Both the position numbers and the translations under genes were made by a program. DNA of 64,000 bases. Origin: an uncultured Myxococcales bacterium (lineage in GTDB: Bacteria > Myxococcota_A > UBA9042 > DTJE01). The stretch covers positions 1-64,000 of the forward strand of contig CAIZWN010000017.1 in the NCBI GenBank assembly GCA_903936705.1, in the 5' to 3' direction. The first letter of the stretch is position 1. Each line of letters begins with the position of its first letter. Below are positions 1-64,000 of this stretch, piece after piece. The notes beneath the pieces are model-generated. The model worked only from the letters and a program-made list of their open reading frames with translations. It made no database searches and was not told the origin of the DNA.

Positions 1-115
1 CCCCCCCCCTCGGCCCGGACCCCTTCACCAGATACTTACGCGTCCCTACTCGCGCTTCTCAACGATTCTTTGAGGTAACGAAATTTGACGGTGAGTCAGG
101 GACAAACAGCAACTG

Positions 116-562
116 TCACCGAAGGGCGCTGTCTATTTGTACGGTAACCGGACCGTCGTTGACCAACTCAACAGCCATCATCGACTGGAACTGCCCAAAA
201 ACACACGGGATGCCTGTGGCTTGAAAGCGGCGTTCCACGGTGGGCCAGAAAGCACGGGCCTCTTCGACTGGCATTGCCTCGGCCCATGAAGGGCGATTTC
301 CCTTTCGGCAGTCTCCATACAAGGTGAACTGGCTGATGACGCAAAGGCTGCCGCCAATTTCGCGGATGGACATGTTCATGCGTCCATCTGCGTCGTCGAA
401 AACCCGCAGGCGGGACACCTTGCCTGCAATCCAGCCGAGGTCATCAAGTGTGTCGCCAGATCGCAGACCCACAAATACCAGCAGGCCCCGATCCATCGCG
501 GCACACTCGACACCTCCAACGGTCACGCGCGCCCCAAGAACTCGCTGAACGACGCAGCGCAT
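116..562 (-). CDS. dtd: D-aminoacyl-tRNA deacylase
   Basis: The 148-residue product hydrolyses D-amino acids (and glycine from mischarged tRNA-Ala) off tRNA in the cytoplasm. It shows the two family signatures: an SQFT motif at residues 77-80, followed by the KGNRPSW stretch, and the GPVT motif at 137-140 that carries the Gly-cisPro chirality filter. The length is normal for DTD. I chose the ATG at 562 because the protein family begins MRxVVQRV and an AGAGGTG Shine-Dalgarno lies just upstream; the reading frame stays open for 67 more codons, but that stretch has no family character and overlaps the preceding gene. It is the last gene of a minus-strand run and starts 25 bp after the Cys-rich lipoprotein gene. 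Confidence 0.95.
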   Translation of the reverse strand: MRCVVQRVLGARVTVGGVECAAMDRGLLVFVGLRSGDTLDDLGWIAGKVSRLRVFDDADGRMNMSIREIGGSLCVISQFTLYGDCRKGNRPSWAEAMPVEEARAFWPTVERRFQATGIPCVFGQFQSMMAVELVNDGPVTVQIDSALR

Positions 563-587
563 CTGCGGCACCTCTTCAGTCCGGGAA

Positions 588-2969
588 TCACGGACAGGCA
601 AGCGGCAGGCATGCCTTGGCCTTTCCGGAAGCAGACGAGACAGCAGGCGATGACTTCTCGACGCAAGTCGAACCTGGCTCGGCGGCTGCACAATCGGTGT
701 CGGTCTTGCAGCTTGTCGCACAGCGGAAATCGCTGAGATAGACGACCGAGGAGACATCAACACAGCTCATTCCCAAGGCGCAGTCCTGGTCGGACCAGCA
801 TGACACGCAGGTCCAGGCCTGCCGGCACAGAGGCACCACAAGCTCATCGGACGCGGATATCCGCGGAACTACAACCCGCGGCGCGCACGTTGCGCCGAAG
901 CCGGCCAGAAGACCGCAGTCTTCATCCGTCGCGCACGTCATTGAACAGAAGCCGACGTCCTCCGAGGCAGTGCTCTCGCAATGGCCGCTGGCACATTCGC
1001 CCCCCCCAAGGGACGGGGAACAGAGATGACCCGGAGCCTTGGCTTCGCCAGGCTGAACACAAAAGTAGCCCACATCATCCAGTCCACCAGGAGCCCCGAA
1101 TCGTGCTGTCGGACGGCAGATCTCACGCGAGTCGGCACACGAGCGAACGTCGTCGCACGGTGCAAGGCTGCTGTCTCCGGGCACTGGGAAACACCAGGAA
1201 ACCCACAAATCATCGGCTACCAGAGCAGTCCCCATCGACGAGAACGGCAGGGCCTCGCAGGTCCAACGTACGGTTCTGGCACCCGAAGCTGACGAGTCCG
1301 GACAGTCATCCCGTGTTCGGCAGGGTCGCGAACAAATACCAGGAACCCCATTCTGGGCATCCTCGAACAGGCAACTGCGGGTGTCGCATGTCGCTCCGTA
1401 TGCCGCAACGCCGCAAGGCGAACCGATTCCGGCCGATCCCGAGGGCGGGTCCATGCACAGCAGGTCCACCCGCAACGGCACATTCTCAACCGGCACGAAA
1501 GGTGTGCATGTACCGAAAAGACAGTCGGACTGTGCGGTACAGGCGGCAGCAAGTCCGCCCACCGTGGTGCAAACCTGCACCTGCACCAGCATGTCGACAC
1601 GCCCATCGCCGCTGGTGTCCGTGGGAAATTCGCGAAGGCCGCACCGCTGACCGTCAGCACAATCGTCGGCGCCGTCGCACAACGCCCCGCAACGCCCGTC
1701 CAGACAGTACGCCTGGTTGGCGCACTGCACATCCGGAAGCCCGTCGCCCGAAATCATGTTGCAGTCCTCACCCTGGCCAGCGCCACCGACTGTCTTGAGA
1801 ACACACCTGCCAGGCGGGTCCCCTGGCAGCGCCACCTTCATCAACTTCGGGTCGTGACGACAGTAGAACGCCTGGTCGCGACAGTCCCGGTCGGCCCGGC
1901 AGGTACGCGGGGCGCACGCGGCCACAGCCGCACGTGGTTCGGCTATCTGCACACCTGCTTTGCACGACCAAGGGCTGCAATCCGCGTCAATGGTGCAGGT
2001 TCCTGTGCCGTTACTGCACCTGCTGGTAGCTTTATTGCAGATGGCTCCTTCAGTCACACATACGGAATCGGAACTGCAAGGCGCCGTGCAACCGTCGATA
2101 GAACAGTTCCACGTGCTGCATCCCTGCGCCAGCCCGGTCCGAACATCCCAGCCGCACTGGTCGGACAAGGCACCCGAGCCTGCAGGGGCGGCAAGGCAGC
2201 GAGCCTCCAGATTTCCCAGAACCTCGATATATCCGCAACTTTCCCCGGTCGGACAAGGCACATCCTCGTAGCACGGCGTAAATGACGACCGCGGAACGCA
2301 GCGACCCTTTGCGCCGCCGTCAGTCGTCGACGATTCTGAAAGAACACAAGCCCACGGCCCGGTGAACGGACCATCTGCTGCGCCCGCGCAGTCGCCAGGC
2401 TCGATGCCTTCGTCCTCTATTCCGTCGGCCAGAGGCACCCCCGTCCCGTTCTGGACTATGTCCAGCCTGGGCTTGCACCAGCGGGAACATGCGCCGGCCA
2501 CGCAAGGCCCCTCGCGACACTGATCATCCTGGCATGCCGGCCACGACGAGTCCGCGAAAAACGCCCGACAACTCTGGGTAGGCCCGCACGACCCTCCGTA
2601 AGGGATCTGGACGTATTCCAGGACACATTGCGAGCCGTCGAACGCGCAAACGGTCCCCTTCGGACACGTGCCGCAGGATCCTCCGCACCCGTCATCGCCA
2701 CATGCCAGGCGGTAGCAGTCTGAATGACATCCGGTATCCGGCTTGCCAGTCTGCGAATCGGTGTCAAAGTCCGACCCGGCGTAGTCCGACCCTGGAATGA
2801 ACCCATCAGGCAGATCCATGGGCCAAACCAAGCCATCCGACGAAACGTCTCCGTGATTCGAATAGGAAGGAAACAAGGAACCGCACCCTGCCAGGCACTG
2901 GATAGCAGCCACAAGCGGCAGCCACGTTCCACGCTGCAAGCGAACACCCCCGATCAACCTCGGAAACAC
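588..2969 (-). CDS. Cys-rich repeat lipoprotein
   Basis: This is a large secreted lipoprotein of unknown function. After a basic n-region and hydrophobic core comes a lipobox ending LAGC, with the lipidated Cys near residue 29. A short Asp/Ser-rich linker leads into about 700 residues of disulfide-type repeats with patterns such as CxxxxDCxxxxxC and repeated CRxDxDC motifs. Such proteins are common in deltaproteobacteria and are probably exposed on the outer membrane. The GTG at 2969 is preferred: it overlaps the TAG stop of the glycosyltransferase gene (TAGTG), suggesting translational coupling; an ATG at 3020 would add 17 residues and overlap that gene by 52 bp. It precedes dtd by 25 bp. 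Partners and ligand cannot be inferred. Confidence 0.85.
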   Translation of the reverse strand: MFPRLIGGVRLQRGTWLPLVAAIQCLAGCGSLFPSYSNHGDVSSDGLVWPMDLPDGFIPGSDYAGSDFDTDSQTGKPDTGCHSDCYRLACGDDGCGGSCGTCPKGTVCAFDGSQCVLEYVQIPYGGSCGPTQSCRAFFADSSWPACQDDQCREGPCVAGACSRWCKPRLDIVQNGTGVPLADGIEDEGIEPGDCAGAADGPFTGPWACVLSESSTTDGGAKGRCVPRSSFTPCYEDVPCPTGESCGYIEVLGNLEARCLAAPAGSGALSDQCGWDVRTGLAQGCSTWNCSIDGCTAPCSSDSVCVTEGAICNKATSRCSNGTGTCTIDADCSPWSCKAGVQIAEPRAAVAACAPRTCRADRDCRDQAFYCRHDPKLMKVALPGDPPGRCVLKTVGGAGQGEDCNMISGDGLPDVQCANQAYCLDGRCGALCDGADDCADGQRCGLREFPTDTSGDGRVDMLVQVQVCTTVGGLAAACTAQSDCLFGTCTPFVPVENVPLRVDLLCMDPPSGSAGIGSPCGVAAYGATCDTRSCLFEDAQNGVPGICSRPCRTRDDCPDSSASGARTVRWTCEALPFSSMGTALVADDLWVSWCFPVPGDSSLAPCDDVRSCADSREICRPTARFGAPGGLDDVGYFCVQPGEAKAPGHLCSPSLGGGECASGHCESTASEDVGFCSMTCATDEDCGLLAGFGATCAPRVVVPRISASDELVVPLCRQAWTCVSCWSDQDCALGMSCVDVSSVVYLSDFRCATSCKTDTDCAAAEPGSTCVEKSSPAVSSASGKAKACLPLACP

Positions 2970-4159
2970 TACCCGTTTCGACGCGCGCCAGCAACCGATG
3001 GGCCGTCCCGGCGCACCCAAGCTTCCCAGCGATCTCCCACGACCTCCCAGGAAAGCTTCGCGGCCGCGGACATTGCCTCGCGTGACAGGCGCTGCCTCAA
3101 ATCGGAATCGTCAAGCACCGCACGAATCGCCCTGCGAAGATCCCTGGTGCCACCCGGAATCGCCAACAGCCCACCGCCATGCTCGCGTACGACATCCCCA
3201 GCCCCGCCCGCCGACGTTGCCACCACCGGCAGGCCGCATGACCAGGCCTCAGTGATCACGCGCGGCATGCCCTCGACGCGACCAAGCCTTCCGGCGCGTG
3301 ACGGCACTACCAGGACGTCCGCAACTGACATCTCACTCCGAGCCTCTTCGTGAGCCAGTTCCCCCTTGAAGGTGGCGCTGACGCCAAGATCGGACGCCAG
3401 GCTGCGCAAGACCGGCCCTTCCGGCCCATCTCCAACCACAGTGAGTCGTGTATCAGGCTGCCCTGCCAGGGCGCGCAAAAGCACGTCCACACCCTTCATC
3501 GCCACCAAACGCCCGACAAACAGGACCCGCTTGATCGGGGCCTTCGCCGACGAATGCCCTGTCGCCGGACGCAGATCAACCCCCAGCGGAATCGTCACCA
3601 GCCTTGCATCCGGACCGCCAACCGCTCGAACCTCGGCCTCAACCGTCTTGGACACGCACGCCACCGAGACGGCAGAAGCCGTAACCGCACGCACCGCGAG
3701 GGACAACGGCAGAAAGCGCGCAGCTACTGGGGGCCCTGAATGAGCGACCACCAGCAGCGGCCGCCCCGACAACCGCGATACAGCGGCTCCAACGGCACCC
3801 ATGGGCAGCAGCCAGTGAGCCACAACACCATCGCACATGAATGACATTGCAGCAGCCTCGGCCGCGAACGCGGTCAGGAAGGACGGCAACCCCAACAAGG
3901 CGGCAGGGTGCCGGGCCAGGTTGGATTCCAGACCCGACCCATGGAACGCGCTGGATTGTGCAGGCAGAACACGCGGAAGCCAGGCAACCTGGAACGGATC
4001 GGCCGGGTCGATTGGCGGTTTCTCGCCTAAAGGACGCGGCACGGCAACGACCAGGTCGATCCCACGGTGCGCAAGCACCCGACACCATTCACGAACGAAA
4101 CCCCCACGTCCATCTCCATGCCAAAGCGGCCACGAACTGCTGAGGACAAGCAGGCGCAT
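2969..4159 (-). CDS. GT4-family glycosyltransferase
   Basis: The product (396 residues) is a retaining GT-B glycosyltransferase of the Glycos_transf_4/Glycos_transf_1 type. The N-terminal acceptor domain begins MRLLVLSSSWPLWHGDGRGG, with the glycine-rich strand-loop seen in this family. The C-terminal nucleotide-sugar domain contains VLFVGRLVAMKGVDVLL and the ExxxxxxxE-type block EGMPRVITEAWSCGLPVVAT. The start at 4159 is set by a strong GGGAGGAGCG site and by loss of homology upstream, although the frame is open for another 153 codons. It lies 26 bp after the GT2 gene and ends in a TAGTG overlap with the lipoprotein gene, so the two transferases probably act in one surface glycan or glycolipid pathway. 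Donor and acceptor are unknown. Confidence 0.9.
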   Translation of the reverse strand: MRLLVLSSSWPLWHGDGRGGFVREWCRVLAHRGIDLVVAVPRPLGEKPPIDPADPFQVAWLPRVLPAQSSAFHGSGLESNLARHPAALLGLPSFLTAFAAEAAAMSFMCDGVVAHWLLPMGAVGAAVSRLSGRPLLVVAHSGPPVAARFLPLSLAVRAVTASAVSVACVSKTVEAEVRAVGGPDARLVTIPLGVDLRPATGHSSAKAPIKRVLFVGRLVAMKGVDVLLRALAGQPDTRLTVVGDGPEGPVLRSLASDLGVSATFKGELAHEEARSEMSVADVLVVPSRAGRLGRVEGMPRVITEAWSCGLPVVATSAGGAGDVVREHGGGLLAIPGGTRDLRRAIRAVLDDSDLRQRLSREAMSAAAKLSWEVVGDRWEAWVRRDGPSVAGARRNG

Positions 4160-4185
4160 CGCTCCTCCCGAACGCAAGCTCCAAT

Positions 4186-4950
4186 CTAGACCCCTGCGCG
4201 GGCGCGCTGCAGCCGCACAGCTTCCCTGGCGCGCCGCAAACCACCACACCGTGAGATCATCCTGACAAGGATGCCTCGCACGAGGATCCAGGGATAGACC
4301 AGCACTGCGACGATCGGCCGGATACCGGATCGTTCGCCCCGATACACAGGCGCCACTACAACCTGGGCAACCGGACAGCCCGCCCCTGCCAGGGCCGCAA
4401 GAAGGTCGTTCGGAAACCCGTACCGCGGATACAGCCAGCGCACCGGGATGCCTGGCAACACGTCCAGGCGCAGGGCCGTGTAGCCACACTGCGAATCCAT
4501 GAGGGTCGGGAGTCCGGTTACAACCCTGGTCAGAAATGTGAGGCAGCAGTTTCCTATGTAGCGGACCACAGGCATTCGGTTTCGGCACTCGGGGTGGGAC
4601 AGACGATCCCCTTTGCAATACACAGCCTGGCCGGACAGCACGGGCTCCAGCAGCGCCGGCAGGTCGGCCGGGTCCATCTGGTTATCGGCGGCCATCACGG
4701 CAGCCACATCCGCCCCCCTACGTGCCGCCTCGGCATATCCACTGATGATGGCCGCGCCGACACCTCGATTGCGGGAATGACGAATCACTATAGTGCGACC
4801 GTCGTCGGCTGGCATGGTCTCGGGACAGGAACCGTCATCCACCACGATGCAACCATCAACGAATGCCGGCACCGAGGCCAACACCGCTTCAAGCAGGTCC
4901 CCGGAGTTGTACGAGGGAATCACAACGAAGATACGCTGGCCATGCAGCAT
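4186..4950 (-). CDS. GT2-family (DPM1-like) glycosyltransferase
   Basis: This 254-residue GT-A enzyme resembles dolichyl/polyprenyl-phosphate mannosyl- or glucosyltransferases. It has IPSYNSGDLL near residues 11-20, VVDDGS at 37-42, and a metal-binding region that reads DNQMDP at 89-94 where homologues usually have DADxQ(H/M)DP. The SQCGYTAL block around residue 150 is typical. A hydrophobic stretch near residues 220-240 probably associates with the inner membrane. It likely loads a sugar on a lipid carrier for the adjacent GT4 enzyme or for an outer-membrane product; that is inference from position. It starts 6 bp after the outer-membrane protein gene. The altered metal-site sequence is odd but need not abolish activity, because Asp residues remain. 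Confidence 0.88.
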   Translation of the reverse strand: MLHGQRIFVVIPSYNSGDLLEAVLASVPAFVDGCIVVDDGSCPETMPADDGRTIVIRHSRNRGVGAAIISGYAEAARRGADVAAVMAADNQMDPADLPALLEPVLSGQAVYCKGDRLSHPECRNRMPVVRYIGNCCLTFLTRVVTGLPTLMDSQCGYTALRLDVLPGIPVRWLYPRYGFPNDLLAALAGAGCPVAQVVVAPVYRGERSGIRPIVAVLVYPWILVRGILVRMISRCGGLRRAREAVRLQRARAGV

Positions 4951-4956
4951 TAGCGG

Positions 4957-5673
4957 TCAGAACTCGAACGCCAGTCCGGCGAGGACATTGTCGTTCGAGA
5001 GAATGATGGACTTCCCGCTTCCGAAGTCGTTGATCCAACTCCAGGTATACTCGAAGAACAGGTAGGTGTTGTTCACGCCAAGTTCGGCGTCGAAGGTCTG
5101 GGCCATCATGGGAGCCATGAAGTCCAGCAGCAGCATCAATCCGAGAGAAGCATGGCCGCCGAAGGTGGCACCGCGGCCAGTCAAGCCGTCACTGGACTTG
5201 GAGATCTTGCCCTGGCCGTTCGTGGTCCACCAGACATAGCAATCGATGCCTGCCTTGAAGGTCGGCACCAGTGGAATCTTGAACCGCTGAGCCAGATAGT
5301 CGAATCGATAGATCAGCGAAGCGCTCAAGGGAACCGTGTTGAATTTCGACTTGTCAGTCGATTTCGTCCCGTCACGCAGAAGACCGTTGCCCTTAGCCAG
5401 GGAATATCCGATGGCGCCGCCCACGGCCAGGGTTCCAACCTTCTTGAGTATCTCGTAGTCGAACTCGATCTGGGTCATCAGATTGTAGCCACTGCCGAAT
5501 ACGCTCTGCCAGGGCCTCTTGCTGGAAAATTCCTTGTCAACGCCCGGACGGAATGGGCCGAACTTGATTTCGACCATGAAATTCCTGGGGGATTCGGCCC
5601 TGGCAAGACCCGAGGTACCAACGATTACCAGCGCGGCAAGAAGGGCCGCTGGCACCGGGATTGACGTCCGCAT
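4957..5673 (-). CDS. Putative outer-membrane beta-barrel protein
   Basis: The protein has 238 residues with a clear signal peptide (about 26 residues ending ALARAES-like, LARA/ES). The mature part alternates polar and aromatic residues and ends in LAGLAFEF, a terminal aromatic suited to BAM recognition. Passages such as FEYTWSWIN and TQIEFDYEI look like beta strands. It is therefore likely a small barrel of the OmpA/OmpW size class, but I do not recognise the family. The ATG at 5673 overlaps the upstream TGA by one base (TGATG) and has an AAGGAGGCG ribosome site; longer in-frame starts have none. It sits between the CFI-box surface protein and two glycosyltransferases, hinting at a common envelope role. 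Confidence 0.75.
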   Translation of the reverse strand: MRTSIPVPAALLAALVIVGTSGLARAESPRNFMVEIKFGPFRPGVDKEFSSKRPWQSVFGSGYNLMTQIEFDYEILKKVGTLAVGGAIGYSLAKGNGLLRDGTKSTDKSKFNTVPLSASLIYRFDYLAQRFKIPLVPTFKAGIDCYVWWTTNGQGKISKSSDGLTGRGATFGGHASLGLMLLLDFMAPMMAQTFDAELGVNNTYLFFEYTWSWINDFGSGKSIILSNDNVLAGLAFEF

Positions 5674-6905
5674 CACTGGCGCCTCCTTCTGCGGACCACA
5701 ACCAGTACCGCGAACGCCACCATCGACGCCATCATCAGCAGACCTGCCGCGGGAACAACGAAGCCCCACCCTGCTGGCAGCCTGACAACGAGTCCCGCCA
5801 AGGCCACCACCGGCCACAAAAGCCCACGGGTCAGCGACCGCCACGTCTCACTTTCAGCGATGAAGTCGGCAAGCGGCGGACTGAGGGCGTAATAGGCGGC
5901 GACAAACGCCCGCCCCGGGCCTGACTTCAACAGGAACCGGTCGCGAAAGGCGCGCAGGGTCCAGACCTCGTCAGCCATGTAGGAACCGTAGGCCGCGGTG
6001 GCAATAAAGCAGAACCCACCCTTTTCGTGACCCGGTTCGGCACCCTGTCGGTAGCTCTCCAGGAAGTCCAGGACCGGCACGGGCATCGCACTGGAAACCT
6101 CGGAAATCGGCCCCGCATTGCCGTTTTCATCGATTGCCGCCACCGCAAACCAGTACTCGACCTCGTTCTCCAAACCAATGATTTGTTTGGACATCCCTGT
6201 CACGTCACTGGAGGCTGTGGCGATCGACAGGCTGGCCTGGTCGAACTTCTGCAGGGCGTGATAGACGCGGTACTTGATACCGGTCTCGCCACTGTTGGCT
6301 GAATCGCTCCAGTTGACGGTGATATTCTGGTCACCTTCCTGGGCCTCCCCAAGTACTGGCGCCCCCGGGGCATCAAGGTCCACCACGAAGGGAACCGAAT
6401 GGGACGAGAAATTTCCCAGCACCGTCTTGGTGATGATGTACAGGGTGGTCGTCTTGGAAGTGCCGGCGTTGCACATGACACCGACAAGGTCGTCGAACTG
6501 GATGTTGAACGACAGATTGCTGTAACCCGACGAAAAATCGGTCTCTGGGACCACCATGGTCTCCAAGCAACCGCTGCCAGACTCGGTGAATTCGGTCACG
6601 GAACAGGAGCCGTCAGGCTTGCTCATCTTGGCAGCCCAGCTTCCGCCAGTCAGGGGCGCCGTCGTCAACGACCACTTGAAAACCAGGGCTTTCGCCTGAT
6701 ATGCGTTGCAGTCCTCGATGTTGATGACGTGGCGGCTTTCAAGGACAAGCCTGTTCATCCTGTCATTCAACGTGCAGTTTGCGATGCTGCAGGACATGCC
6801 ATCAAACTTGAAGTTGACGATCACAGCCCGCCCCGAACCGGGGACCAGCATCAATCCGACCGCGACCGCAAACGCAAGGAACCGGAGTTTGGTTTCCGTC
6901 TTCAT
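5673..6905 (-). CDS. Fibronectin III / CFI-box-CTERM surface protein
   Basis: The 410-residue exported protein has a signal peptide (about 27 residues), a Cys-containing N-terminal domain, a fibronectin type III-like domain at about 180-280 (APGAPVLGEA... with NITVNWSDS), and a C-terminal CFI-box: CFIATAAYGS from residue 299, followed by WTLRAFRDRFLL and a hydrophobic helix. The end is a transmembrane helix (about 381-404) and RRRRRQ, the layout of a C-terminal sorting and anchoring signal. In the family the CFI-box tail is thought to direct processing or retention in the envelope. The ATG at 6905 was preferred over a GTG at 6941 because it directly precedes the signal peptide and has AGGGGCACC upstream. 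It heads the envelope operon. Confidence 0.85.
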   Translation of the reverse strand: MKTETKLRFLAFAVAVGLMLVPGSGRAVIVNFKFDGMSCSIANCTLNDRMNRLVLESRHVINIEDCNAYQAKALVFKWSLTTAPLTGGSWAAKMSKPDGSCSVTEFTESGSGCLETMVVPETDFSSGYSNLSFNIQFDDLVGVMCNAGTSKTTTLYIITKTVLGNFSSHSVPFVVDLDAPGAPVLGEAQEGDQNITVNWSDSANSGETGIKYRVYHALQKFDQASLSIATASSDVTGMSKQIIGLENEVEYWFAVAAIDENGNAGPISEVSSAMPVPVLDFLESYRQGAEPGHEKGGFCFIATAAYGSYMADEVWTLRAFRDRFLLKSGPGRAFVAAYYALSPPLADFIAESETWRSLTRGLLWPVVALAGLVVRLPAGWGFVVPAAGLLMMASMVAFAVLVVVRRRRRQ

Positions 6906-7074
6906 GGTGCCCCTACCAAGCAACTCCCGTGCCACCCGCACAACAGCAATAAACGATGCGTTCCCGAAGCCGGCGCCATCACACGAGGCGCCAGTTGTGC
7001 CATTTTGTCATCGCATCGGCAGAATCGACGGCCTGTCTGACACGGCGTCCAAACAACGCCACGACAACGACCTC

Positions 7075-8127
7075 CTATTCCACCCCGACAGGATTCTCGA
7101 CCACGGATGGCACGACCCCCATCAGGAATTCCGCAATATGAATTGCATTCAGGGCAGCCCCCTTGCGGATGTTGTCTGACGACAGCCAAAGGTTCAGCCC
7201 ATTCGCAACAGTCCGGTCGGGTCGGATCCGGCCAACAAGCACCTCGTCAAGGCCCGTCGCGTCCAGCGGCATCGGGTACTCGAGGTTTGCGGGGTCGTCC
7301 ACCACTCGGACCCCGGCAGCACGACCAAGGACCTCACGAGCCCCGTCTGCCGTCACCTCGCTGTCGAACTCGACGTTGATGGACTCGGAATGGCCGTTCA
7401 GGACTGGCACTCGCACCGCCGTCGCCGTGATGCGCAGTTCCGGCAGTCCCAGGATCTTCCGGGTTTCGTTGACGATCTTGGTTTCCTCGGTGGTGTAGCC
7501 CTCGTCCTCGGGACGAAAGACCTCGACCTGAGGCACAACATTGAAGGCTATCTGGTGAGGAAATGCCTGGATTTCCAGCGGCCGGCGATTCAGCATGGCC
7601 ACGCACTGGCCCACCAGTTCGTCCCCGCCCTTCCGGCCGGCGCCACTGACCGCCTGGTAGGTCGATACTATGACGCGCTTCAGGCCGAAAGCGCGGTGCA
7701 AAGGCGCCAGCACCAGGGCCAGCGGGATGCTGCTGCAGTTGGGGCTGCTGATGATGCCCTTGTGCGTTCTCGCCATGTCGCCGTTAACCTCGGGCACGAC
7801 CAGTGGAACGTCCGGATCCATCCGATAGGCGCTGGATTTGTCGATTACAACCGCCCCGGCGGCAACGGCTTTGGGGGCAAACTCGCGACTGACAGTTGCC
7901 CCGGGGGCCGACAAGACAACCTGGATACCCGCGAAATCAGCCTGTGCCAGGTTCTCTACCGTTACGGGTATGCCCCGAAAGTTGACGGTGGTGCCGGCGG
8001 TCCTGCCCGAAGCGAACAGGCGCAGACGCCCAACCGGGAATCCACGCGCTTCCAAAAGCTCGATCGCCTCCCGGCCTACCATGCCGGTTGCGCCAACCAC
8101 AGCAACATCAACCGTGCGCGACATCAT
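7075..8127 (-). CDS. asd: Aspartate-semialdehyde dehydrogenase
   Basis: The enzyme makes aspartate semialdehyde from aspartyl phosphate with NADPH, at the branch to lysine/diaminopimelate, threonine and methionine. The 350-residue protein has the nucleotide loop GATGMVG at 12-18, the catalytic Cys131 in SSPNCSS, and the acid-base His in VLNGHSESINVEF near residue 246. Length and motif order match the bacterial enzyme. Two ATGs (8127, 8124) follow GCAGGAGG; the second has the better spacing. A perfect 15-bp tandem duplication lies in the leader immediately upstream. A 169-bp gap separates it from the next minus-strand gene, so it may be a separate transcript. Confidence 0.96.
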   Translation of the reverse strand: MMSRTVDVAVVGATGMVGREAIELLEARGFPVGRLRLFASGRTAGTTVNFRGIPVTVENLAQADFAGIQVVLSAPGATVSREFAPKAVAAGAVVIDKSSAYRMDPDVPLVVPEVNGDMARTHKGIISSPNCSSIPLALVLAPLHRAFGLKRVIVSTYQAVSGAGRKGGDELVGQCVAMLNRRPLEIQAFPHQIAFNVVPQVEVFRPEDEGYTTEETKIVNETRKILGLPELRITATAVRVPVLNGHSESINVEFDSEVTADGAREVLGRAAGVRVVDDPANLEYPMPLDATGLDEVLVGRIRPDRTVANGLNLWLSSDNIRKGAALNAIHIAEFLMGVVPSVVENPVGVE

Positions 8128-8134
8128 GATCCTC

Positions 8135-8164
8135 CTGCGTCCCGACCAACTGCGTCCCGACCAA
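8135..8164. repeat. Perfect 15-bp tandem duplication in the asd leader
   Basis: CTGCGTCCCGACCAA occurs twice head to tail (8135-8149 and 8150-8164), directly upstream of the asd ribosome site on the minus strand. It may be a recent slippage duplication; a regulatory role is possible but unproven. Confidence 0.8.
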
Positions 8165-8476
8165 ACCAGCGTCCGTTACTACGACACGTTCAGCCACGGC
8201 ACCATCCCGGGCGCGGATCATACACCCAGAACCATGCAGCGGCGTAGCCAGGAACCATCATGGCGTTGGCTGGTGCGCGATAAGGAAGCGCAACATGCGA
8301 TGGCACTTCAGCGACTGATGAGTCCTCTTCCCAAAAGCAGAAGGAAGGGTTCTACGCGAGGCAGGGAGATCCGCGGCCGTCGAATCGCGTGCTTCATCGC
8401 GCTGGCAAGGATACCACCGCAGATTCGGGCACGGGATCAAGCAGCTGAAGACATGTGGCTATGGCGCCATGACAGG
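8165..8476. other. Intergenic region without a recognisable gene
   Basis: This roughly 310-bp stretch between asd and the histone-like gene contains only short open frames with no family character and no ribosome site. It must hold the asd promoter (minus strand) and the 3' end of the histone-like transcript. I saw no convincing hairpin with a T-run and no consensus -35/-10 pair. Confidence 0.5.
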
Positions 8477-8920
8477 TCACTTCTTCTTGGCAGGGGCCTT
8501 CACCGGAGCTGCCTTCGCGGGGACAGGCTTCTTGGCCGGAGCCGCCTTCGCCGGCGCAACCTTCTTCACGACGGCCTTTGCCGGAACAGCCTTCTTCGCG
8601 GGGGCCTTCGCGGGCGCAGCCTTCTTCGCGGGGGCCTTCGCGGGCACAGCCTTCTTCGCAGGGGCCTTCGCCGGCGCAGCCTTCTTCGCGGGGGCCTTCG
8701 CGGGTACGACCTTCTTCGCAGGGGCCTTTGCCGGAACGGCCTTCTTGGCCGGGGCCGCCTTCGCCGCAACAGCCTTCTTGACCGGCGCCTTCACCGGCGC
8801 CGCCTTGACAGGAGCCGCCTTCTTGGCCGGCGCCACAACCGGAGCCGCCTTGACCGTCTTCACTGGTGCTGCGGCTGCCTTCTTCGGGGCTGCCTTCTGG
8901 ATGATCTTCTTGACTGCCAT
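8477..8920 (-). CDS. Lys/Ala/Pro-rich histone H1-like protein
   Basis: The 147-residue protein starts MAVKKIIQKAAPKK and then consists almost entirely of Lys-, Ala-, Pro- and Val-rich repeats built on APAKKA(A/V)PAKAP, ending in KKK. This composition is like eukaryotic histone H1 tails and bacterial relatives such as AlgP or HctB, which bind DNA or condense the nucleoid. There is no globular domain. A strong GGAGGG ribosome site fixes the start at 8920. The antisense strand gives a long hydrophobic FAGA repeat frame that is only a shadow. The repetitive DNA should vary in length between strains. Function as a nucleoid or polyanion binder is inference from composition. Confidence 0.8.
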   Translation of the reverse strand: MAVKKIIQKAAPKKAAAAPVKTVKAAPVVAPAKKAAPVKAAPVKAPVKKAVAAKAAPAKKAVPAKAPAKKVVPAKAPAKKAAPAKAPAKKAVPAKAPAKKAAPAKAPAKKAVPAKAVVKKVAPAKAAPAKKPVPAKAAPVKAPAKKK

Positions 8921-9191
8921 TCTACCCTCCAAATAGTGAAGTTCCAGAACAGTGAAAAAGTAGATCCGGTTCGACTGGAAGTCAAAGAAACTGCAGATTG
9001 ATTTGAACAAATCGATAAAGATCAATCGACAGCCGACAACGCTTTTACCCCCCCAAATACCCCCCCCACAACCTAGGATTCCTCGCACGGATACATGCGC
9101 TGACGGCATTCTCCTGTTGTTACAGATGCTTCTGCGCCAACCAAGCCGGGGGGGTATTTGCACCAGGAGGCAAGTACCAATGCCGGATCTG

Positions 9192-10004
9192 TTATTGCAA
9201 CATCCCGCCGATCCCAACCGCCATAGCCACCGGGCCTGGAGGCAGCGGCGGAACCGGCGCAACGCCTCCCGCGCCCATGACGTTCTGGATCATCGTGGTA
9301 CCTTTCCATTGCAGAAACTGCATGGAAAACGCACTGGCAATCGCCTGAAAGATCTGTAGGGAATGCTGGCCGGGCGCGCCGTGATTGGCCAGCATCATCC
9401 CCATCAAGGCCGGCGAGGTCATCATGGCGTCGCCTGGACTGAAGCCAGACGCAACCGGGACCGGGATGTTGGGGCAAGGCGGCAAGGTTCCGGCGCAGGC
9501 AGCACCTGCCGGAAACATCAACGTACAGGAAAAACCGCTATGCCAAGCCACGAAAGCCTGTCCGATGGCCAGCGTTATCGAACTGACATACTGGATGAAG
9601 GCCGGCTGCTTTCCTGCAGTCACGACGCTGGCAAACAGGGCAGGCCCCATCATCGTCGGCGCAGCAACCAGGGTTCCAGGAGTCGCCATGCCCACCGGTC
9701 CGTTGATCAACACGCCGACAAATTTTGCCGACGATTGAAACGATCCGAACGCCTGACCGATACCATCACAGACGGCGTCGATCAGTTCCTCGACGTTCTT
9801 CGAAATCACCTTGTGGGTGTCCACGTGGTACGACAGCGTCGATACGGACTGGAACAAGGCCGCCGGATCCGGAGCTTTCTGATCCTTCGCCCCGAAAGGC
9901 GCCTGGGGCCCGAACCCCGAAAAACCTTCGGGCAGCATGATTGCGTTGGCCTTGAACAACTGCTTTGCCGTATTGGCCATCAGGCCGGCCTGAAACTGTG
10001 GCAT
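9192..10004 (-). CDS. Hydrophobic three-repeat protein of unknown function
   Basis: I do not recognise this 270-residue protein by name. It has no signal peptide. Three imperfect repeats are visible at about residues 76-125, 144-200 and 219-268: each begins with a helix ending in (I/A)xxAF, followed by an aromatic- or Trp-containing segment, a short strand, and a Gly/Pro-rich loop (for example GVLINGPVGMATPG and NVMGAGGVAPVPPLPPGP). The Cys residues cluster in the second repeat. A GGAGG site six bases upstream supports the start at 10004; the longer frame to 10097 would overlap the divergent gene. Such Gly/Pro-looped repeats remind me of proteins found near contractile injection loci, but that is a guess, as the baseplate module is 41 kb away. 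It is divergent from the lamin-tail lipoprotein, 63 bp apart. Confidence 0.7.
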   Translation of the reverse strand: MPQFQAGLMANTAKQLFKANAIMLPEGFSGFGPQAPFGAKDQKAPDPAALFQSVSTLSYHVDTHKVISKNVEELIDAVCDGIGQAFGSFQSSAKFVGVLINGPVGMATPGTLVAAPTMMGPALFASVVTAGKQPAFIQYVSSITLAIGQAFVAWHSGFSCTLMFPAGAACAGTLPPCPNIPVPVASGFSPGDAMMTSPALMGMMLANHGAPGQHSLQIFQAIASAFSMQFLQWKGTTMIQNVMGAGGVAPVPPLPPGPVAMAVGIGGMLQ

Positions 10005-10067
10005 CTGAACCTCCACGCCGCTTCTGATACTAACCCGAAATTGGGACGGTTCCCGAGGGAGATGACA

Positions 10068-10907
10068 ATGCATACTGTCGGGTTCGGACGATGCCATTGG
10101 CTGTTTGTGGCGATGCTGCTGGCAGCGACTCCCAGCATTTTATTGGCGTGCAGCGACGATGGACCCATCAAGCCGCGCTACACGACCGATGCGATCGGTT
10201 CCGAGGCAAAGACCAACGACCTTTCGGAAGATGCTGCCACCGATCTACCGCTGAAACCAGATGATACGCTTTGGAACACTGGAATTTTCGACCATGGCCC
10301 ATTGGCCGTGGACCTCGAAAATCTGGCAGGGACACCCGACGACTTTGAACTTGTTGACGTTTTGTCGGCTGACGAACGGCCTGACGAACCGGCTGCGCAC
10401 AATTGTCCGACACCCGGCGCCCTGATTTTCACGGAGTTCATGGCGGACCCCGACGCCGCGACTGACGCGGCAGGCGAGTATCTTGAATTGTTCAACACTT
10501 CTTCAGCTGATATCGACCTTCGCGGACTTGAATTGCATAGCGGCGCCGCGGTCCACCTGATTCGTGGAGACGCACCAGCGCTGGTGCCTGCAAACGGCGT
10601 CATCCTGCTGGCAGCAAGCGGTGACACTGGCGCAAACGGAGGCATCTGGCCTGGATACGTGTACGACAAAATCCGATTGTCCAACACCGGGGACGACTTC
10701 GCGCTGGTCTGCGACGGGACCCAGATCGACAGGGTCGTCTACATCGCGTCAAAGTGGGGCATCAGGGCCGGACACGCAATGACACTGGACCCGTCTTGCC
10801 TGAACACCATGCTGAATGATGCTTCGGCCTGCTGGTGCAACGCGACGACCCAATTCGGGGCAGGCGACTTCGGAAGCCCTGCGCTGGCCAATCAGGCTTG
10901 CCCATGA
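10068..10907 (+). CDS. Lamin-tail-domain lipoprotein
   Basis: The 279-residue protein has a signal sequence with lipobox ILLAC (Cys28), an Asp/Thr-rich linker of about 80 residues, and a lamin-tail (LTD) fold from about residue 113: GALIFTEFMADPDAA, then GEYLELFNTSS and LDLRGLEL-like strands, and a C-terminal DDFALVCDGTQIDRVVY hairpin. LTD modules in bacteria occur on exported nucleases and surface proteins; no catalytic domain is present here, so it is probably a binding or structural lipoprotein. The ATG at 10068 has GAGGGAG at ideal distance; the ATG at 10062 abuts the ribosome site. It shares a 63-bp divergent intergenic region with the three-repeat protein. Confidence 0.85.
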   Translation: MHTVGFGRCHWLFVAMLLAATPSILLACSDDGPIKPRYTTDAIGSEAKTNDLSEDAATDLPLKPDDTLWNTGIFDHGPLAVDLENLAGTPDDFELVDVLSADERPDEPAAHNCPTPGALIFTEFMADPDAATDAAGEYLELFNTSSADIDLRGLELHSGAAVHLIRGDAPALVPANGVILLAASGDTGANGGIWPGYVYDKIRLSNTGDDFALVCDGTQIDRVVYIASKWGIRAGHAMTLDPSCLNTMLNDASACWCNATTQFGAGDFGSPALANQACP

Positions 10908-11075
10908 ATGGCAATTGCAAAGGGCTGGCCCGACGGACTACGCTTGAAAATGATCCGGGAGTTCCACGGCGAAGACCGCTTTGGGTGACGCCAGCATCGA
11001 TTTCTGCTTCAAGGTCACGAAGCAGGCATCCGAAACTGCCGGATACACCAATGCTGAAACGGACGCTACCGAGTG

Positions 11076-12998
11076 ATGGAAGACCGCGTAGATGTCATTG
11101 TGGCTGGAGCCGGACTGGCCGGGGCGGTGACGGCACGAAGGCTGGCCGAGGATTTCGGCCTGCGATGCCTGGTGGTCGAGCAACGCAACCATATCGGCGG
11201 CCTTTGCCATGACGGCACCGACGATCACGGGGTCCTGATTCCCAGCTACGGGCCTCACTGGTTCCGTACTAACTCGTCCAGGGTCCGAAACTTCCTGCTC
11301 CGATTTACAGCCTGGCACGATGTGGCCTTCAAGGTTCTGGTGTGGGCCGACGGGCGCTACTGGTCATTCCCGATCAATTTGGAAACCTTCGAACAGTACT
11401 TGGGCCACCCCTCGACGACGGCCGAGATGGAGGCGGCTATCAGCGCCTGGCGTATCCCGGATGCACACCCCCGTAATTCTGAGGCGTTCGTATTGTCCAG
11501 GGTGGGCAGGCCATTCTTCCGCCTGTTCTACCAAGGATACACGCTGAAACAATGGGGGCTTGAAGCCAGCAGCCTTTTGCCATCGGCCTGCGGCCGGATT
11601 CCAATCAGGACCGACCGGGATGATCGATACCTGACCAAGGCGTTTCAGGCGATGCCGCTGGACGGCTATACGAGGATGTTCGAACGATTGCTGGACCATC
11701 CTGGCATCAAGGTCCTGCTGTCTACCAGTCTGAAGGACGTCCGAAACGATGTTGGTCATCGGCATCTCGTCTACACTGGACCGATCGACTCCTTCTTCAA
11801 CTACGCAACTGGCGCTCTGCCCTGGCGATCACTGCGCTGGGAACGCCAGAGCTTCCCTGGTGATTTCGTGATGCCGGCCATGCAGGTCAACTATCCGGAC
11901 GAACACGATTTCACGCGCATAATCGAACCGAAGCACGCCACCGGCCAGCAACTGCCGTACACCACGATCCTGCGGGAATATCCTCTCCCGTTTGCGGACG
12001 GACTGGCACCCTTCTACGCTGTCCCGACGGCGCAGGCTGTTGAACGGCACAAGCCCTACGCGGCAATGGCCGCAAGCACCCCCGACGTCACTTTCCTGGG
12101 CCGCTTTGCCGAGTACCGGAACCTGGACATGGACCAGGTGATCGAACGCGCACTGGGCGTTGCAGACCGCCTGGGCCAACGTCTGCTGGATACCAGGGAA
12201 GGTGCGAACCGGATCGCAAACCGGATGGCCGGCCAGGTCGCAGGATCCAGCGATCACGATTCGGACGCCGCCAAACCGCTTCGACGCAAGCTAGACCCTA
12301 AGGAGCCCCCGGCCGCAATTGAAATCGACCTGGTGGTTGCGCGGTATAGGGAGACCGTGGACTGGCTGCGCAACACACCTTCGTCAGCCAGGATCACCGT
12401 GTACGACAAGCGAGGCGACCTGGACCCGCGCCGGCTGCCCTGGGCACGAGTCGAGCGCCTTGAAAACGTCGGCAACGAGGCCCATGCGTACCTGCACCAC
12501 CTGGTAACCCACTACGACAGACTGGCGCCGGTGACTTTCTTCTGCCAGGGGCATCCATTCGACCACGCCTGGGATCTGCACCCTACCCTCAGGAACGTCG
12601 CCGCGGGAAGGGATCTGGTTGACGGCTTCCGTTGGCTGGGCTCCATGATCGACACCGACGATCCGCGCGGCCGACGCCTTTTCGTGCCATGGAGCAAGAA
12701 CATCGACGGCCGCGAACTGGCTTTGGACGGCTTTCACCGGGCGCTTTTTGGCGAGGATGCGCCGGACCGTATCGTATTCACCCTGGGCGGCCAGTTCGCA
12801 ATCACCGAACGCCTGGCGCGGTCACGCCCCCGGGACTTCTACCGCAGGGCACTTGACCTTGCAGCCAGTTTTCCAGACGCAGCCCACTGCTTCGAGCGAC
12901 TGTGGGATCGTGTCTTCGGAGTAACTGGTGTTGACCTGGATCGCCTGGGGGGGGCAGAGAGCCTATGTCTGCGCCCTGTCCGGCACTCACAACGATGA
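11076..12998 (+). CDS. glf: UDP-galactopyranose mutase fused to DUF3431 domain
   Basis: The protein has 640 residues in two parts. Residues 1-380 match UDP-galactopyranose mutase, a flavoenzyme converting UDP-Galp to UDP-Galf: dinucleotide loop GAGLAGAVTARRLA, YGPHWFRTN, the YTLKQWG stretch, and YTGPIDSFF. After a linker of about 35 residues, positions 415-630 match DUF3431, with VVARYRETVDWLR, the NVGNEAHAYLHHLVTHYDRL motif and FFCQGHPFDH. DUF3431 occurs in fungal and bacterial proteins near glycosyltransferases. The fusion suggests that the second domain uses or transfers the furanose product, but its chemistry is unknown. An in-frame GTG precedes the ATG by one codon. The gene stands alone, with gaps of about 110-170 bp on each side. 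Confidence 0.88.
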   Translation: MEDRVDVIVAGAGLAGAVTARRLAEDFGLRCLVVEQRNHIGGLCHDGTDDHGVLIPSYGPHWFRTNSSRVRNFLLRFTAWHDVAFKVLVWADGRYWSFPINLETFEQYLGHPSTTAEMEAAISAWRIPDAHPRNSEAFVLSRVGRPFFRLFYQGYTLKQWGLEASSLLPSACGRIPIRTDRDDRYLTKAFQAMPLDGYTRMFERLLDHPGIKVLLSTSLKDVRNDVGHRHLVYTGPIDSFFNYATGALPWRSLRWERQSFPGDFVMPAMQVNYPDEHDFTRIIEPKHATGQQLPYTTILREYPLPFADGLAPFYAVPTAQAVERHKPYAAMAASTPDVTFLGRFAEYRNLDMDQVIERALGVADRLGQRLLDTREGANRIANRMAGQVAGSSDHDSDAAKPLRRKLDPKEPPAAIEIDLVVARYRETVDWLRNTPSSARITVYDKRGDLDPRRLPWARVERLENVGNEAHAYLHHLVTHYDRLAPVTFFCQGHPFDHAWDLHPTLRNVAAGRDLVDGFRWLGSMIDTDDPRGRRLFVPWSKNIDGRELALDGFHRALFGEDAPDRIVFTLGGQFAITERLARSRPRDFYRRALDLAASFPDAAHCFERLWDRVFGVTGVDLDRLGGAESLCLRPVRHSQR

Positions 12999-13043
12999 TA
13001 TTCTCAGGCCTTGGGGAATCGAAGACTCGCATAGGATGAGCCG

Positions 13044-13073
13044 TTGACATCTTGACGACGAAGGGGGTAAATT
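13044..13073 (+). promoter_or_regulatory. Candidate sigma-70-type promoter for the response regulator gene
   Basis: TTGACA at 13044-13049 and TAAATT at 13068-13073 are separated by 18 bp and lie about 40 bp upstream of the start codon at 13112. The -35 is perfect and the -10 matches four of six positions. Confidence 0.5.
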
Positions 13074-13111
13074 CATCGTCATAGGATTGATTTCCGCACC
13101 CCGGGGGTCCC

Positions 13112-13828
13112 ATGGCGGTGAACCACGCTCCTGATGGAAGCGGTTCTGGCACCGGCGATGCGGGCGTCCATCATGGCAGGCTACGGGTGTTCATAGTCGA
13201 TGATCATCCGGTGGTCCGGCAGGGCCTGAATCTCTTGCTGAGGATGCAACCGGACATGGAATGCTGCGGCGAGGCGGATACCGTGCCCGAGGCGCTGCGA
13301 GGAATTGCCGGGACGTTGCCTGACGTGGCCATGGTAGACCTGACATTGCGAGATTCCAGCGGCCTGGAACTGGTCAAGACCCTTCACTGCACGTATCCGT
13401 CCATGCCGGTGCTGGTCCTGTCGATGCACGACGAAATGCTGTACGCCGAACGCGTACTGAAGGCCGGAGCGATGGGATATGTGATGAAGGACGAGGCTCA
13501 CGAGACGATTCCACTGGCAGTGCGAAAAGTCGCAGCCGGAAGGATCCACCTCAGCGAGCGCATGTCCGGACGGCTTCTGTCAATGTTCCTGCAGGGTTCT
13601 TCGGCGCCCGGCAATTCAGAAGTGCGATGTCTCAGCGATCGCGAGATGGAGGTTTTCGAGCTGATTGGCAGGGGCGTGTCGACCCGCGAGATCGCGGGTC
13701 AATTGAACCTGAGCATCAAGACCGTCGAGGCCCATCGCGAGCACATCAAGAAGAAGCTGCGTCTGGCAGACGCCACCGAACTGCTGCACCACGCTATCCA
13801 CTTCGTTCAAAGCGAAGAACCGGTGTGA
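13112..13828 (+). CDS. NarL/FixJ-type response regulator
   Basis: The 238-residue protein has a receiver domain (about 24-140) with the acidic pair DD in VFIVDDHPVV, the phospho-acceptor Asp in VAMVDLTLRDSSG, the Ser in LVLSMHD and the Lys in GYVMKDE. It ends in a LuxR-type helix-turn-helix (about 170-230: LSDREMEVFELIGRGVSTRE, then LNLSIKTVEAHREHIKKKL). It should bind DNA when phosphorylated by a histidine kinase, but no kinase gene is adjacent, so it is an orphan regulator here. The N-terminal 23 residues are Gly/Asp-rich and poorly conserved, so the true start could be slightly downstream. A good promoter-like pair lies upstream. Confidence 0.93.
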   Translation: MAVNHAPDGSGSGTGDAGVHHGRLRVFIVDDHPVVRQGLNLLLRMQPDMECCGEADTVPEALRGIAGTLPDVAMVDLTLRDSSGLELVKTLHCTYPSMPVLVLSMHDEMLYAERVLKAGAMGYVMKDEAHETIPLAVRKVAAGRIHLSERMSGRLLSMFLQGSSAPGNSEVRCLSDREMEVFELIGRGVSTREIAGQLNLSIKTVEAHREHIKKKLRLADATELLHHAIHFVQSEEPV

Positions 13829-14001
13829 ACCTCCTCCTGCGGGCGGAACTAGGCAATTCCCCTATGGAAAAAGCCACATCTGCCCGATGGTACTTTCGGG
13901 TTCGTTTCCAATGGCCCCCCCCCCAACAATGACCGATAACGAGAGTCGAAGGAAAAGGATTGGAGTGGCCCTCGGGAGAGGGAAATAAGGGGAGGGGATT
14001 C

Positions 14002-14211
14002 ATGCGCGCTGTCGTACCCCAAATGCAGGAGTTGAAGGCCCTGGATGATCGGTTCTACTGCCGTGCAAAACGTCGATTGGTCATGCTGGTAAACTGCCTC
14101 GACGACTACGTTGATGCAACCTCCCTGGAAAAGCGCCGCAGCGCCTGCTTTCATTGCCCTGCCGGAAGGCGCAACCGCGATGCCTACGCTGCCTCGGGCG
14201 AGGCCGGCTAG
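14002..14211 (+). CDS. Possible 69-residue small protein
   Basis: A very strong ribosome site (AAGGGGAGGGG, six bases before the ATG) precedes a 69-codon frame. The product has a helical N-terminal half (MQELKALDDRFYCRAKRRLV, then MLVNCLDDYVDATS) and a CFHC pair near the C-terminus, with four Cys in total. I know no family for it. The helix pattern and codon choice look real, but the C-terminal 20 residues are less protein-like. It lies alone in the 610-bp gap between the response regulator and the PPDK lipoprotein gene. Confidence 0.5.
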   Translation: MRAVVPQMQELKALDDRFYCRAKRRLVMLVNCLDDYVDATSLEKRRSACFHCPAGRRNRDAYAASGEAG

Positions 14212-14439
14212 GCCACGCAGTCCTGCGCCAATTTTCAACCGTCCAGTAAGTTTCACGTCGGGCACTGCCGAACGTTTCGACCCGGCATTGATCGAGTGCC
14301 GCACCTGCGCTCTAGGGGTCAGGATGGCGCTTGTTTGGGCTTGGGCACAGGTCGGGGCTCGGGCTTTTTGACCGCCAATTCAGAAATTTTATATTCCCCC
14401 AACCGCGGTCGATTGGCAGAGGACTGGCGTTGCGGGGAG
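14212..14439. other. Intergenic region, convergent gene ends
   Basis: About 230 bp with no supported gene. It lies between the 3' ends of the small plus-strand frame and the minus-strand PPDK lipoprotein gene, so it should hold terminators, but I could not identify a convincing hairpin plus T-run. The stretch GGGCTCGGGCTTTTTG near 14360 is the closest. Confidence 0.4.
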
Positions 14440-16677
14440 CTACAGCGTCATAGGTGTCGTCAGGAAGGGCCGGATCTGCTTGATCTTCAGTTGTCCAGTC
14501 CCCGCCTGGATCTTGAATTCCAGGTCCAGCAGGATGTCCGATCGGGCGTGCCCCTCCAACTCCACAGGAATTGTCGCGTCGATGGTCGCAATCAATCCGC
14601 CCAGTTCGTTCAACTGGGCGTCGGACAGGACCGGGACCCCTGGAGTCGCCAGCGTGGAGTTGACCACCCTGTAGATGCGCGACACCTGGCCCTCGGTGAT
14701 CTCCAGGCGGTCGGTTTCCGGGACTTTCGAGGCGTCGTTGCTGACCACCTTTTCGTCCCCGACCTGGGCGTTGACCAGGATCCGGCGGTCAGTGGGATCG
14801 GCGGGATCGCCTGTGAACGCCACCCCGTTGGATTGTTCGTCCGGGAAGCCCAGGCTGACCAGCACGGCCATGCCCGCTGACTCCTGGGGCACCTGGTACC
14901 AGTCCCGTTCGTCCCAGGCGGTGTCGTTGTACAGGCTGGCCCATACCTTGCGCAGGCCACGCTCGATGTCCCTTTCCTTGCTCTCGGCCGAGTCACAGGC
15001 GCTGGGGCCAGCCCCGTCGCCGTCCAGCGTATCGTCGGCGCAAACCGTGGTGCTGTCGTACAGTCCTGCGCCCGAAAATTCCAGTCCGTCCTCGACGTTG
15101 GACGACGACCGGAAGCGGACCCGCACGTTCGTGCCGCCAAACACCGCAGTGATCTTCGCGACCAGCGCCGACACCAAGGCCGGGGGCACGATGCCCGCCG
15201 TCTGGATGTGCGTACGCAGCCCCGACAGCAGTTGCTTGCGGACAACGGCGTCAACGGCCACTGTCGGGTCGGCCCCCAGCCGATGGACATACTCGCGCAG
15301 GGTTACGTCCTGGGCGGGCGAAACACGCGTGTCCGTGATCGTCGTGGCGTCCAGGAACGCCTCGAACGCCGCAAAGGGGATACCGAAGCCCGGAACCTGG
15401 TAGCGTTCGTCCAGGATGGCATACAGCTTTGCCAGGTTGGCGGCCTTGCCCCCGAACCGCGTGACCAGCGGGACCGGCGTGTCGTCCACGTCCATCGCCC
15501 CCAGCCCGTCCAGCGTGTCATAGGTGCGATCCACAACCGGCACGCCCTCCAGCCTGGGCCGATGGGCCGTCCACCAGGCCTGGGCCTCGGCCTCGCTGGT
15601 TTCAGCGATGGCCCAGGAATCCCCTGGGGCATCCACGGTCCCCTTCGTCACCGTCAGTCGGACCAGCTTCCCATCCCAGGATTCAAACGCCGTCAGTGCA
15701 TCCCGCACGAACAGGTTGGGGGTGCCCCGGCGGGCCATGCGGACGTTGACGTGGCTCAATTGCCACTGCCTTCCGCCCGTGACCAACCCCCCGATGATTG
15801 TCGCAACGTCGAATGGCACGCTGTCCACGACAGCCAGGTCCCGGAACCCCACCTGCCCCTGGGCCGCCGCCGCGTCGAACGCGTCCAGCGCATAGCGCCG
15901 CACGGTCCCGTACGTGATCCCCGGCGTATAGGTTTCCACGGTCACGTCGTCCTGGGCAGGGAACCAGATCGGAAAGCCTGGGTCGATCCAGGTGCGCGCC
16001 CGGGCCGGACCCATGGCGTCGAATGGCTCGAAGGTCAGGACCAGCGGGCCGGCGGTCACTATCGACTGCAACTGCTGGTAGATCCGGCGCACCTCGGCCA
16101 GTTCCAGCTGCTCGGACAGCTTGTTGGCTGTGTACACCGTGAATCCGTAAAGGTGGCCCTGCACGGGGTCGTCGATCCGGACCAGGTTTCCGGAGAAGTA
16201 GGTCCGTGTCGCCCGGACCGTCACCATTGCCATGTAGGTCGGCAGGTCCAGGCCCGGCAGGAACACGGACGCCAGGAATTCCATATGCACCGGGTACCGC
16301 ATCGCGTTCTGGACCAGGGGCGGGATCAGCGCCGGGTCGTCCCGTACCGGCACCATGTACTTCGTGGCACGCTCCCAGTTCGGAATCCCGGTGGGCCCGA
16401 TGGACAGGGCGTCGAAAGCGGCGTCGGTTTCGACCATCCGGACGCAGGCCGGTCCGCGTGGATCCGGGTCGTCCGGGTCGCAAGCCTTCAGCCAGTCCAC
16501 GGCGTCAGCGCCTGGGTCGCCCACGTCGCCCGGGAGATCCCCGCCAAGGTCCCCTTCAGGCGCGGGATCGGCGCCGTCCCCGCCCTGCCCTGCGCAACTG
16601 GCCAGCGTTGCCAGGGCCGCAAGAATCGCCAGCGCCGCCAGTCTTGCCCCGAACGCGATTCGGCCCACCGGCTTCAT
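14440..16677 (-). CDS. Exported lipoprotein with PPDK-type ATP-binding domain
   Basis: The 745-residue protein begins with a signal sequence and lipobox (LATLASC, Cys28) and an Asp/Gly-rich linker. The middle (about 90-390) is unassigned. From about residue 395 it has the N-terminal nucleotide-binding domain of PEP synthase/pyruvate phosphate dikinase: FGGKAANLAKLYAIL, VRVRFRSSSNVEDGLEFSGAG, then GMAVLVS and the C-terminal ILLDLEFKIQ-type strand. The phosphohistidine and PEP-binding domains are absent. An ATP-grasp enzyme placed outside the cytoplasmic membrane is unusual, because ATP is not expected there. It may have lost catalysis and bind another ligand. A strong GAGGAGG site supports the start, 10 bp after the partner lipoprotein gene, so the two are co-transcribed. 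Confidence 0.85.
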   Translation of the reverse strand: MKPVGRIAFGARLAALAILAALATLASCAGQGGDGADPAPEGDLGGDLPGDVGDPGADAVDWLKACDPDDPDPRGPACVRMVETDAAFDALSIGPTGIPNWERATKYMVPVRDDPALIPPLVQNAMRYPVHMEFLASVFLPGLDLPTYMAMVTVRATRTYFSGNLVRIDDPVQGHLYGFTVYTANKLSEQLELAEVRRIYQQLQSIVTAGPLVLTFEPFDAMGPARARTWIDPGFPIWFPAQDDVTVETYTPGITYGTVRRYALDAFDAAAAQGQVGFRDLAVVDSVPFDVATIIGGLVTGGRQWQLSHVNVRMARRGTPNLFVRDALTAFESWDGKLVRLTVTKGTVDAPGDSWAIAETSEAEAQAWWTAHRPRLEGVPVVDRTYDTLDGLGAMDVDDTPVPLVTRFGGKAANLAKLYAILDERYQVPGFGIPFAAFEAFLDATTITDTRVSPAQDVTLREYVHRLGADPTVAVDAVVRKQLLSGLRTHIQTAGIVPPALVSALVAKITAVFGGTNVRVRFRSSSNVEDGLEFSGAGLYDSTTVCADDTLDGDGAGPSACDSAESKERDIERGLRKVWASLYNDTAWDERDWYQVPQESAGMAVLVSLGFPDEQSNGVAFTGDPADPTDRRILVNAQVGDEKVVSNDASKVPETDRLEITEGQVSRIYRVVNSTLATPGVPVLSDAQLNELGGLIATIDATIPVELEGHARSDILLDLEFKIQAGTGQLKIKQIRPFLTTPMTL

Positions 16678-16687
16678 GCGGACCTCC

Positions 16688-17929
16688 TCACTCGCGCGCA
16701 ATCTGCAGGTTCCGCGCGCTGCCAACGAACAGTTCCACGTCCTGGCCGCCCATCGACTTCACGTCCCGACTGTATCGGGTAATCCGGCTGCACTTCATCA
16801 TCCACGCTCCATCGCACGACAGATGGATCAGTTGGTCCAGAAGGGCACCGTCCACCTCGACCTGCCCGTCGCCATCCGGTAAATCGCAAACAATGGCGCC
16901 ACCCAGGGGGTTCGGATCGTGCGAACCAACCGCCAGAATCACCTGCACGCGCGACGTAGGATCTGCCGGGGTCCACCGGACGGTTGACGAGTGACCGGCG
17001 GCGACCGAAACAACACTGGATGGCAGTGTCAAAGGAGCCACGCCCCTAGCCGTGAACGTCATGGGTGGCAGGGCGCCGCCCGAGGTCGAAGCCGTGATCA
17101 CGTCGCCGGCGTCGAACAGATCGTTCGGGTCCGGCAGCAACGTGGCCTTGTACCGATCCAGGGAGTCGGGAGTCATCGACACCGGCGTCTTCAGTCCGCC
17201 AATGGTGACGGTACCAGCGTCGTAGTGTGGCGGAAGTGGAACGCACATGCCGTAGTCGAACACCTCGGGCGGGACTTCCGGATTATCGACACAGACCTGG
17301 TCCTCGTCGCACCAGCGTTTCGTCTGGTCGGCCGAATAGCACTCCACGCCCTTGTCCAGGCACAGGCATTGGCCCACGCAATCGTCCGTCATGATTCCGG
17401 GGTCGTACAGGGTACATTTGCCCACGGTGGTCTTCTTCGTCGCGAACTGCAGCGTATGCGGCAGGGCCCGATTGAAGGAAGGCTGCGAGGCGAAGTAGGC
17501 CCGCACGCCGCCGAACCACTGGGTCTTCAGGTACCACTGGTCGCAGGTGTCGTTGCTTTCGATGGCGGAGATCCAGCCCCAGACCGAGGGCCCATCGGGA
17601 ACGTCGGCTGCGTCCGTCGAACCTCCGTCGTCGAGGCCCGGGTCGTCGGCAACGCCGGGATCATCGGCCACCCCCGGGTCATCGGCTACCCCTGAATCAT
17701 CAGCCACTCCCGGATCATCGGCTACCCCAGGATCATCGGCCAAACCCGGATCGCCGGTCCCGTCGTCCGCGACATCCCGACTGGCCGTATCGCCCGCCGT
17801 ATCCCGGCCAGGATCAGGGGAGATATCCGAATACGCCGTAGAGGACGGACATCCCCCGGCAGCCAGCGCCAGCAGCGCCACGACCGCTGCCACCACCGGC
17901 CAGGCACCGGTCTTTGAACTCACGGTCAT
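16688..17929 (-). CDS. Lipoprotein with DPGVAD tandem repeats
   Basis: The 413-residue protein has a lipobox ALAAGGC (Cys27), then a linker dominated by seven copies of a six-residue repeat (DPGVAD-like, about residues 60-101). The following domain of about 300 residues contains several Cys (for example GQCLCLDKGVECYS) and beta-rich C-terminal segments. I do not recognise the family. The ATG at 17929 is six bases from AAGGAG, better placed than the ATG at 17935. It is the first gene of a two-gene unit with the PPDK-domain lipoprotein. The two probably form a complex or serve one surface function, which is inference from 10-bp spacing and matching architecture. Confidence 0.8.
   Translation of the reverse strand: MTVSSKTGAWPVVAAVVALLALAAGGCPSSTAYSDISPDPGRDTAGDTASRDVADDGTGDPGLADDPGVADDPGVADDSGVADDPGVADDPGVADDPGLDDGGSTDAADVPDGPSVWGWISAIESNDTCDQWYLKTQWFGGVRAYFASQPSFNRALPHTLQFATKKTTVGKCTLYDPGIMTDDCVGQCLCLDKGVECYSADQTKRWCDEDQVCVDNPEVPPEVFDYGMCVPLPPHYDAGTVTIGGLKTPVSMTPDSLDRYKATLLPDPNDLFDAGDVITASTSGGALPPMTFTARGVAPLTLPSSVVSVAAGHSSTVRWTPADPTSRVQVILAVGSHDPNPLGGAIVCDLPDGDGQVEVDGALLDQLIHLSCDGAWMMKCSRITRYSRDVKSMGGQDVELFVGSARNLQIARE
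17627..17752 (-). repeat. 18-bp coding tandem repeat (about 7 units)
   Basis: Each 18-bp unit encodes Asp-Pro-Gly-(Val/Leu)-Ala-Asp in the lipoprotein linker. Units differ at a few third positions and one Pro-to-Ser change. Such arrays can change length by slippage and would alter how far the domain stands off the membrane. Confidence 0.85.
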
Positions 17930-18075
17930 GGTCATCTCCTTGCTAACGTTCCTATTCTACGAAATTGTCGCGAACAGGCGCTTCCGGCTTTCATGGTACT
18001 ATCGAAACCAATCCAGGTACCACAGGCGATCGAGAGGCCGGCAGCAACGGCCGCAGGAACATGGAGGATGGTTCC

Positions 18076-18666
18076 ATGGGCTATGGTGGATTCATTCGAT
18101 TGACCGTGTTCGTGTTCTTCATGCTTGGCGCAGGATCGGCTGCAGCGGACAGTCCAAAAGTCGCGGTCTTCGAGGCCCAGGTTGCCGGGCTGGAGGCACC
18201 CTCCGATGGCATTGGCGACCGCGTCACCGACCTGGTGGCAGCCCGCCTCAAAACCATGGCCGGCGTCGGCATCATTCCCAGAGCGGAAGTTGCGGCATCA
18301 ATCGGTTCGGACGAAGCCGCAGGCAAGGCGGCGTGCTGGGACGCGACCTGCCGGGAGCGCATCGCCCGCAAAGTTGGTGCCCGTCTGTGGGTCGGAATCA
18401 GCGTGCAGCCGCGCGACGACCGATGCGAGCTGCGGTTGCAGTTGATCGAGACCGGGGTCGAAGGGCCCTGGCAAGCCGCGGTTGCGGCCATGGAGTGCAG
18501 CGAGGAAGCCGTCGTCGGTGCCGTCGCCGAAGCGACGAAGCGCCTGGACGACCGTCGGGCAGAAAAGGCCGCGCAGCCTTCAACTGGCCTGTCGTGCGCC
18601 GGCATCGGCCCACTGCTCGACCGGAATCGTCAAGTCCGAGGAATCGCGGCTGCGTTCACGTTCTGA
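18076..18666 (+). CDS. Exported TolB-like/PEGA-associated N-terminal domain protein
   Basis: The 196-residue protein has a signal peptide (VFVFFMLGAGSAAA/DS) and then KVAVFEAQVAGLEAP with RVTDLVAARLKTM. This resembles the N-terminal domain found in deltaproteobacterial envelope proteins that read VAVLDVQG..., where it is usually followed by a PEGA or repeat region. Here the protein ends soon after that domain (RNRQVRGIAAAFTF), so it may be a shortened member. Two Cys (CWDATCRERIARK) form a typical pair. The ATG at 18076 has GGAGG eight bases upstream; the frame is open further upstream without a ribosome site. It is divergent from the repeat lipoprotein operon. Function is unknown. Confidence 0.7.
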   Translation: MGYGGFIRLTVFVFFMLGAGSAAADSPKVAVFEAQVAGLEAPSDGIGDRVTDLVAARLKTMAGVGIIPRAEVAASIGSDEAAGKAACWDATCRERIARKVGARLWVGISVQPRDDRCELRLQLIETGVEGPWQAAVAAMECSEEAVVGAVAEATKRLDDRRAEKAAQPSTGLSCAGIGPLLDRNRQVRGIAAAFTF

Positions 18667-18779
18667 CGACGCCCCTTCTTCCACGAACCTGGCGAGCCCA
18701 AAATAGGCTGTAAGCGTCCGTAATTCGACACGTCCAGAATATCGACTACCCACGGGAGGTCCAGTCATCGCCGACCGAC

Positions 18780-21700
18780 CTAGAACGTGACCGCCTCGGC
18801 ACCGGCCACCAGGCCGGCAAATTCGTCACGCCACGATGGTCCGCCGATCCTTGCGGCCAGATGCACGGTCACATGTGTCGGGGTAATGCCCAGGGCGGCG
18901 TTGCGGCCCAATCCCTGGAGGCACGAGGGGCAGTTCGTCAGCATGACGGTCCCGCGCGGACGGCCCTCCATCGCATCGACCACCGAACGCGCCTTTCGAT
19001 CCAGCATGTTGTTGGTTATGTCCGGCCTGCTGAGGGACAAGGTGCCGGCCTCGCTGCAGCAATGCGGCACATCGACAAGATCCAGGCCGGCGGCCTTGCC
19101 AAGCACCTCGGACGCCTTCCCTTCCATCGAATCGTGACACGGCCGGTGATAAAGCAGGTTGACGTCGCCGCCGGACGGGATCACAAGCCCGTTCTGCAGG
19201 GCGAATCGCCCCGCATCAATCAGCGGGGCTTCGAAAATCCCCTCGGCTCCCATGCCGCGCAGTGCCTCCATACAGGTGCCGCACGACACAACGACTGCGG
19301 AAAAATCCAGATAGCGCAGCATCTCGCGAATCTGACTGAAGATGATCGTGTCCTGAAGCACCTGACGCCCCTGCTGCTGGTCGCGGGCGTTGGACATGTG
19401 CGGGAAGCCGCAGCACAGGAATGGCGGAGGCAGAACGACCTGGGTACCCGACTTCAACAGGCAGTAGATCGCCGCCTTTGAAACGTCGCTGTGCATCCGT
19501 TCGGAACCGCAACCAGGGAAATAGAAAACAGAACGGACCGTATCGCCAGGGGGGGAAATCCGCAGCGCCTGACCGGCCTGCAAGGGCGGCAGCGCCTTGT
19601 GCAACGGCGCATGGGCGGGACGTGGCACCGGCGACCTCAGCAGGCTGAACGGCTTTTTCGCCTTGAAATGCGAGACGTCGGGAACAAGCGCCAGAAGGCG
19701 CGCTCCCAACCGCTGGACGGCAGTGCCCCAGGACAGTACAAGGCGCCTGAAGACCGCGTTGAACGTCCTGCTTTTCGACAGAAGATAGAACAGGGTCATC
19801 CTGACCGAAACCGCCGTGCGCTTGTACTTGCGGGCACGCAGGATCTCGCGCTCCAGCAGTGATACCTCGGCCGTATCAATGTCCACCGGACAAGGCTTCA
19901 GGCACTTGTGGCACAGGGTACAGTGGTCCGCCACCTCCACCAGATGCTTCAGTGGCTCGAAGCGTGTCGAATGCGAGCGCTGGGCGTCGTACAAAAGCGC
20001 CTCGGTCACCGAAGCTATCGCAAGGTTCTTGTTCCGCGGGTGGTACAGCATGTTGCGCGCCGGGTGGAACGTGCAGCAGTCCGGCTTGCACTTCCCGCAA
20101 CGCACGCAACGCGAAATCTTTTCGGCCAGGACCTCCAGCGAGTCATGCTTGAGGATGCGGGCCTCAAGTTCCAGCAGGTTGAACGATGGCGTGAACACCC
20201 GGTCTGGAACCGTGCAGTCGGAAAGCTTGCCAGGGTTCATCATCCCGTCGGGGTCCACACTTCGTCGATATTCGGCCAGGGCCTCAAGCCGCTCGGGTTC
20301 CAGGTGCCGCAGCTTGGTGACGCCGATGCCGTGCTCGCCGGAAACTACTCCGCCCAGTTCCACAGCCTTGCTCATGACCGTATCGGCGGTATCCGCGGCG
20401 CGCTGCATCATCTCGCGCACGTTGGAAAAAACGGGGATGTTGACGTGCACGTTCCCGTCGCCGGCATGCATGTGCGTGGCCAGCACGATCAGGCGGGATC
20501 GAACCTCGGCCTGCAGTTTCTGTATGCCGGCAGCAACAAGTCCGTACCCGGCAAACAGCGCCAGCAGGTCATCGCGCAACCGGTTGGCTATGATGTTTTC
20601 GCGCAGGTCAGCCTTGGTGGCCGACGCAGCCTGGACCGCGGCACGTTCCAGCAGTTCCTTCGCACGCGGCAGCTTCTTGGCCAGCCACTCGTCGTCGGGA
20701 GCCGGGGCCGCGGCATCCAGGTACTCACGAAGGCGGCGAAAAAGCTCGTTGTGATTGTGCCGCTCTTCGGCCAGGTTGTAGTCGTCTATGTACCCCGCGA
20801 ACGTAGCCAGGGTAGGAAGAGGCAGGACGATGTCCTCGTTCAGCTTGAACGCGTTGGTACGCCTGGCGATGGCACCCATTCGCTTGCGGTCAACCCAGAA
20901 CCGCTCGGCATCAGCCTCGTCACGCGCGACGAACATGCACGTGTTTTCATAGACTTCGACGATCCCGCCAAGGCGCGCAAGACCTCGCTGAAGCTGTTCG
21001 GGGGAGTGGGCGACCATGTCAACCAGAAGGACGGCCTTCGGCCTGCCCCCGCGGTCGCATTTCGTCTTGTAGTCGATGGCGCGGACGTACTCCTCGTCGA
21101 AGTGTTCCAGTGCCATCAGGGTTTCTTCGCCGCGGTCCGCGAATTCGCTGGTCACGGCCAGGATGACGCGGCTGGCCTCCTGCATGTCGGGACCAAAGAA
21201 CTCCAGGCACAACGTCGCCTTCTGCCGGTATGGATGATGCAGAACAAACTTCGCCGAAGTAATTACGCCGTCAGTCCCTTCCTTCTGCAGGCCAGGCACC
21301 CCGCCAAGCGCCTTGTTGGTGATGTCCTTCCACAACCCAGGTTTGCGGATCTGGGCACCGGTCAAGGATATCGCCTGCTCCAGACGGCCGCCTCCATCGA
21401 ACACATCGAACTTCACGACGTCGCCGGGCAGGATCTTGCGCATCGGATGGTCGATGCGCCGAACCTCGCGCATCACCCCGCCGGGCATCGCAATCCGGAA
21501 GGACCACAGGTTGTCGATAGCCGTGCCCCACAGAACGGCCATCTTCCCGCCGGCATTCTCGGCGATGTTCCCGCCAATCGTGCAGGCCCAGGCACTTGTC
21601 GGGTCGGTCGCAAAGACACGATGCCTGTGCTCGGCATGCCTGATGGCATCGTCGGTTATGACTCCCGACTCGACCTCCAGAACCTCGATCGTTTTCGGCA

Positions 21701-22400
21701 GTCCGTCAGGCCCCGGGGTTTGGACTTCCTGTATACCTCTGATACGGTTAAGTTTTTCGGTATTGACCATCACGCAGTCCAGCGCGACAGGCACTGCCCC
21801 ACCGGTCAGCCCAGTGGCGGCTCCGCGGGGTATAGCCTTCAATTTCAGCCGTCCGATCGCTTCCAGAAGCGGCGCAACCTCGTTCTCGTTCGAGGGAAAC
21901 GCCACGCAAAGCGGCAGAAAAAGCCTCCAATCGGTGGCATCGGTCGCGTGGCTGACCAGGGTAAACGGATCGAAGGCGACGTTCTCGGCACCGATGACAG
22001 CTCCGAGGACCGCCCGAATCCTGCGCTGCCGAAGACCTGCGCGAGTCAATTCGCGTGTAAGCTCAGCAAGTTCGTTTCGGCACCTGGCAAGAACCCGCAG
22101 CCCATCCTCGTTGTCGTTCGCAAACGTTTCGAACGTATCCAGTTCCACATGGACCTTGCGCAGGAACGCCTTGCGCCTGGCGCGTGATTCGGTCAGTTCC
22201 TGGTAAAGGAACGGGTTGCGGCGCAAAAGGAACAGGTCCCCGAAAAACCGCATCAGATGCTTGGCCGACCGACCGGTCACGCGCTGCTGGCGCAGGCGCT
22301 GAACCTCCGACCACATGCCTTCCCCGAACAGAATGTTGACCACACGCTCGTCGTCTGCCGACGTGTAGTTGTATGGAATCTCGCGGAACTCGCTGGACAT
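18780..22400 (-). CDS. FAD-linked oxidase with Fe-S and CCG domains (D-lactate/glycolate dehydrogenase type)
   Basis: This 1206-residue fusion joins a flavin dehydrogenase to an electron-transfer unit. Domains in order are a unique N-terminal helical region (about 1-145), a PCMH FAD-binding domain (VAFPSNENEVAPLLEAIGRL, PRGAATGLTGGAVP), a C-terminal oxidase domain with HAGDGNVHVN and SGEHGIGVTKL, two 4Fe-4S motifs (CVRCGKCKPDC and CTLCHKCLKPCPVD), and two CCG (heterodisulfide reductase B-like) modules (YFPGCGSERMHS ... LCCGFPHM; VSCGTCME ... HCCSEAGTL). It probably oxidises D-lactate or a similar 2-hydroxy acid and passes electrons to the quinone pool or a heterodisulfide. The ATG at 22400 follows AGGGGGG by nine bases. 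The gene is monocistronic. Confidence 0.9.
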   Translation of the reverse strand: MSSEFREIPYNYTSADDERVVNILFGEGMWSEVQRLRQQRVTGRSAKHLMRFFGDLFLLRRNPFLYQELTESRARRKAFLRKVHVELDTFETFANDNEDGLRVLARCRNELAELTRELTRAGLRQRRIRAVLGAVIGAENVAFDPFTLVSHATDATDWRLFLPLCVAFPSNENEVAPLLEAIGRLKLKAIPRGAATGLTGGAVPVALDCVMVNTEKLNRIRGIQEVQTPGPDGLPKTIEVLEVESGVITDDAIRHAEHRHRVFATDPTSAWACTIGGNIAENAGGKMAVLWGTAIDNLWSFRIAMPGGVMREVRRIDHPMRKILPGDVVKFDVFDGGGRLEQAISLTGAQIRKPGLWKDITNKALGGVPGLQKEGTDGVITSAKFVLHHPYRQKATLCLEFFGPDMQEASRVILAVTSEFADRGEETLMALEHFDEEYVRAIDYKTKCDRGGRPKAVLLVDMVAHSPEQLQRGLARLGGIVEVYENTCMFVARDEADAERFWVDRKRMGAIARRTNAFKLNEDIVLPLPTLATFAGYIDDYNLAEERHNHNELFRRLREYLDAAAPAPDDEWLAKKLPRAKELLERAAVQAASATKADLRENIIANRLRDDLLALFAGYGLVAAGIQKLQAEVRSRLIVLATHMHAGDGNVHVNIPVFSNVREMMQRAADTADTVMSKAVELGGVVSGEHGIGVTKLRHLEPERLEALAEYRRSVDPDGMMNPGKLSDCTVPDRVFTPSFNLLELEARILKHDSLEVLAEKISRCVRCGKCKPDCCTFHPARNMLYHPRNKNLAIASVTEALLYDAQRSHSTRFEPLKHLVEVADHCTLCHKCLKPCPVDIDTAEVSLLEREILRARKYKRTAVSVRMTLFYLLSKSRTFNAVFRRLVLSWGTAVQRLGARLLALVPDVSHFKAKKPFSLLRSPVPRPAHAPLHKALPPLQAGQALRISPPGDTVRSVFYFPGCGSERMHSDVSKAAIYCLLKSGTQVVLPPPFLCCGFPHMSNARDQQQGRQVLQDTIIFSQIREMLRYLDFSAVVVSCGTCMEALRGMGAEGIFEAPLIDAGRFALQNGLVIPSGGDVNLLYHRPCHDSMEGKASEVLGKAAGLDLVDVPHCCSEAGTLSLSRPDITNNMLDRKARSVVDAMEGRPRGTVMLTNCPSCLQGLGRNAALGITPTHVTVHLAARIGGPSWRDEFAGLVAGAEAVTF

Positions 22401-22636
22401 CGCGCATGCCCCCCTGACGCTGCCGGCCATCCTTGGACTGGCTGGATCATACGCCCTACTGCAAAAACCTTGATCGCCAACACGAGAAATCAGCCCAGAA
22501 CTGGGGAGTTTACTTAGGATACGGCTGGAATCGCCGGCGGGCATGGTAGTTTGAAATGTTCGTAACCTGCGCCTTGGCCGCAGATTCCGACTTCGATGTC
22601 GCACCCGTAGGATACGGTTCGTGTCCGGGGGTGATC

Positions 22637-23458
22637 ATGGGATTGCAGCTACGGACCGTGCACCAGCGGATCCTCGATATCCTGCGTCAACTGGAGCAGA
22701 CAGACGACATCAAGGTCCTGCTGGCTGTCGAATCGGGCTGCCGCGCCTGGGGCTTCGAATCGCGAGACAGCGATTGGGATGTGAGGTTCCTGTACGTCCA
22801 TCGCCGCGACTGGTATCTGGCCATCGACCGGCAGCAGCGTGACGTGATCGAGCGTCCGATAATCGACGAGTTGGACGTGTCAGGCTGGGACCTGCGAAAG
22901 GCGCTGCTGCTGCTGCATGGTTCGAATCCGCCGCTTCTGGAATGGATGGCCTGTTCGCAGATCTACCTGCAGCAGACCGGCATTGCGGATCGGATGACCG
23001 ACCTTGCGAAAGACGATGTCCGGGCCGAGCTGGCGACGATGTTCACCGACCCGTGGTCCCTGGACCCGGCCCGCCGCGCGGCCCGCGTGACCCGCGAGGT
23101 CGCGACCTACCTTGCCGACCTGGCTGTCGAGTTGCAGGCGGACGGCACGCACCCCGAGGTCGTCGCCCGCTTTCTGATGCGCTGCCTGTTCACCATGTTT
23201 GCCGAGGACATCGGCCTGCTGGAAGCAGGATGGGCACATGCGGCTTTTGCAGGAGAACGCGACAAGCTTCTCGAAGCTGCACGAGGGACAAGGAACGCGG
23301 GCGAATCCCTTGTTGAGGAGGCCGCAGTCGATGTACTTGCTGAACTCGCGCTCGACAAAGGCCGGATAAATGAGGGTTGCATCTACAGAACGGACAGGAT
23401 TCGTTCGCGGATGATGCGACTGACATCTTCAAAAACGGCATCATCACCAGCGGCCTGA
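22637..23458 (+). pseudogene. RlaP-type nucleotidyltransferase fused to a methylase N-terminal fragment
   Basis: The frame (273 residues) is a chimera. Residues 1-125 match the RlaP/YcgL-like nucleotidyltransferase family: VLLAVESGCRAWGFESRDSDWDVRFLYV is the catalytic region, and NPPLLEWMACSQIYL is a family block. From about residue 135 the sequence changes to the N-terminal region of MmeI/type IIG-like DNA methylases: FTDPWSLDPARRAARVTREV and FLMRCLFTMFAEDIGLLEAG. The last 25 codons read antisense to the hipA 3' end. Both parents are truncated at the junction, as expected from a deletion, and the rest of the methylase is gone. A short protein might still be made from the ATG at 22637, which follows a CGGGGG sequence. 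Confidence 0.75.
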
Positions 23459-24615
23459 CGGACTTCGGGGTCGTCCAGTTCATGTAGTGTCTTCTGCGCC
23501 ATAAACTTCAACCGATCCCGAAGCATGGGCCAACCCAGACCGGTTTCTTCCGCCATCTTTTTCCAGTGATCCTGCGTAATGCTTTCAATGGATGCGCTTT
23601 TGCCTATCTTCATGGCCGGAACCGTGGACAATTCCGGCCAGGCCAGCGTGCAGACCAGATCATACAGCGGGGCCAGCCTGTGTTCCCCGTTCCGGTACAG
23701 CAGCGAATAATTCTTGGCGTGCGCATCGGCGTTGCCAATCAGGATGTTGAAGATAACGCCGTCGGTGAAATCCCGGATATCCAAAACCGGAACGCTGGAC
23801 CATTCGCGAAGCATCGCGATGCAGTCCCGAAGAAGCGGGCCCCCCTCCTGCTGGTACTTGTGTTCCGGTGGAAAGCCCATCGCCTGGCAGAAATCTTCCT
23901 GATGAACCCTGGCGATGCTTCCGTCCGGCAGGATCACCCGATCGTAACGCTGGACGACAAGGCATCGATGTGCATGGACCGCCAGCACGGTGACCTGCGG
24001 TACGTTCAGACCGACCCGCCGCGCCAGTGTCATGCACAACGCTTCATTAGCGACCAGACCTGGAAATCGCGCCGGTTCAGGCTTGATTATGTGGGTGCTG
24101 GGCGTATCGCCCACAGGCAGCGCAATGCCCCGCCCCCGCATCACGACAGGCAGTTTATCCTGCGCACCAGCCAGGGACAGCCGGATGCCATCCTGTCCCG
24201 CAAGCAGCGGACGGCGTGGGAGTTCCGCAATTATATCGGCAAGTTCCTGTTCACTCAGTTCGCGATATGACGCTGTCATCGGGGCGGATGGCGACTCGGC
24301 TTCCGGCAGCAGGCTGACAGCCCCCGCACATTCGCCCCCGATTCGTTCCAGCATGGCAAAATCGTTACGTTCGCTGATTCCCAGAATCTTCGCGATCTGT
24401 TGCCGAGGGCCTTCTTCCGGCAATATTCCAGCGAAAAATGCCCTGGCCAGCTTTCCGAGAAACGGTTGTTCCCGCAAAGGCAGTGACCGGGAAAGCGGCA
24501 CGGCGTCATTTCGGGCCAACCAGGACGGGTCATAACTAAATTCAAGCAGGCCGTCGTCGTTCTGGTCAAGCATTCCGACCGGTTCCAGATTCAAATATAC
24601 CGTCAATCGCCTCAT
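23383..24615 (-). CDS. hipA: HipA-type serine/threonine kinase toxin
   Basis: The 410-residue protein is a full-length HipA family kinase. In E. coli HipA phosphorylates glutamyl-tRNA synthetase and induces dormancy. Visible are the Couple_hipA N-terminal domain (LTVYLNLEPVGMLDQ), the SLAGAQDKLPV loop with the Ser that is autophosphorylated in the family, HIIKPE with the ATP Lys, the catalytic NADAHAKNYSLL, and LAPLYDLV with the metal Asp. All key residues are present. Its ATG overlaps the antitoxin stop by 4 bp (ATGA), the usual toxin-antitoxin order. Its 3' end overlaps the convergent chimera by about 75 bp. Confidence 0.95.
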   Translation of the reverse strand: MRRLTVYLNLEPVGMLDQNDDGLLEFSYDPSWLARNDAVPLSRSLPLREQPFLGKLARAFFAGILPEEGPRQQIAKILGISERNDFAMLERIGGECAGAVSLLPEAESPSAPMTASYRELSEQELADIIAELPRRPLLAGQDGIRLSLAGAQDKLPVVMRGRGIALPVGDTPSTHIIKPEPARFPGLVANEALCMTLARRVGLNVPQVTVLAVHAHRCLVVQRYDRVILPDGSIARVHQEDFCQAMGFPPEHKYQQEGGPLLRDCIAMLREWSSVPVLDIRDFTDGVIFNILIGNADAHAKNYSLLYRNGEHRLAPLYDLVCTLAWPELSTVPAMKIGKSASIESITQDHWKKMAEETGLGWPMLRDRLKFMAQKTLHELDDPEVRQAAGDDAVFEDVSRIIRERILSVL

Positions 24616-24851
24616 CGGCCTTCACCCCCGGCGTCGTTCCTGTCGGCGGCGTCGACATACAAGCCGATTCCCAGCGCCTGCAGAACATCAAGTATCTTGC
24701 CGGACTGGCAGGTGGATTTTCCCCTTTCGAGTTCAATGATGAACCGCAGTCCGGTGCAGCTGACCAGCGCCAGGTCTTTCTGGCTGACCTTCAATTCCTT
24801 GCGTTGCAACCGAATCGTCGCGCCAAGCTCTTCTGTGGTTTTGATTTTCAT
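24612..24851 (-). CDS. hipB: HipB-type antitoxin (Xre-family helix-turn-helix)
   Basis: The protein of 79 residues contains an HTH_3 fold (TIRLQRKELKVSQKDLALVS, then RFIIELERGKSTCQSGKILDVLQALG). It should bind HipA and repress the operon. I take the ATG at 24851 rather than the one at 24872: the promoter described separately would start transcription near 24877, leaving about 26 nt of leader for the former but only 5 for the latter. It overlaps hipA by 4 bp. Three TCCCG-NN-CGGGA operators lie upstream. Confidence 0.93.
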   Translation of the reverse strand: MKIKTTEELGATIRLQRKELKVSQKDLALVSCTGLRFIIELERGKSTCQSGKILDVLQALGIGLYVDAADRNDAGGEGR

Positions 24852-24872
24852 CTTTGTTCCGGCCCCGGTCAT

Positions 24873-24884
24873 TCCCGTTCGGGA
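24873..24884. promoter_or_regulatory. hipBA operator 1
   Basis: Perfect inverted repeat TCCCG-TT-CGGGA overlapping the -10 edge and start point of the hipBA promoter. Confidence 0.7.
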
Positions 24885-24912
24885 TCATTCCATGTATTCA
24901 TCGCGGTGTCAA
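24884..24912 (-). promoter_or_regulatory. hipBA promoter
   Basis: On the minus strand TTGACA (24912-24907) and AATGAT (24889-24884) are spaced by 17 bp. The start point predicted near 24877 lies inside the first operator, so antitoxin binding would occlude polymerase. Confidence 0.7.
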
Positions 24913-24922
24913 AATATAAGGT

Positions 24923-24934
24923 TACCGTTCGGGA
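24923..24934. promoter_or_regulatory. hipBA operator 2 (one imperfect arm)
   Basis: TACCG-TT-CGGGA, the same palindrome with one changed base in the left arm. Its centre is 50 bp from operator 1, just upstream of the -35 hexamer. Confidence 0.6.
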
Positions 24935-24973
24935 ATTATCAGGACCAGCGGACCCCGCCTGACCCTGAATATT

Positions 24974-24985
24974 CCCGAGCGGGAT
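24974..24985. promoter_or_regulatory. hipBA operator 3
   Basis: Perfect TCCCG-AG-CGGGA palindrome centred 51 bp from operator 2. The regular spacing suggests cooperative binding of antitoxin dimers on nearly the same helix face. Confidence 0.65.
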
Positions 24986-25015
24986 GATTTATCTATTTAA
25001 TTCAGTTGACGAGAA

Positions 25016-25246
25016 TCAAGGTTCAGGTGTAGCCATCTGCGCGTCAGTCCAGCCCTGGCCACCAGTTCGGGCATGCACGTGCCGCTCGATAGAGCGCCTG
25101 AGCCCCGACACGGCCATCAGGTCCAGATACACCGGCAGTCCTGCCAGTGCGGTCAGCCCGCTCGGACCTTTTGCAATTTCGTACTGGAAAGGCAGCGTTC
25201 TTTGGGGCACGATCTGGTCACCTAGTTGATGACTTGATTCTCGCAA
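25016..25246 (-). pseudogene. N-terminal fragment of a transposase (IS1380-like)
   Basis: The 76-residue frame contains LPFQYEIAKGPSGLTALAGLPVYLDLM followed by GLRRSIERHV and GQGWTDAQM, which resembles the start of IS1380/DDE transposases (a propeptide, then AGLPLV...ALGL, then ...QGFTEAEM). It then stops. Nothing of the catalytic DDE core remains nearby and no terminal inverted repeats are seen. It is a relic next to hipBA and the methylase chimera, marking this patch as a site of past insertions. Confidence 0.6.
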
Positions 25247-25401
25247 AACCGAGTATAACCCTTTGAAATACCAGGGATAACGAGGTGCTACACGTATTTT
25301 TGGGCTTAAGGTTTCCCCGCCTTCGACGTGATCACCATGACAACCTCGTAGGAATCTCCATGGTAGGAATCCTTCCGACTTGAATCTTTGACGTCAAATG
25401 T

Positions 25402-25959
25402 TCAGAGGTGCGCAGCCTTGGCCATCGCCTCGACCGCGATTGACAGGAACTCGTCCTCCGACAGACCCAGGCCAGCGAACTGGCCCACGCGCTCACGACT
25501 GACCCCTGCGGCGAACCGGGGCTCCTTCAGGCGCTTGCGGATCGACGATGCCTTCACGTCGGCAATCAATCCCGACGGCAGCACGCGCGCCATCGCAAAA
25601 ACCAGGCCAGTAACCGACTCGCCGGCGGTAACGGCAAAGTCCAGCAGCGAGGCGCACGGCAGGCCCAACTCGTCGCCGTTGTGTGCCAGGATCGCCTGCA
25701 GCATCTGGGCCGGGCAGTCGAGTGGCGCCAGGATCTCGACCGTCCGTCGGGCGTGACGCTTCATGTCGGCGCCCACCTCGTCGAGGTCCAAATCATGCAG
25801 CAGGCCCGCTATGCCCCAGAGATCCTGGTCCTGGCCCAGCCGGCTTGCCAGCGCCCGGGTAACCGCCTCGGTCGCCAGGGAGTGGCGGATCGTATAGGGC
25901 GTGTTCACGTGGGCGGCGAGCAATGCCATGGCTTCGTCGCGGGTCGGGATTCGCGGCAT
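25402..25959 (-). CDS. HD-domain phosphohydrolase
   Basis: The 185-residue protein has the HD metal-site pattern: H in TIRHSLATEAV, HD in GIAGLLHDLDLDEVG, and later H/N residues in KRHARRTVEIL and AILAHNGDELG. This matches the HDIG family of small hydrolases of unknown substrate, probably nucleotides. The C-terminal part (MARVLPSGLIADVKASSIRK) is typical of its orthologues. GGAGGAAGAG before the ATG at 25959 supports the start. Between it and hipBA lies only the transposase scrap; upstream it is divergent from the Cys-rich lipoprotein. Confidence 0.88.
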   Translation of the reverse strand: MPRIPTRDEAMALLAAHVNTPYTIRHSLATEAVTRALASRLGQDQDLWGIAGLLHDLDLDEVGADMKRHARRTVEILAPLDCPAQMLQAILAHNGDELGLPCASLLDFAVTAGESVTGLVFAMARVLPSGLIADVKASSIRKRLKEPRFAAGVSRERVGQFAGLGLSEDEFLSIAVEAMAKAAHL

Positions 25960-26315
25960 CTCTTCCTCCGTCAGGGACGTCTTGCCAGACGCGTCCCAAT
26001 GTTGTTTGCCGGATGATACGTCGGTAGTGCTGGCGATACCTTTCTTGCGGGCAGATCCCCAGCTTCCTTGGCTTGCCGATGTTCTGGACCCGGACGTCGT
26101 TTACAAGAACCTCAAGCACCTCGAACTGCCCACCGCCTCGCCGCCGCTGCTGCCAGACTGCTGCGTCGTCGAGGAGTTCGAGCAGTGCTTCTACCTCTGC
26201 GCAGCAGACGACAGCCAGTACGCCGATCACGTCAGGCCCGGGCACAACCGCTTCCAACAGGCTCCACCCGGGAGAATCTGGTATTATCGACCCCCGGTTT
26301 CGGTGGAGTAAGGCG

Positions 26316-28400
26316 ATGCCTTGGTGTCGTACCAGATCGTCGAACATGAACGTAGCTGCAGTTGTCCTTGCAGCCATGCTGATCGTCCTCGCCGTGTCAT
26401 GCGGTGGCTCCACCAATCGCCCGGTCGTCACCTTTGATGCCTTGGATTCCGGGGACGATCCGGACCTGATTGGCGACGCGTCACTCGATAACACGGGGCC
26501 GGGTGGCGACAACGAACGTGACAGCATCGTGCCGCCCGACCTGGTCGATGACCCGGGATCGCCGCCGCCCGATTCGTTTGATGACCAGAACATCGCAACC
26601 GATCCGGGTACCGATGTACCAGGATGCAAGGACTCGTCCACCTGCGCGCTGGGCAACATCTGCTTTGACAGCCAGTGCGTTCCGGGTTGCGGATCCGATC
26701 GGGATTGTGCCGGTGGCCTTCATTGCAAGCCCGAATCGCTCCCCCACGGCTTTTGCGTGCAGTGCATCTCCAACGACCATTGCGACGTGGCTGGTGGCGA
26801 GAAGTGTGTTGCCGGTTCATGCATCATGACGTGCCTGACGAATGACGACTGCGCCGACCAGGCGGATGCTCCATTCTGCAACAGCACGTCCGGCACGTGC
26901 GTCCAGTGCCTGTCCGACGGTGTCTGCCCGATCGGGACGCTGTGCCTCGCCGGGACCTGCCAGTCCGGTTGCCGATCGGATCGCGACTGCCCTGACAGCC
27001 TGAAGTGCGACCCGAAATCGGGCGCGAACGGCGGTTGCTTTACCTGCGTGCAGGACCCGGACTGTAACGGGCGCATTTGCAGGGAACACCAGTGCGTGAT
27101 CGATTGTTCGGTTGTGAAGTGCATTGCCGAACGACCGATTTGCGATCCCTTGAACGGCGGGTGCGTTCAATGCCTGGTCAAGACCGACTGTCCGGTCGGT
27201 AACCTGTGCCTAGGCAACCGTTGCATCGAGGGCTGCGAAGTCGACAGGGACTGCAGCGGTGGGCGGAAGTGCTCCGGTGGCACGTGCGTCCAATGCATCA
27301 CCGACAACCAGTGCCCGGTGCAGCAGAAGTGTTTGCAGAACCAGTGTCTGTCGGCGGAGTGTGCCAGGGATGGCGACTGCGGCGGCGGCAAGTACTGCCA
27401 CCCGTTGCTGCTGTCGTGCGAAACCCTTCCGGCCAAGCATTGCGTCCTGGATTCGGATTGTCCCGCCGGCTACCCACCGATCATCCCTGCACAGATGTGT
27501 GATCCCTTGACCCGCGAGTGCATCCCGTCATGTGATGGCAGCCTGGGCATTTCGCTCTGTTTCGATCTGTTGGGAGGGTCGACGCGCGTCGTCTGCGTCG
27601 ACAACGGTTGCTACGATTGCGGCACCGACAACGACTGTTCGGGAACTCGCTGTGACCCTTACGACCGGCATTGCCTGGTCTGCTCGGCCGATACGGACTG
27701 TTCGGTGCCGACCTGGCACTGTGATGCGGCCGGCGGCACGTGCAAGGAATGTCTGAACGATAAACAGTGTGCATTCCCGATGGTTTGTGACGAGTTGAAC
27801 GGCAACCGGTGCGTTGAATGCTTGCAGGACATCGACTGCAAGACCCCAGGCAAGCCTATCTGCGGCAAGTCGAAGGTCTGCATTGCACCTTGCCAGAACG
27901 AGTGCTCGGCTAGGAACACGGTTTGCAATCCTGACGATGCCATCGCACCGATCGGCTTTCTGACATGTGGCGACTATGACGACGACCCATGCCTCGAGTA
28001 CGGGAACGCTACCGAGTGCGGCAGCGGATCGTCATGCACGACGCAGATCAGCGGGCTTGGCAAATGCGTCTGCCAGAACGAGTGCTCGTCGGGGTTTAAG
28101 CGCTGCGATGCCGGCGCCGCTGACCAGTTCGACACGTGCGTGCAGAATAGCACCAGCGGTTGCTGGTACTGGAGCACCGGTTATTGCGGGTCTGGCGAGG
28201 TCTGCATCAGCGGGGCGTGCGAGTGCGAAAACGCGTGCACCCTGGGCGCCAAGGCGTGCGATTCCCAGTACGCGGACCAGGTCCTGCTGTGCGACACCGA
28301 TCCGAATGACTACTACGCGGTCTGCCCCTACTGGCAGTATTCCACGATCTGTTCCACGGGCTACGTCTGCAAGGGCAAGGGTGTCTGCCAGTTGCCTTGA
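26316..28400 (+). CDS. Cys-rich repeat lipoprotein
   Basis: This 694-residue lipoprotein has the layout of the one at 588-2969: a signal sequence with lipobox LAVSC (Cys28), an Asp/Pro-rich linker to about residue 110, then tandem disulfide modules of about 35-45 residues with the pattern C..D.DC....C....G.C. After about residue 500 the repeats change to a CQNECSxGxxxC type that recurs three times, each followed by Trp/Tyr-rich segments. The start at 26316 has GGAG ten bases upstream; an internal ATG at 26346 is possible. It is probably surface-exposed. Its relation to the other Cys-rich lipoproteins (here and at 46459) is one of architecture; the function is unknown. Confidence 0.85.
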   Translation: MPWCRTRSSNMNVAAVVLAAMLIVLAVSCGGSTNRPVVTFDALDSGDDPDLIGDASLDNTGPGGDNERDSIVPPDLVDDPGSPPPDSFDDQNIATDPGTDVPGCKDSSTCALGNICFDSQCVPGCGSDRDCAGGLHCKPESLPHGFCVQCISNDHCDVAGGEKCVAGSCIMTCLTNDDCADQADAPFCNSTSGTCVQCLSDGVCPIGTLCLAGTCQSGCRSDRDCPDSLKCDPKSGANGGCFTCVQDPDCNGRICREHQCVIDCSVVKCIAERPICDPLNGGCVQCLVKTDCPVGNLCLGNRCIEGCEVDRDCSGGRKCSGGTCVQCITDNQCPVQQKCLQNQCLSAECARDGDCGGGKYCHPLLLSCETLPAKHCVLDSDCPAGYPPIIPAQMCDPLTRECIPSCDGSLGISLCFDLLGGSTRVVCVDNGCYDCGTDNDCSGTRCDPYDRHCLVCSADTDCSVPTWHCDAAGGTCKECLNDKQCAFPMVCDELNGNRCVECLQDIDCKTPGKPICGKSKVCIAPCQNECSARNTVCNPDDAIAPIGFLTCGDYDDDPCLEYGNATECGSGSSCTTQISGLGKCVCQNECSSGFKRCDAGAADQFDTCVQNSTSGCWYWSTGYCGSGEVCISGACECENACTLGAKACDSQYADQVLLCDTDPNDYYAVCPYWQYSTICSTGYVCKGKGVCQLP

Positions 28401-28579
28401 TTGCGGGCCGTTCGCTGAAAGTTGTAAACGCCCACCAGAAGCTGCGTGAATCTGTAGACGCCACCGATACTCGTCAGCGATAACACGTTTGCATCGTGCG
28501 AGGGACGTGGAATCACGGGTCATCGTGCATGATGACCATCGCTGCTGCGACTGACACGCGCCAGCCGGTAATGAAGCGC
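28401..28579. other. Convergent intergenic region
   Basis: About 180 bp between the 3' ends of the Cys-rich lipoprotein and the receptor-protease gene. I saw no gene and no clear bidirectional terminator. Confidence 0.4.
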
Positions 28580-30664
28580 CTACTCCAGGAACTCCTGCAG
28601 CGCCACGGTGTCCAGCTCGCCAAACTGACCGCTGTTGTAGACCGTCACGTGGGAACCGCCGACGGTCTGATAGAGCCTTTGATAAAGCGCATCCAGCGTG
28701 GGCGATGGAGTCGTGGCCCCCTGGACGAAAAGCTGGTAGGCGAACTGATCGGCCAGCCAGGACTTGAGGTCCTTGTCGTAGTTGGCGCCCAAGGAACTCT
28801 CGGAAGGGTTGGCCCCTGCAAAGAGCACGGCCCCGGGCGAATTCAACTGCGTGCCCATGATGCCCCCATGGCAGGTCTCGACGGCGACAAAAAGGCGGCG
28901 ATATCGCGACTCGTCGAACATCGTCTGTACAGTATCGGCAAGGTCCTGTGGAAGGACGACGGTCAGGCCTGATTGCTGGGTCTGGCCGGCTTTGCGGCCC
29001 CCGACCAGCATTCCCTCAGGATTCCCGTGACCAACGAAGAAGGCGTAAACGTTGTCGTTCGCCGTGCTCTCGATAACCGTCGGCAACAATGCGCTGTTCC
29101 GGCCGGCAAGAATGTCCAGCAGATCGCCGGCGTTCAACTGGGCAAGCCGGTAGTCGATCCGGGCATCGGCGTAAAGATTCGGACCACCGGCCACGTTCCG
29201 CACCACGCCAGGCTCGGAATTCAAGGGGTTGGTGGCGAGGTCATCGGCGAGGACCAGGATGATGTGATCGTCGGGGATCCCGTTCGCGCGCAATGCCTGG
29301 TACTGCGCCAGGGCATCCGCCTGGTGTCGGTAGTTCTCCCAGCCGCTGGAGATGGCCGCAACCAGCGCCCACGTTGACGCCTTCGGCCCGGGCTTGTAGC
29401 TGCCGGTGTCGTCCAGCGCCTGCAGGTGATTAAGCGAGGCAAAACTGCGTGCCAGCGACGTGGCGCGCGCCGAATCGCCGGACGAGACGAACTCGACGAT
29501 TACGTACTCCCCGGTGTCGATGCGCCAGTGGCCATAGGTCGATGAGATCGGCTCGGTGTGGAGATCCGGGTCGAAGTCCAGCGGGCCGGCAGCGCCGCTG
29601 ACGTTGGGCAGATGCCCGCTGCGGATCGCCGCCAGCGCATCGCCGATCCCCTGCCGATCCCAGCCCGTGTCGATGCCGCGCGCCTCCACGACCTCGGCCA
29701 TCGCATCGGCCAGCGGCTCGCCTCCACGCCCGCCGCTTTTCTCGAGGCCGTAGGCAACCAGGGAGAGCGCGTCATATCCACTGGCCGCATACGGGGGCGG
29801 TCGGTGACCGAAAGTGACCTGGTAGGCAACCTCGAAACCGCTTTCGGGGTCGGGGGCTGGCGCGGTGCCCTCCAGCCCCTCGGCGAGCTCGCCCAGATCG
29901 GCGATAAATTGGGGGTAGTTGGCTGAATCGCTGAAGAAGAGGCGGGTCGATGGCGCCGCTGCGCGCGCCGAACGCGTGATGCATTCGATCACGCTCGGCA
30001 ACGACGACGCCACAAAAAGCACCTCGGGCTGCGCGGCAAGCGCCTGGGACACGCAGGGACCACAATCGGCGTCGCTGGCGTCGCAGCTGACCAGCCCGGA
30101 GACATCAAGCGCCAGTTCGGTGGCAAAGAAGCCGAACCAGTCGAAGAACGTGGAACCGTACGTATCCGCGGAGGCGATGAGCGCCACATTCCTGACGCCG
30201 CCCCTTGTGCCCAGCAGCAGCATGGTCTGCACCTGGGCGATGTCGGACTCGACCGTGCGCCAGATAAAGCGCTGCCCGCCAAAGGCGCGGAAGATGTCGC
30301 CCGCGGTCGCCGACGGCGAAACCAGCGGCTTCTTCGTCTGGACAAAGCGGCCAGCGATTTCCTGCAGGCCGCTGGAGATGTCCGGCCCGATTACCGCGAC
30401 GATCGAATCGTCGTCGAGGAACCTCGCCGACAGTTCCTGCAGATCGCCCTTGGCCGTGTCGCTGTAAACAAGCTCGATGGGGCGCCCCGCCGTGCCACCG
30501 TTACGGTTGATGTTGTCCAGGGCGAATTCCAGCGGCTCGCGCCAGCCCACGTCGCCTGAACCAGAAAGGGGCAAAAGCACGCCGACGCGCAACGGGGCGT
30601 CCGAGGAACAGCCTCCCAGCACCAGGGCCAACGTGGCGACCAGCGCCAGGCATCCCGGCCTCAT
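28580..30664 (-). CDS. Receptor-type binding lipoprotein fused to a C13 (legumain-like) peptidase domain
   Basis: The 694-residue lipoprotein (LVLGGC, Cys19) has two domains. Residues 25-390 match the type 1 periplasmic binding fold of branched-chain amino-acid receptors (Peripla_BP_6): RVGVLLPLSGSGDVG, AVIGPDISSG, VSPSATAGDIFR and ASADTYGSTF. Residues 432-640 match peptidase family C13 (legumain/GPI8): WALVAAISSGWENYRHQADA, GIPDDHIILVLADD, the catalytic His546 in YAFFVGHGNPEG, the catalytic Cys598 in VAVETCHGGIM, and AGANPSESSLGANYD. Both catalytic residues are in place. A ligand-sensing domain on an Asn/Asp-specific protease suggests ligand-controlled cleavage at the envelope; that is inference. 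Its ATG overlaps the stop of the BMP gene by 4 bp, so they are coupled. Confidence 0.85.
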   Translation of the reverse strand: MRPGCLALVATLALVLGGCSSDAPLRVGVLLPLSGSGDVGWREPLEFALDNINRNGGTAGRPIELVYSDTAKGDLQELSARFLDDDSIVAVIGPDISSGLQEIAGRFVQTKKPLVSPSATAGDIFRAFGGQRFIWRTVESDIAQVQTMLLLGTRGGVRNVALIASADTYGSTFFDWFGFFATELALDVSGLVSCDASDADCGPCVSQALAAQPEVLFVASSLPSVIECITRSARAAAPSTRLFFSDSANYPQFIADLGELAEGLEGTAPAPDPESGFEVAYQVTFGHRPPPYAASGYDALSLVAYGLEKSGGRGGEPLADAMAEVVEARGIDTGWDRQGIGDALAAIRSGHLPNVSGAAGPLDFDPDLHTEPISSTYGHWRIDTGEYVIVEFVSSGDSARATSLARSFASLNHLQALDDTGSYKPGPKASTWALVAAISSGWENYRHQADALAQYQALRANGIPDDHIILVLADDLATNPLNSEPGVVRNVAGGPNLYADARIDYRLAQLNAGDLLDILAGRNSALLPTVIESTANDNVYAFFVGHGNPEGMLVGGRKAGQTQQSGLTVVLPQDLADTVQTMFDESRYRRLFVAVETCHGGIMGTQLNSPGAVLFAGANPSESSLGANYDKDLKSWLADQFAYQLFVQGATTPSPTLDALYQRLYQTVGGSHVTVYNSGQFGELDTVALQEFLE

Positions 30665-31635
30665 TGCGATTGCTCCGCAAGATCCCGCGTTTCCTGGGCA
30701 ACGGCTTCGTCACGCGCCGCTGCAACCAGGGCCGCAACACGGTCGGCAAAGACTTCGTTCACGACCAGGTCCGTCCCACCTTCACCGAGGCCCAGCGACA
30801 TTGAACCCTCGACGAATTCGCCGGCCGCTTCTTCGTGGATCGCCTGGGTCACGGACAGGTCGAGCCTTCTGACCACCGAGCCGACGATCACGCCACGGCC
30901 AAGCCACGATTGATCAACGTCCATGCCGAACGCGTACCGTCCCGGGGCCTCCCTGGCCGCCTCGAACACGCCCATCCCCGATCCGCCCGCCACAGGAAAC
31001 ACCACATCGGCGTCGGCGAACATCCTTTCGGCCACGGCGCGGGCCTGATCGGGGCTGGCAAAGCCGACCTGAGTCGTCGAGAGATACTCGATGTCGACAA
31101 CGGTTCCACCGGCAAAGGTAACGCCGGCGACAAAGCCGCGGACGAACTCGTTCACGATCTTGATGTCCATCCCCCCGATCACCGATGCCTTCCTGCGCGG
31201 CGAGACGGCGACGGCGGCTACCCCGGCCAGAAACGAGGGCGCGAACGAGCGATACGAGACGGTCTTGAGGCCGGGACAGGGGCCGTCGTTGCCGTCAAGT
31301 TCCACAACATGCCGTCCGCCGAACTGGCATCGCGTTCCGCTTTCCGGAAGCACGGCCATCGTGAAGATCAGCTCGGGATCCTGCATAGGGCCGTCGGTCC
31401 ATTCGGAAAAGATGCTTGCCGCCTCGGCGCGGCCGCTGGGGGACCTGGTGGTCAGGTGGAAATCCGTGTCCAGACTGGCGCGCACCAGGCCCGCATACAC
31501 GTCGTCGCAGTAGGAACGATCCCCGATTCCACCCGTGGCAAACAGCACGTTGACGTGCAGCAACCGGTCGTCCTGCTGGCCGCACCCCACCATCAGCAGC
31601 AGCACTCCTATGTATCGGCGTATGGTGATCGTCAT
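30661..31635 (-). CDS. BMP-family (PnrA/Med-like) binding lipoprotein
   Basis: The 324-residue protein has a lipobox LLLMVGC (Cys18) and the BMP fold known from nucleoside-binding PnrA/TmpC and from Med. Diagnostic segments are VNVLFATGGIGDRSYCDDVYAG, YRSFAPSFLAGVAAV, KASVIGGMDIKIVNEFVRGF and VVFPVAGGSGMGVFEAA, then DVDQSW. In other bacteria such proteins bind nucleosides for an ABC transporter, but no permease or ATPase gene is here. Being coupled (ATGA) to the receptor-protease gene, it more likely acts as a sensor. It lies 110 bp after the two-component remnant. Confidence 0.88.
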   Translation of the reverse strand: MTITIRRYIGVLLLMVGCGQQDDRLLHVNVLFATGGIGDRSYCDDVYAGLVRASLDTDFHLTTRSPSGRAEAASIFSEWTDGPMQDPELIFTMAVLPESGTRCQFGGRHVVELDGNDGPCPGLKTVSYRSFAPSFLAGVAAVAVSPRRKASVIGGMDIKIVNEFVRGFVAGVTFAGGTVVDIEYLSTTQVGFASPDQARAVAERMFADADVVFPVAGGSGMGVFEAAREAPGRYAFGMDVDQSWLGRGVIVGSVVRRLDLSVTQAIHEEAAGEFVEGSMSLGLGEGGTDLVVNEVFADRVAALVAAARDEAVAQETRDLAEQSQ

Positions 31636-31745
31636 CTGCAGAGTCGCCGCAAGCCAGACCCACCCTGTCGGCGATCGTTCGCCCGGTCCCAGGCGGGCCG
31701 CGCAACTTTCCGACGGGCCTCAGGCTACTCCCTGTGCTGGAGGTG

Positions 31746-32221
31746 TCAAGCCGTCGCTTCCAGGGGACCGCGCAGTTCGGCAACAAGCCCCCCAGTCTCC
31801 CCGGGCTTCAGCACGAAACTCCACCCCTGGAACTGTGCGACGCGGGCTACGATGGAGAGCCCGAGTCCGCTTCCGGCCGAACCGCGCGAGCGGGCCGCGT
31901 CACCCTGCTCGCCACGCTGCATGACACGCAGGCACTCCTCCTGCGTCAGCCCAGGGCCGTCGTCGGCCACGCGCAGCACGAACCAGTCTTCCTCGGCCTC
32001 CAGCACAACCGCGACGTTCCCGCCGCTGACGTTGGATCGTCTTGGCTGAATCAACCAGTGCCCGCGACAATTCTCCCAGTTCGTCCTGGCCGGCCTCCCG
32101 CAAAAGGTCCAGCGGTGCGCCCGCGCCGCCACCAGATGGCCGGAAACCCAGCTTCCTCAAGGTGGGCCACGATCTGCCGGCCCAGCGCTTCGTCATCTTC
32201 GATGAGGAGGACGATACCCAT
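31746..32221 (-). pseudogene. Two-component system remnant: response regulator start joined to histidine kinase end
   Basis: From the ATG at 32221 (AGAGGCTC upstream) one frame gives a receiver-domain start MGIVLLIEDDEALGRQIVAH and breaks off after about 34 residues. A second frame then reads APLDLLREAGQDELGELSRAL, like a kinase linker, and a third gives the kinase ATPase end NVAVVLEAEEDWFVLRVADDGPGL and GSGLGLSIVARVAQF through to the terminus. The conserved phospho-Asp, His box and N box are all missing. Two internal deletions with frame changes explain this. The original regulator-kinase operon probably preceded the BMP and receptor-protease genes. Confidence 0.75.
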
Positions 32222-32248
32222 GAGCCTCTTATAGCACGCACTCCTTTA

Positions 32249-32310
32249 GCAAACCTTACGCAAAGCCCAGGAGGTGCAGTTGTCCGTCGTCAGGCCTGCT
32301 TAAGGTTTGC
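32249..32310. promoter_or_regulatory. 10-bp inverted repeat upstream of the two-component remnant
   Basis: GCAAACCTTA at 32249-32258 and its exact complement TAAGGTTTGC at 32301-32310 are separated by 42 bp. On the minus strand the near copy reads TAAGGTTTGCTAAAGG, a direct TAAGG/TAAAGG pair at 10-bp period such as OmpR-type regulators bind. It was probably the operator of the now broken regulator. Confidence 0.45.
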
Positions 32311-32485
32311 CGTGTAGGGTTTTATAGGGGCCGCACGATGCGGCCGCCGGCAACGCTGGAAGGAGAATCCCATGACAGACATAAACGGCAGATCGATACG
32401 TCGAAACGTGACCAGAAACCGGTGGTTATTCGGTCAGTGGAGGCGGGGGACGGAATCCAGCCCGGCATCCTTGGGATTCCCGTGA

Positions 32486-33226
32486 CTACAACTTCACGAT
32501 CGAGTTCTTGTAGGTATAGCCATCGACTTTGACCGGGACTGGCCGGACCTCCCAGGACGAACTGCGGCAGCAGCACCAGAACCACAGCCTGTATTCCTGG
32601 GCCGTGCCCCAGCAATCCGTGGGCGCGAAGGACCCGTAAGGCGGGAACCCCATGGGGCACCACCCGCCGGTTTCATACGTGTACGACTCGCCGGGCGCGA
32701 CCTTCACGTCTTCTTCGAGGAAGTCTTTCCCGATGCGCTTCGTGTAGAGGCCTAGGCTGATCTGCTCGCTGGTCCCGTTCTTGACCGTGGTCTTGTAGCC
32801 GCCCGAGTTGGCCGGCGCGACGGCCACTGCCTGGCCCGTGACTGCCAGTTCATCATTTTGGAGGTCGACCGAGATCCCGTCGCCGGTCCTCGCCAGAATC
32901 GCGGTCCACATCGTGCCATCGACCGAATTGTCCACGATCCCGACCACCTGGCCCGAGGCATCGACCGTTCCCGCGAAGGCGCCCGCTACGAACTGCGACT
33001 CCACGGCTCCGGCCACAAGGCCGCTCTGGTCGGACCAGGCCAGGTTGTCGAACTGGAAGGGAACGTCTACGACGGTCTGCGCTCCGGACACGGAACAGGT
33101 GCCGCTCCACGTCCCGCTGTAATCGGAAGCCTTTACTGATGCTGCGGTTCCCCCGTCGTTTTCACAGCAGACGATGATCAGAAGCGTCAGAAATACGATC
33201 GGTGCGATGCACGTTCGAATGGACAT
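32486..33226 (-). CDS. Small lipoprotein of unknown function
   Basis: The 246-residue protein has a lipobox-like LLIIVC-C, with lipidation expected at one of the adjacent Cys near residue 20. The first half (YSGTWSGTCSVSG, FQFDNLAWSDQSGLVAGAVESQFVAG) is beta-rich, like lipocalin or META-type folds where SGTWSGTC is common. The second half has a Cys-rich segment (FWCCCRSSSWEV) and ends in a beta hairpin. I do not recognise a family for the whole. TGGAGACC precedes the ATG at 33226. It is monocistronic. Confidence 0.75.
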   Translation of the reverse strand: MSIRTCIAPIVFLTLLIIVCCENDGGTAASVKASDYSGTWSGTCSVSGAQTVVDVPFQFDNLAWSDQSGLVAGAVESQFVAGAFAGTVDASGQVVGIVDNSVDGTMWTAILARTGDGISVDLQNDELAVTGQAVAVAPANSGGYKTTVKNGTSEQISLGLYTKRIGKDFLEEDVKVAPGESYTYETGGWCPMGFPPYGSFAPTDCWGTAQEYRLWFWCCCRSSSWEVRPVPVKVDGYTYKNSIVKL

Positions 33227-33744
33227 GGTCTCCAAACCCACCCCCGAAAAATGAAGCCTGCCGCTAGTCTACCCACGGCGTCGCTTCAGGAACAAGCATT
33301 TTACCCCCCCCACACCACGGCCTTTTCCCCGCCACGTAACGCCGCACGGGAATAGCGATGCAGTCATGGGTCCTCGCCGGTGCCCTGGCGTTAGCTGTTC
33401 GCGGCATTGGACGGCAGCTACTCCCTCGCGTCCGACTCGAGAAACTCCTCCAGCGGCATCCCGCCGGCGCCTGCACAGGCTTCGCCTTCGGCCTTGACGA
33501 TGGACACAAGCCCCTCCCACCTCAGCCCCATTGCGCCCCCGGCTTTCACCGGTTGAGGGACAACTGCGTTCGCAAAAAGGCGTCAGGTGCGAAATTTCCC
33601 GGAATTTCGAAGAATGAGGTCGTGGGAGCCAGGATTTCGACGGCCAGAGTAACGGGTTCAGCCTCTGTGATACCTGGATAACGATGACGTTTTGTGGTTG
33701 ATGTGTCTTACACTCTTACACTCGATCCGCCAAGGGGGGTGGTA
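33227..33744. other. Intergenic region, no supported gene
   Basis: About 520 bp between a minus-strand lipoprotein and the plus-strand SDR gene. A 37-codon minus-strand frame (33531-33418; MGLRWEGLVSIVKAEGEACA...) has a GGGGG-type ribosome site and protein-like sequence and could be a relic or a small protein. A C8 tract lies at about 33303. No other coding signal or clear promoter was seen. Confidence 0.4.
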
Positions 33745-34587
33745 ATGCAATCAAACGCACCGGTAGTTTTCATCACCGGATGTTCATCCGGCATCGGGAA
33801 GGCGCTGGCACTGGAGTACTCGCGGCGCGGCCATCGCGTCTTCGCGACTGCAAGAAGACCGGAAATGGTCGATGGGCTGGACCAGCCGGGGATCGAGACG
33901 CTGCCGCTGGACGTTACCGACGCCCACTCCATCGACACCACGGTGCACGAGGTCCTGCGTCGTGCCGGGCGAATAGACGTCCTGGTCAACAACGCTGGGT
34001 ACGGGCTGATGGGTCCCATACTTCACGAGCCCGCGTCCGAGCTGCGACGACAGTTCGAGACCAACGTGTTCGGCGCCCTGGCCGTCGCGCAGGCAGTCGC
34101 AACCTCCATGATCGCTCGCAAGCAGGGGCTGATCGTGAATGTCGGAAGCATCTCGGCGGTCCTGACCACCCCGTTTGCCGGTGCGTACTGCGCCTCGAAG
34201 GCTGCCCTGCATGCCCTGTCCGACGCGATGCGTCTGGAACTGGAACCGTTGGGCATCCGAGTGGTCACGTTGCGCCCCGGGTACGTTTCCTCGCGATTCG
34301 GTGACACGGCATCGAAATCCGTGACCGGACTGGACCAGGCGGATTCGCCCTATCAGCCCATCCGCGATTTCATCGAGCAACGCGCCATGACAAGCCAGGA
34401 TGGCGCGATGGACACGGATGTCTTCGCACGCCGAACGGTCGATGCCCTGCTGCGACGACGCCCGCCCCACGTAATCGGGCACGGGCCAAAGTCATTTCTA
34501 CTGCCTGCGCTTTCCTGGCTGCTGCCTTTGGAGGCAACCGACTGGATCCTGCGCCGAAAGTTCGGCCTTTCGCTATTGGGACGCTAG
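33745..34587 (+). CDS. Short-chain dehydrogenase/reductase
   Basis: The 280-residue enzyme is a classical SDR. Residues 11-18 (TGCSSGIG) bind the NAD(P) cofactor, NNAG is at 82-85, and the catalytic Ser (135-137), Tyr148 and Lys152 lie in GSISA...AYCASK. An Arg-rich TARRPE after beta-2 favours NADP(H). The C-terminus is long and hydrophobic (LLPALSWLLPLEATDWILRRKF), which fits membrane association and lipid or retinoid-like substrates; the actual substrate is unknown. AAGGGGGG lies seven bases before the ATG at 33745. The gene stands alone. Confidence 0.92.
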   Translation: MQSNAPVVFITGCSSGIGKALALEYSRRGHRVFATARRPEMVDGLDQPGIETLPLDVTDAHSIDTTVHEVLRRAGRIDVLVNNAGYGLMGPILHEPASELRRQFETNVFGALAVAQAVATSMIARKQGLIVNVGSISAVLTTPFAGAYCASKAALHALSDAMRLELEPLGIRVVTLRPGYVSSRFGDTASKSVTGLDQADSPYQPIRDFIEQRAMTSQDGAMDTDVFARRTVDALLRRRPPHVIGHGPKSFLLPALSWLLPLEATDWILRRKFGLSLLGR

Positions 34588-34716
34588 GGATTGCAGGTTC
34601 AGGTTCCCGGGTGCATCATGGGCCATGATTTGCAAGGACATCCCAACCCCTCGAATGAAGGCCCCATCCGGCCGTATACGTTGACAGAATTGGCCGGAAG
34701 CGGACCCTAGGAACTC

Positions 34717-37700
34717 ATGAACGAACCAACAACCCCGGTTCTGGTGTCAAAGCAACGAAGCCTGTACGACCCCTCGTACGACCACGACGCATGCGGACTG
34801 GGTTTCGTGGCCCGCATCGACGGCAGCCGGTCGCACGACGTTCTCGAAAAGGGGCTGTGCATCCTCGAGAACATGGGCCATCGCGGCGCGTGCGGATCGG
34901 ATCCGTGCACCGGCGACGGCGCAGGCCTGCTGATCCAGGTGCCGCACGACTTCCTGGAAGAGGTCTGTGCCGAGACTGGATTGAGGCTGCCGCAGGCGGG
35001 CGACTACGCCGTCGGAATGCTGTTCCTGCCGCGTGACCCCGTCCGACGTGCCGCTTGCGAGGGCATGTTCGTGCGCCTGGTCGCCGACGAGAGCCTGCCA
35101 TTCCTGGGATGGCGCGACGTCCCCGTCGATCCGTCCCGTGTTGGCGACGCGGCGCGCGACTGTATGCCGATGATCCGCCAATGTTTCATAGGGCGAAACG
35201 GCTTCCCGCCCGAGATTTTCGAGCGTCACCTGTTCGCGGCACGCAAGCGCACGGAAGAAGCCATCCGTCGCTCGGGCCTGGCCGACAGCGACCAGTTCTA
35301 CGTCGTAAGCCTGTCGCCAACGACAATTGTCTACAAGGGGCTGCTGCTGCCCCGCCAGATTCCGCTGTTCTACCTGGACCTGCCTGATCCGCGCGTGACC
35401 AGCGCCATCGCGGTTGTGCATGACCGGTTCTCGACGAATACCTTCCCTTCCTGGCGCCTGGCACACCCGTACCGGTACCTTTGCCACAACGGCGAAATCA
35501 ATACGCTGCGCGGCAATGTGATGTGGATGCGGGCCCGCGAGGGTAATCTTTCGTCCGACCTGTTCGGGCCGGACCTGAAGAAGCTTTTCCCAATCCTCCC
35601 AACAGGGGCCAGCGATTCGGCATCACTGGATGCGGCAATCGAGTTTCTGGTGATGGGGGGGCGTTCCCTGCCGCACGCAATGATGATGCTGGTGCCCGAG
35701 GCCTGGGCCGGCAATCCGCACATGGACATCGATCTGCGGGCGTTCTACGACTATCACAACGAGATTGTCGGCCCCTGGGACGGGCCGGCGGCCTTGATCT
35801 TCACGGACGGGCGTGTCGTGGGGGCCACCCTGGATCCGAACGGGCTGCGTCCAGCGCGCTGGACTCTGACCCGCGGCGGTCTTGCGGTCCTGTCCAGCGA
35901 GACCGGCGCGCTGCCAATACCCCCCGAGGACATCGTGTCGCAAGACCGGTTGCGCCCGGGCGAGATGATCCTGGTGGATACCGTCGAGGGACGCCTGATT
36001 CGCAACGACAAACTGAAGGCGTCGGTTGCTTCCCGCAAGCCCTATCGGCAGTGGCTGGCGACCCATCGCATCAACCTGGACGACCTGCCTCCGCCGCTGA
36101 GCGTCGCCCAGCCCGACCACGCAAGCCTGCGAAAGCGCCAGGCGGCGTTCGGATACACGACCGAGGAACTGCGGATGGTCCTGACCCCGATGGCCGTGAC
36201 TGCCGACGAGGCCATCGGATCGATGGGGAACGACACGCCGCTGGCCGTGCTGTCGGACCGTCCACAACTGCTGTTCAAGTACCTTCGTCAACTGTTCTCG
36301 CAGGTCACAAACCCGCCCATCGACGCGATCCGCGAGCAGATGGTGATGAGCCTGGCGACCCATATCGGGCCCGAAGGGAACCTGCTGGACGAAAAGCCCG
36401 AGCACGCCAAGCGCATCAAGGTCGCACGGCCAATTCTTACCAACCACGACCTGGAGAAGATCAGGTCGCTGGAGGGCGGCAGGTTTGCGTCCATAACTCT
36501 GCCTGCGCTGTTTCGCGCGGCCGACGGGCCCAAGGGTTTGGGGCCCGCGCTTGACGCCCTGTGCGAACATGCCTCGCAAGCGGTACGGGAAGGTTTCCGG
36601 CTGCTGATTCTGTCGGACCGAGGCATCAACGCCGAGTTTGCACCCATTCCAAGCCTTCTGGCCACCGCTGCGGTTCACCATCACCTGATACGCGAATCGA
36701 CCCGTACCGACGTCGGTCTGATCGTGGAAACAGGCGAGGCCCGTGAGGTGCACCATGTAGCCTGTTTGCTGGCCTTTGGAGCAGGGACCATCAACCCGTT
36801 CCTGGCATTCGAGACGTTGACTGACCTGGCGGACGAAGGCTATCTGCCGGAAGGCATCGACGCCGAGACGGCGCAGGCCAAGTACATCAAGGCAATCGAC
36901 AAGGGGCTGCTGAAGATATTCTCGAAGCTGGGCATCACGTCGGTTCGATCCTACCTGGGCGCACAGGCCATGGAGGCCGTCGGGCTGGGTTCGGAACTGG
37001 TGGACCGCTTCTTCACCGGATTGCCATCTCGCATCGGCGGGATCGGCCTGCTGGAACTGGGCGAGGAAACGCTGCGCCGGCACAAGAAGGCATTCACGCG
37101 CCAGCCGCGCACCTTGCGCCGGCTGGATCCGGGTGGCGAGTACCACTACCGGTCGCAAGAGGAACGCCACTCCTGGAACCCGGAGGCCATTGCCAAGCTG
37201 CAACAGGCGGTCCGGGATCGGGACCGAGTGGCCTTCAAGGAGTTCTGCCAATGGGTAGACGGCGAGAATGCCGGAACGACGCTTCGCGGATTGCTTGAAT
37301 TCGTTCCCTGCGAGGCTGTACCGCTGGACGAGGTCGAACCTTCGTCCACGATCGTCCGCCGCTTTTGCACCGGAGCCATGTCGTACGGATCGATAGGCAA
37401 GGAGGCCCACGAGGCCCTGGCCGAGGCAATGAACCGGATCGGCGGCAAGAGTAATACCGGCGAGGGCGGCGAGGATCCGGCACGCTTTGCAACCCGCGAG
37501 GACGGTTCCAGCCTGAACAGTTCGATCAAGCAGGTCGCATCGGCCAGGTTCGGGGTGACCACCCATTACCTGGTCAACGCCCGCGAGTTGCAGATCAAGA
37601 TCAGCCAGGGGGCAAAGCCCGGCGAGGGCGGCCAACTTCCGGGCCACAAGGTCGATGACGTCATCGCCCGGACCCGCCATTCGACCCCAGGGGTATCGCT

Positions 37701-39282
37701 GATTTCCCCCCCGCCGCACCACGACATCTATTCGATCGAGGACCTGGCCCAGCTGATCTACGACCTGAAGTGCGTCAACCCCAAGGCGGCAGTTTCGGTC
37801 AAGCTGGTATCCGAGGTTGGCGTCGGCACCGTTGCTGCCGGGGTCGCAAAGGCTTTTGCCGACAAGGTCGTAATCAGTGGAGAGGTCGGCGGTACCGGCG
37901 CGTCCCCGCTGACATCCATCAAGCACGCGGGCCTGCCGTGGGAACTGGGCGTGTCCGAGACGCACCAGACACTGGTTCGAAACGGGCTGCGCAAGCGGGT
38001 TCGCGTCGAGACCGACGGGCAGTTGAGAACCGGACGTGACGTCGCGATTGCGGCCCTGCTGGGCGCCGAGGAATTCGGTTTCGCGACGGCGCCGCTGGTT
38101 TCAATGGGTTGCCTGATGATGCGCAAGTGCCACCTGAACACGTGCCCGGTGGGAATCGCCACGCAGGATCCGCTGTTGCGAAAGAACTTTACGGGACGAG
38201 CCGAGGACGTCGTTACATTCCTGACATTCGTGGCCGATGAACTGCGCGAAATCATGGCACAACTTGGCTTCAGAACAGTCGAGGAAATGGTCGGGCGCGT
38301 CGATCGCCTGAAGCAGCGCCAGAACGTCACCAACTTCAAGGCGAGCATGCTTGACCTTTCGGCCATGATCGCCATGGAGACACAACCGGTGGCCAAGCCG
38401 GTCGGTTCGTGCCCTGACGCGATCTCGCCCTTCATGGCCGACCTGCTGGATCATCGCCTGATCGAGCTGGCTGCCCCAGCCATTGAACGCGGCCAGAAAG
38501 TCGATATCGAGATGCCGATCCGGAACGTTGACCGTGCAGTTGGAGCCATGCTGTCGGGCGAGATTGCTCGCCGCTTCGGACCGGCCGGACTTCCGGCCGA
38601 AACGATCGTAGTCAGGCTGAAGGGGTCGGCAGGCCAGTCGTTCGGGGCATGGTGCGTGGACGGCGTGGCGCTGGTGCTGGAGGGCGAGGCAAACGATTAC
38701 CTCGGGAAGGGCATGTCGGGAGGACGCATCGCCGTTGTGCCACACCGGGAAGCCAAGTTCGATCCGGGCGAGACCTGCCTGGTGGGGAACGTCGCCCTGT
38801 ACGGCGCCACCGGGGGCGAGGTCTACCTGCGAGGGGTGGCTGGCGAGCGCTTCGCGGTGCGCAACAGCGGCGCAACCGTGGTGGTCGAGGGAATCGGCGA
38901 TCACGGATGCGAGTACATGACTGGCGGTGTGGTTGTCGTGCTGGGGCGCACCGGTCGCAACTTCGCTGCCGGCATGAGTGGCGGATTGGCCTTCGTGCAC
39001 GACCGGGATTCAGGCTTCGAACGCAGGGTCAACCGTTCCCTGGTCGAGGTCGGACCGGTAGAGACCACGGCCGACCGAGAGTTGCTGCGCAAGATGATCG
39101 AGGCTCATGTTTTGCACACAGGCAGTGCCCGCGCGATCGGGCTGCTGGACACATGGGATGAATCGCTGGCGCGCTTCGTCAAGGTCATCTCGGCCGAGTA
39201 CCGCAAGGTCCTGGAAGAGCGGGAAGATGCCGGGCTGATGCCGAAGCCGTCCGGTCTGCCGGCAACCGCCACGCGAGGGTAG
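34717..39282 (+). CDS. gltB: Glutamate synthase, large subunit
   Basis: The 1521-residue enzyme makes glutamate from glutamine and 2-oxoglutarate. It carries a 25-residue propeptide before the catalytic Cys26 (DHDACGLGF), as is usual for this Ntn amidotransferase, then the central domain, the FMN-binding synthase domain with GEGGEDPARFATREDGSS and PPHHDIYSIEDLAQLIYDLK, the 3Fe-4S cluster (CLMMRKCHLNTCPVGIA) and the C-terminal GXGXG beta-helix (GGEVYLRGVAGERF). Length is normal. AGGAACTC precedes the ATG. The small subunit gene follows after 4 bp, so the two subunits are made together. Confidence 0.98.
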   Translation: MNEPTTPVLVSKQRSLYDPSYDHDACGLGFVARIDGSRSHDVLEKGLCILENMGHRGACGSDPCTGDGAGLLIQVPHDFLEEVCAETGLRLPQAGDYAVGMLFLPRDPVRRAACEGMFVRLVADESLPFLGWRDVPVDPSRVGDAARDCMPMIRQCFIGRNGFPPEIFERHLFAARKRTEEAIRRSGLADSDQFYVVSLSPTTIVYKGLLLPRQIPLFYLDLPDPRVTSAIAVVHDRFSTNTFPSWRLAHPYRYLCHNGEINTLRGNVMWMRAREGNLSSDLFGPDLKKLFPILPTGASDSASLDAAIEFLVMGGRSLPHAMMMLVPEAWAGNPHMDIDLRAFYDYHNEIVGPWDGPAALIFTDGRVVGATLDPNGLRPARWTLTRGGLAVLSSETGALPIPPEDIVSQDRLRPGEMILVDTVEGRLIRNDKLKASVASRKPYRQWLATHRINLDDLPPPLSVAQPDHASLRKRQAAFGYTTEELRMVLTPMAVTADEAIGSMGNDTPLAVLSDRPQLLFKYLRQLFSQVTNPPIDAIREQMVMSLATHIGPEGNLLDEKPEHAKRIKVARPILTNHDLEKIRSLEGGRFASITLPALFRAADGPKGLGPALDALCEHASQAVREGFRLLILSDRGINAEFAPIPSLLATAAVHHHLIRESTRTDVGLIVETGEAREVHHVACLLAFGAGTINPFLAFETLTDLADEGYLPEGIDAETAQAKYIKAIDKGLLKIFSKLGITSVRSYLGAQAMEAVGLGSELVDRFFTGLPSRIGGIGLLELGEETLRRHKKAFTRQPRTLRRLDPGGEYHYRSQEERHSWNPEAIAKLQQAVRDRDRVAFKEFCQWVDGENAGTTLRGLLEFVPCEAVPLDEVEPSSTIVRRFCTGAMSYGSIGKEAHEALAEAMNRIGGKSNTGEGGEDPARFATREDGSSLNSSIKQVASARFGVTTHYLVNARELQIKISQGAKPGEGGQLPGHKVDDVIARTRHSTPGVSLISPPPHHDIYSIEDLAQLIYDLKCVNPKAAVSVKLVSEVGVGTVAAGVAKAFADKVVISGEVGGTGASPLTSIKHAGLPWELGVSETHQTLVRNGLRKRVRVETDGQLRTGRDVAIAALLGAEEFGFATAPLVSMGCLMMRKCHLNTCPVGIATQDPLLRKNFTGRAEDVVTFLTFVADELREIMAQLGFRTVEEMVGRVDRLKQRQNVTNFKASMLDLSAMIAMETQPVAKPVGSCPDAISPFMADLLDHRLIELAAPAIERGQKVDIEMPIRNVDRAVGAMLSGEIARRFGPAGLPAETIVVRLKGSAGQSFGAWCVDGVALVLEGEANDYLGKGMSGGRIAVVPHREAKFDPGETCLVGNVALYGATGGEVYLRGVAGERFAVRNSGATVVVEGIGDHGCEYMTGGVVVVLGRTGRNFAAGMSGGLAFVHDRDSGFERRVNRSLVEVGPVETTADRELLRKMIEAHVLHTGSARAIGLLDTWDESLARFVKVISAEYRKVLEEREDAGLMPKPSGLPATATRG

Positions 39283-39286
39283 GACA

Positions 39287-40741
39287 ATGGGCGATCCCAA
39301 GGGATTTATTGCAGTCCGCCGCCAGGACCCGAGGTATCGCCCGGTCCAGGCGCGCGTTTCGGACTGGCTGGAACTGCAGGAACCGTTGCACGTCGAGGCG
39401 ATCCGCAGCCAGGGCGCGCGTTGCATGGACTGCGGCGTGCCCTTCTGCCAAAGCAGTTTCGGCTGCCCGCTGCAGAACCTGATTCCCGACTTCAACGACC
39501 TGGCGTTTCGTCACCGCCGGCGCGAGGCACTGAAGGCGCTGCACGGGACCAACAACTTTCCGGAATTCACCGGCCGGCTGTGCCCAGCACCGTGCGAAAG
39601 CGCTTGCGTGCTGGGGATCATCGACGAACCGGTGTCGATCAAGGCGATCGAGAAGGACATTGCAGATCGTGGTTTCGAGAAGGGATGGATCCGGCCGGTA
39701 CTGCCTGTCGAGGAGACCGGTTTCAAGGTTGCCATCGTCGGATCTGGACCGGCAGGACTGGCCGCGGCGCAGCAGTTGCGCAGGGCTGGGCACTCCGTGA
39801 CGGTGTTCGAGCGCGCCGATAGGCCTGGCGGGTTGCTGCGATATGGGATCCCGGATTTCAAACTGGAAAAGCATGTCCTTGACCGGCGACTGGACCAACT
39901 GCGGGCAGAAGGCGTCGAGTTTCAGTGCGGCATCGAGGCTGGCAAGGATCTGCCGGCGGCCGAACTGATGCGTCACGATGCAGTTCTGCTGGCATCGGGT
40001 GCGCCCCGGCCACGCAACCTGGACGTTCCGGGGCGTTCGTTGGCCGGGATCCACCCGGCGATGGAGTACCTGGAGCAACAGAATCGGATCTGCGCCGGTG
40101 ATTCCATCCCTGAAGAACAGCGCATTCTTGCCGAGGGCCGCAACGTGCTTGTCATCGGCGGAGGGGACACAGGTTCTGACTGCGCTGGCACGGCTATCCG
40201 CCAGGGAGCGCTTTCGGTGCACCAGATAGAGATCATGCCCCGACCACCCGAACACAGGACCGACGCGACGCGCTGGCCTCGGTGGCCGCAGGTCCTTCGC
40301 ACCAGCCACTCCCACGAGGAGGGATGTTCGCGGGAATGGTCGGTCTTGACCAAGTCGTTCGTGGGCGAGAGCCATGTCGAGGGACTTCGCGCCGTCAGGG
40401 TAGATTGGCAGCAGGGACCAGGCGGACGTCCTCGACCCGTCGAGATCCCCGGCAGCGATTTCGTCCTCGAAACCGACCTGGTCCTTCTGGCCATGGGGTT
40501 TGTCGGCCCGCAGACCAACGGACTGCTGGAGGAACTGGGCCTGGCCAGTGAAGGTTTGGCCGCCGTGACCACCGACGCATCCTATCGAACGGCTGTGCCT
40601 GGTCTTTTCGCGGCAGGTGACGCCAGGCGAGGGGCTTCGCTGGTGGTGTGGGCCATCCGCGAAGGTCGTGAGGCGGCTAGATTGATCGACCTCTTCCTGC
40701 GCGGGGATCGGCGCTGGCAACAGGTTCAAGGCAAACAGTGA
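39287..40741 (+). CDS. gltD: Glutamate synthase, small subunit
   Basis: The 484-residue subunit passes electrons from NADPH via FAD and Fe-S clusters to GltB. It shows the N-terminal Cys clusters (CMDCGVPFCQSSFGCPLQNLIPD and CPAPCESACVLG), the FAD loop AIVGSGPAGLAAAQQLRRAG and the NADPH loop VIGGGDTGSDCAGTA. The C-terminal ATG motif is GLFAAGDARRGASLVVWAI. Length and order are standard. It overlaps nothing but follows gltB by 4 bp with GAGGGTAGG as ribosome site. Confidence 0.97.
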   Translation: MGDPKGFIAVRRQDPRYRPVQARVSDWLELQEPLHVEAIRSQGARCMDCGVPFCQSSFGCPLQNLIPDFNDLAFRHRRREALKALHGTNNFPEFTGRLCPAPCESACVLGIIDEPVSIKAIEKDIADRGFEKGWIRPVLPVEETGFKVAIVGSGPAGLAAAQQLRRAGHSVTVFERADRPGGLLRYGIPDFKLEKHVLDRRLDQLRAEGVEFQCGIEAGKDLPAAELMRHDAVLLASGAPRPRNLDVPGRSLAGIHPAMEYLEQQNRICAGDSIPEEQRILAEGRNVLVIGGGDTGSDCAGTAIRQGALSVHQIEIMPRPPEHRTDATRWPRWPQVLRTSHSHEEGCSREWSVLTKSFVGESHVEGLRAVRVDWQQGPGGRPRPVEIPGSDFVLETDLVLLAMGFVGPQTNGLLEELGLASEGLAAVTTDASYRTAVPGLFAAGDARRGASLVVWAIREGREAARLIDLFLRGDRRWQQVQGKQ

Positions 40742-40761
40742 TACGATTCCGGCGACCCTGA

Positions 40762-41007
40762 TGCCGACCCGGAAGTATTGTTCGTAGTTTCGTCAGTTCC
40801 GATGCCGATCCGGTCAGCAACCCCGATGGCACCGGCAAGTCGGGGGGTGGGTGTTCGTCAGGCGAAATTCCAGTATTCCCCTGGCCCCTGGCATCTGCGC
40901 TCTTGTTCCTGCTGGCACTGATTCGCGGATTTTGTTCCCGGCCACCGGAAAATGATCCACCCGCACAGCTCGATCGTCATGGTCATTTGCTGACCGTCGT
41001 TCCATAG
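40762..41007 (+). pseudogene. Orphan C-terminal sorting tail of a lost surface protein
   Basis: An open frame with no usable start codon reads SDADPVSNPDGTGKSGGGCS, followed by a hydrophobic helix WPLASALLFLLALIRG and an Arg/Pro end. A Gly-rich GGGCS motif plus one transmembrane segment plus a basic residue is the pattern of MYXO-CTERM-like tails. The rest of the protein is missing, so the gene was probably deleted between gltD and this tail. The frame ends at 41007 inside the 3' end of the opposite-strand hipA relic. Confidence 0.55.
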
Positions 41008-41468
41008 TGCGCATGATCAAATGCGGATGCCATTCGTTCCTGCTCGTCGCGTCCGATTCCAAGCGACTTCGCAACTGTCCGCCAGTTCGCGACAACCGAC
41101 ACGCTGTCTTTGACGATTTCCAGGGCTTGCGTGTGTTTGACTCGGAAATATGGCGCGACTTTCAATGCAAGATCCAGGTCCTGCGAATTGTCAGTTTCCG
41201 AGATGTTGAGATGCAATCCATTGCCGTGAGGTGTCGGGTTCACATCGTAAGCCGGGGCGAGCCTCCATCCCTGCCGAGTCAGAAGAAATCCATGATTTCG
41301 CAAATGATCGTCAGTGTTTGAAATGCAGATGAAGAAGACGATGCGTCGCCACAGTTCCTCCAGGTCGCGCTCGACCTGATGTCCCGATTGTATAATCAGT
41401 TCAGCCAGATCCAGATAGCTGACCCCCGATGAATAATCATCCCCATCGCTGCGTTGCAGCAGTGTCAT
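40983..41468 (-). pseudogene. hipA: C-terminal fragment of a HipA-type kinase
   Basis: The 161-residue frame begins at MTLLQRSDGDDYSSGVSYLD, a block that lies in the middle of HipA proteins, and continues with the catalytic SNTDDHLRNHGFLL and LAPAYDVNP. The whole N-terminal half, with the Ser loop and ATP Lys, is absent, so it cannot be an active kinase. It follows its antitoxin gene by 3 bp; an in-frame deletion of about 220 codons can explain the junction. A shortened protein could still bind the antitoxin. Confidence 0.8.
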
Positions 41469-41471
41469 GAC

Positions 41472-41738
41472 TCATAAAGGCTTCCTTGCCGGTGCGCGCG
41501 CCCTTGTCGGGAGCCCGGCATCCTGCAACTTGCGACCAAGCACGTCATCACGCGCAACCAGCGCCAGATCCTTTTCAAGGCCCAGGCAGTGAAGGACGTT
41601 CGCGTATGCCCCGAGTGTGACGCCAGCCTCGCCGTGTTCAACAGCGCGAAGAGTCGTTCGGGACATACCGGCGCGCTCGGCCACCAACTGAGCGGACAGT
41701 CGCCGCCTCAGCCGCGCCAACCGGATATTTCCCCCCAA
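41472..41738 (-). CDS. HipB-like Xre-family regulator
   Basis: The 88-residue protein has an N-terminal helix-turn-helix (IRLARLRRRLSAQLVAERAG, then SRTTLRAVEHGEAGVTLGAYANVLHCLGL) and a basic C-terminal tail (RARAPARKPL). It is the antitoxin of the broken hipA that follows. It belongs to a different HipB subgroup from the one at 24612. Without a complete toxin it may persist as an immunity or regulator gene. Confidence 0.85.
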   Translation of the reverse strand: MGGNIRLARLRRRLSAQLVAERAGMSRTTLRAVEHGEAGVTLGAYANVLHCLGLEKDLALVARDDVLGRKLQDAGLPTRARAPARKPL

Positions 41739-41871
41739 CTCCTGCAGCAGGCGTTCAAGAATGGGCAGCTAAATTGTAGTCTTTCGCGCCATAATGGCCA
41801 TTATTCTATCCGTAGCTTGCGCCGATGGCAATAATAATGTTCATTGGCGTGTACGCCGTAATCGGCCAGGG

Positions 41872-43077
41872 CTACATCCCGAGAAAAGGCTCCTGGGTGC
41901 CGGTCGCGGCCGCCTCGCAGCCGATGATATCGAGGTGCAGCAGGGACACCACGTCGGCATCCAGTTTACCTTGCGAGACCATCGAATCGACTATTCCCAG
42001 GGCGGTATCGACCGACATGCGCCCGCGATATGGGCGATCCTGTCGCAACGCCTGGAACACGTCGGCCACGGCAACCAACCTTGCCTCACGCACCAGGCCT
42101 TTGCCGCTGATTCCAAATGGATAGCCGCCACCGCAGACCCACTCGTGATGATACGCGGCCCACTGCGCCATTTCCTCGAAGCCGTCTATTCGCGAAAGGA
42201 TCTGCCAGGTGTCGAAGGCGTGACGGGTTATTCTCATTCGCTCGGGGCCGTTCAACGTGCCCGGCTTTTCCAGGATGTGATCGGGCACGCGTAATTTACC
42301 GATGTCGTGCAACAGCGCAGCGACCTCGACCAGTCCCTGCCGCTCGTCATCCAGTTGCGCCGCCGCTGCCAATCGCCGGGCAACCGACGCCACGCGCCAC
42401 GAGTGTTCGGCTGTAAACGGGCTCTTGGCATCCACGATCGTCGCGAACACAAAGGCCAATTGCCGCAGTTCGGTAACCGACATTTCCCGATTCGCCAGAT
42501 TGCGCGCCAGATGTCCGATATACAACCCGAGCGCCCGAGGCTCGAGTGTCAGCCAGAACGCCTCGTTCGATGCGGCTGCCAGAAATGCGTCCATGATGTC
42601 AGCCCTGAAACGGATGCCGCGCTGCTGACGTACCATTTCCAGAATCGGCACCCTCGCCAGCAGCAGATCCTCCTCGGGCGAGTTGAACAGCATCACATCG
42701 ACACGGTCGGCCAGGAATACCATGTTAGCCAGCAGCCGCGTGCGATCTGGCAGATCGATCAATTCAAGGTCCACGGCATCGGTGTGATGCCACCGAACGA
42801 CCGAGGCCAGGTGAGCCAACGGCTGAAACGACGCCACCAGCACCTCGCCCCGCAAACAGTGCGCCTCGTCGTCTTTACTGTCTAAGCCTGCGACTATGAC
42901 ACTGTGCTCGCGTGTCGTCGAAACCCCGCAGTCATGGAACAGGCCGGCATGCAACAGGTCATCAAGTCCCGCCGCATCAAGGCCCAGCACAACCCCCGCT
43001 GTACGCGCCATGTAGGCGACACGCTTGCCATGAAACACGTCGTCGACACCGACCAGGTCCAGCGCATCGGAAAGCAC
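41872..43077 (-). CDS. HD-GYP domain phosphohydrolase (c-di-GMP-type phosphodiesterase)
   Basis: The 401-residue protein has two HD-type regions. The N-terminal one (GKRVAYMARTAG ... LLHAGLFHDCGVS) and the C-terminal HD-GYP domain (EHSWRVASVARRLA, LLHDIGKLRVPDHILEKPG, HHEWVCGGGYPFG) are arranged as in a family common in deltaproteobacteria. The GYP motif reads GGYP. It probably degrades cyclic di-GMP. The start is uncertain: the GTG at 43077 has no ribosome site, while family members usually begin about eight residues earlier (IRLDLRQIVD), where no standard start codon exists. No receiver domain is present. Confidence 0.88.
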   Translation of the reverse strand: MLSDALDLVGVDDVFHGKRVAYMARTAGVVLGLDAAGLDDLLHAGLFHDCGVSTTREHSVIVAGLDSKDDEAHCLRGEVLVASFQPLAHLASVVRWHHTDAVDLELIDLPDRTRLLANMVFLADRVDVMLFNSPEEDLLLARVPILEMVRQQRGIRFRADIMDAFLAAASNEAFWLTLEPRALGLYIGHLARNLANREMSVTELRQLAFVFATIVDAKSPFTAEHSWRVASVARRLAAAAQLDDERQGLVEVAALLHDIGKLRVPDHILEKPGTLNGPERMRITRHAFDTWQILSRIDGFEEMAQWAAYHHEWVCGGGYPFGISGKGLVREARLVAVADVFQALRQDRPYRGRMSVDTALGIVDSMVSQGKLDADVVSLLHLDIIGCEAAATGTQEPFLGM

Positions 43078-43320
43078 GTCGACAATCTGGCGAAGGTCCA
43101 GCCTGATGCTAACGATATACCCCCTATTTCGAACGGGATCATAGCATAATGAGCAAAGCGGAGCTGCAACGGAAAGGGTTGATATTGCAAAGGGGTCGTT
43201 AAAGTAATCTTATTGACCTGGCTGCAATCACGCTTCGCTGCTGCGCAAAACATCGCGTCAACCGAAAGCTGGAACTTTCCGTGGTATCCTCCTGGCGGCG
43301 GTTTTGTGGATGGAGGTCTG

Positions 43321-44712
43321 ATGGCTCAGATTCTGGTAGTCGAGGACGACCCATCCCTTCGGGAAGTACTCGTAATGTTCCTTCACAAGAGCGGTCATGA
43401 CGTCGTAGCCATCGACGACGGAGACAAGGCGCTGCGTTTACTGGCGAGCGATGACGCCGACTTTGACCTGGTCCTGACCGACCTGAAACTGGGCCGACGT
43501 TCGGGGCTTGATGTCCTGTCCTACGTCAAGGAAAGCCGGCCGCATATCGAGGTCATTCTGATGACCGCATTCTCGACGGTCGAGACCGCGATCGATGCGA
43601 TGCGACGAGGCGCTTTCGACTACGTAGGAAAGCCGTTCAAACTGGAAGAGATCAGCATCACGATCGAGAAGGCCCTGGAAAAACGGAACCTTTCGCTGGA
43701 AAACATCCGTCTTCGCAAGGAACTTTCGCAGCGCTACCGGTTCGACGCCATCGTCGGAAGGACCTCGAAGATGCAACTGGTCTTTGAACGCATCATGCGA
43801 GTTGCTCCAACGAAGACCTCGGTCCTGATCACAGGGGAGTCAGGCACCGGAAAGGAACTGGTCGCACGGGCCATCCACTTCAATTCACCTCGCAAGGACA
43901 AGCCGTTCATTGTCGTCAATTGCGGAGCCATTCCCGACAGCCTTATGGAATCCGAACTGTTCGGCCACGTGAAGGGATCGTTCACTGGCGCCCACGCGAC
44001 GCGTCACGGCCTGATCGAATCCTCCAGCGGGGGAACGGTGTTCCTGGACGAAATCGGCGAGCTGTCGCTGCCCATGCAAGTGAAATTATTGCGTTTTCTG
44101 CAGGAACACAAGATCCGTATGGTCGGCGGAGTCCAGGAGGTTGCCGTCGACGTCCGGGTAGTGGCAGCGACCAACAAGGAACTGGGCTCCGAGGTCGAAA
44201 AGGGGGCATTCCGCGAAGACCTGTATTTCCGACTTAACGTGATTCGCATTCACATGCCGCCACTGCGCGAACGATCCGAGGACATCCCGTACCTGATCCA
44301 CCACTTCCTGGAGAAGTACAGGAAGGCCCTGGGCCGCAGCCTGAACGGCGTGTCACCCGAGGCGATGGAAATCCTGATGGCACACCGTTTCCAGGGCAAC
44401 GTCCGGGAACTGGAAAACATCATCGAGCATGCTGCGACATTTGCTACCAGCCCGATCATCGTCCCCGAGGATCTTCCCGAGAATCTGCGTGCAGATGGCG
44501 GTGATATGGGCCGTCACGACGATGTCTCCAGCGTCCCCGCCGATGGGCTGGACATCGAGGGCCGTCTTGCCGACATCGAGCGACGCATTCTTCTGAATGC
44601 CCTCAGGCGGACGAATGGCGTGCGCAAGGATGCTGCGGACCTTCTGCGAATATCTTTCCGTTCGCTGCGCTACAAGTTGGCCAAGTACGGGATCAGTGAT
44701 GCTGAAGACTAG
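43321..44712 (+). CDS. NtrC/PilR-family sigma-54-dependent response regulator
   Basis: The 463-residue regulator has a receiver domain (VVEDDPSLREVL, phospho-Asp in LVLTDLKLG), an AAA+ domain with Walker A GESGTGKE, the sigma-54 contact loop GSFTGA, Walker B GGTVFLDEIGEL, and a Fis-type helix-turn-helix at the C-terminus (ERRILLNALRRTNGVRKDAA ... FRSLRYKL). It activates sigma-54 promoters when phosphorylated. No histidine kinase is adjacent. GGAGGTCTG precedes the ATG at 43321. The 243-bp upstream region is shared with the divergent HD-GYP gene. Confidence 0.95.
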   Translation: MAQILVVEDDPSLREVLVMFLHKSGHDVVAIDDGDKALRLLASDDADFDLVLTDLKLGRRSGLDVLSYVKESRPHIEVILMTAFSTVETAIDAMRRGAFDYVGKPFKLEEISITIEKALEKRNLSLENIRLRKELSQRYRFDAIVGRTSKMQLVFERIMRVAPTKTSVLITGESGTGKELVARAIHFNSPRKDKPFIVVNCGAIPDSLMESELFGHVKGSFTGAHATRHGLIESSSGGTVFLDEIGELSLPMQVKLLRFLQEHKIRMVGGVQEVAVDVRVVAATNKELGSEVEKGAFREDLYFRLNVIRIHMPPLRERSEDIPYLIHHFLEKYRKALGRSLNGVSPEAMEILMAHRFQGNVRELENIIEHAATFATSPIIVPEDLPENLRADGGDMGRHDDVSSVPADGLDIEGRLADIERRILLNALRRTNGVRKDAADLLRISFRSLRYKLAKYGISDAED

Positions 44713-44749
44713 TTATTCACGCGTGGCTGCAGCAATTAACGACTGAAAC

Positions 44750-45721
44750 CTATGCCTTGGGCGCTTCCTCGAACAGGATCGAACTAAGATAACGCTCGCC
44801 CGAATCAGGGAGGATTACGACTATCAACTTCCCCGCATTTGCCGGGTCCTTCGCCTGACGAATCGCCGCCGCCAGCGCCGCACCGCCGGAGATCCCGCTG
44901 GTAATTCCCTCCTCAAGGTGCAGGCGTCGGGCGTACTCGATAGCCTCGTCGTTCGACACGGTCTCGATCTGGTCCACCAGGTCCAGGTCAAGCACGTCAG
45001 GCTTGAATCCGGCACCTATACCCTGAATCTTGTGGGGCCCAGGAACAGGTTCAAGGCCGCTGCGAATCTGGGTCAGTATCGGCGAGTGGATCGGTTCGAC
45101 CGCCACGCTACGGATGGCCTTTTTCTGGAACTGTTTGATGTAGCGACTAATGCCGGTGATTGTGCCGCCGGTCCCAACGCCGGCCACCAGGATGTCAATT
45201 GCACCATCGGTATCGACCCAGATCTCGGGGCCGGTCGTCTGAAAGTGGATCTCGGGATTGGCCGGGTTCTTGAACTGCTGGGGCATGAAGTGGCGTGACG
45301 GGTCCGAGGCAACAATCTCCTCGGCCTTGGCAATCGCGCCCTTCATTCCCTTCGGCCCCTCGGTCAGGACCAGCGATGCACCGAAGGCAGCCAGCATCTT
45401 GCGGCGCTCCAGCGACATCGTCTCGGGCATCGTCAGAATCAAGGGGTATCCGCGCGAGGCGGCGACATAACCCAGGGCGATCCCGGTATTGCCACTGGTC
45501 GGCTCGACAATTGTCACGTCCCTGGATCCCGGCTTCAGGATTCCCCTCTTCTCGGCATCCCAGATCATCGCTGCACCCACGCGGCACTTGACGGAGTACG
45601 CCGGGTTGCGCCCCTCTATCTTGGCCAGAATCGTCGCCGGAAGACCGGCCGCGATACGCTGGATGCGCACCAACGGCGTGTTGCCGATACTGAGACTGTT
45701 GTCGTTGTAGATCCGTGCCAT
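44750..45721 (-). CDS. cysK: Cysteine synthase (O-acetylserine sulfhydrylase)
   Basis: The 323-residue PLP enzyme makes cysteine from O-acetylserine and sulfide. The PLP Lys45 lies in [14 protein letters not shown], and the substrate loop is [11 protein letters not shown]. The block [16 protein letters not shown] binds the PLP phosphate. Family length is normal. Its start lies 15 bp after the Rrf2 regulator gene, so the regulator likely controls it, as CymR or IscR-like proteins do for sulfur genes. Whether it is a synthase or a cystathionine beta-synthase-like enzyme cannot be decided, but CysK is the better fit. Confidence 0.95.
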
Positions 45722-45736
45722 GATCGGTCCTCCGTT

Positions 45737-46177
45737 TCAGATGTTGTACATCAGTGGCTCGTTCTGCATCGCGACCTGACTGGCAGCAAGTCGGTCCAGC
45801 GAGAACCCCTCCAGGGCATCATGGATGGCACCGGCAACCTCGCACCAAACACTTCGGGAGGCGCACTGCGACGAACGTGAACAAGTCGTCGAGTCATTGA
45901 CACAATCGACCGGAGAAATGCGCCCCTCGAGTGCGGTGACAATGTCCAGCGCCGAGATTTCGGCGGGCCGACGGGCGAGTATCAAACCACCACTTGGCCC
46001 CCGAACGGTCCTGACCAGCCCCGCCGACTTCAGGCCTGCAAGCAGGACGTGGATATAGGCAGCCGAGATGCCCTGCTGTTCGGCGATCGTATCGACCGAC
46101 ACCGGTCCTCCACCTTCATGAACGGCCAGGTCGATCATCACCCTCAGCCCATATCGTCCCTTCGTGGACATCCTCAT
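45737..46177 (-). CDS. Rrf2-family transcriptional regulator (IscR-like)
   Basis: The 146-residue protein has a winged helix (STKGRYGLRVMIDLAVHEGG, GISAAYIHVLLAGLKSAGLV, RGPSGGLILAR). It carries three Cys in CVNDSTTCSRSSQC, spacing x6 and x5, close to the x5/x5 of Fe-S-binding IscR, so it may hold a 2Fe-2S cluster. It lies just upstream of cysK and probably represses it. Two ATGs (46177, 46171) are possible. A perfect TTGACA lies upstream. Confidence 0.92.
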   Translation of the reverse strand: MRMSTKGRYGLRVMIDLAVHEGGGPVSVDTIAEQQGISAAYIHVLLAGLKSAGLVRTVRGPSGGLILARRPAEISALDIVTALEGRISPVDCVNDSTTCSRSSQCASRSVWCEVAGAIHDALEGFSLDRLAASQVAMQNEPLMYNI

Positions 46178-46208
46178 CTTGCAGAACCCACCACTCAGCC
46201 TGGATATG

Positions 46209-46237
46209 AGGCTAATTCGAATACTTGAGTTTGTCAA
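46209..46237 (-). promoter_or_regulatory. Candidate promoter for the rrf2-cysK unit
   Basis: TTGACA (46237-46232) and TAGCCT (46214-46209) are separated by 17 bp on the minus strand. The -35 is perfect and the -10 weak (three of six), which fits an autoregulated promoter. Confidence 0.35.
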
Positions 46238-46458
46238 TCGATTTCATCAACCACACTCGATGCAGGCCATTCCGACCCGCAATCGGGTCGTTTGCCGCCT
46301 GCCCATGGCAACGATAAATTTGTCTATCACGACAACGACTGACCCGGGGTCTTGAAAGAAAATTCCCCTTGTTATTAGCAGGGATACCTCGCGAACAAGA
46401 AGTGGAATAACGTTCGTGAAATACGTACGATCGACCTCGATCTAACAGGGACTGAACC

Positions 46459-47547
46459 ATGGGAACGATGGTCGGACGTGTCATTGGAACACTTCTCGTG
46501 ATGGGACTGCCAGCCTGCCTTGGCACTTCGGACCTTGTTACCCCTGACGATGTGCTGGAAGTGGATGCCCCCGAGACCGTAGCCCAGGACCCAGGTATTG
46601 ATTCAGCCGTGGATATCGGCCTTGAAGCAAGCGTGGATATCTGCCTCGAAGCAAGCGTGGATATCGGCAACAGCGACCATGTCGCCGACTTGCAGGACAT
46701 TCCCTATGCCGAACCATGCCCGCCGGACTACATGGCGGCCGACGGCACCACCTGCATCGATGAAGGGCGCCAGTGCTCGAGCGGCTGTGACGACCGCTGC
46801 CGTTTCTGCAACTATCTTCGTTGCGAGAACGGCAAATGGAGCTGGATGGAAGTGTTCCCGGATCCAACATGCGGTGATGCCACGGCCGACGATTCCTCGG
46901 GCGATAATTCCTCGAGCGATAATTCCACAAGCGATAATTCCACGATCGACGATTCCACGGGCGACGTGCCTAAAAAGTCGATGGGCCAGCCGTGCAGTAT
47001 GACCCCGAACGAATGCGAAGACGGTCTTGAGTGCCTGGGAGGTATCTCATCCGGCGGTTTGGAAGGCGCATGTTCACGAGTGTGCAACCCGATGGCAATG
47101 GACCCGTTGGGCTGTGGCCCCGGCAGTGTATGCGCACCCTTCCAGTGGAGTCAGGCGCCAGGATTCTGCATGCTGGGGTGCTCGACGACATCAGAGTGCC
47201 CAGATCCGCTGACATGCGGGGCTTGGCGCGGCGCCTCACCGGACGCTGCGATCTATGGCTGCTGGCCGTGGGGACCATGCGACCCCCTGCTGGATGCTGG
47301 ATGCGGACCCGAGGCGCCGCAGTGCCACGTGGTCAGCGGACGGCCAGCCTGCGGCATCGCTGGCGCACTGCTGAAAGGCGACAAATGCGACCTTGCGAAC
47401 GACGATTGCGGACCGGGGCTCGTTTGCGGCGCGATCAACAGCTGTTGGCCAGCCTGCCAGGAAGACGCCCAGTGCCAGCCATCCTATGATTTCTGCCTGA
47501 AGAAGGACGCCGCCGCGCCGTGGGGACATTGCATGGTCTACCTGTAG
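46459..47547 (+). CDS. Cys-rich lipoprotein with repeat linkers
   Basis: The 362-residue lipoprotein has a lipobox MGLPAC (Cys20) and two repetitive linkers. The first is built on the eight-residue unit VDIxLEAS (about 50-70), the second on five-residue units D(D/N)S(S/T)G/S (about 143-168). Between and after them are Cys-rich modules (CRFCNYLRCENGKWSWMEV; later CSTTSECPDPLTCG). It is of the same general type as the lipoproteins at 588 and 26316 but shorter. It is divergent from rrf2. Function is unknown. Confidence 0.8.
   Translation: MGTMVGRVIGTLLVMGLPACLGTSDLVTPDDVLEVDAPETVAQDPGIDSAVDIGLEASVDICLEASVDIGNSDHVADLQDIPYAEPCPPDYMAADGTTCIDEGRQCSSGCDDRCRFCNYLRCENGKWSWMEVFPDPTCGDATADDSSGDNSSSDNSTSDNSTIDDSTGDVPKKSMGQPCSMTPNECEDGLECLGGISSGGLEGACSRVCNPMAMDPLGCGPGSVCAPFQWSQAPGFCMLGCSTTSECPDPLTCGAWRGASPDAAIYGCWPWGPCDPLLDAGCGPEAPQCHVVSGRPACGIAGALLKGDKCDLANDDCGPGLVCGAINSCWPACQEDAQCQPSYDFCLKKDAAAPWGHCMVYL
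46609..46668 (+). repeat. 24-bp coding repeat (2.5 units)
   Basis: Units beginning GTGGATATC start at 46609, 46633 and 46657 and encode VDIxLEAS. Only two bases differ between the first two units. Confidence 0.8.
46888..46962 (+). repeat. 15-bp coding repeat (5 units)
   Basis: Five GAYRATTCC-type units encode D(D/N)S(S/T)xx in the lipoprotein linker. Such arrays are prone to slippage but lengths divisible by three keep the frame. Confidence 0.8.
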
Positions 47548-47879
47548 ACCGTCGATGGTTCATCCTTTTTCCGCATACCCGTCCAAGGCGGACCTCCTGT
47601 TCGTCAAGGCGGCCACCAGCCTGGGATGCCACACGCACCCGATGCCAACTGCCGTCAACTCGATCTACTCCCGCGGGCGACCGGCATGCGTGAACTGTGG
47701 ATTCTGCGCCATGCTGTGCCCAGGCAAGGGACACGCCGAATCACCGGCGTGCAACAGTGACAACGAAAAATCCCGTATTCATCCAGGCCCGGACGATTCT
47801 GGATATGCAGTCCAAACTCTGCTGGACTATCATTCTGCAACCGAGTCGTTTTCCAGGTCCCTTTCGGCAAGGGGGTCTT

Positions 47880-48785
47880 TTGTCCGACCGTATTTCCAAC
47901 CTGTCTCCGCGGGGGCTGATCTCTGCCGTGGGCCTGGTGGTAATTGCCCCCGCGGCGATCGGCGTCATCGACCTGACGACCGGCCCCGATTACGGACTGG
48001 CCCTCATCTACCTGATACCGATCGCCATCGCCGGCTGGCGGCTGGGCAGTTCCGCCGCAATCGCCGCCGCCATTACCAGCGGTGTGGCAGGCTATATTGC
48101 CGACTACTCGCTGTTCGGTGCGACGTACCAACTGCGTTCGATCTGGGACGGCGTGTCCAGCCTGATTATCTACCTTTCGCTGGGTATCATCGCTTCGCTC
48201 CTCAGGAGCGACCGGGATCAGTTGAGAAACGTGACGGTCAGACTGCGGGAACTGCTGGCCCACGAGAGCGAGAGCGCCCGCACCGATGCCCTGACCCGCC
48301 TTCCGAACCGACGCGGCCTGCTGGACCATCTGGAGCGCGAGATTGCCAACGCCGGCCGCAATGCCACAGCGTTGGCGGTCATGTTCCTGGACCTCGACAA
48401 TTTCAAACGGGTAAACGACGTTGCGGGACATGCCGCCGGGGACCTGATGCTTCAACGGGTTGCACAGGTGCTGCGAGAAGCGATCCGCGCCGGCGATCTG
48501 GCGGCACGCATCGGCGGGGACGAGTTCGCAATCGTTCTGTCGCCTGCAGACGCCAGTTCCGCCGAGGACGTTGCCCAGCGCCTGGTGGACCGGATCGAGG
48601 CACTGCAGGTTGACATCCCTGGCAGCGACTTCGGAGCCAGTATCGGCATCGCAATCTTCGACAGCCCCCCACGAAACGCGGATGACGCATTGGGGCGTGC
48701 CGATGCAGCAATGTATCGATCCAAGACTGGCGGAAAGGGGCGATACACCGTGGCCTGGGTTACCCGGCAGGACGCGACAAAATAG
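47880..48785 (+). CDS. Membrane GGDEF-domain diguanylate cyclase
   Basis: The protein has about four membrane helices (GLISAVGLVVIAPAAIGVI, ALIYLIPIAIAGW, SSAAIAAAITSGVAGYIA, SLIIYLSLGIIASLL), a short coiled linker, and a GGDEF domain: DALTRLPNRRGLLDHL, FLDLDNFKRVNDVAGHAAGD, and the active loop RIGGDEFAIVL. It should make cyclic di-GMP; no RxxD inhibition site is evident. I chose the TTG at 47880 because AAGGGGG lies just upstream and the first helix follows; the frame is open to 47697 with an ATG at 47805. Together with the HD-GYP protein it gives the window both halves of a c-di-GMP cycle. Confidence 0.85.
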   Translation: MSDRISNLSPRGLISAVGLVVIAPAAIGVIDLTTGPDYGLALIYLIPIAIAGWRLGSSAAIAAAITSGVAGYIADYSLFGATYQLRSIWDGVSSLIIYLSLGIIASLLRSDRDQLRNVTVRLRELLAHESESARTDALTRLPNRRGLLDHLEREIANAGRNATALAVMFLDLDNFKRVNDVAGHAAGDLMLQRVAQVLREAIRAGDLAARIGGDEFAIVLSPADASSAEDVAQRLVDRIEALQVDIPGSDFGASIGIAIFDSPPRNADDALGRADAAMYRSKTGGKGRYTVAWVTRQDATK

Positions 48786-48992
48786 CCGGCGCCCGCGAAT
48801 GTCCCCGAAGCTTCAACTTTCATGTTTACAGGCACGAACAAGCGTCCGCATGGCCATGATAGCGCGGGTGCAACTACGGCCTTGTGTACTGGTATTCGTG
48901 TGCGGTAAATACAACCGTTGACGTAATCAACGCGGCCGAAAAAATCGGATCGCGGCAGGTACTCGGCGCTTCTCGAAACAGGACGGTAAAAA

Positions 48993-50432
48993 ATGAGCGG
49001 ACTCTGCGGCGTAGTTTCCCGGGCCAACTGTCCGGAATTCCTTCTGTTCGGAACCGACTACCACTCCCATCTTGGCAGCCAGTTGGGAGGCATGGCGCTG
49101 AAGGGCCGAAGGTACGAAAAGAAAATCCATGACATCAGCCAGGGATCATTCAAATTCAGGTTCGGCGGGGACGTGCCTGCCATGGAAGGCACGATGGGAA
49201 TCGGGGTCATCAGCGATTCCGACGCCCAGCCGTTGCTGATCCGCTCGCGCTTCGGCCTGTACGCTCTTGCCATGACTGGCTTCATTGAGAACCGCGACGA
49301 ATTGACCGAGAGGCTTCTGCAGCAGGGAATGGTCTTTACCGAATCCAGCCAGACGGGAGTCAACGGGGTCGAACTCCTGGCTAGACTGATCGAGTCGGGC
49401 AAGGATTTTGTTGAAGGGATTCTGTCCGTCTTCGAACACATCGAAGGGGCGTCCTCCATGCTGCTGCTGACGGACGACGGGATCCTGGCTGCCCGAGACC
49501 TGCTGGGGCGCACGCCCTTGCTGATCGGCGAGCGCGACTCGGACTACATGGTTGCCTCGGAGTCCATCGCACTGATGAACCTGGGTTTTTGCCCGGTAAA
49601 GGAACTGGGGCCGGGCGAGATCGTGTTGATCAACCACGACGGATTCCAGGTACTGCGTGAAGCCCGACCGCAGATGCGCATGTGTTCGTTCCTGTGGGTC
49701 TACACCGGATATCCGGCGGCGTCGTACGAGGGAATTGGTGTCGAAGGGGCCCGCGAGCGCTGCGGGGCGGCCCTGGCGCGACGGGACATCGTCAAGGCAG
49801 ACCTGGCGACGGGCGTTCCGGACTCGGGCACCGGCCACGGAATCGGATATGCCATGGAGGCCGGGATTCCCTATCGGCGCGCACTGGTAAAATACACACC
49901 CGGCTATGGGCGCAGCTATATTCCGCCAACCCAGGCCATGCGGGATCACGTCGCGAAAATGAAGCTGCTGGCCGTGCCCGAGGTAGTCTCCGGACAACGT
50001 TGCGTGGTGTGCGAGGATTCCATCGTTCGAGGTACCCAACTTGCCAACTTCACGGTCCAGAAGTTGTGGGATGCCGGCGCGAAGGAAATCCACATGAGGC
50101 CGGCCTGCCCCCCCCTGATGTTCCCTTGCAAGTATGGATTCTCGACACGGGGGCTGGACGAACTTGTGACCCGCCGAGCGATCCGATCGCTGGAGGGGAA
50201 CCTGACAAAGAACCTGGAACGATATCTCGATGCAGAATCGGAAGAGCACCGGCGCATGGTGGAATGGATCGCTGACTACGTGCACGTAACGACCCTGCGG
50301 TACCAACGCCTGGACGACATGATCGAAGCCATTGGCATGCCGCCGAATCGCCTGTGCACCTACTGCTGGACCGGCCGGTCCAGCGGCTTCAGTGATGTGA
50401 AGGCAGGGCAGTGCGAGACTGCAAACTCCTAG
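48993..50432 (+). CDS. purF: Amidophosphoribosyltransferase
   Basis: The 479-residue enzyme starts purine synthesis by making phosphoribosylamine from PRPP and glutamine. The N-terminal nucleophile is in MSGLCGVVS, needing removal of four residues to expose Cys5. The PRPP loop is VVCEDSIVRGTQL, and GVPDSGTGHGIGYA is the family block. Cys in CPPLMFPCKYGFS and CTYCW fit the 4Fe-4S cluster of the Bacillus-type enzyme. The sequence differs enough from textbook PurF (for example CEDSIVRG instead of DDSIVRG) that it could be a divergent paralogue. AGGACGGTAAAAA precedes the ATG. Confidence 0.88.
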   Translation: MSGLCGVVSRANCPEFLLFGTDYHSHLGSQLGGMALKGRRYEKKIHDISQGSFKFRFGGDVPAMEGTMGIGVISDSDAQPLLIRSRFGLYALAMTGFIENRDELTERLLQQGMVFTESSQTGVNGVELLARLIESGKDFVEGILSVFEHIEGASSMLLLTDDGILAARDLLGRTPLLIGERDSDYMVASESIALMNLGFCPVKELGPGEIVLINHDGFQVLREARPQMRMCSFLWVYTGYPAASYEGIGVEGARERCGAALARRDIVKADLATGVPDSGTGHGIGYAMEAGIPYRRALVKYTPGYGRSYIPPTQAMRDHVAKMKLLAVPEVVSGQRCVVCEDSIVRGTQLANFTVQKLWDAGAKEIHMRPACPPLMFPCKYGFSTRGLDELVTRRAIRSLEGNLTKNLERYLDAESEEHRRMVEWIADYVHVTTLRYQRLDDMIEAIGMPPNRLCTYCWTGRSSGFSDVKAGQCETANS

Positions 50433-50516
50433 CCTGGCCAGGCCACATGGCGCCACCGGGCAAAGCCATCCTGCGAAGGCTGCCGCCTGCCATGAATCAA
50501 AAAGGTATTTTGTTAG

Positions 50517-50591
50517 CGACCCCAACGGGATTCGAACCCGTGTCGCGGGCGTGAAAGGCCCGTGTCCTTGACCTGGCTAGACGATGGGGTC
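50517..50591 (-). tRNA. tRNA-Glu (anticodon TTC)
   Basis: A full cloverleaf of 75 nt: acceptor stem GACCCCA/TGGGGTC, D arm TCTAGCCAGGTCAAGGA, anticodon loop CTTTCAC (TTC) and T arm GGGTTCGAATCCC. CCA is not encoded. It is 9 nt after tRNA-Lys. Confidence 0.95.
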
Positions 50592-50600
50592 ATGCATCAA

Positions 50601-50673
50601 TGAGCCCAGCGAGATTCGAACTCGCGACCAACGGCTTAAAAGGCCGCTGCTCTACCGGCTGAGCTATGGGCCC
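50601..50673 (-). tRNA. tRNA-Lys (anticodon TTT)
   Basis: A 73-nt cloverleaf: acceptor GGGCCCA/TGGGCTC with one G-U pair, D arm AGCTCAGCCGGTAGAGC, anticodon loop CTTTTAA (TTT), T arm GCGAGTTCGAATCTCGC. CCA is not encoded. It is the first of a two-tRNA transcript. Confidence 0.95.
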
Positions 50674-50693
50674 GCCAAAAAGAAACGCGGGGA

Positions 50694-50723
50694 AATCTAC
50701 TCCTTGAGACCGGTAGATGTCAA
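50694..50723 (-). promoter_or_regulatory. Promoter of the tRNA-Lys/tRNA-Glu operon
   Basis: TTGACA (50723-50718) and TAGATT (50699-50694) are separated by 18 bp on the minus strand. The predicted start lies about 13 nt before tRNA-Lys. Confidence 0.7.
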
Positions 50724-50928
50724 GGGGATCCGCACGTGAGGTCTTCCGACCCCTTATTCTACCCGATGCAACCCATTTGACACCGGGGTCAACGGTCCCC
50801 AGGCTTACCTCGGCAAGCTGCACCCCCAAGGTTGGCGCGGCCCCGCGGTCATATGCGCCCGCAGGCCGTTGACACCCTTCCGCCGGACGCGCGATAATCG
50901 CGACGATTCCATCTGTCGGAGCAGGCAC

Positions 50929-51123
50929 GTGGACCTCGAGGAGGACGACCTCGACGCGCTGGATGCCTACCAATCCATCGTGGACGAGGTGATCGCCGGA
51001 AGGACCGAGGGCCACAAATGCCCATCCTGCCTCGACGACGAGCTTGAATGCGATTTCGACGGCCTGCGAATCACGCTGACCTGCCGGAAATGCGGACGGT
51101 TCTTCGAGGGTGTCCTGGGATGA
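50929..51123 (+). CDS. Zinc-ribbon miniprotein at head of baseplate module
   Basis: The 64-residue protein begins with an acidic helix (DLEEDDLDALDAYQSIVDEV) and ends in a zinc ribbon: CPSC at about 32-35 and CRKC at about 52-55 (HKCPSCLDD ... LTCRKCGRFFEG). The GTG at 50929 has GGAGCAGG upstream; a frame 20 codons longer lacks a ribosome site. Its stop is 4 bp before the gp25-like gene, so it is the first gene of the module. It may be an assembly factor or regulator; I know no named family. Confidence 0.7.
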   Translation: MDLEEDDLDALDAYQSIVDEVIAGRTEGHKCPSCLDDELECDFDGLRITLTCRKCGRFFEGVLG

Positions 51124-51127
51124 AACG

Positions 51128-51529
51128 ATGAAGAAGCACTTCCTGGGTCGAGGCATCGCCTTTCCCGTCGGCCTTGATGCCCGCGGGAACCTGGCTTTGT
51201 CCGAATACGAGACGAACATTGACGAGTCGATCCGCATCCTGCTGGGCACCGCCCCGGGCGAGCGCCCGATGAGGCCGGATTTCGGCTGCCGCATCCACGA
51301 CTTCGTCTTCCACCCCAACACGGTGTCCACGGCGTCCCTGGTGTCCTTCTATGTGCGCGAATGTCTGGCCAAGTGGGAACCGCGCATCGAGGACATCAAG
51401 GTCACTGCAGCACCCGACGCATCACAGGAAAACGTCCTGCGGGTCGATATCGGCTTCCGCGTCCGACGCAGCAACAATACGCGAAACCTGGTGTATCCAT
51501 TTTTCCTCCGGCGGGAGCAGGACCTATGA
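51128..51529 (+). CDS. gp25/GpW-like baseplate wedge protein
   Basis: The 133-residue protein matches the GPW_gp25 family: FLGRGIAFPVGLDARGNLALSEYETNIDESIRILLGT, then the conserved GERPMRPDFGCRIHDFVF, and an LRVDIGFRV strand. In T4 gp25, P2 W and TssE this protein nucleates sheath polymerisation at the baseplate. The EPR-type motif is here GERPMRPDFG. Its stop overlaps the next start by 4 bp (ATGA). This strongly marks the module as part of a contractile or tail-like particle. Confidence 0.92.
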   Translation: MKKHFLGRGIAFPVGLDARGNLALSEYETNIDESIRILLGTAPGERPMRPDFGCRIHDFVFHPNTVSTASLVSFYVRECLAKWEPRIEDIKVTAAPDASQENVLRVDIGFRVRRSNNTRNLVYPFFLRREQDL

Positions 51530-54504
51530 TCCCGACCCCGAAACTGGACGACAGGACCTTCAAGGACATCGTGGACGAGGCCGTCAGGCTGATTCCGCAG
51601 TACTGCCCGGAATGGACGAATTTCAACCCGACCGATCCGGGCATCACGATGATCGAGTTGTTCGCCTGGATGACCGAGATGGTTTTGTACAGGCTGAACC
51701 GCGTGCCCGACAAGAACCATCTGGCATTCCTGAACCTGATGGGCATCAAACTGAAGCCGCCTCAGCCAGCCAGGACGGTCCTGGCTTTCCAGATGTCGGT
51801 CAAGGGCGATCACGTTGTCGTTCCGCGCGGCACCACGGCCTCGACAAAGCCATCGACCGAGGGCCGGACCGTGTCCTTCGAGACCGAAACCGACCTGCTG
51901 GTCATGCGCAATCGCTTGCGCAAGTGTTTCAGCCAGTATGGCAAGAACTTCTCGGACCATTCCGCCTTGCTGGAAGCGCCAATCCTTGAAGGATTCGACC
52001 CGTTCGCCGGTACGGTGATTGCCGAACGCTACCTGTACCTTGGCGATCCTGGCATGGCTGCCCTGACCGAGGGATCGTCCCTGCGTATCCGCTTTCGATG
52101 CCCACACCCGCACGTCAGCGACCTGCTGGACCACCTGGACTGGGAGGTCTATGACGGGACGCGATGGAGCGTGGCGGTACCATTGGACGAATCGGACGCC
52201 GAGAGCGTGGTCCTGCCGGCGCCACGAACCATCGCCCCAGCCACCGTCAACGAGGTTACGTCCTGTTTTGTCAGGGCGCGGCTGATTGATGTCCCGGCTT
52301 CCCCCGAAGTCACGATTGTCGATACGATCAACGGCGCACTGAAGGTGACAGGCGAAGGCCTGCTGCCTGACGCCTTGATTACACGCACCCCCGACGACCA
52401 GTACCTGTCCCAGGACGCCAGCCGCCGGTTCCACCCGTTCGGGAAAGAACCGAAATCGCAGTCCGAGATGTATCTGCGCTGCGACCGCGCATTGGCCCAC
52501 AAGGGCGCCCTGGTGCGACTGGACCTGGCTCTGGACGGCGGCGAGACCGAACGCCCGAACGCCTCCCCGGACCTTGCCCTGAAATGGGAATACTGGAACG
52601 CACGTTCGAAGAAATGGCGGCCGCTGGCGCTGGTTGTGCCATCCGAGAACAAGGTTGATGCGGCTGAAGGCGTGTCGTTCATGGATTCCACTTTGGGATT
52701 CACGAGGCCCGGCGTCGTGTCGTTCCAGGTTCCAGATGATCTGTCCATTGTCGATGTAAACGGCAACGAGGGATGGTGGTTGCGCGTTCGAATCGACGCG
52801 GGCGACTACGGAGTTCCCGGAACATACGAATTGGACGGGGACCGATGGGTCTTCAAGGACGTACGACCAGTGCGCCCGCCGGCGGTTCGCGAGCTGGCGA
52901 TCCGCTTCGAGGAAAAGGAACACCCGTTCGCCGTCGTGATGTCCGAGAACGACGGAGTTTTCGCCGACTTCACCGAGGCCGCCGAGGTCGATTACAAGCC
53001 GTTCCAGCCGTTGACGCCCGTGCCCGAGGCCAGCCCTACCATGTACATGGGCTTTGATGATTCCTTCCCGAACGACGAGGTCTCGCTGTTCGTACAGGTC
53101 ACCGAGGATTCCGGTGTCAGGGATCCACTGCCTGGCGGTGCCGACGGCCACCCGAACGTCGTTGTGGCATGGGAATATTTCAACGGCAAGAACTGGCAAA
53201 ACCTTTTCCCACGCGACGAGACGCAGGGTTTCCAGCATTCCGGCTTCGTGCGATTCGTGGGACCGGCCGACTTCCGCAAGTCCAAGCGTTTCGGCGAAAA
53301 CCTCAACTGGCTGCGGGCACGCCTGGAGACAGGCGGTTACGTTGAGCCCCCGCGCATCGTGCGCATCCTGCTGAACACCGTGTATGCATCGAACCTGACG
53401 ACGCTTGGGGAAACTATTCTGGGGTCGTCACAGGGAACACCGAACCAGGCCTTCAGACTGCCTCCGGGACCGGTGCTGCCGGGACAGGCGTTGATTGCGC
53501 TGGAGCGCGAGGCCCCCACCGACCTGGACCGCATCGCGATCCTGGACGACGAGGGCGAAACCGCCGTCCGCAACAACCCAGATGGCGGCTGGTGGGTGCG
53601 GTGGCACGAGGTCGAGGACCTGTACGAATCGCCTGCGGCCGGGCGGCACTATGTAAAGGACGTTACTACCGGCGAGATCCGTTTTGGTGACGGCATCCAT
53701 GGAGCGATCCCGCCGAAGGGCGACCGGAATTTGAGACTGGCAAGTTTCCAGGTCGGCGGCGGCATGGACGGGAACGTGCCGGCTGGCGCCTTGTGCGTGA
53801 TGCAGCAGTCATTGACCTTCATAGAAGGCGTCCAGAATCCCCTGCCCGCAGGCGGCGGATCGGATCTGGAGACGGTTGACGAGGTCAAGTCGCGGGCACC
53901 GCACCTGTTCCGCAGCCGCTTTCGCGCCGTCACGGCCGAGGACTTCGAGGAGATCGCGAAGGAGGCGTCCACCTCGGTGGCCCGCGCACGCTGCATACCG
54001 TGTCGCGACCGCGAAGGCGAGGTCACTGTCGTCGTGGTACCAAAGGTCGCCGAGGACCCGACAGGCCAGCCCGTAAAGCCGCTTCCTTCGACCGAACTGA
54101 TGCGTCGGGTCAAGGCCGAACTCGACCGCCGCAAGCTGGTCACCACGATCGTTCACGTCGTGCGCCCGCGCTACCGGCACCTGGCGATTCACGTCGCCGT
54201 TTTGCGTTCGACTTCCGGTTCGTCCGAGGCCATCAAGGAGGAAATCATTAGGCGCGTCCGCGATTTCCTGCACCCGCTGCGCGGCGGGCGCAATCGTCGA
54301 GGCTGGCAGTTCGGGCGTCCCGTCTCGAAGATCGACATCTACCACGTATGCGAGGAGGTCGGCGGGGTGGACTTCGTGGACCGGGTCGTCATGCGCGATC
54401 TGGACGCCGGCGTGGACCTGGACTTCGTCCGCCTGGCCGACGACGAACTGCCCTTTGCAACGGACGTGCTTGTCGAGGAACGTGCTCACGAGAGGATTCT
54501 CTGA
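51526..54504 (+). CDS. Large baseplate assembly protein (gpJ-like, TIGR02243 type)
   Basis: The 992-residue protein matches the putative baseplate assembly family found in tail-like loci. The N-terminus (PQYCPEWTNFNPTDPGITMIELFAW) has the signature of this group. The C-terminal third (TGEIRFGDGIHGAIPPKGDRN, then NVPAGAL, AVTAEDFEEIAKEA and the last VSKIDIYHVCEEVGGVDFVD) corresponds to the gpJ/gp6 core. Between are repeated beta-rich domains with W-E-Y-(F/W)-N motifs (LKWEYWNARSKKWRPL and VAWEYFNGKNWQNLF), which look like inserted carbohydrate-binding or decoration domains. GGGAGCAGG precedes the ATG at 51526. It overlaps gp25 by 4 bp and the next gene by 1 bp. Confidence 0.92.
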   Translation: MIPTPKLDDRTFKDIVDEAVRLIPQYCPEWTNFNPTDPGITMIELFAWMTEMVLYRLNRVPDKNHLAFLNLMGIKLKPPQPARTVLAFQMSVKGDHVVVPRGTTASTKPSTEGRTVSFETETDLLVMRNRLRKCFSQYGKNFSDHSALLEAPILEGFDPFAGTVIAERYLYLGDPGMAALTEGSSLRIRFRCPHPHVSDLLDHLDWEVYDGTRWSVAVPLDESDAESVVLPAPRTIAPATVNEVTSCFVRARLIDVPASPEVTIVDTINGALKVTGEGLLPDALITRTPDDQYLSQDASRRFHPFGKEPKSQSEMYLRCDRALAHKGALVRLDLALDGGETERPNASPDLALKWEYWNARSKKWRPLALVVPSENKVDAAEGVSFMDSTLGFTRPGVVSFQVPDDLSIVDVNGNEGWWLRVRIDAGDYGVPGTYELDGDRWVFKDVRPVRPPAVRELAIRFEEKEHPFAVVMSENDGVFADFTEAAEVDYKPFQPLTPVPEASPTMYMGFDDSFPNDEVSLFVQVTEDSGVRDPLPGGADGHPNVVVAWEYFNGKNWQNLFPRDETQGFQHSGFVRFVGPADFRKSKRFGENLNWLRARLETGGYVEPPRIVRILLNTVYASNLTTLGETILGSSQGTPNQAFRLPPGPVLPGQALIALEREAPTDLDRIAILDDEGETAVRNNPDGGWWVRWHEVEDLYESPAAGRHYVKDVTTGEIRFGDGIHGAIPPKGDRNLRLASFQVGGGMDGNVPAGALCVMQQSLTFIEGVQNPLPAGGGSDLETVDEVKSRAPHLFRSRFRAVTAEDFEEIAKEASTSVARARCIPCRDREGEVTVVVVPKVAEDPTGQPVKPLPSTELMRRVKAELDRRKLVTTIVHVVRPRYRHLAIHVAVLRSTSGSSEAIKEEIIRRVRDFLHPLRGGRNRRGWQFGRPVSKIDIYHVCEEVGGVDFVDRVVMRDLDAGVDLDFVRLADDELPFATDVLVEERAHERIL

Positions 54505-55406
54505 TGGAGCAGGCTGGCACACGCAGTGGCAGGGCCGGCTCGCCCGGCAGGACCAGGAAACTCCCGGTGCCGGATGTCACCGGCCTGTCGCGCAAGATCG
54601 CCGAGAAGGTACTGGCAAGTGCCGGTTTTCTTCCCCCCAAGGTCCATTTTGTCGAGTCCTACGAACAGGCGGATACACTGGTAGCCCAGATGCCCGAACG
54701 GGGCACGCTGTGGGACGTCGACAAGCCTGTGACAATCCATGTGACAAGGGTCTCGTGGGTCCGCCACCTGCCTTCCGTGTACAGGCCGAAACGCGCCGAA
54801 GATCCGTCGTTCCTGCGCGATTATCTGTGGATCTTCCAGCAAGTCCTGGACTCTGTAAGCCGCAAGATCGACTCGGTGCCCGAACTGTTCAACCCTGGAA
54901 CCACGCCCCCCGAGTTTCTGGCCTGGCTGGCGTCGTGGTTTGCCATTTCGTTCGACGAATCCATGCCCGAAGCACATCGGCGCCGCATCCTGCGCGAGGC
55001 GCCCATGCTGTTCCGCATGCGAGGAACGCGACCCGCGATAGTGCGCCTGGTGAAGCTCTTCTCGGGTCTCGACGTCGAGATCGAGGAAAACCGCTGGCCG
55101 TACCGCGGATTTCGGATCGGGGTTGCGTCCACCATCGGTCTGGACACGATGATCCTCCCGGAGATCTCGATGAGCCAGACATTCGTGGTGCGGATCCCGA
55201 TGGCTTTCGAGGAAGTCGGCGAGGATCTCCTGCTGAGGCTGCACAAGGTCATAGAGGCCGAAAAGCCGGCACACAGCAACTATTTCCTGCAGTTCACGGG
55301 CGTCGAGGGCGTTACCGAATACGAGGGAATGCGCGTCGGCGTCAGTTCGCAGATCGGAATAGGCATGACGGTTGACGAAGCGACCGACAAAGGGGACCCG
55401 TACTGA
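54504..55406 (+). CDS. Tail protein I fused to an N-terminal PASTA domain
   Basis: The 300-residue protein starts with a PASTA domain at about 20-85 (VPDVTGLSRKIAEKVLASAG ... ERGTLWDVDKPVTIHVTR), a fold known from Ser/Thr kinases and penicillin-binding proteins where it can bind muropeptides. From about residue 90 comes a phage tail protein I (gpI, TIGR02242) domain: LPSVYR, FLRDYLWIFQQVLDSVSRKI, LFNPGTTPPEFLAWLASWF and FRMRGTRPAIVRLVKLF. In particles gpI joins the baseplate to fibre proteins. The fusion suggests a cell-wall-binding part of the baseplate. TGATG overlap with the previous gene indicates coupling. Confidence 0.88.
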   Translation: MEQAGTRSGRAGSPGRTRKLPVPDVTGLSRKIAEKVLASAGFLPPKVHFVESYEQADTLVAQMPERGTLWDVDKPVTIHVTRVSWVRHLPSVYRPKRAEDPSFLRDYLWIFQQVLDSVSRKIDSVPELFNPGTTPPEFLAWLASWFAISFDESMPEAHRRRILREAPMLFRMRGTRPAIVRLVKLFSGLDVEIEENRWPYRGFRIGVASTIGLDTMILPEISMSQTFVVRIPMAFEEVGEDLLLRLHKVIEAEKPAHSNYFLQFTGVEGVTEYEGMRVGVSSQIGIGMTVDEATDKGDPY

Positions 55407-55423
55407 ACCATTTGGAGGCAGCG

Positions 55424-56944
55424 ATGGCCGAGCGCACGATTTTCAAGCGCCTGAACTTCTTCCGGGGCTTCCTGACCACCGAAGAGGACTGGAACGACGG
55501 CGAACGATACCATGTGGGCAAGCGGATGCTGCACAGCCAGGCACTGCATGCGCCTGGCGTGGTGTCCCAGCACATGGATGGCCTGCTGGTGCGCCAGCGT
55601 GGGCGTGGCGATCTGAACGTCGAGATCTCGGCAGGCTATGCCATCGACGGGCAGGGACGCGACCTGCTGCTGCCCGAGCCGGTGATCAAGGCGATCAATC
55701 CGGGCGACTTCCGACTGCCGCAGACCGTCTATGTCATCCTGTCCTACACCGAGGAACCTAGCGATTTTGTCGCGTACAAGGAGAACCTTCAGTTCAAGGG
55801 ACACAAGCGCATCCAGGAAGGCGTAAAGGTCGAGATTACCGCACGAGAACCGGACATCGCGCAGGAAGTGGAACTGGGCCGCATCCAGTTGGACAAGGGC
55901 GTGAAGGCAGTCAAGGACGCACTGGACCCGGCCACCCCGCATCCCAACGAGATCGACCTGCGGTTCGTTCCCCAGGCGGGCGTTGCGGGTTCGTTCATGC
56001 GGCCGTCCGAAAGGACGGACATGGCCGAACTGCTGGCATCCAAGATGTCCGTGTACACGCACATGGCTCACGTTCTGAAGATTTCGATGGCCCTGGACGT
56101 CCTGCACGCCACCATCACCATAGACATGTTGCTGGTGGCCGGGCTGGTTGACTACAGGAACATTTTCGCCCTGATGGGAAACCTGATCGCATTGCAGCGC
56201 AGCCTGATCCTCGACGTCGAGCGGGACCACGTCGAATTGTCGCAGTCAAAGGAATTCGGAACCTACAAGTGGAATGTCGAAAGCGTGAAACTGGACCGCC
56301 GGCACTCCAAGGAACTGCTGGTGGACATCATGACCACCCAGCGCAACGCCACCGAGGCGCTGAAATCGCTGTTTGCACAGGCACTGCGGCAGCGCACCAA
56401 ATCAAGGACGACTCCCGAGATTCCAACGGAATTGATCTGGGACAAGATCAAGGTTCGCAGCGAGGACTTCGGAGAAACGCTCAGCGTCGAGGGACGCGAC
56501 TTCAAGCGTGTGGACCTGTTGGATATCTTCGACGAGGCAAGCGAAAAGAAGCACCACTTCGCCATAGCTGACGAGAAGGACCGCTATCGCAGCCGCCAGC
56601 GCCTGAAGTACCCCGACGGCGTTCTGGTCGAGGATGTTGGCGTTCATTACGAGGGTGGCAACTGTACGTTCGAAGTGTTCAACATCGAGGCGAACCGCGA
56701 CGTCATCCTTGTGACGCGAATAGACTACGTGCGAGGCGACTACGAATGCGAGGTGCACGTCAACGGCCGCAAGGCACAAAACCTCCAGGTGCCCGGCAAC
56801 GACATGAAGTTCCGCTGGCGCAACTGGCCGTATGTGATTCCTGCGGAACTGGCCTCGGAACCGGTTCTGCGCGTGACACTGACCCCGATCAAGCAGGACC
56901 GTGACGTCAATCTGTTCAAGGTATGGGCCTACCAGGCGGTTTAG
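55424..56944 (+). CDS. Baseplate adaptor/receptor-binding-like protein
   Basis: The 506-residue protein starts ERTIFKRLNFFRGFLTTEEDWNDGERYHVGKRMLHSQ and GVVSQHMDGLLVRQRGRGDL, the pattern of proteins in tail-like loci that read RLNYFxGQFLxxxDFxxEQxYHxxKRRxHN. The middle is a long helical region (about 200-330) with KSL-rich heptads, and the C-terminus (GVLVEDVGVHYEGGNCTFEV ... VLRVTLTPIK) is a beta domain. By analogy with TssK and Afp/PVC gene orders it may link the baseplate to fibres or the envelope. GGAGGCAGCG precedes the ATG at 55424. It is the last gene of the module; no sheath, tube, spike or AAA+ gene follows. Confidence 0.75.
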   Translation: MAERTIFKRLNFFRGFLTTEEDWNDGERYHVGKRMLHSQALHAPGVVSQHMDGLLVRQRGRGDLNVEISAGYAIDGQGRDLLLPEPVIKAINPGDFRLPQTVYVILSYTEEPSDFVAYKENLQFKGHKRIQEGVKVEITAREPDIAQEVELGRIQLDKGVKAVKDALDPATPHPNEIDLRFVPQAGVAGSFMRPSERTDMAELLASKMSVYTHMAHVLKISMALDVLHATITIDMLLVAGLVDYRNIFALMGNLIALQRSLILDVERDHVELSQSKEFGTYKWNVESVKLDRRHSKELLVDIMTTQRNATEALKSLFAQALRQRTKSRTTPEIPTELIWDKIKVRSEDFGETLSVEGRDFKRVDLLDIFDEASEKKHHFAIADEKDRYRSRQRLKYPDGVLVEDVGVHYEGGNCTFEVFNIEANRDVILVTRIDYVRGDYECEVHVNGRKAQNLQVPGNDMKFRWRNWPYVIPAELASEPVLRVTLTPIKQDRDVNLFKVWAYQAV

Positions 56945-57247
56945 GATCCGAATTCGTGAAGACAATTACTCAGGATTAGGATCGCCCTCTTCGGCGCCCG
57001 ATTCTACGCACTATTTCAGGTCAACCATCACTGGAATCTTGCATCACATATACGAAGAAACACAGGCCTGATAGTGGCACTCCACGGCCACCATTCGGCG
57101 TGGGCAGACAACGCGTCAATAATTTACTTGCGTCCCGATTTTGATCAATCTACACTTCCTTCTGCGTTCATGGGTTAAGTGGCGATACCCACCCAGACAC
57201 GGGCGATTCGCCTTGGATTTTTAGCGCAGTGCGTCATTGGAGGGAAC
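56945..57247. other. Intergenic region
   Basis: About 300 bp between the baseplate module and the KOW-like gene. No gene is supported. TTGCGT (57128) and TACACT (57151), 17 bp apart, could be a weak promoter for the downstream gene. I saw no clear terminator for the module. Confidence 0.4.
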
Positions 57248-57763
57248 ATGGGAGATACAAGCAAGGATGATTTCTACGTTGACGAACTCAAAAGCGCCCT
57301 TCAGGACTGGCACAAGGTCCACAAGGAACTGACAAAGCTCACAGAAGAACGGCGTCAAAAAGGACGCCTGGTACGCAGCCTTCTATCCGTCATCAAACTC
57401 CAGAAGGGTGAGAGCGGAACCCGTGACCTCCTGGAGACCAAGGGACTGACGATCACCGCACGGCCTTTCCTGACGATTGAAACCCTGCATACGGCCGGCA
57501 CAGCCACCGTCGTGCGGCGTCGCAGGGGAACGCGCCAGGCTGTCGAGCCGGCGACCGTGCTGGAGAAGGGGACCCGCGTAAAGATGCTGGCTGGCATGTA
57601 CCAGGGCTATTCCGGGATCATCGCCTCGACCCAGGCCCGTCAGGGCAAGCGCGGGCTGGACGTGACGTACTTCCTGGCCCTGGAAGGTCCCAGGGGCGAC
57701 AGGAAGCGCACATCCGTGAAGCACGGCGCCCTGAACAAGTCATGGCAGGTCAAGAACGGCTAG
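57248..57763 (+). CDS. KOW-motif-like protein with N-terminal coiled coil
   Basis: The 171-residue protein has an N-terminal charged helix (DELKSALQDWHKVHKELTKLTEERRQK, about 11-37) and a C-terminal KOW-like strand-loop (LEKGTRVKMLAGMYQGYSGIIAST, about 115-138). The Lys/Arg-rich loop and tail (RRRRGTRQ, RKRTSVKHG) suggest RNA or ribosome binding, as in NusG or L24-type KOW domains. GGAGGGAAC precedes the ATG at 57248. It stands alone, 300 bp after the baseplate module; any tie to it is unproven. I know no named family. Confidence 0.7.
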   Translation: MGDTSKDDFYVDELKSALQDWHKVHKELTKLTEERRQKGRLVRSLLSVIKLQKGESGTRDLLETKGLTITARPFLTIETLHTAGTATVVRRRRGTRQAVEPATVLEKGTRVKMLAGMYQGYSGIIASTQARQGKRGLDVTYFLALEGPRGDRKRTSVKHGALNKSWQVKNG

Positions 57764-57826
57764 GCCGCAATGATTTGATCTCAACCTCCCGGCTGACTGT
57801 GCGACCCGACTGGATCCCCACTCAAA

Positions 57827-59314
57827 CTATGCATCGCGGCGTTTTGGCCCGAACGGCCTGGGTCCGGAAGGCTTGCGAATGGTAGGACGGGCCCCTTCTG
57901 TGGCCAGTACACGCCGGCTCCTTTCCGAATCCGGCCTTATCGTGAAAAGACGGGATCTACCCACCTGCACGGCATCCAGCGGAGCATCACGACCCGGCTG
58001 CCGCAAGTCCCTGCGTCGGGCAACCTGTACAGGCTGTTCTGTCTGGGCGTCAGCGCGCGAGAAATGTATGGCAAGAAGCGCAGCATCAACCAGGGTCGCC
58101 AATGGCGGTTCCCTGTTCCCGCAGGCGACAATGACGTGGGCACCGGCGCCCCCATCGACCCTCATCCACAGGTCGTCCGCCTCGGCAACTTCGAACGTCA
58201 GGCGCGCAGCCATGTCCGGACTGGGAGACACCCAGATCGGCGTCCCGTCGTCCGCCCGGAATCTGCGAACACCTGGCGGTGGACCAAATGCGTTCTTCAC
58301 GGGTGTCGACTGACGGGCAGGGGCAGGGGCAGGGGCAGGAGGTCTGGCAGCCACGGCACCTCGTTCCCTACTACCTGCAGCGGGCCGGTCGGCGGGCCTT
58401 TCGGCGGGCCGGCCTTCCGACTGTGAGTCGAGATAACGCCGCGCCATCTCCAGGCTGTCGGACTGTCCTTCACGCAGCGAGGTCAACAGGCCACGAACAC
58501 GATCGGCTGCCGCACTTGCGGCAATAACCCTTTTCTCCTGCCACTCGACGGCACCATCGCGCACAGGCATTTCGCCGTTCAAGACAATCTCGCCGCCGGC
58601 AACTGCCGCCGCCTGCTGCCTTGTCTTGGACAAATCAGCCGTGATGGCCTGGGCCTTCTTCTCCTCGTTCGCCAGGGCGGTATGCAGGGCCGCGCGAACC
58701 GCGACGAAAGCCAGCGCACGCCCCTCCCTGGCCTCCTCGGTGTCATAGAACGCCTCGACATGAGCCGAGACCGACCCGCCCTGCCCCACGAACCGCAGCG
58801 TCTCGACCTTGTCGTGCTCGTGCCTCAGGGGCCGCGCATAACGGGATCCGTACTTGAGATCACGCCGCTGGGACTTGTTCGGCGCCAACATTGCCTGGAT
58901 CACGCTGCGATCGTCGCAAAGAAAGAGGTTCGGATGCTGCCCGGAACACTCGAACAGCAGACTCCGGCGTCGCTCGCCGACCGCAAACTCGATACCCACA
59001 ACCCGGTCCCCGAACAGCCGCTTGATGCCGGTTATCCGACCCTGGCGCAGTTCGCGCCACGACCGGTCCGAAAAGTCCCTGGATTGGACTGGCACGCGCT
59101 CGGCGGCGCTCCTGTCACCAACATGAGTCGTCAGGTGCAGTCGCGAGTAATGAGGCCTGGCACACAGCAGCAACCGCAGGATCTTTCCGCCCGCTCCAAA
59201 GCGCAACACGACAGATGGACCCGGAAGGACATCCACCCCAGCGAGAACCGCGCCCGACAGGGCCACGGCCAACTCGGCCACGACCGCATCGATCTCCGTC
59301 AGGCTCAACGTCAT
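57827..59314 (-). CDS. NFACT-family RNA-binding protein (RqcH-like)
   Basis: The 495-residue protein matches the NFACT N-terminal domain (LTEIDAVVAELAVALSGAVLAGVDV, RKILRLLLCARPHYSRLHLT-type segment, FECSGQHPNLFLCD), a helical middle, and the C-terminal NFACT-R (DUF814) module with DLWMRVDGGAGAHVIV. In RqcH these bind the 50S subunit and drive alanine tailing of stalled chains. The Asp-Xaa-Arg motif and the coiled coil are not clearly intact here. Pro/Ala-rich linker at about 305-335. GGAGGGGAC precedes the ATG at 59314. Confidence 0.85.
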   Translation of the reverse strand: MTLSLTEIDAVVAELAVALSGAVLAGVDVLPGPSVVLRFGAGGKILRLLLCARPHYSRLHLTTHVGDRSAAERVPVQSRDFSDRSWRELRQGRITGIKRLFGDRVVGIEFAVGERRRSLLFECSGQHPNLFLCDDRSVIQAMLAPNKSQRRDLKYGSRYARPLRHEHDKVETLRFVGQGGSVSAHVEAFYDTEEAREGRALAFVAVRAALHTALANEEKKAQAITADLSKTRQQAAAVAGGEIVLNGEMPVRDGAVEWQEKRVIAASAAADRVRGLLTSLREGQSDSLEMARRYLDSQSEGRPAERPADRPAAGSRERGAVAARPPAPAPAPARQSTPVKNAFGPPPGVRRFRADDGTPIWVSPSPDMAARLTFEVAEADDLWMRVDGGAGAHVIVACGNREPPLATLVDAALLAIHFSRADAQTEQPVQVARRRDLRQPGRDAPLDAVQVGRSRLFTIRPDSERSRRVLATEGARPTIRKPSGPRPFGPKRRDA

Positions 59315-59390
59315 CCGTCCCCTCCGCCGTCCCCGGCTGTTTGACTCTAGCACGCCCGCTGGCTATCGTGGCCACTATCCGGAGGTTGCC

Positions 59391-60932
59391 GTGTTACGCG
59401 TTGCGTTATTGGTGGCAGCAGTTGTCGGATTGCCGTGGCTGGGTTGCGGCTCTTCAGGGGGTTCGACGGACGTCCACTTCGTCCCGGATGACATCTTGCC
59501 GGACCAGAATTCCGGCGATGCCGCCCAGGATGCAGTCAGGCCACCGACCCAGGTAACGGAACCATTCCGTATCGTCTTTCCCTACCTGAAGTATTCCCTG
59601 CCCGCCCAACTGGACCTTGCCTGGACCGACCCGATGGCGCCGACCTGGGACCCTGACGTTTCGTTTTCCGGGTTGGTTTTGCAAAGGGACGCCGCCCTGT
59701 CGTGCGAACTGGGCTGCTTCCCGGCTCGTTCGGGGCAGTGGATTGCCGTGGTTGTTTCCGGCCCAACGTCCGATACCACAGGAAACGTCATCCGCCTGTT
59801 TCGCCTGGCCGACGGACCGCTTCTGGAGGAGTCAGGCATTCCTGACGTCACCGACGTAACGACATTCGCATTCGGATCGGACTCGTTCGTGTTCACTCGA
59901 GCCCTGGCAGACTGCGTCCCGAGCGCAATCGAGAAGAAGTCCTGCGTGAAATTCTTCCGCATCGATCTGTCGGTTCCAAACCCGATGGGCGAGGAGTTCC
60001 TGTTCACGTTCCCTACGGCCGATCGAATTGAAGAGGCACTGCCTCATTCGGGACGCTTCACCATGGGCCAGGACGGCAGGTCGATCGTGGTGCTGAGCCG
60101 CACGCCTGGCAGCCAGACCGCCTGGTTATGGCGAGGTTCCGCCGGCGATCCCATACTGGTTGCGGGACCAATCTGTGCCGGACCAGCGCCAGGCGGGGGT
60201 TGCCTGGAAACGGAAGGAGGTTTCACCGACGCCGACCCGGTGGCCTTGTCTGCCGATGGAAACCACCTGGTGCTGGCGGTTGTCGAGGATGATCGTTCCC
60301 TGGTGCTGACGCACGTGGACATCCGAGATGTCGTCGCAGGCGCAGAACCCCGCCGCACGACGGTATCGTTACTGGCAATGCCCCAGGGCATCTCGTACAA
60401 GAACCGTTGCTACAATCGACAAACCTGGCAGCCGACATTCGTCCTTTCGCCCATGAAGTTCACGCCCGACGGCAGCGAACTGGTATTCGCGGCAGGAACC
60501 GACTGCCCCCCCAACAAATTCAAGCCGTGGAGCAACGTGCTGGCGATTCAGATGTCCCGCCTTGAATCGAATGGCGCCCTTGCCAACCAGGACCTGCGCT
60601 GGATAACAGACTTTCCACAGGGGGATTCTGCCGCCAATGTTTCGATTCCGATCGACTCGCTGAATCCGGATTCTGGCGCCGAATACCTGGACCTGTCGAT
60701 GTCGGGAGACTACGTGGCGTTCGTCGGCACTCCCATGTTGGACTCGTTTGGCAATGCGATTGCCGACAAACAAGAACAGCATCGCAACGACCATGAAGTA
60801 TGGGTTACCCGCAGGGACGGCACGACCGAACCGGTGCAACTGACAGGCCGACAGGGCTGGAAATCGACGTCGTTGCGCGCGATCTCAATCCCGCCGGTAA
60901 AGGCTGCCACGCAGGCCGCGGCGCTTCGATGA
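59391..60932 (+). CDS. Lipoprotein with beta-propeller-like repeats
   Basis: The 513-residue protein has a lipobox PWLGC (Cys19) after a GTG start with CCGGAGG upstream. The body reads as repeated beta blades (for example DPVALSADGNHLVLAVVEDD and KFTPDGSELVFAAGTDC), like TolB-type or WD-like propellers, with SPDG/TPDG motifs. Several Cys pairs suggest disulfides. The last 30 residues are basic and low-complexity. It is divergent from the NFACT gene. Ligand is unknown. Confidence 0.8.
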   Translation: MLRVALLVAAVVGLPWLGCGSSGGSTDVHFVPDDILPDQNSGDAAQDAVRPPTQVTEPFRIVFPYLKYSLPAQLDLAWTDPMAPTWDPDVSFSGLVLQRDAALSCELGCFPARSGQWIAVVVSGPTSDTTGNVIRLFRLADGPLLEESGIPDVTDVTTFAFGSDSFVFTRALADCVPSAIEKKSCVKFFRIDLSVPNPMGEEFLFTFPTADRIEEALPHSGRFTMGQDGRSIVVLSRTPGSQTAWLWRGSAGDPILVAGPICAGPAPGGGCLETEGGFTDADPVALSADGNHLVLAVVEDDRSLVLTHVDIRDVVAGAEPRRTTVSLLAMPQGISYKNRCYNRQTWQPTFVLSPMKFTPDGSELVFAAGTDCPPNKFKPWSNVLAIQMSRLESNGALANQDLRWITDFPQGDSAANVSIPIDSLNPDSGAEYLDLSMSGDYVAFVGTPMLDSFGNAIADKQEQHRNDHEVWVTRRDGTTEPVQLTGRQGWKSTSLRAISIPPVKAATQAAALR

Positions 60933-60941
60933 CTTGCCTCG

Positions 60942-61679
60942 TCAGTTCTTTTTGGGCAAGCCTGGAGCCGCAATCCAAACTGCCAGCAAGCGTTCCATGG
61001 ACCTGACGGAACATGCGTCGGGCCTGTCGTTGCGCGGGTCATGATCGTCCCGGTGGAAGGCGCCAGGATGCCTTGTGCGCAGGGTTCTCCAACCCAGGAG
61101 ATCCGGCGCCGGAAAGTCCTTGTCGGGACGATCACCGACCATCACCACGGTTTCGCATTCAACCCCAAAGCGCGCCTGAAGCAGAAGAAAAGGACCCGGA
61201 TCCGGCTTGGGCATCGGGCGACCCTCGACATCCGAAGTGAACAACACCTGGTCAAACATGTTTGCGATGCCGAGAGACTCGATCTTGCGTTGCTGGACTT
61301 CGAGATAGCCGTCGGTCAGCAGAGCCAACTTCAGCCCCGACTGACGCAGGCGAGCAAGCATTTGGCGAGTTCCAGCGAAGGGGCGCAGCGATGGCCGATG
61401 CGATCGAAACGCCCCGACCAGGGAAGCGATTTGCGCAGGCGTGCGGGGGATCCCCAGTTGCCGCAACCCGCTGTCGAACACGTGCAGCGGCCCTTCGTTC
61501 CGCAGGATGTCCAGAAAAACGCCCTCGGCTTCCGGGACACCCAACTCGCGTGCGGCGGCAATCAGGCCACCCTGCACGAAATCAGCCTCGGGGTAAAGAG
61601 TGTCGTCCAGGTCGAAAACCACCGCTGCGAGCGGTCGGGACATCAAGTTCGCCGGCTCTGGTGAACGCCCGTTTGTCAT
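60942..61679 (-). CDS. HAD-superfamily hydrolase
   Basis: The 245-residue protein has the HAD motifs: DLDDTLY at about 22-28 (motif I with nucleophile Asp), LALLTDG (motif II), the Lys in GRPMPKPDP (motif III) and MVGDRPDKDF (motif IV). The cap is of the subclass IA helical type. The substrate is unknown; candidates are nucleotides or sugar phosphates. The ATG at 61679 precedes a GGGTGG-type site; another ATG lies at 61643. It is convergent with the lipoprotein gene (10 bp between stops) and divergent from the RluD-like gene. Confidence 0.9.
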   Translation of the reverse strand: MTNGRSPEPANLMSRPLAAVVFDLDDTLYPEADFVQGGLIAAARELGVPEAEGVFLDILRNEGPLHVFDSGLRQLGIPRTPAQIASLVGAFRSHRPSLRPFAGTRQMLARLRQSGLKLALLTDGYLEVQQRKIESLGIANMFDQVLFTSDVEGRPMPKPDPGPFLLLQARFGVECETVVMVGDRPDKDFPAPDLLGWRTLRTRHPGAFHRDDHDPRNDRPDACSVRSMERLLAVWIAAPGLPKKN

Positions 61680-61744
61680 CAGCCACCCGTTCAGGACTTC
61701 AACAGAATCATTGACCGCAACTCGGTGGGGTTCTATCTTGCGGC

Positions 61745-62821
61745 ATGATGGCGAATTCCCCGGAAGGAAGCAACCTGCCCGCACCCGAACTGACTGCGGC
61801 ATCGCCCGATTCCCCGGGGGGCTTGCCCACGACTCATCAGGTTGAAATCGACCCGACCAGGGACGGGATGCGACTGGACATGGCAATTGCGGCCCTTGTT
61901 CCCGGCGTATCCAGATCAGCCGCACAAAGGCTGGTGGAACTGGGCGAGGTGCGGCTGGACGGAAGGCGTCGCCCGCAGGGGTTCAGGGTCACGACAGGAG
62001 CGCTGCTGGAAGTTCGCATCCCCGCGCCTCCGGTCAGGACTGGCCTGGTACCACAGGCCGGGGGAGATCTGGACATCCTGTTCGAGGACGATGTTGTCAT
62101 GGCCATCGCTAAACGCGCTGGCACAGTCGTTCATCCCGGCGCCGGTCACCAGTCGGGTACCCTGGTAAACCAGTTGATCGCATCGGGCCGCACCTTTTCG
62201 GTCATAGGGGGCGAGGACAGGCCTGGACTGGTCCATAGACTGGACAAGGACACGTCGGGCGTCCTGCTGCTGGCAAAATCCGACCAGGCGCACGCGACCC
62301 TCGCGATGCAGTTCAAGGACCGCACAATCCGAAAGGCGTACCTGGCGCTGGTTCTTGGGGCGCAGATTCCCGACCGGGGGGTATTCCGTTCGTCATTTGG
62401 CCGCAGTCCGGGAGATCGCAAGCAGTTCACCGGTCGAGTGACTTCGGAACGGGAGGCCATTACCGAGTACCAGACCGTTCTAAGAAGTTCCTTGTGTGCT
62501 CTTGTCGTTGCCCGTCCCCGAACAGGCAGGACGCACCAGATTCGCGTCCACCTGGCGGAAGGGGGCCATCCGATCGTTGGCGACCGGGTCTATGGCCGCG
62601 CGTATCCTCGTCCCGGCAGCACGCCCCAGGCCGAGGCCGCCTCGTTGAGGATGATGGAGCGTCATGCCCTGCACGCCTGGGGAATCAGGTTTGCCCACCC
62701 GACTGACGGCAGGTTGATCGAGATAACCGCCCCGCCGCCTCGCGACTTCCGCGCGATCCTGGACTCGATTTTCGGGGATCAATGGCAAGAGGCGCTCTCC
62801 CGCGTACCAATCGACGGCTAG
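61745..62821 (+). CDS. RluA/RluD-family pseudouridine synthase
   Basis: The 358-residue enzyme has an N-terminal S4 RNA-binding domain (RLDMAIAALVPGVSRSAAQR, then LVELGEVRLDG) and a catalytic domain with the nucleophile Asp in GLVHRLDKDTSGVLLLAK and the conserved GRTHQIRVHL. It modifies uridines in rRNA (RluD-type sites) or tRNA. The N-terminal 35 residues are Pro/Ser-rich and not conserved. The gene is separate from the downstream pair by 54 bp and could be co-transcribed. Confidence 0.92.
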   Translation: MMANSPEGSNLPAPELTAASPDSPGGLPTTHQVEIDPTRDGMRLDMAIAALVPGVSRSAAQRLVELGEVRLDGRRRPQGFRVTTGALLEVRIPAPPVRTGLVPQAGGDLDILFEDDVVMAIAKRAGTVVHPGAGHQSGTLVNQLIASGRTFSVIGGEDRPGLVHRLDKDTSGVLLLAKSDQAHATLAMQFKDRTIRKAYLALVLGAQIPDRGVFRSSFGRSPGDRKQFTGRVTSEREAITEYQTVLRSSLCALVVARPRTGRTHQIRVHLAEGGHPIVGDRVYGRAYPRPGSTPQAEAASLRMMERHALHAWGIRFAHPTDGRLIEITAPPPRDFRAILDSIFGDQWQEALSRVPIDG

Positions 62822-62875
62822 AGGGCTGCGCCCGATGCGGCAATCGGATATACTCCCGCGCGCCGGAGGTGCCCC

Positions 62876-63721
62876 ATGTCCGAGCGGATTTCCGAGTTCC
62901 TCAAGACGTCGAGGGCTTTGAGCGCCGCGGCAAAGGCCGCTGACCTGGCGATGAAGGCCCTGTCGAAGACCGATCCTGCGCCGGCGACCATTGCCGAGGC
63001 GGCAGATGCTGCGGTATCGGCCTTGAAGAAGGCTGGGCCGATCGACTCGCTGGTCATCGCCGTCCGGGACGAACTGGCAGCAGCATCAACTACCGCGCGC
63101 AACGCTCTCGAGCGCGAACGTGCGCTGCTGGCTGGCGCCGTGGCTGCCGAGTTGGCAAAAGTCGGCCTGAAGGTCGAAGGCCACCTGCCCCAGTTGCGCG
63201 TCGGTCTGCTGACCATGGAGTTCGCCTTTGGTCCCAAGGGCCGGTGCATTCTGTGGTTCGGTCCGCGGCACGAGCGCCTTGGTGACTGCCCACTGGAGGC
63301 AACGGCCATCGCCGCGAAGGCGGCCGAACTGGACCGAAGCCTGATGGGTGGGGAATTTGTCGAGGCGTTGTTCCTGGCCGAACTGCGCGCAGCGTACCGT
63401 GTGTGCGTGGTCAGGCAGGCCGTTCCCGAGGGAGAACGCGTCCCAGTCACCGCCCTGCTGGCCGAGATTGCCTTCAGGCGGCAACGGCCTGCCTTCTGGG
63501 CTGATCCGCGCCGCGAAACGTTCACGCCTTACGGACGCGTGGAATTCGCATGCGCGTTGGCACGATTGAAGACCCGGCGCGATGGCGACCGTGAACTGCG
63601 ACTGGACGTGGCCACAATGACGCAGACCCGACGACCCGAGGATCACCTCTGGGTACCGCGGGGGCGAACCGGCGACGGTACCCATTACGCCACCGCGGCC
63701 TTCGTGAAGGCACCCGGTTGA
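62876..63721 (+). CDS. Unknown protein coupled to a BREX-type ATPase
   Basis: I do not recognise this 281-residue protein. The first 140 residues are long helices (ERISEFLKTSRALSAAAKAA and later LERERALLAGAVAAELAKVG). The rest alternates beta segments with LRVGLLTMEFAFGPKGRCILWFGPRHERLG and PYGRVEFACALARLKTRRDG, ending in a conserved-looking HYATAAFVK strand. No catalytic motif is evident. CCGGAGGTGCC lies upstream of the ATG. The next gene starts 17 bp later with GAGGAAC, so the two belong to one operon that continues beyond the window. A partner role for the ATPase, as a binding or sensor subunit, is inferred. Confidence 0.75.
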   Translation: MSERISEFLKTSRALSAAAKAADLAMKALSKTDPAPATIAEAADAAVSALKKAGPIDSLVIAVRDELAAASTTARNALERERALLAGAVAAELAKVGLKVEGHLPQLRVGLLTMEFAFGPKGRCILWFGPRHERLGDCPLEATAIAAKAAELDRSLMGGEFVEALFLAELRAAYRVCVVRQAVPEGERVPVTALLAEIAFRRQRPAFWADPRRETFTPYGRVEFACALARLKTRRDGDRELRLDVATMTQTRRPEDHLWVPRGRTGDGTHYATAAFVKAPG

Positions 63722-63738
63722 CCCCGGGGGGAGGAACG

Positions 63739-64000
63739 ATGGTCGATACTCTGACTTCCAGGCAGGCCCGTCACGTAATCGAGGTTGTCGGCTCGTCCGG
63801 CACCCCGCCCGAGTGGGGCTTTCAGTTCTTTTCATCGGGCCTCGACAGCTATCTCCGCGTGATCGAGGAGGACTACCTGCGGTCCTTCCTGCGCGAGGGC
63901 GGTTCGTCGTTCAAGGTCGTGGTCGGCACCTATGGCGGCGGCAAGACCCACTTCCTGTACAGCGTGCGGGAACTGGCCTGGCGCCAGGACTTCCTGGTCG
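63739..64000 (+). CDS. BREX-type ATP-binding protein (DUF2791/BrxD-like), partial
   Basis: The 87 visible residues match the start of DUF2791/BrxD-like P-loop proteins of phage-defence loci: RQARHVIEVVGSSGTPPEWG, GLDSYLRVIEEDYLRSFL, and the Walker A loop GTYGGGKTHFL at about 63-73. The frame runs off the window end, so the length and the C-terminal part are unknown. Such ATPases usually sit beside a helicase (BrxHI-like) gene. It is the second gene of an operon that starts at 62876. Confidence 0.88.
   Translation, partial: MVDTLTSRQARHVIEVVGSSGTPPEWGFQFFSSGLDSYLRVIEEDYLRSFLREGGSSFKVVVGTYGGGKTHFLYSVRELAWRQDFLV

Follow-up and report, generated by a model that had tools for sequence, protein, structure and literature searches.

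A lipoprotein joining a LivJ-type receptor to a legumain-like protease, encoded with a second receptor in bacteria and archaea

One gene in the window (the whole 64-kb stretch of DNA analysed here) encodes a lipoprotein in which a LivJ-type receptor is joined to a legumain-like protease of family C13, and a second receptor is encoded directly upstream of it. The fusion is real and conserved, rather than a product of chance or of faulty assembly, as the same fusion is found end to end in 58 loci from several phyla. Its parts are known and their wiring, conserved in bacteria and archaea, is undescribed. A preliminary description of this DNA had stated that no system of this type was known; our search of open-access papers agrees, since none describes the fusion, although it may be mentioned elsewhere or in a domain-architecture database. 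We propose that the protein is an asparaginyl/aspartyl protease anchored to the envelope and under the control of a sensor made of two receptors, a reading to which we give about an even chance of being correct. Within this proposal, catalytic competence and the pairing of the receptors are the firmer parts, gating of the protease is less secure, and the choice of MACPF lipoproteins as substrates is the least secure.

The fusion protein and its predicted fold

The gene is a single unbroken frame with an ATG start that encodes receptor and C13 protease together (Table 1). That both lie in one lipoprotein frame had been claimed earlier, and the lipobox, the two Pfam domains and the single 694-aa ORF bear this out; the coordinates had also been given correctly, with the minus strand left unsaid. 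The lipobox consists of LVLGG followed by Cys19, and this Cys is near-invariant among the fusion homologues (alignment A1). The receptor part matches Peripla_BP_6 at an E value of 1.6e-26 (94.3 bits; Pfam cut-off 31.7) and the protease part matches Peptidase_C13 at 3.9e-43 (148.3 bits; cut-off 22.8). The latter match, which the preliminary description had set beforehand as a test of its reading, covers positions 1-247 of the 258 in the profile; the C13 domain is complete. A search of the window's genome found this C13 domain and no other.

Table 1. Features of the receptor-protease fusion and its partner gene in the window
Feature	Position	Strand	Evidence
Fusion lipoprotein gene, Peripla_BP_6 + Peptidase_C13	28580..30664	minus	ORF and translation (694 aa), Pfam, AlphaFold2, Foldseek, 58 fused homologues
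Signal peptide and lipobox, residues 1-19	30608..30664	minus	Sequence; expected lipidated Cys19, Ser at +2
Peripla_BP_6 (LivJ/LivK-type) receptor domain, residues 24-325	29690..30595	minus	Pfam, Foldseek, conservation
Peptidase_C13 (legumain-like) domain, residues 431-681	28622..29374	minus	Pfam; same span in genome search; legumain fold
Catalytic His546 (legumain His148)	29027..29029	minus	Alignment to solved legumain; 57/58 fusions
Catalytic Cys598 (legumain Cys189)	28871..28873	minus	Alignment to solved legumain; 57/58 fusions
S1 pocket Arg446-His447 (legumain Arg44, His45)	29324..29329	minus	R 58/58, H 48/58; pocket per PMC4357240
S1 pocket Ser624 (legumain Ser216)	28793..28795	minus	S 58/58; pocket per PMC4357240
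S1 pocket Asp639 (legumain Asp231)	28748..28750	minus	D 29, N 28, T 1 of 58; pocket per PMC4357240
Bmp/PnrA-type receptor lipoprotein, 324 aa, directly upstream	30661..31635	minus	Pfam Bmp E 3.8e-26; 4-bp ATGA overlap
Two-gene cassette, sole DNA similarity of window to L031	28580..31587	minus	blastn, 79.8%

The AlphaFold2 model of the fusion, built from an alignment of 26 fused proteins, has a mean pLDDT of 92.2 and a pTM of 0.90, which for a two-domain protein suggests that the two large domains (about 400 and 260 residues) are placed confidently relative to each other. In Foldseek searches with this model, the receptor part matched LivK (3td9; E 5.7e-23, TM 0.83) and the C13 part matched mature legumain (7fqh; E 3.9e-22, TM 0.90, rmsd 1.9 Å over 271 columns), the alignment spanning the mature peptidase portion of legumain. 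Solved legumain also matches the C13 part by sequence alone, at E 3.4e-30. The catalytic residues named in the preliminary description, His546 in FFVGHGNPEG and Cys598 in VETCHGGIM, are exactly placed and align with their legumain counterparts. It had also been said that the reading would fall if these residues were far apart; in the model superposed on mature legumain each sits just past its expected strand, and the close superposition suggests that they are not. The receptor part is assigned to Peripla_BP_6 by its profile and two-lobed fold, and the protease part to family C13 by its profile, fold, His-Cys dyad and S1 pocket.

The Asn/Asp pocket of legumain is formed by Arg44, His45, Ser216 and Asp231 (PMC4357240). 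Arg446, Ser624 and additionally His672 are invariant in all 58 fusions, and 57 of them keep both residues of the dyad. In 28 of the 58 fusions residue 639 is Asn, and in the Fibrobacter branch Phe stands in for His447; these changes in the predicted S1 pocket mean that the P1 preference of the Fibrobacter branch, and of other relatives with Asn639 or Phe447, may differ from that of legumain. Phe at the one position and Asn at the other were seen in the Fibrobacter-branch loci L144-L153. The one catalytically dead fusion (L100, positions 8744-10957, genome G643) has Asn and Ser instead of His and Cys at the dyad; it is a second copy with no Bmp neighbour, and the other copy in that genome (L099) is intact. 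Both the retention of the dyad, Arg446 and Ser624 across bacteria and archaea and the fact that the sole dead copy is a Bmp-less one beside an intact one count in favour of the proposed protease, and the catalytic competence of the predicted enzyme is well supported. In the receptor domain, Thr120, Asp141 and Asp298 are conserved, with Thr in 42 and Ser in 12 of the 58 fusions at position 120, which we take from LivJ to be a ligand contact.

The C13 domain is followed by just 13 residues (translation and Pfam), and the C-terminal activation peptide/LSAM prodomain of legumain is not present. In legumain, this prodomain both inhibits and stabilises the peptidase domain (PMC4357240); any inhibition or stabilisation of the fusion must therefore come from elsewhere. 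A hydrophobic segment after the C13 domain is likewise absent, the protein ending in VALQEFLE, and as the fusion has no C-terminal transmembrane anchor, its membership of the GPI8 group is not supported.

The second receptor and the spread of the cassette

The partner gene was overlooked in the preliminary description, as were the spread of the fusion and its linkage to MACPF genes in relatives, while the reading of a receptor joined to a complete protease with conserved residues was sound. Among PDB profiles, the partner matches Lbp (7x0r) at 2.1e-38 and TmpC at 9e-28, and also 4pev and BmpD. A Bmp gene adjoins the fusion, with short overlaps, in 37 of the 58 loci: it is present in nearly all Bacteroidota and Fibrobacterota, in the Treponema locus, in several archaea and in the window's own branch. 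The partner is not obligatory, as 17 of the 21 myxobacterial/deltaproteobacterial fusions have no Bmp neighbour (4 of these 17 with too little flank to tell).

Several observations indicate that the two receptors belong together. When the whole 64-kb window was compared by blastn with the nearest relative locus (L031), the similarity was limited to the two genes, which indicates that they are kept or moved as a pair. Distances among Bmp proteins and among their fusions correlate with r 0.949 over 34 pairs, a value that partly reflects shared ancestry and that none of 1000 permutations reached. Four methanogen loci encode a Peripla_BP_6 domain fused straight to a Bmp domain with the protease absent (Pfam), and three of the genomes with such fusions have no C13 domain whatever. 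In one further locus (L091), another Peripla_BP_6 protein takes the place of Bmp as partner, with a 4-bp overlap. Together with the methanogen fusions, this points to the receptor pair as the core, with the protease added to or lost from it. We regard receptor pairing as well supported.

The surroundings of the cassette were examined for other members. The Cys-rich repeat lipoprotein encoded convergently at 26073-28400 (+), which matches Dickkopf_N weakly and probably begins at MNVAAVVLAAMLIVLAVSCGG, was dropped as a candidate, since among the fetched loci it has a weak relative in L112 only. The 251-aa lipoprotein without a Pfam match at 32486-33241 (-) was also dropped, as none of the fetched loci encodes a homologue. 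A broken two-component remnant that looks like a deletion relic lies at 31746-32222 (-), immediately upstream of the Bmp gene; in it, the beginning of a response regulator is joined, with a change of frame, to the ATPase portion from the C-terminal end of a histidine kinase. Further away are a gene for a HipA-like kinase overlapped by a small HTH gene (HipBA-type pair; 23383-24872, -) and one for an RlaP-type nucleotidyltransferase, associated with RNA repair pathways (22556-23458, +).

A listing of genomes with the same fusion had been suggested earlier, and it yielded the 58 loci in bacteria and archaea, all with the architecture end to end and a few near-copies of one another. A scan of GTDB contigs gave full-length fusions in 25 loci, 78 to 29% identical, from deltaproteobacteria, Myxococcota, Methanomicrobia, Bacteroidales, Fibrobacter and Treponema. 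The distribution is patchy, comprising Myxococcota/deltaproteobacteria, Bacteroidales, Fibrobacterota, one Treponema and archaea of the Methanomicrobia, and cultured hosts include Plesiocystis pacifica and Parabacteroides distasonis. In every group sampled, the fusion occurs in a minority of genomes: 6 of 295 in the order of P. distasonis (Bacteroidales), 17 of 121 in the Fibrobacter phylum, 1 of 149 in the spirochaete phylum and 9 of 197 in the methanogens' phylum, part of the last being receptor-only. Of 379 genomes from the window's phylum, 34 gave a C13 match, the strong full-length ones being fusions; the fusion is missing from all genomes sampled in the genus and family to which the window belongs. 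Half-length C13-like matches in the same phylum (L012-L014; genomes G268, G353 and G345) are not joined to this type of receptor.

A tree of the proteins follows phylum for the most part; the sequences of Bacteroidota, Fibrobacterota and Treponema are mixed with one another, a pattern to be expected if some lateral transfer has taken place. One fusion from a genome titled Coriobacteriaceae (L037) lands among archaeal sequences, which is probably due to a binning error or lateral transfer. At another locus (L153, positions 8434-10714, genome G1122), receptor and C13 domain are in two frames, owing to either a frameshift or a genuine split. Viral contigs held no relative of the fusion, and the matches on plasmids were ordinary solute-binding proteins aligned to the receptor half only. 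NCBIfam has no dedicated model for the cassette, and no cassette protein matched a PADLOC defence model at E 0.01.

MACPF lipoprotein genes beside the cassette in relatives

In some relatives, the cassette is accompanied by genes for MACPF lipoproteins. L096 has three BACON-MACPF lipoprotein genes, then the Bmp gene, then the fusion, the successive gaps being 15, 7, -4 and -14 bp; two MACPF genes lie at the cassette in L097, and one each in the Treponema locus (L048) and in P. distasonis (L051). All 7 MACPF genes of these four genomes (G379, G496, G678 and G383) are located at the cassette locus. In Fibrobacterota, a MACPF lipoprotein gene adjoins Bmp in ten neighbourhoods, mostly directly upstream. 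Among 121 Fibrobacterota genomes, 17 carry the fusion and 19 a MACPF gene, and 12 carry both against 2.7 expected (Fisher p 2e-8), the two lying within about 4.3 kb of each other in all 12. Among 295 Bacteroidales genomes, the corresponding numbers are 6 and 21, and the 3 with both (p 0.005) have them co-located. On the tree, the linkage forms one Fibrobacterota/Bacteroidota branch and one Treponema locus, so these genomes are not independent of one another. No MACPF gene was found in the window's genome.

A lipoprotein family of about 500 aa, of unassigned type, lies beside other cassettes (L049, 18-1517; L052, 720-2315; L053, 5023-6717; L054, 1-1020). In three loci it is directly upstream of Bmp, where MACPF lies elsewhere, and in Fibrobacter it is divergent. 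This family, which replaces MACPF in some Bacteroidales and Fibrobacter, gave an AlphaFold2 pLDDT of 38, too low to be informative (alignment A4, five rows). Acidic residues after the lipidated Cys, a surface-export signal, were mixed in Bacteroidota and Fibrobacterota (8/15, 4/14, 3/14 and 3/11), with start-site errors interfering.

Two groups of published proteins invite comparison. The C11 proteases of Bacteroidales, such as fragipain, are likewise clan CD cysteine proteases on surface lipoproteins, and they shed surface proteins and activate BcpT, a pore-forming toxin (PMC9308784). Toxins as substrates are in this respect an analogy, but these enzymes belong to family C11, have Arg/Lys specificity and carry neither a receptor domain nor a second receptor. 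Among the BSAP toxins, which are MACPF proteins, some carry a BACON domain at the N-terminus (PMC12853789), and the cassette-side MACPF lipoproteins share this BACON-MACPF layout; they differ in being tied to a receptor-protease cassette.

Proposed control of the protease and alternative explanations

In the mechanism that we propose, the lipid-anchored C13 protease with its own LivJ-type receptor would work together with the second, Bmp/PnrA-type receptor. The paired receptors would respond to small molecules outside the cytoplasm, the LivJ type to amino-acid-like and the Bmp type to nucleoside-like ones, and ligand binding would alter the contact between receptor and protease, in the role of legumain's prodomain. 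The protease would then cut envelope or neighbouring proteins after Asn (or Asp), the P1 preference predicted for the window protein being that of legumain, and in the Fibrobacterota, Bacteroidota and Treponema versions the likeliest substrates would be the co-encoded MACPF lipoproteins. Small-molecule control is suggested by the architecture of the fusion, and the suggestion is strengthened by the second receptor in the operon (37/58 loci) and by the Peripla_BP_6-Bmp fusions in archaea. Precedent comes from the C11 surface lipoproteins that activate BcpT and shed surface proteins (PMC9308784, PMC12853789). Against the proposal stand the frequent absence of Bmp (17/21) and the narrowness of the MACPF linkage, which is absent in the window's genome. 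Tentatively, and as something rather unlikely to hold in full, the cassette may represent an undescribed signalling class of bacteria and archaea, in which two receptors jointly gate an envelope legumain-type protease whose cut, in the Bacteroidota, Fibrobacterota and spirochaete versions, arms or releases the co-encoded MACPF lipoproteins.

Receptor domains can serve again as plain scaffolds. The fusion might accordingly be an unregulated surface protease, its receptor a scaffold or a substrate-capturing arm (e.g., one that holds peptide ends), engaged in constitutive shedding or turnover of envelope proteins. The many myxobacterial copies without Bmp and the partial conservation of ligand-contact positions, as seen in the Thr/Ser split at residue 120, fit such a role, and fragipain and similar clan CD lipoproteins shed surface proteins with no receptor domain at all (PMC9308784). 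We nevertheless consider it unlikely, as a full-length receptor domain is kept across phyla, and as it leaves unexplained both the second full receptor in most cassettes and the protease-less receptor-receptor fusion in archaea.

Nutrient scavenging, in which proteins would be digested at the surface and the two receptors would bind the freed amino acids or nucleosides for transporters encoded elsewhere, agrees with the membership of both receptor folds in solute-binding families and with the gut and sediment organisms among the hosts. It is made distinctly unlikely by the lack of ABC permease or ATPase genes, of which there are none in the window neighbourhood and none conserved beside the cassette in any clade; moreover, the narrow Asn/Asp pocket is poorly fitted to general digestion and a Bmp-type receptor is an unlikely binder of proteolysis products.

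The preliminary description had also raised transpeptidation at the envelope, for which we found no specific support. By such a route, the C13 domain would join proteins to a surface acceptor under receptor control, as GPI transamidase or plant asparaginyl ligases do. Family C13 includes ligases as well as GPI transamidase, ligase and hydrolase are not separable by sequence for this domain, and the human GPI-transamidase subunit PIGK (GPI8), which shares the C13 fold and dyad, matches the C13 part at E 5.6e-28 by sequence alone and at 7.6e-20 by fold (Foldseek on the model). However, animal legumain is slightly closer than PIGK (108 vs 101 bits), the fusion has no C-terminal membrane helix to serve as the anchor seen in PIGK, and no sorting-signal family was seen beside the cassette. 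Neither a GPI pathway nor the other GPI-transamidase subunits are known to us from the host organisms. A transpeptidase seems to us improbable.

That the fusion is decayed or a chance joining without function, or an artefact of MAG assembly, is very improbable. Such a reading would fit the origin of the window's sequence from a MAG, the absence of the gene from the closest relatives sampled and the remains of a two-component system immediately upstream. The 58 loci of the same architecture, with intact dyads, conserved operon order and cultured hosts among them, nevertheless refute chance or artefact as a general explanation, although the gene may have lost its expression in the window's organism.

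The cassette differs from each of the families that it resembles. The fusion shares the fold, the His-Cys dyad and the pocket residues with legumain (MEROPS family C13), but it is a lipoprotein with an N-terminal LivJ-type receptor in place of legumain's C-terminal LSAM prodomain, and it is encoded in a bacterial or archaeal operon with a second receptor. The receptor fold and lipobox are those of the LivJ/LivK branched-chain amino-acid binding proteins, whereas here the receptor is fused to a protease and ABC transporter genes are not alongside. Similarly, the partner has the profile, the lipobox and expectedly the fold of the Bmp/PnrA family (TmpC, BmpD, Med), but it lacks a nucleoside ABC transporter and is paired with the protease-receptor fusion or, in methanogens, fused to Peripla_BP_6.

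To our knowledge, legumain-type proteases have been studied almost wholly in eukaryotes, where they are controlled by a C-terminal prodomain and by pH. The prokaryotic form, with a receptor replacing the prodomain and a second receptor beside it, makes ligand-controlled extracellular proteolysis open to test in a concrete case and places the little-explored C13 enzymes of bacteria and archaea in a genetic context. It may also be a natural, chemically controlled Asn-specific protease of use in engineering. Clan CD lipoprotein proteases are already known to activate one family of gut-bacterial pore-formers, and the MACPF linkage, if functional, would tie a switch of this kind to such pore-formers.
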